Assembly: GCA_935421135.1 (NCBI GenBank)
Contig: OW285189.1
Location: forward strand, 22,198,298 to 22,262,297
Source: Bugulina stolonifera
Lineage: Eukaryota; Bryozoa; Gymnolaemata; Cheilostomatida; Bugulidae
Direction: 5' to 3'
Length of the DNA stretch: 64,000 nucleotides
Made by a program: the position numbers and the translations under genes. Below are positions 1-64,000 of this stretch, one piece after another (within the stretch, counting starts at the first letter, position 1; each line of letters begins with the position of its first letter). The notes under the pieces were generated by a model, which had not been told where the DNA came from, did no database searches, and worked only from the letters and a program-made list of their open reading frames with translations.

Positions 1-814
1 CCCCATCCCACACACACCCTCCCCACACCGCTACTGTTAGCCAGTCCAATTTTGGCCGCCTCAACTTTTTCAAGAAAGTTACCCCCCTGCTATAGTCTAC
101 CGCTAGACAAAACAATTCTACCCAGACTCTGTGTTAAAAATAAACTTTGTACTGTAGAAGCAGTTTTGTGTGTGCAGCCTTAATTGTACATGTATATAGT
201 ACATTCATGTGATATTTGACGTTCTACATTCTACAATACATGTACATGTATTATATGATTATTTGTTGAAATTAACTGCTCCTGAAAGGAATTGCAAGAG
301 TAATTTCTTTTTACTATTATTACTGATGGATGTACATTTTAATTCATTGTTTTGTCAGTATATTGATGACATTAGGTTGTACGATCATGTATATTAAATT
401 TATGCGTTATATACGTAAGCCTAGGGATACTCCTTGTAATGTATCTCTTTGTCTAGCATATACTATGTAGGTCTAAGCTGAACCTACTACACTTATGTAA
501 TACTATTTTCGTTCCCACCCTGTGTTTTCACTGTTGCCTCCCATTTCACCGTATAAGCCCGGTGAGTTTTTCTTAATTAGTTAGGAGTTTTAACTAATAT
601 ATACAGTGTACAAGTACATGTACATGGGCACTTTCATCTTCCCATTCTTGAGTATTATTTACCTAACAGATGTGAGAAAGTCATGGTGCAAATTGTTGTA
701 CGAGTATGATGCAATAATGTGTTTGAGCATTGTGTCATCTTTTCAGTCTAAATATTTCAGCATTCGTCTAACTATTCAGTTACGAATGTTTCAGGCTGGA
801 GCAGTCTAATTTGT
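1..814. other. AT-rich DNA with no gene
   Basis: No coding exon, RNA gene or terminal repeat was recognised. The first 100 bases are C-rich and may be the end of a repeat cut by the window edge. Short open frames here have no family resemblance. Confidence 0.5.
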
Positions 815-2260
815 TACGTTATTAATTATAACATCAATATGACATGAGATAATAAAGAAAATACATTATAATGAAAGGAAGGACACAGGCATGCATCCTT
901 TCTCCGCCCACAAAGAGGGTCCCTACCGTCTGCAAATTTACATTGTAGTTTGGTTGAAGAAACTCGCTATTTATTGGCTATTGAAAATATCAAATCAATG
1001 TCTGCTCTGCTATAGCCACATTCTATAACTGTGAAACTTTCTATTCGGGCAGAGTAGAGGAGTACCATAATGAGGCTTCTTATCTCTCCTTTGCTATCTT
1101 ATATCAAGACACAGACTAATTATGACTGCAAGGAATTTCAGGCTAGCGTCCTTCTCATCACCAAAACATGATGGGAAATCATATATAAGGCCGAAAATGT
1201 TACATTAATAGCACACACGTTTCAACTTTCATATTGCAAAGTTGAAGAGCTTGTTGATTTGCTTAGTGCACAAATACTTCAGTTTAGTATATCATGAAGT
1301 ATCTGTTAACTAAGGCACTCAATGAGTTCTATTTTTCGCTGTTTGGAAATCACATGGAAGTAGAGTAAGTAGAGTTATTGTACGCTGTAACTGGGTATAT
1401 CGAAATTATATGAGGCTATTGGCACAAGATCTGTGAAGCTGTATTTTGCGCCAATTGCATCATACAAGTTTGGTAGCAACAATTCAGCAGAAACGTCACA
1501 GCTTACTCAATTCTTCTCTTGGAGTTTGGATATAGGCAATGTTGGATTGCATAGTTTTTCTGAAGTGTGATAGTTGCTTTACACACGTCAGGATTACTAT
1601 GCCATTCATCATCGAGGCATAACACTACAGCTTTATTCAATTTCTGCTTTCACTGGATCTCAAAGAGGGAACTGAGAAACACGATGGAGACTAAGAGGAG
1701 TTCGACGTATATGTTGTATAATATTTCATGCATATATTTCAATGTTTAGCCGTTTTTAGGTAGCAAGGTAAATGTTGTGTTTGCTCTGTTATTTAATTTT
1801 ATGGACACTACTTCTTTTGTGAAGTTCACAGTGGACAGAATATATTTCCTAGCACATGATACAATGTTTACATGAGCCGGGTAATATGTTCATTCCAATA
1901 GTGTTACCTAAACTACCTTAACTAAGCCTCAAAGACCGGGTGTCGCTTGCAGAATGAGACTATATGGAGGAAATGTTTATTTGTTCATAATATGCACATG
2001 TATGTATGTAGGTATTTCTGCGGGGCTGTAATCTCTGTTTATTCCAGGTGAGCAGGCAAAGATTATATTTGTTTCTAGCAAAAACTCTGAGCTGCACTGA
2101 TGAGGTGTCAAACACCGAAACAGTTCGCTGTCTGCAGATTGAGTTTCGCTTTGTGAAATTTTCATAATAATTTTTGACATAACATTGTAAATTATTGAAT
2201 TTATATTTTAGCAACTACAATAACTTTGTAGCATCAAACAAACCATGTAAAACGCACACA
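815..2260 (+). repeat. Block H, copy A (ribozyme-bearing repeat)
   Basis: This block recurs at about 11.5-13.1 kb and 20.2-21.9 kb in the same orientation. Shared landmarks are a CAACTTT/AAAGTTG hairpin near 1225, the GTGTCGCTTGCAGAATGAGA segment near 1940, and the hammerhead near 2082-2146. The copies differ by many substitutions and small indels, so this is an old duplication. No long open frame is conserved between copies. It could be a non-coding transcription unit, a decayed non-autonomous retroelement, or simply part of a larger tandem repeat. Confidence 0.7.
2082..2146 (+). ncRNA. Type I hammerhead ribozyme, copy A
   Basis: All conserved core parts are present. Inner stem I is CTGCA (2092-2096) pairing with TGCAG (2133-2137), and an outer stem I, AAACTC with GAGTTT, is separated from it by an internal loop. 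The core CTGATGA is followed by stem II GGTGT/ACACC closed by CAA, then GAAA. Stem III is CAG/CTG closed by a UUCG tetraloop. The cleavage triplet is GTC, predicting self-cleavage after position 2132. Entry through stem I makes it type I. Such motifs are known in animal retroelements such as retrozymes and Penelope-like elements; which carrier applies here is unknown. Activity is inferred, not shown. Confidence 0.88.
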
Positions 2261-3539
2261 TTGTAAATTAAGTTTTGCTTTTATAAAATTTTTATATCAT
2301 TTCTTATACATGTTGTTACCACTCGTTATGTAAATATATACCAAAGAATATAATTTCATGTATCGTATTGAGAATAAAATCGGTATTATTATTTAAAAAA
2401 ACTATATTTTTACAATGTGTAATATTTGCTTCATCTAGAAACCATAAGCACACAATAATAATCAGTGTAGTGTACAAGAACAAACAGCATAATTTATTGT
2501 GAAAAAATGCTAAGATCTGCTTTTTCAGGCAACAGCATCACTTTCTATATTTACTAGAGTTCAAAGTTTGTGCTGCATATATGCTGCATGTGTCTTACGA
2601 TAATTGCAACAACATAAGCAAAATAAACAGTTGCACATGCATAAAAAAAATGTTTGAAGAAATAAAACAAACAAGCATGTATAAAAAACCCTGAATATGT
2701 TTTACAAGTATCAATATTAGTCAAAATTGGAATATTCGTACATTTATATATTTATAAATACATAGACAATGCATAGCTGTTTGCCTATTTTATACACACA
2801 TGCACATTTATTCATTCGCAAATAAAAGAATAGAATAGAAGTTTTCCTCTCTTTTCCCAAGAGCTAATTTGCACAATAGAGTTGTCCTCTCTCAACTAGA
2901 TTTTCTTTCAAAACATTCAGAGAAAACCAAACTGTGAGAGGATAACTTCTTGTTGTAATAATTAGCTTCTGAGTGTTCTAATGCATGGTTTAGGATATGG
3001 CTTGGTTACAAGATCTTCTCTTTCCAGAGAAGATGACCAGACAGGTGAACAGACAGTTGTCTGAAAAAGAACAATCGGCCTCTCATGTAGCCAACCCTTT
3101 TTTTACCTGGGAAAATAAGCTTTGCCGCTTTTTTGGAAAATTTTTTAAATATGGGTAGGAGAGGACAACTTCAGTTTATAATCACAAGCTTCTATGAGTG
3201 ATCATTAAAGCAATAATTACACACAGTGAGCAACACAAAATTTAAACCTGTACGTGTTGAATGATTGCTCTGACCACACTGTCACTAAAGTTACTTACAA
3301 CAGAGGAGGAACATTCTTTAGGTGAATAGTCCTGTTCTATGTGCTACATGGATACACTGCACAATTTAGTGGCAGAAATATTGTGTTAATCTGATAATTG
3401 TAGCAATAAAGTATACATTTTTTGTAATTCATCGAGGAGCATAGTAAATGCTTACCACTAGTCAATTTTAATCTGTTCCCACTCATAAATCTGGGTTGAC
3501 CCAAACAAAAAATGTGAACAAAGTTCAAGCTATACACAG
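2260..3539. other. Gene-free stretch with short palindromic repeats
   Basis: No gene is recognised. The stretch contains several inverted-repeat half-sites of the dispersed GAGTTRTCYTCTC / GAGARGAYAACTC family, at about 2881-2950 and 3010-3030, and a segment near 3078-3100 (GGCCTCTCATGTAGCC) that recurs near 33048. Confidence 0.45.
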
Positions 3540-3930
3540 TAATACCAAAGAGCGTAAAAGGAAAGAGGGATCACTCAATGATAATACCCTGTCTCACCAA
3601 ATACGCCCAGTTTGGCGGTACCGACGTTCCGCGATCAGCTTTCCCGCCATTTGCCTACTGATGTTTTGGATAGCTGATCGACTGTAATCGAAGCTTAACG
3701 ATTGTTATATTTGAGACCACGTATTGAAATCTTGTTAGTGGAAGTAGAGAGTTTATACGAGCTCGTTGTAAAGAAGCGCTTCTTATTGGTCCGCGGAACG
3801 CCAATCATAAGCGCGGGTTTGCACACAAGGTATGACAACTCCTTGCGTAACCCGTACCGCGTTCGGAGGCGGGAGGGAGACAGTTTTTGGCCGGAGTGAA
3901 ACCTCTTTCCTTTTACGCTCTTTGGTAATA
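3540..3930. mobile_element. MITE with near-perfect TIRs and GC-rich core
   Basis: The element is 3545-3925 (381 bp). Its ends CCAAAGAGCGTAAAAGGAAA are perfect inverted copies for 24 bp and imperfect for about 32 bp. Both sides carry TAATA, a likely target-site duplication; the exact TSD length is ambiguous because TIR and TSD letters overlap. The interior is much more GC-rich than its surroundings and holds a GCGCTT...AAGCGC palindrome around CCGCGG with CCAAT motifs in both orientations (about 3774-3812). No transposase is encoded, so it is a non-autonomous DNA transposon of uncertain superfamily. Confidence 0.8.
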
Positions 3931-4390
3931 CCAGATGAAATAATGGTGCTTATTGTGTGTAAGGGTAGTTAACTCCCAGTTAGTGCTCAAATACCAAAAG
4001 GTGCAACAAGGTGATGAGGCATTAGAACCTATTATTCAAACTGATAAATATGTACATTATTTTATTGTTACATCTTTTAAGAAAATCCAAATAAAAGTCA
4101 CATTTCAAGTGCCATTACTACAAAATAATTTCAATGAAGTGATTCAAAGTCAATCTGTTTTACTTTGATAAAGATTCAGTTCTATCTTAAGTTCTATCAG
4201 TGTGTTGTTAATCATCACTATCTTTCTGATATTATAATGTAGGTTTAAATATAGTAATACGTGTACATGCAGCCAATAAGAAAAGAGAATGATGTAGGGC
4301 GTTTATCCATGCCAAGATAATCCTCTGGCATCCTATCTACAAATTCCAATTTTGTGTAATACCTGCAGTGAGATGTAACAATTACCCAGC

Positions 4391-5160
4391 TTGGAATTCA
4401 TACAGGTTGATATTCAGAGCAATTTATAAACCCAGAAACAGAGCTGCTCTGTACCAAAGAAGCATGTAAAATGTGCTACTCATACAGACAGAACTAGCGG
4501 TATATATATTTTTAAGTCAACACTGTAGATCTGGTGGTGTAATGGATTACTATTTAATAAGTTACAACCACAATATTATGTGTGATTGTAATATGGTAGG
4601 CTTCAGTCTTACTACCATTCCTTGTGTAAACTCAATAGAATTTTTAGAGTTATCTACTCATTATTATCACACAAAGAGAAAGGACAACTCTTATAGTACA
4701 TTGTGTACTGTATTAATAGGCTAGATGCATGTACATGTTGTACAACAATAGTATGCCAGACTTAGTACATGTAGATGAATGGTAAGAATCGGAACCTTTT
4801 CAACACTCGTGTCACAAGAGAAAATTTATGCCTGCAGTCAAATAATGTCTTATTCTGTCAGTGTCTTTTCGCTTCCTATCTGCTCGAAAAGGGGCAAGTG
4901 AGTTTGCTATAATGGTAATACTATATGTATCTGGATTCTATTTCATTGTACTAACTACATGTATAATGATCTTAAAAGCCAACATTCTGTTGAAATCATG
5001 TAGTGTCTTATATGTATATATCAAGGCACAGGCTGCATGCTACTGTTTGAGACCTGTTATTACAGGTTTTTTATTATTGTATATTAATGTAAATAGTATG
5101 CTTTGTTCTGGTTGCTCATGCTTTCGTGGTTTCACATGCAATGAGAAGTAATAATTATAC
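4391..5160 (+). repeat. Block T, copy 1 of a tandem pair
   Basis: The segment starting CAGCTTGGAATTCATACAGG repeats about 780 bp downstream with many point differences. It includes a conserved AGAGTTATCTACTCATTATT ... AAAGGACAACTC inverted repeat (about 4646-4692). A 96-codon open frame (4861-5151) is not preserved in copy 2, which argues against coding. Confidence 0.6.
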
Positions 5161-5960
5161 AGTCTGTAATTCATACAGACTGATATTCAAAGAAATACTT
5201 TCAGAAACAGAGCTGTTCTGTACCAAAGGAGCATGTAAAATGTGGTGTTGGTGGGAACAGAAGTAGTGGCATAAATAAGTAATATTCTAGCGATTTTTGG
5301 CGGTGTAATGGGTTACTATCTAATAAGATACAACCACAATACTAAATGTGATTGCAATATGGTAGGCTTCAGTCTCACTACCACTCCTTGTGTAAACTCA
5401 ATAGAACTCTTAGAGTTATCTACTCATTATTATCACACAAAGAGAAAGGACAACTCCTATTGCACATGTTTGCTGTCTTACTAAGCTACATGCGTGTACA
5501 ACAACATTATGCTAAACTTTGTACTTGTGGATGAATGGAAAGGATAGAGATTTTTTCAACAACAATATAATGAGAGAAAAATTATGCCTTTAGTTAAATC
5601 TTTTTTTATATTCTGTCATTTTCTTTTCACATTTTAAGTAGAACGATCCTACTTCATATCCATTTAAAATGAGGCAAGCGTGTCCACTGTAATGATGATA
5701 TTACAATAGGAATTCCTTTTTAATGTGCTAACTACAATATTAAATCAGCATTCTGTTTAAACCACATGCTCCTGCTGCATATCACTGTTTAAAACTTGTT
5801 CTTCCAGGTTTTGTATTATTGTATGTTGTCTGTTTATGTCTTTATGATCTTTCCTATTCTATATTCCTACCATTTTATTGAAGTAATCTTATATTTCGCC
5901 GCATTCAAACATATTTTGATTTTAGTGCTCTTCTATCATTGCCGAAACAATGGGTCCTTT
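5161..5960 (+). repeat. Block T, copy 2
   Basis: This is the second copy of the 780-bp tandem duplication. A third related copy lies at about 14.74-16.0 kb, split there by a hAT-like insertion. The hydrophobic open frame at 5796-6062 is not conserved among copies and looks fortuitous. Confidence 0.6.
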
Positions 5961-7810
5961 TTGTGGTTTGTTATCATCATATCATTGCTTATACCCAAGT
6001 GGAAAGCTGCTACACAGCAGTACTACTTTGTAACAATAATGTTGAGAGGGCTTTATACTTGACATGGTTATGAATATCAACTCCACAAAACTGTTAGTGT
6101 AATTATGTCACAACAGTGGCATATGTTTACACTAGCTAGACTCACAGAGCCCAGGGAACCCCACCACAAAATAGCACTGCCATACAGTCATACATTGTAT
6201 TCACACAAAGACGAGTGTAGCATGTGCATTCGTTTACACTTTACAACCCAGTCTAACGATGGGTATACTTTTTGGTGCCTGGATAAAATGGTTCTAGTTG
6301 GAAAATCCCAACTATGCAAGCCTACATCCAACCAATCATGGAGCTATGTTTTGTACCCATATCAATGACAATATAACCTATATAATTACTGTTTAGATAT
6401 ATATTTTTATGGAATAAAGCTAGTCTAATACCAACATCTTGAAGCCAGATATTTAGCCAGCAGATAAGGCAAGAAAGGACAACTTCTTGCAGGATTCAGC
6501 ATACATGTAAACATACTAATTCTATGACGTACAGAAAACACTTGCTGTACAATGGCACTGAAATAGACACTCTGTAACATTTTATCTCATATCCAATACA
6601 CATGTACTTACATACAATGTGTATTATACATTATACATGTATATAGCAGTAGACTGCTGTCAGTGGATAGTAATGATAGCAGGCGCTCTAACAGAAATAC
6701 ACATGACCTCTACAATCTAATAGAAGACGACCAAATACAATTATTTGTGTTTTTACAAAGGCTGACTTTATATAATGGCAACACGTTTTGGTTTCAGTTG
6801 AACATACATGTTTATAGTTATAATAGTTGTGGAGACTCATTTTCACAAAGTGAATAGTTTTGTATATACAAGTAGTTATATCAATGAAGTAAACCCAACT
6901 GTGTTATATAATGTTTAGTGCTTTATTAGCTACATTAAAATTATATTAGATCTAAAGGCTAATTATATTCACACCAGGTCCAAATATAATGATTTGTGCC
7001 CCATTATGTTGACAATAAAATTTAAAGTTTGCTAATTAAAATTATGTGCAACAGGTGTCACACCATAAACTGCATACTTGCCAAGACTTTTAAATTTTGT
7101 CCCACTCTATTTCCTCCACACCTTTACTAAATTTATGATTTCTCACAAAAGGTTAAGTATTCAAATTAATCTAATTCCCAATGGGGGAAGGAAATGGTAT
7201 TTCATAGCCTCAGCTCCTAAGGAAGTTTATCAAAATCACTACATATGATGCAGGTGAGAGATATCTGTGGCTCTTGAAGAGTGAATGACAATAGAAAGCA
7301 CATTTCAATGACCAACCATATTTGTCAGCAGGCATCCATTTGATTTACTAGGACTAGCTGCCTATTGTAAGATAATTAGTATTGTGAAATGTACATGTAT
7401 TTATACATTGCATGTAAGACCAAGTGTGATAGGTTACAGGATGGAATTACTATTCCTATAGTATTGGATATACATGGGTATTTCCACTTCACATGACAAG
7501 AGAAACAATACTTTTATAGAATATTTACATGTACATGTCATTATTGACAGCATTAGTTCAATAAATGCACACATACAGTATAATTATGTTAAACATTTGT
7601 TGGCCATTCCTGTGTGCCACAATCCTGCCTGTTTGGAATAGCAGTAAATATATGAAAAACAGAATGAAAGCGTTTGACAAAGTAATATCAAATTGGATTT
7701 TTCAACTAAGATAATTGAAGAGCCAAAAAGGTGGACTACAACAAGAGTGCAGTGTAACCTCTATTGCATTGTAACAGTAGATAGCAGCTGAATTAATACT
7801 ATTACTGTAC
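5961..7810. other. Non-coding part of the segmental duplication
   Basis: Stretches near 6110-6380 and 6600-6690 reappear at 17820-18010 and 18180-18260 in the same order, so this belongs to the ~9-kb duplicated unit. The open frame 6105-6368 is disrupted in the 17.8-kb copy. No gene is recognised. Confidence 0.5.
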
Positions 7811-9310
7811 AGAATAAATACCCAATGTTGTGCATAAAAGGTTAAATTTTAGCTTTTGTAAAACTAGCATTTCTGAGCGACGATATCAGTTCTTTTGCTG
7901 ATCACTTTACGTAACGCCGACCTATCTGTCTAGACAACATAAGTCTAGACAGATATTATACTATAATTAATATAGAATAACGGAAAATAAATACAAGTTT
8001 AATGCATAAGAGTGTTGATACACACATGCCTTCACTACAATTCATTAAAATAATCTTTGAAATTTAAAGTGGTTTTAAGTGTGTGCATGTGTACAAAGAC
8101 ATGAATGTTGGTAGATAATTAAGTCTGCACGTATAAATTGATTTTACAACATATTACAATATTTTGCTACTTTGATGATCAGTTATGTTTTCATGCAATA
8201 ACAAGTTTAGCTTATAATTGTAACATGCAGGAAAGTAAAAGTATAATTATCTCGGTTTTGACAGATGTTAGGTTTCTAATGACGTTTGAAACTTTTAAAA
8301 GAAATAATTTAATATATTTATTATCTGTCTGTAGAGAAAGTCTGTTCAATTGATTATTTTGTAATGCCTTCATAGCAACAAAAGAAAATGGTTTGATGTG
8401 TGATGAATTTCCTTTGAATTCAAGCAGGCACACTGTATGTATTTCTTTGCCAACGCTATGCTAATTATAATAGCTGTAAGAGACCGCTGTTCAAAATGAT
8501 GCAACTTTATCTGCAAATATATTTCAACCAGTCGAAAATATTTATGTTCTAGATTTTCAATGCCTTGTTCAATGTTATATTTGACAGTATGTAGGCCATA
8601 AAATAATTATGTATAAGATCTGGTCTCCATTCCATAATGTACTACTAAATACTGCATGCTTATAGGTAACAGAGATATTGTAGGTTATGCTAATAACATA
8701 CATAATGCACATAATACGGTGAAAAAAATTTCCACAGCCGTCTTAATTTGATTTTCTAGAGAAAACTTAATTTTTGGATGTTGAATACTCTGACTTACAA
8801 TATAAATTCACACATACATCATCAGCCTGCAGAGTGTGTTGTAATTAGCTGCTGGAATCATAGCAACTTGACACAAATTTTTAAGATAAAACTTTACACT
8901 ACTGATGACTTAGTATGTTTCTCTTTGCCGATTGTCATTTTGAATTCAAGTTCAGTATTTCAGCAGTGTGTTTGTGAAATGAAACTGCATAATTTTAACA
9001 TTATATTATTGTTATGCTTGGTATGATATAGGGAACATATAGGATGGAACAGCAGGACCAACGAGGCAGACCGAGAGAGGTGTTTTGTGTCTACTGCATG
9101 CAGAGTTCAAGGATCAACTAATAAATGACTTGATTCTATTTAGTATTGAAAGCATTATAAGCCCTGCAATACTCAGTGCAATATACTATTGCTAAAGAAT
9201 ACAGTGTCTACACTTTGTGTTGGTACAAAAGAAAGGAAAACTCCAGGTCGCACACAAATAATTGTATTCACAAGTGAATCATGTAGGATGCATAGAATAT
9301 TACTGTAAAT
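7811..9310 (+). repeat. Block X, copy 1 (1.5-kb tandem repeat)
   Basis: It is about 1.5 kb, directly followed by a highly similar copy. It contains a perfect 13-bp hairpin, TATCTGTCTAGAC with GTCTAGACAGATA (7923-7955, 7-nt loop), which persists in altered form in the other copies. Short open frames such as 8138-8353 and 9635-9859 are conserved only because the two DNA copies are very alike; they have no family signature. Confidence 0.75.
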
Positions 9311-10805
9311 GACATGTACCCAATGTTGCGCATAAAAAATAAAATTTCAACTTTTGTAGTAAAACTAGCATTTCTGAGCGACGATATCAGTTCTTTTGCT
9401 GATGACTTCACTTTACGTAACGCCGACCTATCTGTCTAGACAACATAAGTCTAGACAAGTATTATACTATAATTAATATAGAATAACGGAAAATAAATAC
9501 AAGTTTAATGCATAAGAGTGTTGATACATGCGTGCCTTCACTATAACTCATTAAAATAATCTTTGAAATTTAAAGAGGTTTTAAGTGTGTGCATGTGTAC
9601 AAAGACATGAATGTTGGTAGATAAATAAGTCTGCATGTATAAATTGATTTTACAACATATTACAATATTTTGTTACTTTGATGATCAGTTATGTTTTCAT
9701 GCAATAACAAGTTTAGCTTATAATTGCAACATGCAGGGAAGTAAAAGTATAATTATCTCGGTTTTGACAGATGTTAGGTTTCTAAAGACGTTTGAAACTT
9801 TTAAAAGAAATAATTTAATATATTTATTATCTGTCTGTAGAGAAAGCCTGTGTAATTGATTATTTTGTAATGCCTTCATAGCAACAAAAGAAAATGGTTT
9901 GATGTGTGATGAATTTCCTTTGAATTCAGGCAGGCACACTGTATGTATTTCTTTGCCAACTTTATGCTAATTATAATAGCTATAAGAGACCGCTGTTCAA
10001 AATGAGGCTACTTTATCTGCAATTATATTTCAATTTGTCAAAAATATTTATGTTCTAGATTTTTGATGCCTTGTCCAATGTTATATTTGACAGCATGTAG
10101 GCCATAAAATAATTATGTATAAGATCTGGTCTCCATTGCATAATGTACTATTATACTGCATGCTTATAGGTAACAGAGATATGGTAGGTTATGCTAATAA
10201 CATACATAATGCACATAATGTAGTGAAAAAACACGTTTGTTCAGCCGTCTTACTTTAATTTTCCAGAGAAAACTTAATTTTTAGGTGCTGAATATCCTGA
10301 CTTACAATACAAATTCACACGCACATCATCAGCCTGCATTGTGTGTTGTAATTAGCTGCTGGAATCATAGCAACTTGACACAAATTTTTAAGATAAAAAT
10401 TTACACTACTGATGACTTAGTATGTTTCTCTTGGCTGATTTCATTTTGAATTCTAGTTCAGTATTTCAGCTGTATGTTTGTGAAATAACATTGCATTATT
10501 TTCGCATTATATTATTGTTATGTTTGGTATGATATAGGGACATATAGGATGGAACAGCAGGACCAACGATGCAGACTGAGAGAGGTGTCTTGTGTCTACT
10601 GCATGCAGAGTTCAAGGATCAACTAATAGATGACTTCATTCTATTTAGTATTGAAAGCATTATAGGCCTTGCAATACTCAGTGCAATATACTATTGCTAA
10701 AGAATGCAGTGTCTACACTTTGTGTTGGTACAAGAGAAAGGACAACTCCAGGTCAAACACAAATAATTTAATTCACAAGTGAATCATGTAGGATGCATGG
10801 AATAC
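9311..10805 (+). repeat. Block X, copy 2
   Basis: It is offset from copy 1 by about 1.5 kb with few substitutions and small indels, so this is a more recent duplication than the 9-kb one. More diverged copies lie at about 16407-17290 and 18646-19800, and partial copies at 24.8 kb and 36.3-36.7 kb. Confidence 0.75.
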
Positions 10806-11084
10806 TAGTTAGTTTTCATATAATTTGCTGGTACATTTTCTTTTAATGTCATTCTGTTCTCGTGTGCTCCAAAGGTGGATGTCTAAATTGCTGTCATACT
10901 TTGGTTGAAACAAAATCAACAACTCTGCATTTTATAACCACAAAATACATTTAGCCCAATTTAAGTCATAATCAAATTGCCTATTCAATAATTGCAGTAA
11001 ATGCAGCTGCAAAAATAAGTGCCTCTTGCTCTGGTACGTTTTTAGAATTTGTTCCTTTGCACTAAAAAGTTTGGTCTGGTCTAC

Positions 11085-13090
11085 AGGATGTAACCTGAAT
11101 CAGTTATACCAATATTTGCTGCTACACTGAGAGATTATTTTAGTTCCTAGCTGAGCATTCACCTCAGGTTTCCATATTATTGTAACAGTGAGCAAAAATA
11201 TTAACAAAGTTTAGTAAGTCTGTTTGTCAAATTATATTTAATTAGAAATGTGATTAAGGTCTAACAATATTAAAGTTTTGTAACACATGGGCTATTAGCC
11301 TAATCCTGAAGACACCTTTGGTCAACATTTCAATATACAATATAGATAGGGCAAATGGCAATCACTCCAATAACCAAGAAATAAACAGATGATATTTTGG
11401 AACCAAGCTGTATTATTATAATATGCGAATAAAACACATGGTTCAATGTAGATCATGCTACATGTTTCAAATTAATTTTTTTTTCTGATTATGTAGAATT
11501 TGGGCTTTTAGCCAGTCAGCCATAAAATAAATAATTATCCAATCACAGTTGTGTGATCTGTTCTTTCTCACAGCCTCAATATGCCATTAGACTATAAAGG
11601 AACAGTTAATGGCAAGAAAGGTATCCAATTTTATTTAGAAGAGTTTTTCCCGCTTGCAAACAAAGTTTCAGCTCGCCATGCCGTTGAAAACCTCTAATAG
11701 TTCTTCTTTTACAATTATTGTATATACGTAATAATATTATCTAACTGTGAAACAGTGTTTGTGGGCGGAGACGGAAGGACAAAGTACTATGCGGGACCTT
11801 ACTGTTACCTTCCCTTTATATTGATGAAAACTGCTTAGCACTGCAAGGAAATTCAGGCTAGCATCTTTCCTTCCCAGGATAGGAAATCATATATAAAGGA
11901 AGCAACTGTTACACTTGTAGCACACAGGCTTCAACTTTAAAACTGCAAAGTTGAAGAGTTTGTTGATGTCTTCAGTGCATGGGCACCTCAGTTTCGCACA
12001 TCATGAGCTACCTGTTAACTGAAGATATCAATGAGTTTTATTTTTCGCTGCTTAGAATTCACCCGAGACACAAGTAAGTAGAGTTAACTGGGCAGCACAC
12101 ACGTTTAAACTTTTACATTGCAAAGTTGAAAGGCTTGTTAACAAATTAGACTTTGAAAATTACTCAGTCTAATAACTCGTGAGTAATTTTCAAAATCAAG
12201 TAGTTAATGAGTTTACAAGCACCAGGAACATCAGCGAGCAGACAGAACAGCTAAGGAATTTGCACTTGGCTATGGGTGTGTAATCTGAGCAACTGAATTG
12301 CATGCCGTTAGTCAAGTACAAATTTGATAGCACTTTGCAGCTACTACTCTCAACTCGGCACTTTGGTTCTTCTTGCAGAGTTTGGATAAAGGCAATGGTG
12401 GAGTTGAGGGTCTTTGGGATGTATGATACAACATTTACATTCATTCCAAATACCCTTTACTCTAACATTAAGTCATAGCGCTACAACTCTATTCTATTTC
12501 TGCCTTCACTGAATCTCAAAAAACAATATGATTGAGAAAAAGTATATGATGGAGTTCGACGTATACGTTGTATAGTATTTCACGCATATCGTTTCAACGT
12601 TTTGCCGTTTGTAGGTAGCAAGCTAAATGTTGTATCTGCTCTGTTATTTAATTTTATGGACATTGTTTTCTTTGAAAAATTCACAGTGGACAGAATATAC
12701 TTCCTAGCACATGATACAATATTTACATGAGTGGGGTAGTATATTCTCTCCAATAGTGATGCCTAAACTACCTTAACTAAACCTCAAAGACCGGGTGTCG
12801 CTTGCAGAATGAGACTATATGGTGGAAAGGTTTATTTGTTCGTAAAATGTACAATGTACATGCATGTATTTCTGTGTGTGTGTTATTTCTATTCATTTCA
12901 GGTGAGGAGGCAAAGATTATATTTATTTCTAGGACAAACTCTGAGCTGCACTGATGAGATGTAATTAACGCCGAAACAGTTCGCTGTCTGCAGATTGAGT
13001 TTTGCTTTGTGAAATTTTAAATTTCAATTTTTGATATGCTGTAAACTATTGAATTCATGTTTTAGCAACTACAAATGTTGTAGCATCAAA
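11085..13090 (+). repeat. Block H, copy B (extended)
   Basis: Collinear with 19803-21920. The shared part begins GATGTAACCTGAATCAGTTA and runs through the AAAGTTG hairpin to the hammerhead. It lies immediately downstream of block X, the same order as in the second macro-unit. No coding exon is recognised. Confidence 0.7.
12936..13002 (+). ncRNA. Hammerhead ribozyme, copy B, stem II degraded
   Basis: Inner and outer stem I (CTGCA/TGCAG, AAACTC/GAGTTT), CTGATGA, GAAA, the UUCG-capped stem III and the GTC cleavage triplet (predicted cut after 12988) are intact. Stem II is changed: GATG opposes CGCC with one A-C mismatch and one G-T wobble, and the loop is longer. It is therefore probably weak or inactive. 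Loss of only stem II while the core survives suggests recent decay or tolerance of stem II variation. Confidence 0.65.
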
Positions 13091-13549
13091 TAAACAAAAG
13101 TTTTTTTAGTAAAATGCGAACATTGTAAATATTGTATTGTATGCTAAAGAGAATAAAGAATAATACATGAAAAGCTATCCAGTTGCAAATTTTTGTTGGC
13201 TCAAATAATTGCATAATATAATTGACATTTCATAATGGACATAAATGCACTAATAAAACTTGCCCACAATACATGCTGCATATAACATTGTGTGTAAATG
13301 AGCTATTACACACATAGTTTACTCCATGGGCATCATTACTTTGATGTTATTTGTGTCATAAACAAAACCCTCCAATATTCTGTGCAACGTACAATGTATA
13401 TGTGTGTCCTCAGCCTGCTGCCAAAATAACATACATATGTTTTCAAAAACTTTAGTTGCAAAAATACATGTAATTAAAACCAAAATGCACTAGAATTTGT
13501 AATTTATAAACAGACTGCAATGTTGTTTAATCAATACATTAGCCATCAC

Positions 13550-14165
13550 AGCTTGGAATTCATGAGTTGTTGAACATAATTAGGAGTTATCTTCTTCTAA
13601 TTTGGTTCTTTTACCTGATTGAAATAGTTAGAGAGAGGACAACTTCCACAATTATCAAAATACCCCGTAAGTTGTTCTCTCACGTCATAAACACATTTCT
13701 CAATGATAACTGCATGTTGTCCCCTCTCTTGCTCCCAGTGTATAAGCCTTTGATTAATATCAACTCAATAGCAACAGAATATTCAAACTAAATTTTGTAA
13801 TATTGGTATTAGCATAGCTATTATTAAACAGACCAGGGTACATGAGGGGCATCTTTGCCTTTGCAAACAAGATATGCAGTAAAATAGTTTATCAAAATAT
13901 CTATAGAAGGTATAATATAGAAGCATATAGCAAAAAGAAAAATTAATTGTTACCTGCTCATTTCGACGCAGGGTACTATTCGTACATAGGATTACATGTT
14001 GATCACTCAATAGGACAATAGGTGACCAGATATCTTAGGAATTCCATGCAGTAATTGTAACACCAATAAAGTGGTACTTGGGCTAATCTGAATGTACAGA
14101 AGGGGCTGCAATAGACTAATATTCTACAATGCCCAACTACAAAATATAGAACCACTTTATAGAGT
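13550..14165 (+). repeat. Duplicated non-coding block after H
   Basis: Segments at 13551-13640 and 13990-14150 reappear at about 22465-22550 and 23230-23370, again downstream of block H. A GAGAGAGGACAACTT ... AAGTTGTTCTCTC inverted pair (13631-13682) belongs to the dispersed palindromic family. Confidence 0.55.
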
Positions 14166-14235
14166 GTGCCTAAACTAGATATATGTTTATGTTTACAATA
14201 CAACCTCCAGCAACATGTGATTGTATGTATTTTCA

Positions 14236-14586
14236 TGTATACAACGCGTATACAACCATATACAACCGTATACAACCATATGCAATGCTGTATACAACCG
14301 TGTACAACCGCGTACAACCGTGTACAACGCTGTATACAACCGTATACAACCGTATGCAACCGTATACAACCGTATGCAACCGTATGCAACCGCATGCAAC
14401 CATATACAACCGTATACAACGCTGTATACAACGCTGTATACAACCGTATACAACCGTATACAACGCTGTATACGGTTGTATACAACCGTATACAACTGTA
14501 TGCAATGCTGTATACAACCGTGTACAACCGTATACAACCGCATACAACCACGTACAACCGTATACAACCGTATACAATGCTGTATC
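14236..14586. repeat. Minisatellite, 10-bp unit CGTATACAAC
   Basis: Roughly 33 copies of CGTATACAAC and variants, with interspersed 12-bp GCTGTATACAAC units and one local inversion near 14470. The unit contains no stop codon in any of six frames, and 10 bp rotates through all frames. This explains the long Tyr/Cys/Arg-rich open frames on both strands, which are not genes. Confidence 0.93.
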
Positions 14587-14849
14587 ATTAGTTATTATTA
14601 TTAACAGTTGTCTCCTCTTGCTGTGGAAAAAGGAAGACAACTTATATCCCAGTCAATACTATACTAATACTACAGAGTATGCATGTAGATAAATGCTTAC
14701 GTATTACGGGAGGTATCGTTATAGTAGCATACATTTACAGGCAATGGGTTACTAACATACATACATATACAATATTGTAGATACAACCACTACACTAGGA
14801 TTATGTGACTGTAATACTACCACTCCTCCTTTTGTGAACTCTGTAGTAC

Positions 14850-15557
14850 CTCCAGAGCAGGGCTGGCCAAACTGTCGCCCACTTAGCTTTGTGTAAAAAT
14901 CACCATTATTGTTGCAATTATATTTGGTGCAAAAAACGAGATTAATCTGCAACAGAAGCCCTTTATCTGTGTCTCAAGCATCATAGAGCTCTACACCATG
15001 CAGCAAAAATAGAAAACGTAGAAAAATAATTTGAAATGCGCGTGGGTCAGTTCAAAAATTTACATAACGTGCCCCTACTGGTACGCCTACAGGTACTAGT
15101 ACTCCTACAGTTACACTTACACCTACTTCTACAGTTACACTTACATCTACAGCTAGACTTACAGCTACACATGCACCTACAACTACACGTACACCTACAG
15201 CTACTAGTACACCTACTTCTACACTTACATTTACTCCTACAGTTACAACTACACATGCATGTTACATGTACTTAAAAATACTTTTCAAGTAGCTGTGTAA
15301 TTAGATAGAGGTTTTGTCTGTTACTATTTTTAAATACTAACAGGTCAAATTATATTTTAACGCTGACTTATTTGCTCTTTTTGCTTGTCCTCTGTTGAGT
15401 GAATATGCAAATATCAACAATGTCAACCACTTAATTTTGTGTCCAACTGCAATGTACATGTTTGTTTAATTGAAACTAGAATAAAGTGGCCCACTTCAAG
15501 TGTGAGAATTTTATGTGGCCCACTTCAAAAAAACTTTTGGCCAGCCCTGTTCTAGAG
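14850..15557. mobile_element. Non-autonomous hAT-like transposon
   Basis: The element is 14858-15549 (692 bp). Its ends CAGGGCTGGCCAAA and TTTGGCCAGCCCTG are typical hAT termini. The flanks CTCCAGAG and TTCTAGAG match at 6 of 8 positions, an aged 8-bp target-site duplication. The homologous copy of block T at 5.4 kb lacks the element, giving an empty-site comparison. The interior has no transposase and includes an imperfect 6-bp repeat. Confidence 0.85.
15080..15256. repeat. Imperfect hexamer repeat (ACNTAC type)
   Basis: About 180 bp of degenerate 6-bp units such as CTACAC and TTACAC. The Leu/His-rich plus-strand and Cys/Arg-rich minus-strand open frames across it are products of the repeat. 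Confidence 0.8.
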
Positions 15558-16340
15558 TTATCTACTCATTTGTATTATGTAGAGAGAAAGGATAACTCCT
15601 ATTGCACATGTTAACTGTCTTACTAGGCCACATGCATGTACAACAATGTTATGCCAAACTTTGTACATGTGGATGAATGGCAGGAACAAAGAAATTTACT
15701 GTCAACATGGATATCATGAGAGAAAAATCATGTCTTCAGTTAAATCTTTTATATTCTGTCATTTTCCTTTCACATCTTGAGGAGAACTAGACCACACTGC
15801 AAGTTAGTCCAATATGATGATAATATTACAATATGAACTCCTGGCTATAAATATAATACTCAGCTAGCATTCTGTTTAAACCATATGCCACTGTTTGAAA
15901 CTTGTTATTCTAGGTTTTGTATTATTGTATAATACATTGTATTATATAAACAAAAGGCATTGTTCTGGTAGTTCATGACTTTTCTATTCTATCTTTCTAT
16001 CATTCGATTGGAGTATATATTATATAATGTCCTACATGCAAACATTGCATAAAAATATATCTTTTCTGTGGTTTACGATATACCAGCATAAGCATGTCAC
16101 AGCTGCAGTGCTATATAATAAGTTTACTAGGTAGAAATACTAATGTTTACCTGAGTTTGAAAATTGTTTTGCAACATAAAATTGCAGAAATTTGAAGTTT
16201 AAATAATAATATATTGAAAAGTAGTAAAACAATGTCTAACATTCTATAAATACCAGTAATATGAAAACATGAAATTCTACGTCAGGGTAAGATCTGAAGA
16301 CTAGTATTGTTAAAAATGCACGCAGTAACACCATTTATTT

Positions 16341-16404
16341 ACAGTAGTGCAAATAATGCATTATATGCACTACTGTGAAGTAGTGCATATGCATTATATG
16401 CACC
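16341..16404. repeat. Nested palindromes around TGCATTATATGCAC
   Basis: CAGTAGTGCA ... TGCACTACTG followed by a second TAGTGCATATGCATTATATG arm can form alternative hairpins or a cruciform. A related version is at 17401-17476. Confidence 0.65.
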
Positions 16405-16406
16405 CA

Positions 16407-17290
16407 CATACCCAAAGCTGTGCATAAAAATTTACACCTCAACTTTTGCAAAACCTGAATAGTGAGATCAGAGCCCATACGAACCAGCTCTTTTGTCGAT
16501 AATTTTAATTCAGATGATGTCTAGCTACCTGTCTAGACATCATGTGTCTAGACGCGCACCATATTATAATTAATATAGAATAACGGAAAATGAATCCAAG
16601 TTTAATTAATAAAAGGGGAGAGGGAGAGATTTTTCTTTAGAAAAATGATCAAAGTTTATACCAGTTTTGATACATGTGCATTATGTATACGTGTACAAAC
16701 ATGAATGCTGTTAAACTAATAAGTCTACGTGTATAAATTAGTATTACAACATACTATTACATGTTGCTACCCCACAGATCAATATGCTTTACTGCAGCAA
16801 CAGTCTAGTTTATAATAAACAAGAAAGTAAAACTGTAATTAACTTGGTGTGGGCAGATGTTAGGCTTCTGAAGATGCTTTAAAATTTTAAAATAAGAAAT
16901 ATAACATCTATTATCTATCTGTAGACAAAGTTTGCTTAATTACATAATCTGAAGTGCTTTCATAGTGACAAAGGTAAATGATTAAAATTTTAATTAACTT
17001 CTTTTGAACCCAAGCAGACACGCTACATGTATAACTTTAGCCTACTCTGCGCTAATTATAATAACTATCAGTGAAATGCTGTGATGTTATTTTATTTGCA
17101 TGTATATATCAACCAGTCAAAAATATTATGCATGTTCTAGATTTTTAATGCTTTGTACATTGTTATATTCCATGAGCGATATAAAACTGGCTTGTACAGA
17201 ACCTAGTCTGCATTACCTAATAATACACTGATATACTGTTTAGGTAATGCAGGTTCAGCTAAAGTCTGCAAGTCAACTCGGTGAACAAAG
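16407..17290 (+). repeat. Block X, copy 3 (shortened)
   Basis: Diverged relative of 7811-9310 with the CTGTCTAGACATCATGTGTC hairpin near 16530. It ends early, where a second copy of the 16.25-kb segment (ATTCTATAAATACCGGTAAT) begins at about 17292. Confidence 0.6.
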
Positions 17291-17400
17291 TATAACATTC
17301 TATAAATACCGGTAATTTGAAATCCCATAATTCTACGTCAGGGTAAGATCTGAGGACTAGCTGCTAGAAAATGCACACAGCGAGTAGCACTTTTTATTTA

Positions 17401-17476
17401 CAGTAGTGCATATAATGCATATTCACTACTGTCACAGCAGTGCATATGCATTATATGCACTACTGTCAAGTAGTGA
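17401..17476. repeat. Second nested palindrome
   Basis: Related to 16341-16404, with the TGCATATAATGCA and TGCATATGCATTATATGCA arms rearranged. It can form overlapping hairpins. No coding. Confidence 0.55.
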
Positions 17477-18645
17477 TACCTGTGTCTAAGCCAACATGTT
17501 TATTTTGCCTAGGCCAGCATTGGCACTGAATAGTCTAATTATGTTATATCACTCTCGTTTTAGAAAACTAGATTAACTATGAAACTTCAGGAAACATCAG
17601 AAAACAGTAGATTCTGACATTCCTTGTGCTGATTATTCAGGAGTATAAACATTAGCAATAATATATGCATGTGCATATGTTTACTGTACATGTAAGGCAG
17701 TAGTTGTGGACTGCCAGTGCATTAGGCCTAAAACATCAAAATGCATTGTAGACTTTAACAGAAACGAAGAATCATACAAGTGAAACGGTTAAGAGGTTTT
17801 TCAACAGTCCATATATTTTCAAACAAGCTCCCTGATCCTAGGGAGTCCCCTACAGTCAAATGCATGTAGAGAAGAATGTGGCATGTGCATTTATTTATAC
17901 TTTACAACCCAGTTTGAGCATACTCTTTGGTACCTGGATAAAGTGGCTGTGGTTGGAAAATCCCAAGTATGCAAGCCTACATCTAGCCAATTAGGGAGCA
18001 ATGTTTTGTACCCATACCAGTACCAATAAAATCATATTGTCTATATAATTAGTAGTATTTAGGTATATTTCTATGGTTGAGAGTTAGTATAATACCAGTA
18101 TCTCAAGGTTAAATATTATTCATTAAAAGCCTAGTGTATAACATTTCTATCCTCTATATAATACACATTGTATGTACTTGCGTACCATGTGTATTATACA
18201 TGTATATAGCAGTAGACTGCCATCAGTGGATAATAATGATAGCAGGTGCACTAACATTGCCTCTACAATCTAATAGTAAACAGACAAATGCAATTATTTG
18301 CGTTTTGTATCAGGGTTGACTTTATATAATGGTAATATGTTTTGGTTCTCATTGATAATGAATAAACATCCCAATGTTCATACTTTTTATTTAATAAACA
18401 TGAATATAAAACTCATGAGTGAAAAAAAGGAATATGTTTATAAAATATAAACTACAAGGATTTGTGCTGTATCCTGTTAACCGCACATAACAATAATAAT
18501 TTAATTACTGAATTGGTCTTTAGAAAGAGCCACAAGTACATGTATGTAGCATAACAAGGGTGTTGTGTAGCCTACAACATTATATTACCAACACTCTGTT
18601 GGATAATAGCTGAATTAATTCTATTGCTGTAATAGGCAATAATAT
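17477..18645. other. Duplicated non-coding stretch
   Basis: Collinear with about 6110-7800 (landmarks GGAAAATCCCAAGTATGCAA and AGCAGTAGACTGCCATCAGT). No gene is recognised. Confidence 0.5.
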
Positions 18646-19800
18646 CCAAAGCTGTGCATAAAAATGTATACCTCAACTTTTGTAAAACGTGAATAGTGAG
18701 ATCAGGGCCAATAAGAACCAGCTCTCTTGTCGATAATTTTAATTCACATGATGTCTAACTACCTGTCTAGACATCGTGTGTCTAGACGCGCACCATATTA
18801 TAATTAATATAGAATAAAGGAAAATGAATCCAAGTTTAGTTAATAAAAGTGCAAAAGGAGAGATTTTTCCTTAGCAAAATGATTAAAGTTTATACCAGTT
18901 TTGACACATGCGCATTATGTATACGTGTACAAACATGAATGTTGTTAAATTAATAAGTCTACGTGTATAAATTAGTATTACAGCATACTAGTACATCTCG
19001 CTGCCCCACAGATCAATATGCTTTACTGCAGTAACAGTCTAGTTTATAATAAACAAGAAAGTAAAACTGTAATTAACTTGGTGTGGGCAGATGTTAGGCT
19101 TCTAAAGATGCTTTAAAATTTTAAAATAAGAAAATATAACATCCATTATCTATCTGTAGACAAAGTTTGTGTAATTACATAATCTGAAGTGCTTTCATAG
19201 TGACAAAAGTAAATGATTACAATTGAAATTAACTTCTTTTGAACCCAAGCAGACACGCTACATGTTTAACTTAGCCTACACTGCGCTAATTATAATAACT
19301 ATCAGTGAAACGCTGTGATGTTATTTTATTTGCAAGTACATGTATAATATGTTAACTAGTTTAAAATATGCATGTTCTAGTTTTTTGATGCGTTGTACAA
19401 TGTTATATTCTATGGACTGTATAAACTATAAAGTATGTATAAAACTTAGTCTACATTGCATAATAAAATACTGTTATACCGTGTTTAGGTGTTGTAGGCC
19501 CTGCTGATATACATGGCACATGCAATATGGTGAAAAATGTGTAAGAAAACCTTATACTTGAGGGGAGGGCTTTTGTCAGCTATGTTAATTTGATATTCCA
19601 GAGCTACACTGTTGTATGTTTATGAGATGGGGTTGTACTTTACTTTCATATTATATTGATATGCTTAGTATGATATTGGGACAAATTACATGTAGTAGAA
19701 GAAATTGCATTTAGTATTGAGAGTATTATACAATGTAAGCCCTGCCAAACTCAGTGTGAGATGCTATAGCTAAAGAATGCAGTATCTACAAAGTATAGCT
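18646..19800 (+). repeat. Block X, copy 4
   Basis: Closest to copy 3, sharing the CTGTCTAGACATCGTGTGTC hairpin near 18763. Directly followed by block H copy C, as X copy 2 precedes H copy B. Confidence 0.65.
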
Positions 19801-19802
19801 CT

Positions 19803-21920
19803 GATGTAACCTGAATCAGTTATACCAATATTTGCTGCTACACTGAGAGATTATTTTAGTTCCTAGCTGAGCATTCATGTCAGATTTCCATATTATTGTA
19901 ACAGTGAATAAAAGTTAACAGGGTTTAGTAAGTCTGTTTGCCAAATTATATTTAATTAACGATATGATTCAGGTCTAACGAACATGGACTATTAGCCTAA
20001 CCCTGAAGACACCTTTGCTCAACATTTTCATGTGAATGGGGTGAATAGTGATCGCTCTAGGTATGCAATAAATAAACAGATCATGCGTTAAAAGAAGGCT
20101 AAATAGAATTCAATTTTCTTATGTGTGGTTCAAAGTACATGTAGTTCATGTTACACTCTTCTAACCATGTAGAACTTTTACTCTTAGCCAGTAAGTCGTC
20201 AAATAAACAGCTATCCATCCACAGCTGTATGATTTGATCTTATTCATAACATCAACATAGCATGAGGCTATAAAGGAACAGATAATGGAAGAGAAGGTAT
20301 TCAACTTTATCTAGGAGACGTTTCTTCCCGCCCCCAACCAGATCCTAAGTTTGTCATGTAGTAGTGTTAAAGTACTGCTGATTGGCTGCTGAAAATCTCC
20401 AATTGCTGTCTTCTTTTATACAACAATATTATCTAGCTGTGAGGCAGCGCTTGTGGGTTGGGATGGAAGGACAAGGTACTATGGGGACCTTACTGTTACC
20501 TTCCCTTCACTATATTTTGAAATGGAATGCAAGGAACTTCAGGCTAACGTCTCTCTCATTACCAAAGAACGCTGGGGAATAATATTATATAAGTAATATC
20601 CATTCTTATACTGGTATCAAACGGGTTTCAACTTTCATATTGCAAAGTTGAAGAGCTTGTTGATTTGCTTAGTGCACAAATACTTCAGTTTAGTATATCA
20701 TGAAGTGTCTGTAAACTAAAGCACTCAATGAGTTTTATTTTTCGCCGCTTGGAAATCACATGGAACAAGAGTAAGTGGATTTAACTGGGTAGCACGCAGG
20801 TTTAAACTTTTACATTGCAAAGTTGAAAGGTTTGTTAATAAACTAGATTTTGAAAATTATTCGGTGTGATAATTTATGAGCGATTTTAAAAATTGAGTAG
20901 CTAATGCGTCTAAAACTTTTTCTATTCTACAAGCACCAGGAATACCAGACAGACAGAACAGCTAAAGAATTTGTTTTTGACTATGGGTATATAACCTGAG
21001 CAACTGAATTATATACCGTTAGTCAAAACCAAATTTGATAGCATTTTGCAGCTACTACTCTCAACTTGATTTGGCATAAATCTTCCTGCTGAGCTAGGAT
21101 AAAGTACTTTGAATTTTTGTAAAGCTAGTGCTACCAAACTTGAGTAACTGAATTTAGTAGAGCTAGCTTTATACAAATTTGATAGCAATTTTCCTGCATA
21201 ACTAACAAACTCGTAGCTTCTTGAGAAGTTTGGATAAAGGCAATGTTGAAGTTCAGGGCCTCTAGGATAAATGACTCAATATTTCCATGCATCTTAAATG
21301 CTCTGTACTTCAACATTAAGGCATAGAGCTTCAGCTTTATTCTATTTCTGGATTTACTGTATCTCAAAGATAAGATGAAACAATGTGATGGAAAGTGTGA
21401 AGAGTTCAACGTAGATGTAGGATATGTCTTTCAATATTTTGTAGTTATTATTCATTTTAGGTAGAAGGAAAAGTTGTTTGCTCTGTTATTTAATTTTACA
21501 GATACTTCTTCATAAAGTTCACAGTGGACAGAAAATGTTTCCTGGTATATGATGCAATATTTACATATACCGGGTAGCATCTTCTCTCCAATAATGTTAC
21601 CTAAACTACCTAAACTAAGCCTCAAAGACCGGTGTCGCTTGCAGAATGAGACTTTGGTGAACATGTTTATTTGTTCATAAGATGCACATGTGCATGTATC
21701 TATGCATATCTGTGTGTCTGTAATCTTTGTTTATTCCAGGTGAGAAGGCAAAGATTATATTTGTTTCTAGAGCATAACTCTGAGCTGCACTGATGAGGTG
21801 TCAAACACCGAAACAGTTCGCTGTCTGCAGATTGAGTTTTGCTTTATGAAATTTTCACAGTGTTTTTTGGCACTATATGAAAAATTTGAATTATATTTTT
21901 AGTAGTATCAAATAAACAGG
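19803..21920 (+). repeat. Block H, copy C (extended)
   Basis: Collinear with 11085-13090 and, for its second half, with 815-2260. Some segments (for example AGAGCTTGTTGATTTGCTTA near 20650) are closer to copy A than to copy B, so exchange between units is possible. Confidence 0.7.
21776..21838 (+). ncRNA. Type I hammerhead ribozyme, copy C
   Basis: Core, stem II GGTGT/ACACC, UUCG-capped stem III, inner stem I CTGCA/TGCAG and GTC are identical to copy A. The outer stem I is AACTC/GAGTT. Predicted self-cleavage is after 21825. The surrounding sequence is visibly more diverged than the ribozyme, which suggests selection or a recent common source. Confidence 0.88.
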
Positions 21921-24141
21921 ACTATATTTCTATGGTGAAATACAAGTTTTCTAAATCTCCCAATGCTTAAGAGAATAAAAAATAACATATTCACAATAAA
22001 TCTACATGTGTAGCAATAAACACTGTCCACATAGAGATGCGTTCATATTAGATACATGTATTATGTAAATTTAATCTCATTACATTGTGCAAAAATAAAC
22101 TATTAGCTTATTACTTCACAGACATTATTACTCTTAGACTACTTGTGATATAAATAAAACCAGATGCAGAGATATACACAGACAACCAGACAGGTTCAGC
22201 AACTGTAACTGAGGTGGTTAAAACAATGTAAACACACAAGATGTACATATGCATAGACAGGGATGCTAAGTTGAAGAGGAATGCTCCAATTTAGTGTAAA
22301 ATACAATATGTGAAGCGTCAGCCTGCTTGCAGAATAACAAACCAATACATGTTTTTATCAGGAAACCAGGTGGAAACTTTAGTTGAAGTTGTAATTAAAA
22401 CAAAACTGCTCTAGACTTTAGTTAAACAGAATACAGTGATTGTTTAATCAATGTATTGCCGATCATAGCACTCACAGCTTGGAATTTATGAATATTGGTG
22501 AACATAATATTAGAATGTGTCTTCTCCCAATTTCGGTTCTTTCCATGATAATAGATATTCTATAAGTTGTTCCCTCTAGCCCTAGCCCCCTTTTGCTTGG
22601 TCGACCAGTTCTGACTCCCTATCCCCTGTTCTCTGGCCTACAAGTTGTATGGCTACCCAGCCAGACAATGATATCCCACTGCCCTCCCTTTACATGCACA
22701 TTCACAAGCTGTCCCCTCTCTCCCAGGATGTAAGCCAGAGCGGTAGTCGATATTAATATCCAGTGAATAGCAACAGTTTAGTTACCAATTGCATCTGAAG
22801 GAGCTGAAAAGGCTAACATATTTGTCTTTGCCTAGGCGTACACGCCGATAGGAAAAAATATGCAGCAAAATAGTTTTATCAAAATATTCACATGTGCATA
22901 GAAGGCCTAGGATGGTTTGCATATTTATAACAATAAGAATGAGTTTGTTCATGCAGCTCAGTTAGCTCATATTTTTACCTGCATCTAGATGTATATTATT
23001 GAAAATTTTTGTATGCTGTCAGTCTTTTTCTTATTCAACTTCTTGGTTTGGCATAGCTTGTTAAGCTGTAATTTGTGTTATATCTTGGTAAATAAAATCT
23101 GTTAGCAAGTGAGCTTCGTGCTAGCAAGACCAGCTAATTCCAATATACATGACATGTTATAATGCAATTTATTCTGCTGTAGTACTTGGAAATCTACACT
23201 GTTGACATACCACATGAAATTATATTTTGATCACTCAATTAGTGACATGATATTTTGGGAATCTATGTTGCAGTGCAATTGCAACACCAATAAAATGGGA
23301 CTTGAGCTAATCCTAATGCATAGGATGGGGTGGACATAGACTACTATTCTACACCATGCCTGAACTAGATATTGTGGTGGTCCAAGACAAACGTACCCAT
23401 AGGCTGTATTTACATGTATATATGTCATAAATTGTTGATAGCTGTCAATGCATGTGTTATTATTTGTAGCAGGCCGAGAGGCCGAATGAGTGAATGCTCC
23501 ATTTTAATTATTGAGTTAATTAATAGACTGCATGCATCACTTTACCTACATATCTTTTTAACGCGTGATCTTGAGCCTCGGGCTAGTCAACGCTTGTCAT
23601 TATGGGTATAGAATGGGTATTTATTTAGCCACCATGTGTCCTATTTATCCTATTCCAACACTCTGGCTGTCAGCCCTGTGGAACCTAGGCTAAGAGTATA
23701 CTAGTCGAGAATGATAACTTCAGTTTTTGTATGAAGAATGAATGTGACTGTGTCGAATTACAAAGAGCAACTGTGCTGCTTTTACCCGTAGGTCGGGTGC
23801 AATACAAAAAGTGTAAAAAACACAAATCTCTCATGCAGAAAAAGAGGCACACATTAGTTGGGCATTTAGCCTTGTACAATTAATGCAGTTTACACATCAT
23901 TTACACAATATTATTCTGCTCCTCAAAGTATAAAAGTATGACTATTATTCATAACACTTTGATTTTGTCTTGTGAGAAATTAGAAGAGGAATAGAGCAGC
24001 ATATAGCATTGTGCTGAGGTAGGTTATAAACATACAGTGCAAAAAATAAAATTCCCTTTTAACCAAATTTTGCAGTATTACATGTATGTGCCGTTCACTT
24101 ATATCCTAGCAACCAGCAACAGAGCTGCAGGCTAGCAATAA
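21921..24141. other. Non-coding DNA at the end of the array
   Basis: It contains the block matching 13550-14165 (about 22465-23370) and an unrelated C-rich segment (22570-22720) absent from the other unit, probably an insertion. No gene, TIR pair or RNA gene is recognised. Confidence 0.45.
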
Positions 24142-24586
24142 CAGAGCTGGGTCCAAGCAAAAGATTTGGCTTGAGTTCCCAAGTCAAATTAAGTCACAAG
24201 TCCTCTTGACTTGGAATTGCCAACTCGTTGACTCGACTTTGACATCAATGTGACTTGACTTGGATGAGTTGTGACTTTGACTTGGGTACCACACGACCAG
24301 TCTCAACTGTATTACTACACATATAGACTAGTTGCATAATTGTATAACATACATGCCCAGCTACATCTTGGCATGGTTTTTCATGCATTGGAATGTCTAA
24401 TAAAAGAAAAAAATGATGCTTTGGAAAATGTAAAATTATTGAAGTTGTCTCCCACTTGACTTGCACTTTTACTTGCAAGTAGATAGGTCGACTTCGATTT
24501 GACACTTGTATGACGGCTGACTTCACTCCAAAATTTTAAAAATGACTTGACTTTTAGACTTGAAGTCCAACTTGGAACCAACTCTG
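24142..24586. mobile_element. hAT-like repeat with (ACTTG)-rich interior
   Basis: Ends CAGAGCTGGGTCCAAG and TTGGAACCAACTCTG are inverted copies. Both halves are rich in GACTTG/CAAGTC words. The same family appears at 51370-52517, and a solitary right end lies at 39660-39766. A clean target-site duplication is not visible here. No transposase frame. Confidence 0.65.
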
Positions 24587-24758
24587 ACAATATTCGAGTA
24601 AACTACAGTAAAAATGTATTTATTTCCTAGCAAAGTTTCACAATGGGGCATCAGGCAAACATATGCAGAGATGTCAACATAACTATTATACAAATCAGCA
24701 TGGTGATACATCAGGGAGAACGGTTACATGTAGCCAACATGTTCTGTTATAATAGTTA

Positions 24759-24975
24759 CCATAACAACATAACATTTATACCATGTACAAATGTACACTA
24801 ATACTATAACATGTGATGTGGAATATTATATAATAGTTACATAATATTATGTTATATACTAAATAAATCAATAAATTTAATACACTTTTACCAGCTTGAT
24901 AATATCAGTAGTAGTTCATGACATTAGAAAACCAACGTGTAATTAATTTGCTTGAAGCAGATGTTAGGAAATAAA
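24759..24975 (+). repeat. Repeat shared with 36.3 kb
   Basis: About 215 bp nearly identical to 36285-36490, joined in the 36-kb copy to a block X remnant (GGGCAGATGTTAG). This shows part of the X family dispersed outside the array and inside a UCKL1 intron. Confidence 0.65.
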
Positions 24976-25473
24976 AAGGAAATACTTGAAATTCAACGCT
25001 GTCTGTACTTTTGCCTTGTGAAATTTTGTTCATGTCACACAAACTAGATCAGTTTTGTTATAACTAATATTTAAACCACAAGTGTCAATTGGTTTTTCTG
25101 CAAGAAGCATCCTGTCTGTTATGTTGCAAGCAGGCTCATGGTTCACAAAAAAATGTTGTACGGAAAATTTTAGCTTTCTTTTGAAGATACCAATTCAGCT
25201 TAGCATTCCTTTATATAATAATTATATGCTAATAGTATAATATTTTACACAATACACATCCATTGTGGACAGAGCTTATTGCTACATGTAGATCCAATGT
25301 AGATTGTAAATTACACACTATGTTTATTTCATTATAAATGAGATGGCACACTTTTTCAAACTGAAATATCTGCACATGATCTTACTTACCAAGGCTCCGT
25401 TGACCAAATCTTTGTTCCAGGAGTTCAAATGTCACTGTGGCTGCATATAGGCTCACTATTATAATTATACTGC

Positions 25474-25743
25474 TAAGCAGACAGAGCTGTTGTACTCAAG
25501 TATACTTACAAGTACATTTTGAAAGTACTTTGTACTTACTATATTGTACTTAATTTTTCAAAAATATAAGTACTTGAATTTCTAGTTACTTGACATGCAT
25601 CGCTGCAGCAATTACAATACTATACTTGTACGTATGCTGTATATAACCATCAATGTGAAAAAATTACTTGTACATGTACTTCCCAGGGTATGACTTGGTA
25701 CTGTTACTTGGCTCAATTCTTGGACAACAGCTCTGTAAGCGGA
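25474..25743. mobile_element. Small hAT-like MITE
   Basis: The element is 25482-25735 (254 bp) with ends CAGAGCTGTTGT / ACAACAGCTCTG. The flanks TAAGCAGA and TAAGCGGA match at 7 of 8 positions. The interior repeats AAGTACTT words. Non-coding. Confidence 0.8.
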
Positions 25744-25843
25744 ACTAATCATTTCAGAGTTATCTTCCCTCAAGTGACTAGTCTCCTTGGCTCCTGAACT
25801 AGATCATTTATCTTGGCCAAGAAGCAGAATAAGTTTTATATAA

Positions 25844-25849
25844 TTTATT
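25844..25849 (-). terminator. Candidate poly(A) signal for UCKL1
   Basis: AATAAA on the minus strand, about 385 bases after the UCKL1 stop codon and the first canonical hexamer I noticed downstream. It would give a 3'UTR of roughly 0.4 kb. Not confirmed by transcript data. Confidence 0.35.
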
Positions 25850-26230
25850 ATAAGCAACTTAGTTACTCTAGTAACATAGGCTGCCATTTACATTTAATTT
25901 GATCAAGAAAACAAAACAGAAAACTTGATACCAAATTACTAATCTGCATAACAAAAATCTCATACATCTTAAAAACATATTAATTTTGTTGTATTACTAC
26001 TACAAGGATATTTATAAATCAAATTGCAAAATACATGTAATGATAGAATGTAAGCTGATTTCATTAATAATAACATCATAAACACTGATATTATAAGATA
26101 TGACAAAGTCTCTAGTAGGTTACGCCACCACAATACAGTAGAAAAATAGTACTCCAAACTAGAAAAAAAGGAACTTTGATTAAACTGGTTTTAATACAAA
26201 AAACAATATAATTTACTACAATAGGTTCAA

Positions 26231-26268
26231 TTATGGCTCAGTACCAAAATATCTGTCACCAAAGTTAC
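26231..26268 (-). CDS. UCKL1: UCKL1 exon 14 (terminal)
   Basis: A 38-nt last exon encoding [11 protein letters not shown] and TAA, after a TTTGTTGCAG acceptor. It completes the [12 protein letters not shown] signature that closes the PRTase active site. The protein ends right after the domain core, as in stand-alone UPRTases, rather than with the acidic tail of vertebrate UCKL1. Confidence 0.93.
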
Positions 26269-29200
26269 CTGCAACAAAGGAATAGAGTATTACGTAGGTG
26301 TATAATACAGGTGATATGTACACTGTAGCTGTATAATACATGTGATATGTAGGTGTGTAACACATGTGATATGTATGTGTATAATAGATGTGATATGTAC
26401 GTATATAATACAGGTGATAATTATGTACTGTACGTGTATAATACAGGTGATATGTAGGTGTATAATACAGGTGATATGTAGGTGTATAATACATGTGATA
26501 TGTGGGTGAATAATACATGTGATATGTAGGTGAATAATAGATGTGATATGTAGGTGTATAATACATGTGATATGTAGGTGAATAATACATGTGATATGTA
26601 CGTATATAATACAGGTGATATGTACTGTACGTGTATAATACATGTGATATGTGGGTGAATAATACATGTGATATGTAGGTGAATAATAGATGTGATATGT
26701 AGGTGTATAATACATGTGATATGTAGGTGTATAATACATGTGATGTGTAGGTGTTAATACAGGTGATATGTAGGTGTTAATACAGGTGATATGCAGGTGT
26801 ATAAAACAGGTGATATGTAGGTGAATGATACATGTGATATGTAGGTGTATAATACAAGTGACATGTAGGTGTATAATACATGTGATATGTAGGTGTATAA
26901 TACACATGTACACATATGTACACAATACACATATACACATGTACATATACATATGTAGGTGTATAATACATGTGACATGTAGGTGTACAATACAAGTGAT
27001 ATGTACTGTACGTGTATAATACAGGTGATATGTACTGTACGTGTATAATACATGCGACCACTGAAGTTGTATACTTGATGTGATAACTGTCACAAAAGGT
27101 ACAATTCATTAAAAGTGAGTAAATGTTACACTCAGGTGAGGTGGGCTGAGTTGGAGAGGAATTAGTTGGGGGATGGCATAGGGTAATGAATACCCATAAG
27201 CTCATGATCATAGCGACAAGCTGCATACTTCCTAATAAGTATTCTCTATAATAGGGAGAGGATAACTTCCTATTTTGATCACAGGCTTGGGAGCGCCCAT
27301 TAGATTAACTTGAGTACACTGAAAGTCCTGACAGTTATTTTGTCTTGCACTACCTAATTCAGTTTCATGTGGTCATTTAGAATCACACAAACCTTGTAGG
27401 TGAAGGTAAAGTTAGCAAATTTACAGAATAATAAGCTATCTGAATAATAACCACAAATGCACACATTGCTTGTACATGGTCGTATAGCCTACATATGACT
27501 TACATAGTTGTATATAGGTGACATACATGGTTGTATATAGGTGACTTACATGGTTGTTTACAAGTGACTTAGATGGTTGTATATAGGTGACTTACATGGT
27601 TGTATATAGGTGACTTATATGGTTGTATATAGGTGACTTACATGGTTGTATATAGGTGACTTGCATGGTTGTATATAAGTGACTTACATAGTTGTATATA
27701 GATGACTTACATAGTTGTATATAGGTGACTTACATGGTTGTATATAGGCCTAGGTGACTTACATGGTTGTATATAGGTGACTTACATAGTTGTATATAGG
27801 TGACTTACATGGTTGTATATAGATGACTTACATGGTTGTATATAGGTGACTTACATAGTTGTATATAGGTGACTTACATGGTTGTTTACAAGTGACTTAC
27901 ATGGTTGTATATAGGTGACTTACATGGTTGTATATAGGTGACTTAGATGGTTGTATTAGGTGACTTACATGGTTGTATATAGGTGACTTAGATGGTTGCA
28001 TATAGGTGACTTACACGGTTGTATACAGGTGACTTATATGGTTGTATATAGGTGACTTACACAGTTGTATATAGGTGACTTACATGGTTGTATATAAGTG
28101 ACTTACATGGTTGTATATAGGTGACTTACATGGTTGTATATAGATGACTTACATAGTTGTATATAGGTGACTTACATGGTTGTATATAAGTGACTTACAT
28201 GGTTGTATATAGGTGACTTAGGCCTACATGGTTGTATATAGGTGACTTACATGGTTGTATATAGGCCTAGGTGACTTACATGGTTGTATATAGGTGACTT
28301 ACATGGTTGTATATAGGTGACTTACGTAGTTGTATATAGATGACTTACATAGTTGTATATAGATGACTTACATAGTTGTATATAGGTGACTTACATGGTT
28401 GTATATAGGTGACTTACATAGTTGTATATAGATGACTTACATGGTTGTATATAGGTGACTTACATGGTTGTATATAGGTGACTTACATAGTTGTATATAG
28501 ATGACTTACATGGTTGTATATAGGTGACTTACATGGTTGTTTACAAGTGACTTACATGGTTGTATATAGGTGACTTACATGGGTGTATATAGGTGACTTA
28601 CATGGTTGTATATAGATGACTTACATAGTTGTATATAGGTGACTTACATGGTTGTATATAAGTGACTTACATGGTTGTATATAGGTGACTTAGGCCTACA
28701 TGGTTGTATATAGGTGACTTACATGGTTGTATATAGGCCTAGGTGACTTACATGGTTGTATATAGGTGACTTACGTAGTTGTATATAGGTGACTTACATG
28801 GTTGTTTACAAGTGACTTACATGGTTGTATATAGGTGACTTACATGGTTGTATATAGGTGACTTACATGGTTGTATATAGGTGACTTACATGGTTGTATA
28901 TAGGTGACTTACACAGTTGTATATAGGTGACTTACATGGTTGTATATAGGTGACTTATATGGTTGTATATAGGTGACTTACACAGTTGTATATAGGTGAC
29001 TTAGATGGTTGCATATAGGTGACTTACATGGTTGTATACAGGTGACTTACATGGTAGTAACATAACTTTACAGCACTCGCCTACCAACAACCTGTGCACA
29101 TATTCACATAATACCAGAGTTGTCTTCTCAGCCTCCACAAAGAGAAGGAGATGACAACTACATACACTTAATGTTTGAATTGTTGGCCACAGTGTGGATA

Positions 29201-32200
29201 TGGTAAACTTATCCCACCTTTCATTCCAATATACTACTGCAACCAATTATTGAAGAGAAAGTACTTACCAATTCCTGGAATAATATGAAAGTTATCGTCT
29301 AGTATCTTATCTACAGCTGTTGTACAAATTCTCACTTTAGGAAAAGCATACCCAACACTGTGTACACCTGCAAAGAGAAAAATATTATACTCTTATACTC
29401 CATAGAATGCATGTTACAATTCTGTGCATAATCCACCTAGAAACAGCATAGCCTACATGTGTAGCATTAGACAGTTAGAAAACACAGAAGAGTACAAGAA
29501 TGTAAATATTACTGTTGAAACCGAACAAGCCATCATTTGTTAATACATTGCAGAAATAAATGTAATAATATTGTACCTAGGCCCTAGGGCAATGGCTGAA
29601 TGGAAATTTTAGTAGTTATCAGCTCATTTGGAATTATATTACATTAGCCTATATTACACTACTTACTCCTATATACATGTACATGTACTACTTACTCCTA
29701 TATACATGCACTACTTACTCTTACATACATGTACTACTTACTTTACATACATTGCACTACTTACTTCTAAATACATGTACATGTACTACTTGCTACTCCA
29801 TGGTCATTATTCTAAAATGTTAATTTTGTGAGGCTGGGAAAGAATTTAAACTATTTTGGAAAAAGTTTTTCTCAGCAATCCATAAGAAGATGTCAGTGTC
29901 CAGTAGTTTGCTATGATGCATCAACCGAAGGCCTACTAACAGTACATCTTAGGTACAGAGTAAGTAAGTAAATATCTCTGTTGGTCTACTTATGGCAACT
30001 AATTCATACATGTAAGTTTTAAGTAGGCTCATCTATTTAAAACACTAGAGCTAATAGAAGACATAGGCTACCATATGTACAATCGAAAATAGTGTACAAA
30101 GTGACTTCTCTTATTATTGATACTTATTACAGTCACCATCAAGGCTGGTAAAATGGAATGTTCTCATTTGAAAAGCAGAGGAAATACTTTAGTATAATAA
30201 AAGCACTGGTAGTCATCTACTCATGGATAACACACAAAGAGATAATAACTCTAACACTATACTACTTGTGTACTACTACATAATAATATTACAGTTATGA
30301 CTAATATTTATTATTTGCTAAATATTAAACATTTGAACTTTAATAATGATTAATAAAACGAGACAAATTAAATCCAAATATAAAAATACGTCTCGTTTTA
30401 TTATTCATTATAAAAATATTTGCTCACACCAACATTTTTGAATTTGAAATTTTGAGAATTTCAAGTATCTAATGTAATTATTCCCCCAACAATCGTATGA
30501 CATCACTGTTATGCAATGACTTCACAACATACTATGCTCAAGTTTGTAAAGTAGTGATATATTAGTATATGTTGTAGCTTATCAACTGAAGAGTATTGGA
30601 TAGTACAGTAAGGTAGTACCTGTACGATCTTAGGGAGATATGAGGTGAGTGAACCCTTCAAGGTCGTATGTCTATCGATTTACTTATAGTAAGTAACCAA
30701 CAGATGAAACTGAAACTGATTTGCAAGGTAAGCTATACAAATTATATAGACTGGTTGATATTCCTGTATTTAGCCAAAATGTATAAATTATAAGTTGTAC
30801 ACTTGAAGTCGGTAACCATCAAATACAAAATGCATGTACTATATTCTTTCCCTGCACCCAACACAAGCACTACTGAACATCAACAGACTAGAATTACCTC
30901 TAGGAAAGTTGACAGTGGTATAAATGGTGGCAGTCATAGGTAACAAGTCAAATACAAGCTTTTATAGAGTTATCTACTCATGCGCACTACATGTAGTGAG
31001 AAGACAACTCTTGTACTAATTACAATTTGTTAGGGGATTGGCCATTTTTATATAATTATGATGTAGTTTTAAATTCCTTGCTTAAAAATACATAATCATA
31101 ATTTGCATTACACATCACTGCAATCAAAACCTGTTGGCATGGTTTTTATGCAAGAAATCAAAAGAAAATTCGGTATTGATTTGAACAACCAGATCATGAG
31201 AGATAAACTGTGATATTGTAGAGAAGTTGACATACTAGAGAGCTGACATGTCTTGGATACTTATAGCAAGGTGAGATATTCCTTTACTCTTGTAAATGTA
31301 ACTGATAACATAAACAGAACTGGTAATTGCTAATGCCACATTTTAGAAATATGTTGTGGTTTAAATAATATAATAATATACTAATAGTACTTTTACTAAA
31401 ATGCAAAAGTTATATTATTTGTTACAATCGTGCATTGTTACTCATAAGATAATATGAGTAATAAATACCTTACATTGTATTTACATTATTTGTTATGGGA
31501 ATATTGTAATTGATAATGATAACATTTCAATGAATTCCTGTTAATCGGTGTGTTTTGGGGTATTATTTCAGGTCTTAATTATTTGAACATGTGTCGGCGT
31601 CTAATGATGCTAAGAATTCCGGAAAATAAACAAGTTTATTGTTCACTTGGAGGCTACCTAATGTTCCCCAACTTACATCTATAACACATATTATTATTTT
31701 GTGATCTACGCCATCGGAATCAGACATCGGGAAGTCCTTAAACTTGCAATAAGACCTATAAAAATCAGTAATTTTTTCATACTTCTAATCAATTCACATT
31801 CTCACAAATATAATAAATTATGGGTTATCAAAAATCCTTTGATATAAGTCTTGCATGATCCGTAGTTGCTGCTTTCCTAACTTTGATGTTGCTGAAAAAT
31901 CTTTGCCCTCCCAATGTCAGGTTCACAGTCATTTTAATAAAAATCATAATAATACATGGCTCAAATACTTTGCATTTTGTTCTTTACCAAATAGTAATGA
32001 TGTAATGGTCACGTACAGCCTCCCGACTACCTGACACCAACTATATACTTATCCTTGTGTATATCTGCTTGTATTCATTATCTGTGTAATTGAATGTTAC
32101 CCTTATACCTGCATATAGCATTACTGAGTCATTATACTGTTTTTATACCCATGTAAAGAGGCCCGACTTCTCAGAAATACTTGATATTGAATTTGCATAT

Positions 32201-35200
32201 TATGATCTAGATGATTTTAAGCATCTTTTGTCAAACCCGACCTATTTTGGGTCAGCCATCGGGCTTCCGGCCGCCATGTTGTTGCGCAATTTCCGGATGA
32301 CTCTATGTCGTCGTCTTTTTACGACACTACGTCGACCTTTTTACCGAAACTTCCTGTGGAAGTTCTATTACTATAAAAAGAGCATTGTTTTCATGTTTGT
32401 TATCTCAGTTCATGCTTGGATCTCAATAAAGACACTTCTATACTTATATATAGAGACTTTCACTTTGTAGATAGGTCATTCTAGTTGTCAAGGTCCTCAA
32501 CCTTGCAACACGAACTGCCTACTAGGTCGGATCACTCTCTTTCTCAGTATAGCAAATAAGCATTGACTTGGGATCGTATGGGTCGTCTTTGGTAGTTCTT
32601 TGACTACTGACACCGATCAATCTTTCATGTAATGAGAAGGCCTAGCACCACTCATAGGCACTTCATTTTGGGTCGGGAGTCGTCTTAGGACGACCACACC
32701 AAAACCCAAAAACCATTACAAGGACTGTCTTTTAAAGATCTTAATTCTTGAATTTCAACTTTTTAGCACATTTCCAGTTTGATGCCAACAAACCCAGGTT
32801 AGTATTTCTAAAACTGAAACTAACACAGCTTCAATATAGTAGTATTTGTAGTTATCTGTTCACGCACATCACACCTAAAGAGGGAAGACGATTCCTAGAT
32901 TGTATACTTGGAGGGTAAATTAATAGGTAATTGGGAGTGTAGATATTAATACATGGTTACATTAATACATGGTTACGCAGGAGGCCATGAGTTAAGTTAT
33001 TCACTGGTCTGGCTCCATGGGCTAGGCGTAGTGCCAGCTCACTGGTGGCCTCTCATGTAGCCGAGCCTTTACGGCCGGAGTGAAAATATTAAAGATCGGT
33101 TGATGACTTGAATAGCCAATTTACACTGTCAAAAATTATCCTTCATTGATCATAGCCAAGTTGATGCGTAATGTGCCTAGTCTGTTATAAAATACTTGTC
33201 GCATTCATCCTTAAATTTCGGGTAACTTATACTATTTTTTGTAACTGACTCATAAATTTGTCTTTCAAAATTTGCATTAACATTGAAATGATTACACAAG
33301 GTAAATAATAATATAACCGATTCATTTCATTGACACCGCCCATTTTACTGTTGATCGTTAGCCAATGGAACTGTTTAGCAATAGAAGAGCTGACCAATAA
33401 AATTACCAATCAGCCAAAGCTATTGCCTATTGGCTGATTGGTAGCAAAAAGGAAGAACGGTACCATACATAAACAACAGGCAAGTGGAAACAGAATTATT
33501 ATTCAAACAGCATTCGTAAACCAGTTTGGTGGCAGAACTCGATCATGAACACACAGTCGTAAGATGCTTATACGTAGAAAATCTTATAGAAGTACAGTAC
33601 ATCTATTAGAGTTAAGATGTATATAGAGCATTAGACTATGTATGCTGAAGTTAATATAGTCTAGTGATCTATATACATCTTGTATACATGATCACGTCAC
33701 ACTATTGAGTACCACTTTATACCAGCACAGAATACAATCTACTGTATACATAACGTGAACTAGATTTATTGGTTATATTATGTGTATGCATGTGTATATT
33801 TTTGTATTTTGTGTATTTTATAATAGGACGTGTATTAAATTTTAAAATATTCATACTGAAATAATTGTAAACTATATTATATGAGTACATGCACCATATA
33901 ACATGTAAGTTGGACATTTTTAATTGACAGTATCAAGTTTTAATGACAGCGTCATCAGTATTTGCAATTTTGTATTCAATAACATTATTGCTGGAATTTT
34001 AAGCTTTTTGTACCACTATATTTATCTATGTATATAACATTGTACCACTATTATTATATCTTTGGGTATAATAATGGAAGTGAATTTTAAGATTTAATTC
34101 AGCCATTTGGTTAAAGTTTATTAATCTAGCCTACATGTATTATGCAGAATATTGATGATAATGATAACTAGTTGATTGACTTGGAGTAATCAACGTAAAC
34201 CATTGGTGATTATAACACAATGTTTTATCTGATACTCCAAGTTAATGAGCTCGTGAACACAGTCTCTACCAATCGGTTATAGTTGGTAACGCTAGACATA
34301 ACGCTACATGTATCTCGTTACATGATATACAAGTCTCACTGCCTACAGCTACCAGTTCTACAACCACCGTTCAGCTCCACTATCTGTATTATGAATAGTA
34401 GGCTGGAGTGGTTGTGCAATTTCACAGCACTTAGGGCTACTTCGGAAAGTTCGACCAAAGATAACTAGCCTACATCGTGGCCATTTCTCCACAACAACTA
34501 CATTATTGTTCATGATAATAATATGTATGATGATTTTACTTTCAATCTAGATATACTTATGTATTGTTCTTGGTGTTGAATTCATGTATTATAATGTATT
34601 ATTATTAAAATAAATTTTGAAAGCATTTGACAAGCAAGCCATAATATCGTTGAGTTATGAGCACAGTAAGGACATGAATATACTCCAACTCACTAACAGT
34701 TAATATACAATGTACATGGTAACTACACAATAGCATACTGTAAATAAAAGCAAATTTCAAGCAAAAAAAACCTGGTTTAAAGCACGAAATTATGTAACCG
34801 GCTACAACCAGTAAATAGCCTATAGCATGGAGTACATGTACATTGTGTATTAAAAGGTGTGTGAACATTGCATCTAAATATTATACACTCTTGAAATAGT
34901 AAAGTGAGATTTGATGATCAACAATGATTAATGTTACAATCTTAGAGTTATCTTTCCATTGCTCATGGAATCGCAATTCCTAAGTTTTACATGAATATTA
35001 CAATGCATTACTGGGCTCAATGCAACATGCACTTTGTTACCAAATTTGTTGCCTAAGAAAAACACCACAATACAATGTTTTGCCAGTTTTTACTTGTTTA
35101 GTCTGATTATTATCTATGCAATATAAAGTTCATTATTGTATGTAAGGCATGTAGTACATGTGCATAGCATACTACAACACAATGACATAATAATACATAC

Positions 35201-38200
35201 ATGCATACAGTGTGCACCAAATAAGAGTAGAGCAATGCTAGCTAAACATGTAGATGGAAAGCAGAAGATTTCATCAGCCGATAGCAGAAGAAAGCAGTGG
35301 CCTATCCACCTTTCAAAGTTGGTGGGGCCAATATGGTAGGGAGAGGGGAGGCGGTTCAACAAGGTGGCACCATGGCAACAGAAAACATGGGTTATGGAAA
35401 ACTTCTCATTCACGCAGCTGATATGTATAAAAAAAATCACATTCTCGCATAACAATATTTATTTTGGATCTGCATATACATTTAAATGTAGCAAAACTAA
35501 ATAGCTTATTATAAGTATCATGGTTTGAATTCTGCCTTCTATATACATGTATGCATGAATGACAGCTTATTTCTTCACAGTAATTCCTTGTTGCAGCACT
35601 GTAGCCACCTATGAACAAGTGGTGGGCCAAAAATTCAGGCTGGGGGTCCAGGGGACTGCCCAGGCTGCCTGGCAGGGTTCGGGGCAGGGTTCGGGGCAGC
35701 GTCCCGGCCGTTGAAGCCCTGAGGGTGCTTTTCAGAAAAATAGAGTAAATTTGAAGCATTTCAGGTTTATGAAACATACTTGTGTAAGAACATCAAAACA
35801 ATATTACCCAGCCTCATACATATATATATACATATATATACATGTAAACTATTATAAAATAGATGAAATTGACGATTTTAATTTCTTTAATTTATTTTAC
35901 TACTACATAATTTCGTACTTGTACAATGCAAGTACTCATCAGGTAAAAGAAATCATACATTATGTTCGACATCAAGTCGAACATAATGTATGATTTATTT
36001 TAACTAAATGCTGTAGTGTTAGATAATATTCTGCAAGCAGAATTTCTATCAGGTAGACACAAGTATGAGGGCTCTCCATATTATTGAGAAATTATAGCAA
36101 AACGTATCTATTTCCTAATAACGATCTCTCATTTTATGGATGGCAGATGCTATTGCTAAACTTGAAGAAATGAAGACAGTTTAGACAGAAGAGGGAAGGA
36201 AAGAAGTTGCACCGTTTAACGTTGTGACATGTTATATCTTGCTGTCTGTTGTCACCATAACTAATTTCAAACCATGATTGGATGAAATAATTACCATAAC
36301 AATATTTACACAATGTACACTAATACTATAACATGTGATGTGGAATATTATATAATAGTTACATAATATTATGCTGTATACTATAAAAATCAATAAATTT
36401 AATACACTTTTACCAGCTTGTTAATATCAGTAGTAGTTCATGACATTAGAAAACCAACATGTAATTACTTGGAGTTTGGTTTGGGCAGATGTTAGTTGTC
36501 TACAAGATAACATTTTCAATTTTCACAAGAAATAATACACTACCCTTTATCTATCTGTCCGTCTGTGCACAAAGCAGCTGTGATTACATAAGTGGAAGCC
36601 CTTTCATAGTAACTAAAGAAAATTATTAGTGTTTGAATCTTTTATAATCCAAGCAGACACAGAGTTACAGAGTTGGAATACTTTTACTTCACTGCATACA
36701 AATAAAAGGAGTATGTTATTCAACAGATAGTTTCACGATAAATTATTAGTCGCAGGCATGAAAATGAATTCATGTTATAATATCCCATGTTACTAGTCAG
36801 TTATAAGATGGATGTTGCAGATACAGATGCTTGTATTAATAATATGTCATGTAGGTAGGTGGGTAGGTGGGTGGGTAGGTGGGTGGGTAGGTGGGTGGGT
36901 AGGTGGGTGGGTAGGTGGGTGGGTAGGTAGGTAGGTAAGTAGGTAGGTAAGTAGGTAGGTAGGTAGGTAGGTAGGTAGGTAGGTAGGTAGGTAGGTAGGT
37001 CTATTGGCTCCTCCTGCTTACATGTATTGAGTGAGGTGCAGTTTATTGTGTGCTGACTGGAATGCTGAGATTATGTGCTGAGTGTTCTAGCATGAGTACC
37101 TAGTCACCAGAAGAGATAACTCTTGGTTCTTGTATAGATAATACAGATGTGACGGGCAATGAATTCCAAATAACTGACTACTAAAGTGAATGATGATTGG
37201 CTTTAGATAACTTGGAGTTCACTGCTCTAGCTGGAACAGCTTTTTGCAGGCCAGGCTCTGGTTAGTATGAAGCCACCCAGTAAACATCTGTGATTATTAT
37301 ATTATACTTTATAGCTTTAGGGCTAAATTAGAGCATTTTTGTTTTAGTAATAAAAAGCGGGTTAGGTGCAGAAGTGGAGAAATTTGAGATAGCCTTTGTT
37401 CTTCAGCAAAACTGATGCAGGAGAAGTTGTCTTCTCTGTATTTTGTTGGCTGACAGCCCTTACCCCAAACCCCAGCCACAAACAAGGAACTAAGTCAATC
37501 TAAATTTCTCCACTACTGCACCTAACAGTAAAAGGCTACCATAAATCCAAATAGGTAGCTTCAATAACATACAGAACCAACCGGTTAATTGAAAACCATA
37601 CAGACAATGTACATGATCATATGCTAAGTGACTGAGCAGAAATTAATAATATTGTCATTCTGCTACACTCATAGCTCCAAAAAGCTCAACAATGAGACAG
37701 CTTTAGTGGAGATGCAGGAAACTGGTCACTTTGCTTTCTGTACTGCTGGTGACTGGATGCTCAGCTGACTAACAATGGATGTAAATGTAAGTATAACTTT
37801 GTTTTGTAGGATATGGTGTACAGTGAGTTATCCAAGTTCCACTGTATTAATTACTGATTTTGTTATCTATTTTTGTCTTATTGAATAGTAAAAGTAAATA
37901 TGATAACGAGAAGGGTGCCTACATCTTCCACTCATTTTTACAAATATTGGTTGGTCACCCTACTACTAGGCTATGCGGTACTTTGCTACAAATTTGAGGC
38001 AGGATTTTAGGAGAAAATTTCAATCTCTCACAGTCTACCACAAACACAGACCTAAGGCTACATGAAATTAGTAATGTTGTACCTTACTTAGTAGGAAGAC
38101 TGAAATTAAGAGTTACCTAAAATTATTTAAAGTTTAGGAGGCTTCAAATTCATAAGCACAAAATTGCAAACTTGGGGAGCTTTATAAAGTATTATTTTCA

Positions 38201-41200
38201 GCTGGTTTGCAAGCAAAGCCTATCAGCTTAGTGGTTGGTATACCTGTCAAGTCTCCAGATTTCACAGAGACATTCTAAGTGTTGCAGAGTACATTTCTAC
38301 CTCCCAGATGAGATACTTCCAATTTTTACAAGATGACATGATAACTTTTTAACAACACCTAGAACTCAATAGAAAAATCATTTTTTGACTGAAAAATGCA
38401 GTAGCAAATATATAATATATCATCTGCAATTATGAACTTCGAAGTTGAATATCAGGTGGATATCGAAACAATCTTAATGTAGCGTAGCGAAATTCAAGTC
38501 GAATTAAAGTTGAAATCATGTGTGGAAAATTATTTATTCTCTTTTCGAAAAAAAAAGCTGGTGCAGCTGGTGCGTTAGTAAACTCATAATTAACCATCTT
38601 CACCTGAAGAATCTTTCAAAAATTGTTCTAATCAAGCCTCCAGGTTATTATTTATGATTATTTGATGGGTATGATCGGAGGGGGTTTACTTTACGTTTTG
38701 ATCAATTAGTGATAATTAGTGATAAACGGTGTTACTGCAAAACCAGCTGAAAATAATACTTTATAAAGCTCGCCTGCAACTTACCCTGTTACTGTCATGG
38801 CTGCCAAAAGAAAATGTGCCGAGATGCCGATTGTTTCGAACTGTTAGTAATGGTTCAATCCAACGAGTACTCGATTGAATCGACTCGTTGAGTCGATTCA
38901 AATCAAAATCGACTTGAATCTGATTGGATTGAATGGAACCAATCAGACCCTCATCGAAACCTTACTAACATTTCAGCTGGAAACAACACAGACCCACTAC
39001 CCGGCAGATAAATCACTAAGTTAATATAATGAATATGATCGCCATTAACAGACTGTGACCATTAAGAGGTACATATAATGACAATTGCATTTATTATATT
39101 AATTTGATTACCTTAATTGGGAGGTGATCACCAGAACAAGGAAATACAGGAAGAGGGGAGGTAGAAATAGTAGTCTTGTGCAGGCTTGGCAAGTTCGACT
39201 GATGAAAATCAGGGAGATTTAGCATTTGGGTGGGGGTGTCCATTTTGGGTGGGGTAGGGTACCAGGATTTGAGTTGAAAATCAGGGAGTCTCCTGCAGAA
39301 TCAGGGAGACTTGGTAAGCCTGGTCTTGTGAATATCACAAAGCTAATTTAGAATAAAATGTGTTTATGTGTTTAAATTCAATAGCAAGAGTGCCAGGTTA
39401 ACTTTTTCATGTATTCTGTCACCATTGCAACAAGGGGTAAGCCTTCAAATAAAGACGTGTATTAGGAAAACTGTACTATTTTCATAACTTTTAATGGTTG
39501 TTATAGAGAATAGGCGCTACAAGGAACCAGCTAATATAAATTATGGTTGTTAAACTTTCTCATATTTTGATTAGTTTGTCAACATTGTTATGCATCTGAC
39601 AGTAATTTTCCCCATCAATACATTGTGGTTGATAAATTGTGGAATTGCAAGACTGGCCAGTGGACACACTGTACTGTTTCTGTTTCTACTTGACTTGACT
39701 TTCTACGTGACTTGAGCTGCCCTCAAAATTTTAGAAATGACTTGTTGACTTGGACCCAACTCTGCAAATCTTCCCCATTTCTTTGAGATAAAGCTAATTC
39801 TCATCAGGTGACACACCATAATTATGTTATTTTACACTCTGGTTACCAGTTAATATATCTGTATTTATATATTACTACAATATAACTACTAGTAGCTATG
39901 GATGTTTTAGGAATTCAATAGCTAGCTCAATGACCAACACCACCACCACTTGACTCACCAAAGTTTAAGGGGGCGAAACAACATACCTTGAGCAGCCATG
40001 ATAAGAGATACCAGGGTGATGTTCTCTTCTGGGACATCATGATCCAGTAGCACCCTGATTGCCATAATAGCTGCAGCACCTGTTGCTACGGTGGGGTCCA
40101 TGAGTATGACATGATGTCCTTTTATATCCTTTGGTAGTCTGAGATAATGTAGCTACATATATACACACACATTCATATATATATATTTATATACAGATGT
40201 ACATGTGCATAATGAACAGTTATACAGGCAACCTTTTTGCAACTTTCCTGAAGAGAAAAATGCTCACAAGGAGATAGTAATAATAAAACATACTACAACT
40301 CTTTGTTCTATTCATGTGGCTTGACACCCTATACTAACCTCCGGTTCATAGGTTTCCATGTTTGTTTGAATTAATATTTTACCGATTCTGACATCTTTAC
40401 AGACCTCACAGAGAGCAGGTTCCATCACTTCCCCTGCTCTCATTACAGACACACCAAATATCTGCAACAAAATATCATTTAGCTGGATGACGAAACGGCA
40501 AACTTTCTGAAGATAATCATGTGTACACGGACAGGTCACCAACAATACATTGTTCCACAGTGTGAATCACATCTAGTTTTTAGTAACATTCTTTTGCATA
40601 GAGTGGGGGTAGCTGTGGACTAGGATTCATGTGGGAGATCCACCTTTATTTCGATGGTGTTAAGAAGGGCATTCAACTTGATAATGCTCCTGTGCTGATC
40701 AAGTAACTTTGCTTTTTATTTCACATAAAATAATTAGATGCCACCTGATTCCAACACTTTTAGAGGTTAGCTGGCCTGTCATCCCTTTGCACTACCTATG
40801 ATGTTACACAATGTCATATACGACACTGTAACCTGTAGGTCTACCTGTTTAACATTGAGCCGTTTTCCTTCATAGACGAAGCCCTGTGGAGTGTTGACAG
40901 TGACTGTACTGAATGGTAGCATAGACATCACGTCTTCTATGAGTAGCCTCATAAGACGTTGGGAGTAGAATATGAAGTCATCTCTACTTGTCTCCTTGGA
41001 TCTACATGTATATGAAATGAGTTACTCTAGAGTATGTATTGGAAAACATATTGAAGCTTGCCCTCAAACAGCTATAAAGTACATATCACACATGTGCACT
41101 ATACAACTTAATACTAGTACTTCAGCATGTGACCAAAATATCACCTGCCACTTAAAATCACAGCAAACTGCTGATGACTCTTATCATGACTGAGATAATT

Positions 41201-44200
41201 TCAACTCATATAAAAAGTAGAATAAAATGTTATGAATGGTACCCACTGGACATCATACCTGTCAACTATCTCGATTTGGGCAGGACCCTCCTTATTTCAA
41301 ACTCCCACTCCCACCAGCCTATATACTCCCTATTTCAGGGCATCAGATAGGTATTTTTCACTTTTGTATTATCCAACATCCAAGATTATACAATAAATAG
41401 CATCAAATTAATACCCTAGTTCAGTTTCATTTTATTCTATCTGGTATTTTGATACAGCTTTGGAGTTATCAGGTACTACATAGTGTATATTGTGTATGTG
41501 TACATACATGTAAGTCTAATATACTGAGTAAATTGTGTTCACCACCAGTGTCTTTTTCAGCTAGTTTTTGTGATTTAGTTTAGTCATTGGTAAAAGTACA
41601 AGCATGGTGGCTAATTTACATGCATTACTGATTATGTTGAACGATAATTATTAGTGCTGTGATAAAAATGAAGCTTGGCACCCATACTCCCCCCCCCCCA
41701 CAGTTCCAACTCTCCGAATGTATTTTCTACAGTTGGTAGTTAGGGTCTTGCAAATTTCACCTGTGCACTTGGAAGTTGGGACTCCCTATATTTTTTCACT
41801 CCAGGTTGACAGGTATGCTGGACGTAAGTCTTACAGATTTGAGTAAAGCTACTCAAGTCAATGTGTTACACATATGACTTGTGCGTATACTTTGGCTTAC
41901 CCACCTAATAAGGGCATGTATGCCTTGGATTTGGTCAGTTTGTTCAATGATATGTAGGTTGCTGGGCAACTCATCACTAGCAAAGTGATCATCATGAGCC
42001 AATTTAGACCTCAGCTTAAACCCTCTCTGCAATAGAAAAATATTTGTCTGTAGGAGTTGTCCTATCAATATGATTTAACATGTAAGAGACGAAAACTCCG
42101 AGGTAGTAAATTTTACTACATTGTTTACAGTGAATGCTGTGTGCTAGTTAATAAACAAATGAGCAAGCAAGTGTGAATGTGAGTGGACAAGCTGGTCAGT
42201 AAGTTGACCAAGTTAGTTTGACGAACACTTTGATGATACCACTGGCATTATGGTAAAACTAAGATGTTTAAACCAAATGTTGATTGAAATAAGGAAGTTA
42301 TACATAAAAGAGACAAGGTAAGGGTGTAATGCAGGGGTGACCTTCCTCTTCATTACACCTTGAGGGGCGAGTGTTGCACAAAAACTTCAACAAGACAATC
42401 TGAATTTGAATCTCAATTATACATGTATACAATTATTAATACATATAAACTCAAGTACGAAAAATCTTGCAGTACAAAGTCCCTGCATTGGGAATTTTTT
42501 CATATTTTATTACAGCTTTCAATGAAAGACTTGGTACCACACAATTATATTTTTAATTCTTTTGTCCAGTGGCAAATGGTACAGTGACCAGTGCCACCAG
42601 GTAGGCTCTTTCCCTATAGCAAAATACTGTCTTTCCATTCACTTCTGATCCACTTTTCTCCTTGAAGCCATGACTGAGATTTGTATGGTGAGGCAAATTT
42701 CTTTCTAGTTTTTCATTTGTGAATAAGAGCATTCAGGGGGAACTCCAAACTAGTTAGAAACCAGCTACTACCCAAGCTTATACATGTATACACATAGGCC
42801 TACAGTTATACATGTATATATATACAGCTGTTGCCACTCTGAATCGGGGAAGTCCTTAGCATGAATGGTTAATTTCTCAGACTCATCATCATGAAAAGTG
42901 AAATTCCACTGTGTGGGCCACATAAAATGGGGTCCCAAGGTCGCCTGTTGGATAACAATGGTCTAGTTACTGAGAATGGCTTACTCTACCTGCACCAGTT
43001 GATTGTGTACATGTTGGACTATCAATGTAACAGCTACCACATTCTCTCCACCTACAACCATTGGTATAGAACAGTGAGCACAGCTAACACAATCTAACAC
43101 AACCCCACATAAGATGTGATACATGGAATGGTAAATGAAACTGTACTAAATGTTACATGAAATAACTACCAACTAAATGAACTGCCGATTACCCCAATTA
43201 TCTGGGCAACTGATTAAAACAGTGAGCTATTAGCTACCTATCCAACTAACCAACTAAAGTAGCGAACATGAACCTAAGGCTACTCTGGTCTCACCTCTTG
43301 GTACAATGATGTCTGCATGTCTCATTGTGGGAGCAATGCAGTGGTCATAGGATGGCTTCACATATTTCATGTATTGCTTCAGCACGCTGTCAAGGTCACG
43401 ACCTCGTTCCGTGATGTCACGGCTGAGTCTACGAGCCAGTCTAATATCAGGATCTGTGTCCACAAATACCTTCATGTCACAGAGCTGAAATATCAAAGAG
43501 ACTATCATATTGTTCTTCCTCAGTTATTAATCTGGAGAATTCCAGACTTCCAAACCGAATTATTGGCGAATTCTTGATTAAAACAATCGACATACCTCTA
43601 TCAGTCGTTCATCACAGAAGGCTAAAATTCCCTCAAAAATCACGACGTTGGCACCGTACAGAATTTTCTAAAACAAAAATGAAACAGCGTCAACAGTTGA
43701 ACAAATGTTCAAATGGGGCTCAAGACACAAAAGAGAGTTCCAGTGTTTTGGCTCTTCATTATAACAACGAAGTACTCACAATAACTGTGAAAGAGTGAAA
43801 GTGTCTAGCCAAAACAATCATCTGCAATGTTCTCTTGTTTCTACAGCTTAGTAGACCAAAGGAATTCAAACATTCTTGGCAAAAATTTGCTACAATCTGG
43901 AGTTGTAGGCCTAATCCCCTTTGTTTGGACTATACAGCGCCAACCACCATGCACGGTATGATATCGACTATAGAGAGTGGTTAATACTTTACCGATATGT
44001 GATTGCTAGCAGAGGTGTACAATAACAACATAGAGTAAAGTTCTCACATGAACACTGAACTGATAAGATAAAGATATCAAATAGGTGATAACTCCAAACT
44101 GGCAGTACCTGGTGATATACATGTACATTATTGCTAACTTTGGATGAACTTCGGATGGTCGTTGATCTGAAGTAGTGCGGTAAGCATAAAAACATTATCT

Positions 44201-47200
44201 CCCATGTTTGGATGGTGAATTGGTAAATCAATCCACGGAAACGTACTCCTTGATTATCACTTTACTAGCTCGTGTACGCAGTCCATTTGCCCAATGTTAT
44301 AAAATAACACAGGAACTACATGTATATATTATACTACAACAATCAACATTGCTTGTAAATGCATACGTACAGTTTGTTTCTCCCTGCTATGTGTGGTAAA
44401 GTTGTACAGCGGAATCTCGACTTGTTTGCCAGACTTAAGACGCTGTAAGGTATCCACTAACAGGTCAACATCAAATGCGTCCGGGTGATCAAAATTATAC
44501 TCTGATGCGTTGGCTCTCTCGTGCTGCTCCTCTGTCAATATCTAGACATACAAAACAGCTGACTCTGTATTAACACTACAAGAAATACAAACTTTACACA
44601 GATCTAAAAGTCTCTTCTAGAATAGACACAATTTTCTATATTCTAGGAGAACATGATTGGAGGAAAGTTTGCTACCATGAAGGTGTTATATACATGTACA
44701 TACGGAGGTATACATAGGAAACATTAGCATCATCATGAAGTTGACATTATTTCTAACTAAAAAAAGTCAGCAAAGAAATTGAAGGCCAGAAATATGTCAG
44801 TTAACGGCAGCATGCTCTGATTCACCTGTTAGTATACAAGCAGGCTGGCTCTAAGTGCTGCGTTGGCATCAACTGCTACTGATGACTATTGAAAAGTGTG
44901 TCATATTATACAGACCAACTTCAAAGAATATATTATATACCTGGTAATGGTGCGGCCATGGCTGCATGTATATGTATTATACAAAGATAGCATGTATTAT
45001 ATACCTGAGAATATCATAAAAAAGTTACCTAACCACAGCATAATTCTATAACAGTACAGGGAACCTAATACTGATGCTATTTTGAGAACTACATTATACC
45101 AAGTAATGCTACCCTGTTACATCATGTGCTGGTGCTGCCTCACCTTATAGAAGCTGTCCATACTAAGAATGCTGACCCATTGTACATCTAAAGCTTGTAT
45201 GATCTTCTTAGCAACAGTAGTTTTCCCTGAGGCACTTCCACCACATATCCCTGAACAGAGTATAAGCATTGAGTAACACACTGCATAGAGTAGCTGGCGA
45301 CAGACTTAGTATACTGTAGCATGATCATTAGCATGGGCTATGCAGAAAGCAATCACCTTGACACAAGGGATGATAACTTCAAACAGTTCCATCATGATAA
45401 CCATAAATATACCGTGATGGACATGTAGGCTATGCTATTATATTATATCCAAGATGTTTACAACTGCTTAGTTTAAAATATTAAAAGGAATATTTCTAGT
45501 GGCTCACCAATTACAAATGCTTCCTTTAGCTCTCCTTTGGTATCATACCATGGGGGCCTCCCAGCAGTGTATATGGTCCTCTTTCCCCTGTGTATCACAT
45601 CCTCTACATTGTCTACAGGTAGATATCATGGTGAATTGTACCTGACATAGAGTAGGGTTCGAATAAACAGGGCTCAGGGCCAAGTCATAACTAGTGTCAT
45701 AAATATCCCAGAGTACAGGTACAGAGAGAGAAATTATGATTAACAAAGTTAAACAGACAATGAAGAAAGTGGGTCCACTCCTGTTATGTATAACAAACCT
45801 GAAACTGTAAGGCTAGTGGTACGGAGTCGTCTTCTCTGAGCTACTGCTGCCTTGGAATTAGGACTCTTGGGTGGTTTGGTGGGAGAAAGATTGGGAGACA
45901 AGAACATGTGATCATCTCTAAAAACCAGAGTAGTGTTTTACATTCAGCACTAGAAATCTACCAATGGTATTTGGCTCAGTTACTCACACAGTACCGAGCT
46001 ACATGCATAGAGAAGATAACTCCATGGTTACATATAATATGTGCGATACAGTATACAGTGAATGTCAAGGGGCTGTGAAGAGAAGATAACTCCTTGTTTA
46101 CAAGATTGTAAATGCTAAGTGGTGTATGTAAAGGGGCTGTGGAGTAGCATGAGACATACGTATATGATAAGCTCTACATAACATCAAGGTTAAATTTTAA
46201 CTATAATATAGTTCCATGCATGTATACTTATCTACATGAGTATAAAGGAGAAACCTGCACCATTATAAAATAGCCTGAGCACCATATATTTATTTTAGAG
46301 AGCCCCTTTAACCAACAGCATATACATTATAAAGTTTCTCAGACTAGCACTGTTTAGTTTTTGGTTACAGAAACAGTTAATTAGTTTTATGGGTTCCAAG
46401 CAATTTAAGTTATTGTCCTGATAGTGTTAGTTGCAGTAGAGCATTGTAGCATTATTTATATTTTACATTTTGATAAGCAATTATTGCTGTACTAGTACTA
46501 ATGTCTGCACTTTACACTAACTAGTAGATATTCACCTCATAACTTATTAAGTATCTTGGTATTAAATACAACTATTCTCCCAGCACTAAATATTTTGAAA
46601 TAAACAACTAGCACACAACACCTGGTCTCTTTTATCCACTAATCAAAATAAATAAAATAATTCCTCTAGCCAAGCATCCTTAGTTGGGGTCTACATGTAG
46701 CAAGAATTGGCCAACTAATGGATGATGTGTGAATGAACATAGGGAAAAGGTGCATCTTATACTTGAACAATTGAAATATTATGGTGTTTGACACCAGAGA
46801 GACACCACTGATGGTATAGACTGGGCACTTAGACTTCTATAAAGCAACAGTGAGCACAGGAACAGCTATAACCCATCAGAGTCGGTGGCCCCGATGTTAA
46901 ACACCACTACAGTGACACTGAACCTCCACAGCCTTTATATAAAATACGAATGCTTTATTATCACCCAGTATAACAGTATAGATCTTATATGATAGAGAAG
47001 TGCTGTACCTAAAACATGAGTTCTGATAACCTCACAATTGACCCAGGGAGAAGTTATACTGGGGAAAATAAAAGCACTTGAACCCTCCTGTCATATTCAC
47101 TTGACAATATTCGGTAACGTGTAGCATTAGAACAAGATACTAGCCATTGCTAAAAGCTCAGTTATGAGCAGGTGGAGGTAACAGGAACTGAGAGTGTGTT

Positions 47201-47925
47201 GCTTGCACAATACAAACCTTTTAGACTTGCTGTAAAATTAACCACATTGTTAGTTCAATTTCAAATTTAAATTTAGTCATGTTCAATATCACATTACAGG
47301 AGGTAAACAACGCTCATACCTGAACATAAGTTTGATGCTACATGGCAAGAATAGTTTATTCCTTAAAACATTATTCTACAAGGGTCAGTCAGTAATTATT
47401 GAGACTATATTCATAACTCAAGAATAAAAAATTGCATATCATCTCCATTCTTTTTAACACTATGGTACCATATTTTATCAAAGTTTGCATGTAGTAGTGT
47501 AAATTTGCCAAAATGTTCTCTGGTCTATCACCTCTCAGTTTCAACTTGTAGAGAATCCCTTGAGACACATAGCTCAAACAGTATTATACCCAAACTTTAC
47601 ATAGTATCTTACTTATTAATAGTTTAATACCTTCAGCTCAGATACTAAAATCCTATTACAGCGCTCTGTTCTAGACTGGAGAGTTTTGCCAAGTTGGCGA
47701 CTGAGGGTGAGTAGCTAGAATGGATTCCCTTTACGCTTTGGTAGACCAAATTTCACTGGTTTGTTTGATAGTAGAAAAGTAACAACAAAGCTCTCAATAA
47801 TCATTGACTAGCCCTCATAGAATGTTCTGCCAGCTCAAGAGCTGCAATAATTCTGGGGTCTCATACACTCACTCATTATCAGATGGAGAGCTGGATCTGC
47901 TGCCATACACTGCTCGAACATTCAT
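26231..47925 (-). CDS. UCKL1: Uridine-cytidine kinase-like 1, 14 coding exons
   Basis: Predicted to phosphorylate uridine and cytidine in pyrimidine salvage; the C-terminal uracil phosphoribosyltransferase domain is usually considered regulatory or inactive in animal UCKL1. Exons in transcript order: 47873-47925, 45799-45917, 45508-45612, 45144-45250, 44371-44541, 43596-43667, 43295-43484, 42990-43051, 41905-42026, 40845-41001, 40339-40461, 39987-40152, 29269-29367, 26231-26268. They sum to 1584 nt, 527 residues plus TAA; every junction is GT-AG and phases agree. P-loop GGSASGKT is at 96-103, the catalytic-Asp motif MDSFYK at 123-128, NFDHPDAFD at 144-152, RDITERGRD at 231-239. The C-terminal domain has the PRPP loop [11 protein letters not shown] (445-455), FPKVRICTT (491-499) and [10 protein letters not shown] (516-525). 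Human UCKL1 is about 20 residues longer, with an acidic tail missing here. The start Met is the least certain part; a further 5' exon is possible. Confidence 0.96.
26295..27053. repeat. Minisatellite, 24-bp unit, in UCKL1 intron 13
   Basis: About 30 imperfect copies of GGTGTATAATACATGTGATA plus TGTA, with variants carrying an extra CTGTACG. Because 24 is divisible by three, minus-strand frames stay open and give a His/Ile/Tyr/Thr repeat of up to 267 codons, which is an artefact of the repeat. The array lies only about 30 bp from the exon 14 acceptor. Confidence 0.93.
27496..29055. repeat. Minisatellite, 23-bp unit, in UCKL1 intron 13
   Basis: About 68 copies of GGTGACTTACATGGTTGTAT plus ATA. 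Variant units (TTTACAAG, GGCCTAGG) recur in order, showing higher-order duplication with a period near 475 bp (compare 28130-28290 with 28605-28760). On the transcribed minus strand most units read ATGTAAGTCA, so the intron holds dozens of GTAAGT words, the 5' splice-site consensus. Confidence 0.95.
29269..29367 (-). CDS. UCKL1: UCKL1 exon 13
   Basis: Encodes [20 protein letters not shown] and continues to HIIPGI, the uracil-binding part of the PRTase-like domain. Acceptor CTTTGCAG, donor GTAAGT. It is isolated: 10.6 kb from exon 12 and 3.0 kb from exon 14. Confidence 0.95.
29650..29795. repeat. Short tandem repeat around CTACTTACTCCTATATACAT
   Basis: About six degenerate units of roughly 26 bp inside UCKL1 intron 12. 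The apparent open frame across it (29628-29831) is repeat-derived. Confidence 0.75.
30344..30410. repeat. Hairpin, 21-bp arms with one mismatch
   Basis: TAATAAAACGAGAC and its inverse flank a 25-nt loop (arms 30344-30364 and 30390-30410). It could be a minimal MITE or a fold of the intron RNA. Confidence 0.7.
32220..32510 (+). other. Promoter/poly(A)-like patch, possible solo LTR
   Basis: A GC-richer patch holds GGCCGCCATGTTG (YY1-like), CTTCCGG (ETS-like), TATAAAAAG at 32372-32380 and AATAAA at 32425-32430, ending near CAACCTTGCAACA. This spacing resembles the U3-R-U5 plan of an LTR. No matching second LTR or target-site duplication was found, so it may also be a cryptic promoter. Confidence 0.25.
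33404..33443. repeat. Perfect 14-bp inverted repeat with CCAAT boxes
   Basis: TACCAATCAGCCAA (33404-33417) and TTGGCTGATTGGTA (33430-33443). Two further CCAAT motifs lie within 45 bp upstream. It could be an NF-Y cluster or a MITE core. Confidence 0.65.
33614..33681. ncRNA. pre-miRNA-sized hairpin candidate
   Basis: Arms 33614-33639 and 33656-33681 pair at 24 of 26 positions by Watson-Crick rules, plus one wobble and one mismatch, with a 16-nt loop. Size fits a small-RNA precursor, but flanking structure and expression are unknown; a small MITE is equally possible. Confidence 0.3.
33682..35949. other. UCKL1 intron 12, central part
   Basis: No exon is recognised. It contains an imperfect inverted repeat (ACTTGGAGTAATCA near 34179 with TGATACTCCAAGTT near 34230) and a GC-rich patch with a duplicated GGCAGGGTTCGGG (35665-35705), probably a repeat fragment. 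Confidence 0.45.
35950..35996. repeat. Perfect 21-bp hairpin, 5-nt loop
   Basis: AAATCATACATTATGTTCGA plus C (35950-35970), loop ATCAA, then the exact inverse (35976-35996). Arm identity implies recent origin or constraint. Confidence 0.85.
36285..36700 (+). repeat. Dispersed repeat with block X remnant
   Basis: The first 205 bp match 24759-24975. The rest resembles block X around 16850-16990 (GGGCAGATGTTAG, ATCTATCTGTC, CTTTCATAGTAAC). It is an X-family copy inside UCKL1 intron 12. Confidence 0.6.
36851..37000 (+). repeat. G-rich microsatellite with G-quadruplex potential
   Basis: The first half alternates GTAGGTGG and GTGG units and gives GGG runs separated by 1-5 nt, satisfying the usual G4 pattern. 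The second half is plain (GTAG)n. The G-rich strand is opposite to UCKL1 transcription. Confidence 0.9.
37361..37526. mobile_element. MITE with 28-bp TIRs
   Basis: Ends GTTAGGTGCAGAAGTGGAGA and its near-exact inverse TCTCCACTACTGCACCTAAC. Total 166 bp, non-coding. Contains an AGTTGTCTTCTC half-palindrome. The target-site duplication is unclear. Confidence 0.7.
38165..38783. mobile_element. MITE with GG-termini and 9-bp flanks
   Basis: The element is 38174-38774 (601 bp). TIRs GGGGAGCTTTATAAAGTATT and inverse share about 38 bp with few mismatches. Flanks TGCAAACTT and TGCAACTTA are an imperfect 8-9 bp duplication. Termini and TSD size resemble the 5.15-kb element at 52.7 kb, so a Mutator- or Merlin-like origin is suggested. 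Confidence 0.7.
39173..39330. mobile_element. 142-bp hAT-like MITE with perfect 8-bp TSD
   Basis: The element 39181-39322 has ends CAGGCTTGGCAAGT / ACTTGGTAAGCCTG. GTCTTGTG is present on both sides without change. Inserted in UCKL1 intron 12. Confidence 0.85.
39660..39766. mobile_element. Right end of a (ACTTG)-rich hAT-like element
   Basis: Ends GACTTGGACCCAACTCTG with CAAAATTTTAGAAATGACTT internally, matching the right parts of the 24.1-kb and 51.4-kb elements. The left end is missing, so this is a truncated copy. Confidence 0.6.
39987..40152 (-). CDS. UCKL1: UCKL1 exon 12 (PRPP loop)
   Basis: Encodes [20 protein letters not shown] and [10 protein letters not shown], the PRPP-binding loop of the UPRTase-like domain. 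Acceptor ATATGTAG, donor GTATGT. The Pro after MD is as in bacterial UPRTases, but the loop is TVATGAAA rather than the catalytic MLATGGS type. Confidence 0.95.
40339..40461 (-). CDS. UCKL1: UCKL1 exon 11
   Basis: 41 codons encoding [20 protein letters not shown] and [13 protein letters not shown], a UPRTase core segment (strand plus RAGExM motif). Phase 0 at both ends. Confidence 0.95.
40845..41001 (-). CDS. UCKL1: UCKL1 exon 10
   Basis: Encodes [20 protein letters not shown] and [13 protein letters not shown], the start of the UPRTase-like domain after the linker. The first codon is completed from exon 9 to give Arg. Confidence 0.95.
41246..41825. mobile_element. hAT-like element in UCKL1 intron 9
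   Basis: The element 41254-41817 (564 bp) has ends CATACCTGTCAAC / GTTGACAGGTATG. Flanks CTGGACAT and CTGGACGT match at 7 of 8. It includes a C9 run near 41691. No transposase. Confidence 0.85.
41905..42026 (-). CDS. UCKL1: UCKL1 exon 9
   Basis: Encodes [14 protein letters not shown] then [18 protein letters not shown], the linker joining kinase and UPRTase-like domains. Acceptor TATTGCAG, donor GTGGGT. Confidence 0.93.
42990..43051 (-). CDS. UCKL1: UCKL1 exon 8 (62 nt)
   Basis: A short exon with no long open frame of its own. It encodes [20 protein letters not shown] and Q after the GGT codon split with exon 7. Acceptor TTGTAG, donor GTAGAG. It restores the conserved IVPRGGEN motif. Confidence 0.92.
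43295..43484 (-). CDS. UCKL1: UCKL1 exon 7 (kinase lid region)
   Basis: Encodes [20 protein letters not shown] and [15 protein letters not shown], the nucleotide-binding lid and Arg cluster of uridine kinases, then [12 protein letters not shown]. Acceptor ATTTCAG, donor GTGAGA. Confidence 0.96.
43596..43667 (-). CDS. UCKL1: UCKL1 exon 6
   Basis: 24 codons encoding [20 protein letters not shown] and RLIE, with the IFEGI signature of the kinase domain. Phase 0 on both sides. Confidence 0.95.
44371..44541 (-). CDS. UCKL1: UCKL1 exon 5
   Basis: 57 codons with [20 protein letters not shown] and [13 protein letters not shown], the nucleoside-binding part of the kinase domain. Acceptor GTCTAG, donor GTACGT. 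Confidence 0.96.
45144..45250 (-). CDS. UCKL1: UCKL1 exon 4 (P-loop)
   Basis: Encodes [20 protein letters not shown] then [12 protein letters not shown]: Walker A and the catalytic-Asp strand. Acceptor CTGTTCAG, donor GTGAGG. Confidence 0.97.
45508..45612 (-). CDS. UCKL1: UCKL1 exon 3
   Basis: Encodes [20 protein letters not shown] then EAFVI, the conserved UCKL1 segment just before the P-loop; this motif separates UCKL1 from UCK1 and UCK2. Acceptor ACCTGTAG, donor GTGAGC. Confidence 0.95.
45799..45917 (-). CDS. UCKL1: UCKL1 exon 2
   Basis: Encodes a Ser/Pro/Lys-rich, probably disordered segment ([16 protein letters not shown]) followed by [13 protein letters not shown]. Phases agree with exons 1 and 3. 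Confidence 0.85.
45918..47872. other. UCKL1 intron 1
   Basis: 1.96 kb. It contains two GAGAAGATAACTCC half-palindromes (about 46010 and 46079) and a possible mariner terminus near 47381. No exon is recognised. Confidence 0.6.
47379..47420. mobile_element. Possible single mariner-type end
   Basis: TACAAGGGTCAGTCAGTAAT followed by TATTGAGACT resembles Tc1/mariner termini (AGGGT...GTAAT...GAGACT). No matching opposite end was seen nearby, and the 62-codon minus-strand frame beside it is not convincingly transposase. Confidence 0.25.
47873..47925 (-). CDS. UCKL1: UCKL1 exon 1 (start)
   Basis: ATG at 47923-47925 opens [17 protein letters not shown] and leaves two bases (GA) that join exon 2 to make Glu; donor GTGAGT. 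The frame remains open upstream for a few codons (LHEN) without another Met, so a 5' coding exon cannot be excluded. Confidence 0.7.
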
Positions 47926-48407
47926 GTTTTCATGGAGCTGGTAAAACTTGCTGAATTCTTTGCCTCTACAGATTTAAACAGGTTTTACAAATGCATCTTC
48001 AGGCTGGTAACATTACTAATCATGGAAGTTCTGCTTGTTTAAATCTTATAGTTTGCTCAAAAATTCCAGTACATTACATCCAGAACACAGGAGACAGTTC
48101 AACCCAAGTAAGCCATTGCTGTCTAAAACTAACAAAGCTCTTGTTGGGATTATTTTTAACCCCAGTGAATATGATAGCAGAATAACAGGGTGTGGCATGG
48201 CAGGCAGAATTAAATACATAGACAAGAACTCAGTTCTTATCACAAATTAATTCATGAAAAAGAGAAATAAATCCAGATAGATTTGTGCTCCAATATATGA
48301 ATTTGTGTTCTTAGACTTCACCACGTAACCATATTCCTTGCTGACACAATATGCAGTTCCGGATACGTAACAGTTCTTGTGCATCATACATGATTTTACA
48401 TAATTTT
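47926..48407. other. Upstream region of UCKL1
   Basis: Presumed promoter and 5'UTR of UCKL1. No CpG-rich block or TATA box stands out. Confidence 0.35.
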
Positions 48408-48437
48408 GGAGTAGGAGGTGGCTCAGTGGGTTAGAAC
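48408..48437 (+). repeat. 5' part of an interrupted tRNA-derived SINE
   Basis: GGTGGCTCAGTGGGTTAGAA matches a tRNA A box and D-arm. It stops exactly at the foldback element; the matching continuation starts at 50594. It lacks a closing acceptor stem, so it is not a functional tRNA gene. Confidence 0.65.
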
Positions 48438-50601
48438 CATAGATATAATATAAACACTAGATAGGAAGGACACCCTGTGCTAATGCTCCAATGTTCTTTG
48501 TCCTACTAAATTATGGAAAATCCCCATGACGTAACGTAATCTCACCATGATACTTGTAGCCTGCAATCATGATTCACACTATACAGTGTATATTATAATG
48601 GTGTACTGCAGCATAAACTAGCACCACTTTGGTTTAAATCAAGCCCTGCTGCCATTATATCCGTATCCTGACAAATTGATGTCTGCATAGCATATTACCA
48701 CATAACAAGCTATCAAATGGTACTAAACGCTACCTATTTACCCTGTCTAAAAGGCCTAAAAAGTGCTAATGTAAACCCACTGCATGCATGTTTCAATAGA
48801 GCACTGCACAGTAATTAGGCTGCTTTAATTATAAAACTGTTTCCAAAGTCCTTGTGTTTTGACATATTAATGTTCTGCAAATTTATTACCATGAAAAAAT
48901 CTGTCAAGTGAGGCTAATGTTCATTGCCACCTCCCCAAAAGTCATTAATTTGTTCACATATTTGAAATTATATTTGTCCCAAGTAAAAAACTTGGAGCTG
49001 CATGCTGTTTTGCCAATAGCTAAACATGTGCTGACCATGTACTTCACATATTTGAAATTATATTTGTCCCAAGTAAAAAACTTGGAGCTGCATGCTGTTT
49101 TGCCAATAGCTAAACATGTGCTGACCATGTTAAAGTATATCTAAGTGCCACACGGATAATTACAGACCTATCAAGTGAGGATGAAAGTATTATGATATTT
49201 TTAAAAGCAATAACAATGCTGTTCTTTCACATGTGAGTAACATAGTCTAGTTTATTGACACTGCATTATAATAAAATATTGTGGCATGATTTGAACATGT
49301 CATATCAGCCCATGGATATAAAATAATACTGCCCATGCTCACAGCAGGCAGCCTTACGGTGTGTAGATACTCTATACTCCAGTGATGTTTCACTTTGCAT
49401 GACGTATAGTCTATATGTTCTACCGATTAGAAAGTTTATTAGGTCTTGGGAGACTATGTAGGATTTGCTAGATTTTGAACCATGGATAAGCAAGAATATG
49501 AGTCAGCATCAACATCTACTACAAAGGTAATAACATTTAAGACTTGGAAATCACCTGCAATGCTGTAATGCAACCCCAACCCTATTGTCACTGAACTCTG
49601 CCAGGTTGCTGAGAAATCTATCAGACATATATTGCAAGCTGAAGGAATGTGTAAGCTAATACACAAGAAAACTGTTATCAGAACGCTCTCCTATGCTGCC
49701 ACATTAACATTCCCCAGCGACTTTCATGTGCTAGCCATAGCACCTCTGCTATAAAAACAGTTATTAGCAGGTACTGCACTATTTGCATACATCATGAAAC
49801 ATCTAAAGTGGGCGATAAAGGAAACCTGCAACAGAAGCTGAGTAGAATAATTTTGTACAACAACATTTAGAAAGGGTAACATTCACCTACACTACCAGTT
49901 TTATAATTATTTTTATAATCAAATTGGTGGAGAAACTAATAATTACATTGCTGGAGAACATAAACATTGTTTTGCAATTATCTGTGGCACTTACATTTGT
50001 AGATATACTGTAACATGCTCATGTTTAGCTATTGGCAAAACAGCATGCAGCTCCAATTTTTATACTTAGCACAAATATAATTTCAAATATTTGAACAAAT
50101 TAATTACTTTTGGGGAGGTGGCAATGAACATTAGCCTCACTTGACAGATTTTTTCATGGTAATAAATTTGCAGAACATTAATATGTCAAAACACAAGGAC
50201 TTTGGAAACAGTTTTATAATTAAAGCAGCCTAATTACTGTGCAGTGCTCTATTGAAACATGCATGTAGTAGGTTTACATTAGCACTTTTTAGGCCTTTTA
50301 GACAGGGTAAATAGGTAGTGTTTAGTACCATTTGATAGCTTGTTATGTGGTAATGTGCTATGCAGACATCAATTTGCCAGGGTACAGATATTATGGCAGC
50401 AGGGCTTGATTTAAACCAAAGTGGTGCTAGTTTATGCACACCATTATAACATATAGTGTGAATCATGATTGCAGGCTACAGGTATCATGGTGAGATTACG
50501 TTACGTCGTGGGGATTTTCCATAATTTAGTAGGACAAAGAGCATTGGAGCATTAACACAGGGTGTCCTATCTAGTGTTTATATTATATCTATGGTTAGAA
50601 C
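48430..50601. mobile_element. Foldback DNA transposon with 8-bp TSD
   Basis: The element 48438-50593 (2156 bp) starts CATAGATATAATATAAACAC and ends with the exact inverse. The arms are about 620-730 bp (48438 to about 49170; about 49970 to 50593) with scattered differences; the left arm has an extra 90-bp copy. GTTAGAAC flanks both sides perfectly. About 800 bp of unique DNA lies between, without a transposase. Long TIRs and 8-bp TSD suggest a non-autonomous hAT-type foldback element. Confidence 0.93.
48953..49132 (+). repeat. 90-bp tandem duplication in the left arm
   Basis: Two virtually identical 90-bp units (48953-49042 and 49043-49132). The right arm has one unit, so the duplication arose after, or independently of, the inverted structure. 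The paired open frames here are repeat shadows. Confidence 0.92.
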
Positions 50602-50700
50602 GCCTGCCCTGAGGCGCGGAAGTGCTGAAGGTCCATAGTTTGAATCCCGCTGATGTCTACTGACTACTGGGTTTTTGTACCACAGGTATGCTCTGACCTG
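50594..50700 (+). repeat. 3' part of the interrupted SINE
   Basis: After the duplicated GTTAGAAC the tRNA-like sequence continues with GCCTGCCCTGAGGCG and a B-box-like AGTTTGAATCCC (about 50637-50648). Together with 48408-48437 this gives A and B boxes at tRNA-like spacing. The right boundary is uncertain. Confidence 0.6.
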
Positions 50701-51361
50701 CCTGCAAACTGAGAGCAACACTGGCGCAGCCATTGCATCTTTCAGCCACTATTTTACCGCCAGTCTTGGGGCTAGGAGCATGACTAACCCTTCGGATTTT
50801 AATCAACATTTCAATCAACAACATCAATTTTTCCATTAGTTTAAATTGCAACAAGGCCCAAGCAAAAGTCGCTCCAACATATTTTGACCACATTAGCAAA
50901 TGTTTGGGTTTTCAAACTATTGAACACTTTTGTGGCTTTCTACAGCTGGCAGCATTTGGTATGCAGATATGTATTTGTAGCTATGCAAAATGCTACTTAA
51001 TCATTGGCATTTGACACTAAGGTATGTACTTTTTTCCGAGGACATGTTCAGATATCAGCCATGGCATCCCTCTTCTGAACCCATGTTTTCTTGTGTGCAA
51101 GTAGTCATGGAGATAGTGTAGTAAAATATCAATGTGTTCCAGCATCTTGGAAAATATACATGTAAGAAAAATTGGCCTGTAATTGCTGGTGGAGCTGCCG
51201 TCTCCTCCCTTGTGTATTGGTGTGATGTAGGCTAGCCTCCACTGGGTTGATAACTTTTATGCGCAGTGATTATATATATAATAATTGTAAAAATATAAAT
51301 AATTATTAATACTTGACATGTACTAAATTTTTAATATGTGTTTAGCCACAATTAAATAACA
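50701..51361. other. Gene-free stretch
   Basis: No gene or terminal repeat is recognised. The minus-strand frame 50657-50899 is probably fortuitous or SINE-tail derived. Confidence 0.4.
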
Positions 51362-52525
51362 GTTCAAGTCAGAGCTGGGTCCAAGTTAGATTTGACTAGA
51401 CTTGCCAAGTCAGGTCATGAGTCGACTTGACCTGGATTTGCCAACTTGACTTTTACTTGCACATCAATGTGACTTGAGTCGATTTGGACACATGAATAAC
51501 TTGTGACTCTGGTTGTACTAAATCAATATGACGGCGGATAAAAATTCTGTACAGTGTATAGCCAGCTTGGAGAATAGGTCTCAATTGTCTACCTATTTAT
51601 CATTTTTTCTTCATCAGTGCTACTAGCAGCACTCAGAGTATCTCAAGGTTAGCTATGAGGATACACAGCACATGAAACATTTGGATGGTGTGTACGTGAG
51701 ACTGCACAGTGCATTGTTGCAAGTACACACAGTGTAAGTAATGTAAGTAATGTAAGTGTAGTGTAAGTTGTGAATACAATATAATATGACTGCAATCATA
51801 ATTATAATTACTAGACTAGATATATGTAAGATTGGGATTGCAGAACAACTGGTCAGGGGACACTCTGGACTGTACCATGTGCTGTTTACATGCTACATGT
51901 ATGTATGTAACACTCTATGATTTGACTTGCGACTTGCATGACGGCTGACTTGACTTGAGGCAGCACTGACTGCACTTCGACTTGACTTGCCTCCAAAATT
52001 TTAGAACTGGCTGAACTTGTTAACGTCTCTCTGAATTACCTCTGATAAGGTAGGACAATCTTGACCACCGGCGGCGTAAGTAGAGTGCCTCATTAATGTA
52101 ACAGTGTGCATTTGGTTTTGGCCAGGTGTTTCAGCATTACCGCTGTTAGACATTATTTTTATTTTTCATTTTTATTTTTTTTTTGTCATCAGCCATGATA
52201 CTTCTCATCTCGCGTATAGTCCTTGGTAAGAAACTTTGATGGTAACATCTGGAATTAGTTGAGATAGATGTGGGTTCACCACGGGCTGCAGCTCTTGTTA
52301 TTACTGTCGTCATGTCAGTGCGATTATTAATAATTTCGTCATAGGCTGATAACAATGCACTGTGGTCACCCTCAGCCTTTATGATACGGGTTAAGAGGTT
52401 TAATCTGTGGTTTCTGCGTCTTTCTTGTAGTGTTTGTAAGCCTAGTTCTGCTCGGGCCTCACTGACGCTTTCGCGACCCTTGAGCCCTGCTATAAATCTG
52501 ACTTGGGCCCAGCTCTGACTCAAGT
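51362..52525. mobile_element. hAT-like element carrying a retrotransposon fragment
   Basis: The element 51370-52517 has ends CAGAGCTGGGTCCAAGT / ACTTGGGCCCAGCTCTG. Flanks GTTCAAGT and ACTCAAGT match at 6 of 8. The left half is rich in GACTTG words like 24142-24586. The right part is occupied by a reverse-transcriptase remnant, so this is a nested insertion. Confidence 0.75.
52146..52495 (-). pseudogene. 5'-truncated non-LTR retrotransposon, RT C-terminus
   Basis: The minus-strand frame encodes ELGLQTLQERRRNHRLNLLT and later YHQSFLPRTIREM, the typical region after the RT domain in CR1/L2/Jockey-type elements. No start codon; the fragment begins abruptly next to the hAT-like right terminus. 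It ends in an A-rich tract (AAAAATGAAAAATAAAAATA on the minus strand). About 110 residues, so only the tail of a long protein remains. Confidence 0.75.
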
Positions 52526-52695
52526 TGCAAGCTTTTGGTAGCTATGCGTTTAAGTAATGATTTATTTTACTGAACTACAGCATGCTGCTTAAATTAGCTC
52601 AACAATCTAATCGAGTGGCATCTCTGTTAAGTGTTAAGTGTACATCAATTTATTATATAAAAATAATAAAAAAACGTAAATTTTGCATGAAACCG
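52526..52695. other. Short spacer between two transposons
   Basis: AT-rich, nothing recognised. Confidence 0.4.
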
Positions 52696-53584
52696 GAAAC
52701 TTTTGGTTTCATATATCTGCAGGACCCTGAAACCTGGTCCTGGATCTAGTGGGTGCGATCCATTAAGTCCAGGACTAGTTTCCTGAATCCGTAGTTTGCC
52801 ATGCTCACGTGCCAAGTACAAGGATAGTCATGTAAAATAATGTTATTGTAAAAATATGTGTAATATGACAACCTATTATGACTCTGATATTTTACATCAC
52901 TCAAGGATGACTGGGAAAGCTAACCATAATTATGAAGATTTCAGACAAGCACAGTTATACAAGCATGTACCAATACTAACTAATTAAAATATTTCTATAC
53001 TATCTATCCTATGTCTATTAGGCTACTATACTAACTATACTACTAATAATCATAATGTCCTAATACTTATACTTTCCTATACTATGCTTAATTAATGCTA
53101 ATATTTTTCTTCAATAAGATAACTTTTATTTTGATTTTTCTAATCTAAAACCTGCTTAAGACTGGGATTATATTTTGATCTTAGATTCGATCCACAGCTC
53201 AAGGCTGGTTGTGAATTCAGTCCAGCATAGATAATAATAATTATATATATTATAATATAATTCCAGTCTTAAGCACCTGACCTTTGGATTAAAACCCATC
53301 ATTATTATGATTATGATTATTATTATATTATTATTTATACTATTTTGTATTTAGGCCATAGGCCTAATTATAAAATAATTGATAAAATATAAATATAATT
53401 TATGATAATAATTATTGTTATTAAATATTTTCATATTTATATTTTATTATTTTATATTGTTTATTATTAATATTATAATTATTGTATAAATTATTATTTA
53501 CAGGCCTACATATAAGTGTAAGTGACTACAAAGTGGAGTTGATCAGGAAAAATGTAACAAAACTTCATTTGATTGTTAAAGCAA

Positions 53585-53675
53585 GGTTATTAGAAAGCAA
53601 GCAAGGTGTAGGCTACATACATTGTATACAAATTATGTAGAATGTATATACACTTTACTTGCTTTCTAATAACTT
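53585..53675. repeat. Hairpin repeat inside the 5.15-kb transposon
   Basis: GTTATTAGAAAGCAAG (left) and CTTGCTTTCTAATAAC (right) with imperfect extension toward the loop. Probably a small nested MITE. Confidence 0.6.
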
Positions 53676-53699
53676 CGTTTTAACAAGTAATAAAATTCA

Positions 53700-54000
53700 A
53701 TATTACTGACTGGGTAACTGAGGCGCCTAACATCAAGGGGAAAGTCCAATTGAATACAGGGAGAAAAGTGTGACAACAAACCCCCTCCCCGTAGTAGCCG
53801 TTGTGGTCTGAGTTTGGCAAGACTCTGTGGTGTGGGTGCTACCTCTATAGCTAGGCTGGGCTAGCCGAAGTGGTCTCTGCAAAGCTGTGGGGAATGGTTG
53901 GACTGCTGGGTCCTGGTAGCAGTAGTGTGACTGTACCTGGGAAGACCCAATGCCATAGGAAATTGCCTGATACCTTGCTGTTCGCAGTTAACAGTTAAAG
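53700..54000. other. GC-richer unassigned block in the transposon
   Basis: Clearly less AT-rich than the surrounding 2 kb, with stop codons in all plus frames. Possibly the 5' region or promoter of the internal gene. Confidence 0.35.
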
Positions 54001-54409
54001 ACTGTATCATTCAGTACAGTAAGATTACTTTATTGAACAGAAGCCTACAGACAACTGAAGCAAGAAATTGTGCTCCTTATATGTGAATAACGCTACAGTT
54101 TAGTAGTTTACTTCTCAGTGATCAGCGTTATTACTATAAGAGATTTGCTCTGTTTCCTCTAGGTTTCATTTAGGAAACATTATTTTCATGTATTATATTT
54201 GTGTATTATTATACTGCATGATGCACATGTAGGTTTACATAATATGCAAGTCCGTACCACACTATAACAATTATTTAGTCACTACACTAATGTCTTTATA
54301 GTATTTTATATAAGTCCATGTAAGCCTACATGTATTTAAAACAATTAAATTACATGTAATATAGAATTGTACAAGTACTTGTCTTTATTCACTTTATACC
54401 CATTTACAG

Positions 54410-55729
54410 GATGCAATATGTGGGACGGTAAGAGAGTGAAGATTGATAAGGAGAACTACTTTTGCATGGCTCATGGTTTAAAGTTTTTAGACTACCGACA
54501 TGGACAAGATCACCATTTAAGATCTAAGGCTACCTACCAAAAGAAGAAAGTAGCCTATGTATGTTGCATATTTTTTTTTATTTTTTTCAAACTTTAAAAC
54601 TGAATTAGTCGTCAATGTATCATTTTATTTTTAGCCTCAACTCCTTTATGTTGGTAGATTTGTATTGTTACTAACTTGTTATTTAAACGTAGCTGCAAAA
54701 AGCTATAAATATTAGAATTTTAATACTCAGATTTCCATAAGGTAAAAGTGCGAGACAGAAGTTTAATCACTCGGTTCACATAACTTTGTTATAATATTAT
54801 GTTGATGTGTTTAAAATTGACTTCCTTTTATTTATTCTGCAAATGCAGGAGTTGCAGAAGGATGATCACGCAGTAGTCAGGCAGAGGCAGCTTCTACAAC
54901 CATCAATCAAAGCTGGGTGCCCAGCGAGAACCAAACTACTTCGATTTACAGATTTTAAGGTATGTAGCATTAAACTGCAGGTTTGGTAATGTTAGAGGCA
55001 CTAGTTGCATGGCTGTGTAGGAGGTGAGTTTTGTGAACGTGAGTTTTGTGTCTACAATGGTATGTACATGTATATAAGAAACAGCATTCAACTCTTTTTT
55101 TACCAATGTGATGTTGTTGGAAATGAGCAAACTGTTACCATCCTGGTCATCTCTTGAAGATAAATATCAACAATGGCATTGAGTGGATGAATGGAGTGAA
55201 AAACTTCTTGGGTGGCAGAACGACGAACAAACTGTCCATTCTTATACAGAAGGTAAGTGCTACATCTGTAGATTGCCTGTACTTGCACTGTATATTTTGT
55301 TACTGGATACACTGTCTAGCACACAAACAAAGATATTTGTAAAATGTTCTTGTGGATTTCATTTTATGTTTTATGATATCAGGTTGAACCTCTTTGCTCA
55401 ATTTTCACAATATTAATATATTATACAATGCATAATATAATATGTTCTCATTTGCTCGATGTTTTCTTGGATGGTGGGTAGCGTTTATGTTCTGTATGCT
55501 TTTTTTCTAAATGCCTCTAAAAACAGATATGTACGCTGCACTCGTTTCTTGCATTAGATTTTCATCATTCTAAAATCAAACCAACCATGATTAATCTTAC
55601 AGATATGCACAGCTGAACATCACGATATCTTCACTTTCTCAATCTTATGATCCCAAGATTTCCAAGTTCCTCCAAGACCGACTACCAGCGTTGATAAAGA
55701 GGTGCTTAGATAACATTGAGTATAACTAG
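54410..55729 (+). CDS. Uncharacterised spliced gene in the transposon, partial
   Basis: Four exons share compatible phases and GT-AG borders: 54410-54558, 54849-54959, 55160-55252, 55613-55729, ending at TAG (55727-55729). The first two encode YFCMAHGLKFLDYRHGQDHH and QPSIKAGCPARTKLLRFTDF. The GCPAR segment with flanking basic and aromatic residues resembles the DNA-binding N-terminus of Mutator/FAR1/ZSWIM-type transposases, but I could not assign a family. Exon 1 starts in phase 2, so an upstream exon is missing from the model. An overlapping frame of exon 3 (VDEWSEKLLGWQNDEQTVHS) also looks protein-like but contains a stop, so the exon 3 choice is uncertain. Function unknown. Confidence 0.5.
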
Positions 55730-55820
55730 AGATTCAGCCAGTGAGTTTAAAATAAGAATATCAGGTCAGAATGCAGTGACTCTAGATATGCATGTTCCCT
55801 ATTGCCCTTGTTTTTCATAG

Positions 55821-56180
55821 CATATGTTTTCAGTGATGCATCTTTGTAATTCTGAGGTTCTCAATGCATATTTAGACTCACAGTGGAACAAAATAACTCT
55901 GGACTTCCTGTACCACTACCTGAAGATAACATCGATATGGATGTCTCACAGTCCACAGACAATCAATCATGTTTTACTATATAAAGATACATGTATTACC
56001 AAGGATCTGTTTCACAGAAAGGTTACACCAAGCTTGCTATCATATGTTCAGCAGAACCGGAAGATCACAAGCAGTGTATCTCAATTAATACCTCTCAACC
56101 AGACCTCGTCATCTCTCAATGATGACATTGTGCAAATCATCAAGAGGTATGAAGGTACTTTGTGCGGCAGAATGATCTGG
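55821..56180 (+). CDS. Uncharacterised open frame, possible further exon
   Basis: After a TTTTTCATAG acceptor, a 120-codon frame encodes EVLNAYLDSQWNKITLDFLY and DDIVQIIKRYEGTLC, a plausible helical protein. The frame closes shortly before a good donor (AACAAG/GTGAGT near 56192). Shifting frame at the end would read into that donor, so this may be an exon damaged by a frameshift, or a last exon of a separate transcript. Confidence 0.35.
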
Positions 56181-56630
56181 TAGTCAACAAGGTGAGTGTA
56201 GAATAATATAAATGTATTTCCTTTTAAATTATGTAGAAAACCTTGACCTGATTACCTCACCACCTCCCTTCAATCATCTATGGTATTTCAGGGAGTTGAA
56301 CGTATGATGAATTTTAGCATATGGGTTGCTAATGGCTTTCTTTGCAATTCAATATTCCTTGTACATGTAAATATTAGGACGCTAATCAGTTCACTTGCTT
56401 CATGTAAACCAATGACCTTTGAACCTGCCAGTACCCGAGATATTCAATGTCAAAAATTACCTGCAAGATATTATTTTTATACCGTGACTATGATATACAG
56501 TAAATGAGTGGAAATAAATTAAATGTAACTGCTGACTACAATGAGCTTGCATATAGTGCTTTTCACTACCACATTCACAGTGTCACATAGATGTACATGT
56601 ACTACAATACATTCAAATATTTTGTACAGG

Positions 56631-56690
56631 GGAAAAAGCAGAAAGCAGTAAAGAGGCGACTATCTTCTATCTCAGTGTCTACGAAGTAGT
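56631..56690 (+). CDS. Possible basic terminal exon
   Basis: After TTTTGTACAG the frame reads GKKQKAVKRRLSSISVSTK then stop, a nuclear-localisation-like tail. It would fit as the last exon of the internal transposon gene, but the joining exon is uncertain. Confidence 0.3.
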
Positions 56691-57123
56691 GTAACTTCTT
56701 TCTCAAAGGCTGTGAGTCTAAACATATGAGTACATAGGACATTTGAGTGAATGGAGTAGCAAATGTAATTCAATACAACATGACACTGGGTCGAAACTTT
56801 TTGGACAACATTATACTCGTATTTGCTCTAAGGTCTCAGATTGAGGCATTTTCTTAGAACAGCTGATGAGTGTTTACTAACATAGTGCAACAATTGCTCT
56901 CTAAAATTTTGACCTGCTCAATTAACTTCTAGATTTTTTTCACAATACTTTCTAAGTTGTACAGATGTTCTGCAATTGTTATCATTTATGAACATAAGAT
57001 ACGCTTGTTGATGTTTTCATACTTTATAATTGGCGTACATTCAAGCTATGTATTTTATTCTTCAATTCACTAAATTTACAGTTTTCATGTATCCATTTAA
57101 ATTGTTTTTTATGGTTCAAGAGC

Positions 57124-57129
57124 AATAAA
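57124..57129 (+). terminator. Poly(A) signal inside the transposon
   Basis: AATAAA about 430 bp after the basic terminal exon and before the right TIR, on the same strand as the internal gene. Confidence 0.4.
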
Positions 57130-58225
57130 ACTGAAGAATCTTTTTGGATTTGTGACCTTGATGAAATCACAAGACTGTTTTTGATGTTTTGTATTTTACC
57201 AAGAAGTTTATCAGTCGTTATATTTTCCTGTTTTAGTGTAGGTCAAAGCTATAGTTATTACCTGATATAAATTATTACACTGTTTTGCAATCTGATGACT
57301 TGATGTTCAGAATTTGCAGGTTTTAATAAATTGTTTTACATCATCCACTATTTTGTTCTTGTTACTGAATAATAATCACAATGTACTGTGACTGGTAATG
57401 GTCAGTGCAGGTTAGATAATAATAAAGTGATAAAACTGGAGGGTGCAACCTAGAAGTGAATTGCTGTAGACTATTATTCAGAATAAAAAATTCCACTTCC
57501 TGCTATTCCACTGCTTTGGTGAGTGTCTAATGAACAAAGCCAATCTAATGCTGTGTTATAATAATACACGTTGATAACACTGCATAGTATTAGTACATAA
57601 ACTTGCACCGCAAAAATATAGCAAGGTAATAGTACCCCATCCTACATTTGAATATGTGAGTTGAAATACAAGTGCAATAATGTTATCAAGTGTTGCTTTT
57701 ACACCTGTAGTATTCGAATAATAATATTATCTTCTAATAGGAAAAATGCGCTTTAGCCTTTTAAATAGGATTTATGTCACGCTGGTTCGATCAGTCGCAC
57801 CTACCAGGTCTAGGACCAGAATCAGGTTTCAGGGTCCTGCAGATATATGAAACCGAAACTTTTCTGCAGGCACTAAAACCATAAAAGTTGACCCGTTGTG
57901 TCAATATAACTTGCATAAAAAATGATCGGAATCCTCTGAAATGTCAGAAAAAGCTTTACCGATATACCGAACGGCTTGTAAGATACTGACGAAAAGGAGA
58001 TAAGGGCTGCAGAGGAGAGCAGACAACTTCAGATTGTATTGTAATCGAGGAGTCGTAGCCGTTACATGTACATGTACTTCTTACTCCTTGCATGTACATA
58101 CATTACATGTAGAAGTGAACCAAACCAAATCAGGTGAGTCTATCCTATACTATGCTGCAATCTCAAAGAAGTCAATTATAGTGTTACTTGGATCACAACC
58201 TCTCAGAGTTTAAAATCTCACAAGT

Positions 58226-58264
58226 GCCATGAATATTATACATAACATGTATAATATTCATGGC
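58226..58264. repeat. Perfect 18-bp hairpin, 3-nt loop
   Basis: GCCATGAATATTATACAT, loop AAC, exact inverse. Likely cruciform-forming; function unknown. Confidence 0.85.
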
Positions 58265-58735
58265 AATAAATATGATTTTGTTTCTTTTCTCATTTCCAAC
58301 ACTTTGGTGGAAATATTAATTTATCTCAATTCTTGACTTGAGTCATGCATGCATGCATGTACAATATACACTATATAATATATATTATATGCAATTTATA
58401 GTATTAGAGCCAGTAAAATAATATAATCTACTAATTGACTAGAAAAAATAGTGGGCGAAAATAGTGTTGATGTCTGAAATGTGGGTATACTTAGGAATGC
58501 ATGTCTATGGCTGATACACTAATGTATGACCTATGATAATAGTCATGTCTGTTCTATACAAAGTAATTGCATACATTCAGATGCAAAACAGTTCAAATAA
58601 AGCAGTCGATATAAAAATTCTGTTAAACACAAACCATAAGACATTCACTATCAGCAGCATGTAAAAGCGAGAAAATGAACACCAGCAAACATTAGCTCAC
58701 TTTTACATACATGCATAATAGGCCTAACATCACGT

Positions 58736-58741
58736 TTTATT
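58736..58741 (-). terminator. Candidate poly(A) signal for the DIRAS gene
   Basis: AATAAA on the minus strand about 300 bases beyond the stop codon. Confidence 0.4.
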
Positions 58742-59036
58742 AATAATATAATGGTACATGTATAAGCATAATATGGACAGATAAATCGACATATCTTTTA
58801 TGAATCTCTCAACCGAACTGTTCTAAGCAAGAAAAAGGTGATTATGAATAATTATTAAACTTACAAAAATTGTTTACACGATGCATAATGTTAGAACCCT
58901 ACATGAGCTCAAATAATATAAACTCATTGATTGGAGTTGCCATCCCTTGTCAACTCATGGTAGATGATAACTCCATTCAAGAAATTTACAAGATTTGTAA
59001 CTTCAACATTGTAACTACAAAGTATCACGTATTTTA

Positions 59037-59528
59037 TTACATAAGATTACATTTGCCTTTATCATTTTCAGTTGTTTTTCTTGGAGACTTCTTCGGCGAG
59101 CTTTTAATCTTCTTCCGTTTCGATTTACTAGTTTTACCACCTAAACTCAACAACTGCCCTTTTTCAAGATGTAGCAGTTGTTCAAAGAGTTCCGTCGTAC
59201 GCAGCTGGTTCTTAGCTGATGTCTCTACGTATGAACATTGCCATTGTTTAGCTAAATTCTCACCTTCCGACTTGATGATCTCACGGTGAGACATGTCACA
59301 TTTGTTACCAACAACAATTAGAGGTGTTGAGTCTAGACTCTTCTTCAGTAGGAGTATTTCATTATAATAATATCGGAGACTATTGAACGATTGCCTATTA
59401 TTGACAGCATATACCAAGATGAAGGCGTGTCCTCGTTGTATTGCAAGTTTTACCATAGCAGGAAATGAGTGGCTCCCTCCTGTATCGGTGATATGTAGCG
59501 TAGATACTGCGCTGTCAGAGTTTATCAC
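59037..59528 (-). CDS. DIRAS: DIRAS exon 2
   Basis: Encodes from VINSDSAVSTLHITDTGGSH through the NKCD and SAK nucleotide-binding motifs to the prenylation box. The stop codon directly follows CNLM, so the C-terminus is complete. Confidence 0.93.
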   Translation of the reverse strand: MINSDSAVSTLHITDTGGSHSFPAMVKLAIQRGHAFILVYAVNNRQSFNSLRYYYNEILLLKKSLDSTPLIVVGNKCDMSHREIIKSEGENLAKQWQCSYVETSAKNQLRTTELFEQLLHLEKGQLLSLGGKTSKSKRKKIKSSPKKSPRKTTENDKGKCNLM

Positions 59529-61970
59529 CTGTAAAACAATAGCAAACATTAATAACACAGTAACAGTTGCACATGATGTAGTCTACTCAGCAACATACCA
59601 GGATAAGACGATTCCAAATGTTCTTTGTATTGCTACACAAACAGATATCAGAAAACCAGTGTCTCTCTGTCAGAACATTTACAGAGCTTAAGTATTGCTA
59701 TGATTTGGCACCACATGGACATAGTGCAGATAGTAGGATGTACTGCATGAACAAAGGATAGAATTTGAATACGCATGCATATTACTGGAACGACCAACAA
59801 AGAGCTAGTGTACACAATGAGTTGAATTTTACAAAAAAAAAACGGTTAAAGCTGAGAATCTTTGGGTCTAGACTGGCCAACACATGGTATCTTAGCTCAC
59901 ACTGGTACAGCGAGTTGCAACTGAAACTTTAACTCTTTGTAGAATTAAAAAGCCTTAGGTGTGCTGCCAACACCAGAGATGACTTGCTCTAATTTTAATA
60001 ATTGATATACACAAATCGATAAAGCAAATGTTAAATTGACTATTGAGCGTGCTAGCATCTCATTTAGAGAGTTGTTACCACCTGAACTCTAATGTATCGA
60101 TACACATTAGCCTACATGTGATTTTTATTTGTGACAGCTACATGTACAAGATTACCACTAGAATGAGTAGAGAAAGGTATTTAAATTTCCTCATTGTAGG
60201 AAAACTGGGTAAGGTATTTCACTCAACACTGAGAACATAACTCCTAATTGTTGTGTATGTTATCTGACAAGGAGAAAGGGAAATTTGAAAACATTTACTA
60301 AAGCTCTGAAAGTTCTCTATGAAATGATTGAAATGCACACAGCAGGTTTATCTCCACTCACTAATGATGAACATTGCTACCAACAGGTGCTACATCACAG
60401 CTCACCGTGAGCTTGAGAGAAACATACTACCGTCTACCGCTACACTTATACAAGTATTTAAAACCCAAGTAAAGTCACTAGTATGACCAGTTATTAGTTT
60501 ATGCAAAGCACTAGAAGTAGGAGTTGGAGGACTGTGCACTGCACACAACATGTTACTATATCCATTAGAGTTAATGATCCAATGCAGTCCACTTTATGTA
60601 GGATTGTATAACATTCCTACATAATTACATTCGCCAAATCTCCCTGGGCTAACTACAGGTCTAGGCTAGCGCTGGTGCATATTATACTACATGTAAATCT
60701 ATTGCTATACATTATACTAGATGCACACCCATCAAGTACTTGCAAGTTCACTTATAGTAGAAATTCATTTATATAAACCTCAAAGCTGATGAGCAGCCAC
60801 TTAATATATCACCTTGATTATCACTTAAAATTGATTTTGCACTGCACACTTATGCAATAAATAATAATAAGTATAGGAATAATACATACTGTATGTATTT
60901 CTGAACCCCAGCATCTCTACAGTTCTATAAACTATTGATAATTTGATTGGCCAAACTCAAATATCCTGGAATCTGTACTGATTTTTAGTCAACTCTATTG
61001 AACATTGAGCACAACATGACCTCATGGATTTATTTGCTAAAAATTCTGCAGGATACGTTAGAAATACAAAAAAACTCAGTTGACTTCCGTAAGAAATTGA
61101 GAACAACTTGCCATAAAGATGGTTAGCATTAGATACTGCAGTTCATATTATTAGCAAACTGGAGAAGTAGGGAGACAATTATTTTCCTAATGAGTCGAGT
61201 AAGGAAGCATTCAAGAAGCTACTGCTAGCATGCCAAGATGTATTAGTAGCATACAATGTAAGTGGTAGTACTGAGAACTGATATGGAAATTCTAACACTT
61301 GCTATGAATGGTAAGAGTGGATATACACTAATTCAAGGAATATATCTCATTATATATGCCATTAGTGCAACTTCAGCACATTATAAAACAAACACAATAT
61401 TGCCCACAGGGAAACAAACATACAATTTATATGTAATATATATAGTTGTATATAATACACATATCATGTACTCATATATACACATTATATATATTTAGCT
61501 CCCCAGTTAATAGGTGTATTATTAGTGTAAGAAAGAAGGTGTTGATTGCATAGAAGAGTTCAACTATCCAGTATACCACCACAGTATATTTATATAGTCT
61601 GTAGGCCTCAGTTTTAACCAAAATTAAATTTTAAAAACTTACTTGTTACGCCATCAAAAATATCAGAGCTTTCAAACTACTTGTCTAGCCAAAGATGATT
61701 CTAAAGGCAGTTCATGCCCAAACCACACTTTTCTGTTCTCCAAGTCTAACCATTAGACCTTGGACTATTCAACGCTAGCTAGGTATGCATTACTATAACT
61801 GCAGCACCTGTACTCACCTGCCTGTGTGTATCCTCCACTGTCGGTGTGTAGTGGTCCTTAAAGCTGTCACTGAGAAACCTTGTAACTATGGATGTCTTAC
61901 CAACAGCAGCGCTACCAAACACTACCACCCTGTACTCAGTACCATCCGTCTTACGATTTAAAGTCGGCAT
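59037..61970 (-). CDS. DIRAS: DIRAS-type Ras GTPase, two exons
   Basis: Membrane-associated small GTPase related to DIRAS1/2 (Rig/Di-Ras). Exon 1 is 61818-61970 (51 codons), exon 2 is 59037-59528 (163 codons and TAA); donor GTGAGT, acceptor TTTTACAG, phase 0. Total 214 residues, slightly longer than the ~199 of vertebrate DIRAS because of a Lys/Ser-rich tail. P-loop GSAAVGKT (19-26), switch I YTPTVEDTHRQ (41-51), G3 DTGGSHSFPAM (66-76), NKCD (126-129), ETSAK (153-157), basic region KSKRKKIKSSPKKSPRK (186-202), CaaX CNLM (211-214) predicting farnesylation. The TDTGGSHSFPAM segment matches the DIRAS family (DTTGSHxFPAM) rather than Ras, Rap or Rheb. Upstream neighbour unknown; UCKL1 lies downstream on the same strand. 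Confidence 0.93.
59529..61817. other. DIRAS intron
   Basis: 2.29 kb. Two plus-strand stretches look weakly coding (about 60155-60240 with MSRERYLNFLIVGKLGK, and about 60298-60390 and 61165-61260 with short open frames), possibly transposon relics. None has a clear family match. Confidence 0.4.
61818..61970 (-). CDS. DIRAS: DIRAS exon 1
   Basis: ATG at 61968-61970, then MPTLNRKTDGTEYRVVVFGS and the P-loop and switch I. The intron falls right after switch I. A TATA-like TATAAATATATATT lies about 50 bp upstream. Confidence 0.93.
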
Positions 61971-64000
61971 TTCAAGTTATCGATCCAGTTTAGACTCTAC
62001 AACTAACCATTTGTTGTATAAATATATATTATAATATGCCTAGTTATAAGCTAATGCAATACTAAAAATATAACATGCTTACGGCGTTTTTCGTCATGGT
62101 TGATATGACTTGGCTCCATTAATATGAATATGTAGTTATAAATAGAATAAAAATTATGTCCCTACCCCTTTACACTTCAAATAAATAATCTTGTCTATAA
62201 AGAAATTATTACCAGAACATTCCATTTAAATTGATATGTAACCCACTTTAATTTGGTTAATTTACGTCATTTTACAATGCATATTAACAAAATTGGTTCA
62301 TAAAAATATAAATGTTGCGGAAAAAATACTCTGAACCTAAGCTAAAATGTACAAAGATATCTCTGAACTTTTGTTTGCTCACATAAAAGTTCTAATTTAA
62401 AACAAGTCGTTTGGCAACCAATAACATAAATATAACTACTACCTATCCTATCCCTACAACAGTTGCAGACTATGTGCAGTTACAGAAGACACAATTGACG
62501 TAATATTTGTATTACATGATTGAATAATGTAAGTAATTTGATAGAATTAATATCGTATGGACACAGGAGAATAAGATGAGCCTGCTCCAGTACTTTGATA
62601 TAACGTCACTTATATTATTACATTATAGACGTAATGTGATAAGAGGCTTCTTGTGAAAATAAAGTAACGAGAGTGAACATTACTTGAGCTCCAGTATTAT
62701 AATATTAATTAGGATACTTCCACTAGATTTCACCAATTTAACTGAAGTTAGTAGCAGTGATCAATATTTTGTAAAAATTCCTGAAGACTGTGTACTTACT
62801 GTAGCTGTTAACTACAGTGGTGATGGAAATAATGGGACCGCCTAAGAGAATATGTACTATTCGCACTTGAGCCTGAATTCTATCCCTTTACTTCATTGCA
62901 ATGTACCCAAGTTATACACCATTTGAAAGCAAATTTTCTCCTTATTCTCCACAGCCTCTTTCATACTATCTGGAGAAAGATGGAGGTATTTAGAGAGTTT
63001 TAACTGAACCAACTCTGAAATCTCCAATTTTACTAAAATTTGCGAGTTCAAGATTACATCTTAAGCTCTTTGATTTTACAAGGGATATTTTGCACTCTCC
63101 CTGTTATTGCCTTGTAACAGTTGAAGACTCCATATGAGATGCTGTATGAACTTTGTGTGGTGTATAACTCTGCTAAAAAGTGTCTGTTACAAGAGAAAGT
63201 TTTCAGTTTATTTTCATTGCCGTTATGACGCTCATCTTTCTTAAGAAAAGCATGCCATCATAATCCATGTGCATAACTAAGGGAAAACACACCATGAGAT
63301 GGTCAAGGAACTTTCTTGCTTAATGGATGAGGTGCTAGCAACAATTAGGTGGTGGAAGGAGGGTGGTAGCCTGAAGAAATATCAATATCGCGGACAAAGG
63401 AAACTGACAACACGGAGAGTTGCAAGGAAGCTTGCACGCATCTGAATAGTTAATAGGCATCTCACTGAGCCCCAACTGCCCAGAGAGTCCCGAGTACCTG
63501 CTGGTGCTAAATTGACTCCATTCACTATTTGTGGGGTGGACGGAAAAGACTCGCCTTCAAGTGCAAAGCTTAAAGAAAGCTTCTGCAGACAGAAATAAAA
63601 AGCCGAGCAAAACTGAAACTGACCAAAGAACACCTTTATTGGACAGGAGACTAGTGCAAGAAGGTGCCATTTAGTGATAGAGGAACTTTTACCATCTTAA
63701 ATCATAGTGGAACCAATAATATAAGAGATGCAGGTAAGGAGTTGATCCCAAGGTGCTTAGTACCACCCATCTAGCATTGCGCATCCGCCCACGTGCGGAG
63801 CAACTTTCGCCTAACTGGTCCGAGACTTCTTTATTTCTTTATTGAGGCAAACAAATCTATCAAATGCTGCAAGATATTCAAAATTGTAGTGTTGTCAGCT
63901 GCCAGGCAGCTCTGTCGTGATGATTGAATCTTAAACCAAGGTGAAACAGCCTGTCACACAGCTCGGCTTGACAAAAAGTGGATAAAACGATTGCCATGTC
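61971..64000. other. Upstream of DIRAS; no recognisable gene
   Basis: A GC-richer part at 63300-63640 has a plus-strand frame from ATG 63304 with one in-frame stop (RRVARKLARI-stop-IVNRHLTEPQLP), perhaps a decayed exon or repeat. An inverted CAGCTGCC/GGCAGCTC pair lies near 63900. No family is recognised. Confidence 0.4.

Follow-up and report, generated by a model that had tools for sequence, protein, structure and literature searches.

A type I hammerhead ribozyme in a bryozoan tandem array is very probably a truncated remnant of a small non-LTR retrozyme

Introduction

Vertebrates carry conserved single hammerhead ribozymes, such as the intronic HH9 and HH10 and a mammalian 3'-UTR hammerhead, and hammerhead cleavage needs helix II. 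A different setting is provided by the metazoan non-LTR retrozymes, which the accessible part of the account by Cervera and de la Pena (2020, PMC7229834) describes as low-GC repeats of 170-400 nt that form tandem multimers of a self-paired unit, with target duplications that exceed the 4 bp seen in plant retrozymes. LINEs or Penelope-like elements are named in the same text as candidate movers of animal retrozymes, the latter as a strong candidate. For Penelope-like element RNA, the available description (PMC11167929) is one of reverse transcription that initiates internally, at two adjacent fixed sites. No account of hammerhead ribozymes in bryozoans was found in the freely available literature searched, where papers that mention both ribozymes and bryozoans deal, judging by title and opening of the abstract, with mitochondrial introns and unrelated topics.

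Here we describe a hammerhead motif, copy A, in a stretch of 64,000 nucleotides on chromosome 3 of the cheilostome bryozoan Bugulina stolonifera (G000:C3:22198298-22262297; hereafter the window, to which plain position numbers refer), together with its sister copies and the dispersed repeat family from which it very probably derives.

Results

A complete type I hammerhead in copy A

The outer helix of stem I in copy A pairs AACTC (2083-2087) with GAGTT (2141-2145), and a 4/3 internal loop, TGAG (2088-2091) facing ATT (2138-2140), separates it from the inner helix formed by CTGCA (2092-2096) and TGCAG (2133-2137). The core segments CTGATGA (2097-2103) and GAA (2117-2119) enclose a helix II of 5 bp (GGTGT 2104-2108, loop CAA, ACACC 2112-2116), and helix III consists of 4 bp (ACAG 2120-2123 with CTGT 2128-2131) closed by a TTCG loop. 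C17 is located at 2132, which places the predicted cut between 2132 and 2133. The type I core CUGAnGA / GAA / A15.1-U16.1 / H17 is fully present in copy A and in a second copy in the window, copy C (Table 1). A strict descriptor, requiring the core, at least 4 bp in helix II, at least 3 bp in helix III, 4 bp in inner stem I and H17, with G-U pairs allowed, has just two matches in the 64-kb window, at 2097 (A) and 21790 (C), and 0 matches on both strands of 60 first-order Markov simulations of the window. Copy A looks like a genuine self-cleaving RNA motif. The original prediction had listed for it the core nucleotides, three helices and a GTC cleavage site, which direct reading and the descriptor confirm, an internal loop between two helices of stem I, which is the TGAG/ATT loop, and a cut between 2132 and 2133, with which the core geometry agrees.

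Table 1 Features of the hammerhead array and of a second hammerhead lineage (window positions unless a contig or locus is given)
Feature	Position	Strand	Basis or remark
Hammerhead ribozyme copy A, type I, complete core	2083..2145	+	direct reading and strict descriptor match
Copy A, predicted self-cleavage site, after C17 of GUC	2132..2133	+	core geometry, inferred from sequence
Copy A, helix II and loop II (GGTGT CAA ACACC)	2104..2116	+	four-copy alignment
Copy A, segment homologous to the 3' end of the 249-nt retrozyme, very probably a 5'-truncated insertion	2083..2144	+	blastn to dispersed loci
Copy B	12937..13001	+	core present; helix II A.C mismatch, U.G wobble, 2-nt loop insertion
Copy C, complete core, same sequence as A across the hammerhead	21776..21838	+	
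Duplicated block around copy A	1511..2268	+	79-82% to B and C in blastn pieces
Duplicated block around copy B	12367..13130	+	
Duplicated block around copy C	21217..21899	+	
Second conserved island in the duplicated block, without ribozyme	1898..1973	+	63-column windows
Second-lineage hammerhead L084	L084:1488-1552, G000:C2:24743396	-	
Second-lineage hammerhead L088	G000:C3:19237780-19238030		
Second-lineage hammerhead L089	G000:C3:19255400-19255650		

A dispersed family with a 249-nt unit

With copy A as query, a search of the genome (234,951,659 bases in 27 contigs) returned 647 candidates, the 40 scored being scattered across the chromosomes, and a family pattern, which copies A-C fit as well, has 349 matches in the genome compared with 0 for the reversed control. 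The sample examined comprised 57 loci, i.e., 27 of the 37 places outside the window from the copy A query and the first 30 of the 349 pattern matches, all 30 on contig C1; when loci with common junctions were merged, 48 distinct insertions were obtained.

The repeat that carries the hammerhead motif at its 3' end has a unit of 249 nt and occurs as fragments, monomers and multimers up to tetramers. Among the 57 loci, the 249-nt spacing is present in every one that has at least two strict motifs, up to 4 units, and many other loci have a single motif. The 3' end of the family is fixed: 46 of the 48 insertions end within unit positions 248 to 4, one at 5 and one at 26, and positions 1 and 2 account for 17 each, with the reservation that insertion ends from blastn may overrun by a few chance bases. 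The 5' starts are variable and spread over positions 1-249 of the unit, and insertion lengths range from 65 to 997 nt, with examples of 65, 73 and 79 nt that are about the size of the window remnant. Target-site duplications of at least 9 bp flank 19 of the 48 insertions and are absent at that length from the other 29; mispairing these flanks 200 times gave 2.6 on average and at most 7. The targets are TA-rich, as judged by eye.

The unit has a GC content of 43%, and one copy folded as a circle reaches -82.3 kcal/mol (z -5.7 against shuffles), the hammerhead part of the predicted circle adopting a competing fold. As features of metazoan non-LTR retrozymes we used tandem repeats of 150-450 bp that each contain a type I hammerhead, GC below about 45%, and, where target-site duplications are present, a length of more than 4 bp; the dispersed family agrees in repeat size and tandem arrangement, in GC and self-pairing, and in target duplication. 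In anatomy it matches the metazoan non-LTR retrozymes, with insertion by target-primed reverse transcription.

Among the places that fit one of the motif patterns, C17 is found at eight, which are the four copies of the array described below and four old, diverged retrozymes that are 75-93% identical to a modern unit, in pieces. The TTCG loop is present in no dispersed copy fitting the patterns, and the immediate parent subfamily of the array copies has for this reason not been found.

A pattern with a different helix III spacing, which misses copies A-C, brought up a second, diverged hammerhead lineage characterized by helix II GCCG..CGGC and inner stem I CCGCA/TGCGG (Table 1). The hammerhead of L084 sits between 75-nt inverted arms (97%), and L089 has lost helix III.

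With respect to a mobilizing enzyme, the GIY-YIG domain (PF01541) was found at only one place in the genome; a canonical Penelope helper is therefore not evident.

Four copies in tandem on chromosome 3

Copy A belongs to a tandem array with the order D, A, B, C, copy D lying ~7.6 kb to the left of the window. Blocks A, B and C are 77-82% identical in blastn pieces, and the 482 bp upstream of copy A were found at the four array places only, in a search that skips simple repeats and very common words. Copy B (12951) fails the strict descriptor, by eye due to the helix II A.C mismatch, and is probably a weak ribozyme, and copy D has lost A9 and helix II.

The homology of copies A-D to the retrozyme comprises the last ~60-70 nt only, a single blastn piece extending to 85 nt with 86% identity, and in the window it stops at ..GATTGAGT, which is where the retrozyme family has its fixed 3' end. 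The original prediction, which had recognized no carrier element, does not hold in this respect, as the motif is the 3'-terminal part of a retrozyme family whose motif is present in hundreds of copies. Copy A lacks the full tandem monomer by which membership in the retrozymes was judged, and because the homology is so short and the copies lie 8.8-10.9 kb apart in sequence that is unlike the retrozyme, we regard copy A as a remnant and not as an element. No target-site duplication is visible by eye around the array copies; since these show no duplication, and the 29 dispersed insertions mentioned above none of at least 9 bp, we infer the array insertion from homology and end position. The simplest history of the array is one old truncated insertion followed by tandem duplication.

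The tandem units and the wider window

The original prediction had placed copy A in non-coding DNA, and the surrounding duplicated units indeed give no clear sign of coding: there is no clear synonymous excess in the tandem units (the highest share with at least 10 changes is 7/17, read without a formal null), and none of 10 ORFs from these units has a Pfam match. Positions 2049-2100 were considered as a C-terminal exon with its stop codon in the hammerhead core, and this candidate was rejected since the frame, by eye, is not preserved in all copies. The tRNA search found none.

Several other features were recorded. The tandem units contain a further repeat family (window 7800-10807, 16408-17253 and 18642-19498), 89-93% identical between neighbours and ~68-70% between units, with no Pfam match in the ORFs tried. 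To the right of copy A, a MITE-like element with terminal inverted repeats occupies window 3541-3929 (~389 bp, 38-nt arms); it has 621 candidates in the genome, and the 40 scored are 88-100% identical over nearly the full length. A tandem array of a 23-bp unit (TGACTTACATGGTTGTATATAGG) with ~67 copies is found at window 27496-29059. Among 10 ORFs of the wider window, the only one above the cut-off encodes a fragment of a Ras-family GTPase (window 59040-59582, minus strand, Pfam E 5e-28). Outside the window, COX1 on contig C27, translated with the invertebrate code, has Bugula neritina as its best match (90% identity), which indicates a bryozoan and not a sponge. The assembly contains additional COX1 pieces at G000:C26:34375-36051 and G000:C12:7199-8926 that are very unlike this bryozoan COX1; the C26 piece has a large insertion and, by eye, NAD1 alongside, and by eye it resembles protist (ciliate-like) sequence, which suggests mitochondrial DNA of a cobiont in the assembly.

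Rfam scores, folding and covariation

No match at gathering threshold was obtained in the Rfam search of the window, and over the whole window no hammerhead was listed even at E up to 5. The best score for copy A, seen only in a search of 151 bases, was with RF02275 Hammerhead_HH9 (27.1 bits, E 3.7e-5, gathering 52). When part of a retrozyme locus was searched, its family member, which is young and intact, reached 18.3 bits against a gathering threshold of 48.5, and the remaining matches in the window, the stretch and the retrozyme locus are mostly low-complexity miRNA noise. An Rfam hit above threshold had been proposed as the check on copy A, and its sub-gathering score formally counts against the original prediction; however, the shortfall decides little because the young intact relative also lies far below gathering. 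A genome search with Hammerhead_1 (RF00163), in which 73 of 23,763 candidates were scored, gave no match, and there was none in 14 control genomes either; the null result says little, since in the same genome the family pattern has 349 matches and the reversed pattern 0.

In plain folding, copy A is no stabler than its shuffles (z -0.70). A competing fold without helix III is assigned -17.2 kcal/mol as compared with -16.5 kcal/mol for the hammerhead fold, and the exact hammerhead fold makes up ~2% of the ensemble, in a secondary-structure program that ignores loop-loop contacts. For covariation, 11 motifs (10 distinct) were aligned, copies with a broken helix II (D, L072, L073 and L078) being left out; 92% of the cells are paired, against 25-45% when the alignment is slid. 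Three base pairs show double-sided changes, a number reached by 1 of 500 shuffles, but a slide of +2 also gives 3. Because all three come from one sequence, L084, which belongs to a distant hammerhead lineage, they represent one lineage and not three independent events. The covariation modestly supports three helices with an open-ended stem I.

Conservation of the insert

Over 64 nt, copies A and C do not differ, whereas their block is 76.8% identical overall and the flanks 72.9%; the most diverged pair among the array copies is B-C. The segment 2104-2117 comprises helix II with its loop and a single core G; outside it, 48 of 49 insert columns are invariant in the four copies as compared with 257/441 in the flanks (Fisher p 1e-9), the sole exception being A9 of the core, which is changed in D. 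With 2104-2117 included, the insert is weakly more conserved than the flanks (57/77 invariant, p 0.011). By eye, the conservation spills into both flanks, about 2045-2165, and the conserved insert adjoins a CAG|G acceptor-like site, with AATAAA-like sites downstream. Off the insert, the best 63-column windows reach 95% in A-C (1898-1960) and 97% in A-B (1911-1973), and define a second island without a ribozyme.

Such strong conservation outside helix II is not predicted by a simple fossil. Nevertheless, copy A is probably a fossil in a partly conserved non-coding block, parts of which are unusually unchanged; this is favoured over a selected ribozyme because helix II is damaged in B and lost in D, because the conservation extends beyond the ribozyme, and because there is no clear coding signature.

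Discussion

With high probability, copy A derives from a small, non-autonomous non-LTR retrozyme, of which it is an old 5'-truncated remnant of about 60-70 nt, or the 3'-terminal quarter; the remnant was later copied in tandem with its surroundings. In the living element, tandem units would be transcribed, and the transcripts would cut themselves at each hammerhead and would then be circularised. A helper enzyme would reverse-transcribe the circles, priming on nicked AT-rich DNA, with synthesis beginning at nearly one spot just 3' of stem I, and a variable stop would yield fixed 3' ends, ragged 5' ends, 249-nt multimers and, often, target duplications of ~9-15 bp. One truncated insertion would have landed in a unit on chromosome 3, which was later duplicated in tandem to give D, A, B and C. 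Copies A and C, in which the ribozyme is complete, would be expected to cut any plus-strand transcript that crosses them, presumably without a function for the host, while B would be weakened and the core of D lost.

The conservation pattern suggests two alternatives in which part of the array is under selection. It is possible, and rather unlikely, that a conserved DNA or RNA element unrelated to cleavage overlaps stems I and III and leaves helix II free to vary. Apart from A9 in D, the variation of the insert among copies A-D is indeed confined to helix II and its loop, and the island at 1898-1973 demonstrates conservation in the block that needs no ribozyme; however, no analysis here named such an element, and helix II, being a quasi-palindrome, may mutate faster, in line with its breakage in three of the four old C17 retrozymes, which were selected by a pattern that fixes the 3' half.

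Exaptation of the ribozyme itself is quite improbable. Here, the truncated insertion would have become part of an unannotated RNA, within an exon or 3' region that is transcribed and conserved, and a self-cleaving switch kept by selection in A and C would regulate that non-coding transcript. The identity of A and C in spite of their diverged flanks, the near-invariance outside 2104-2117, and the conserved flanks beside acceptor-like and AATAAA-like sites are what such a history would leave, but gene conversion between A and C could yield the same identity. Moreover, helix II, on which activity depends, is damaged in B and destroyed in D, where A9 is changed too, the insert taken as a whole is weakly more conserved, and neither a clear coding signal nor a Pfam domain in the ORFs tried accompanies it.

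A chance look-alike without ribozyme ancestry, to which the lack of an Rfam family at gathering and the 0.7 kcal/mol advantage of a non-hammerhead fold might point, is hardly credible in view of the empty simulated windows, the 349 family matches against 0 in the genome and the double-sided changes in three base pairs, all in L084.

The remnant of a non-LTR retrozyme thus remains the preferred reading of copy A, and it directs attention to a young family with readable insertion junctions in one genome. A fixed start beside stem I, truncated monomers, multimers and target duplications are what is expected of target-primed copying of a circle, and with a single GIY-YIG domain detected, the genome allows a test of the Penelope-helper idea. 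In the four-copy array, intact and damaged ribozymes, two of each, share matched surroundings; if exaptation were true, B and D, the naturally damaged siblings, would allow live ribozymes to be compared with dead ones at sister loci.

Compared with the single vertebrate hammerheads as far as they are covered in the accessible text of PMC7761336, copy A is similarly isolated and outside a tandem repeat, and its best Rfam model is HH9; unlike them, it has no host gene identified here, and helix II is lost or weakened in two of the four copies. The available description of Penelope-like elements (PMC11167929) resembles the present family in fixed internal ends, AT-rich targets and a hammerhead nearby, and the concentration of 3' ends at two neighbouring positions, with blastn overrun possible, is reminiscent of the two adjacent start sites reported there. 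The metazoan non-LTR retrozymes, as presented in the accessible part of PMC7229834, differ in host, which here is a bryozoan, and in that account there is no mention of truncation, whereas the present family has a sharply fixed 3' end and frequent monomer and sub-monomer copies truncated at the 5' end; copy A differs further as a single ~65-nt remnant without a repeat array of its own. Both have a type I hammerhead whose helix III is short but real, and they agree in the size and low GC of the repeat, its self-paired unit, its tandem multimers and its target duplications.
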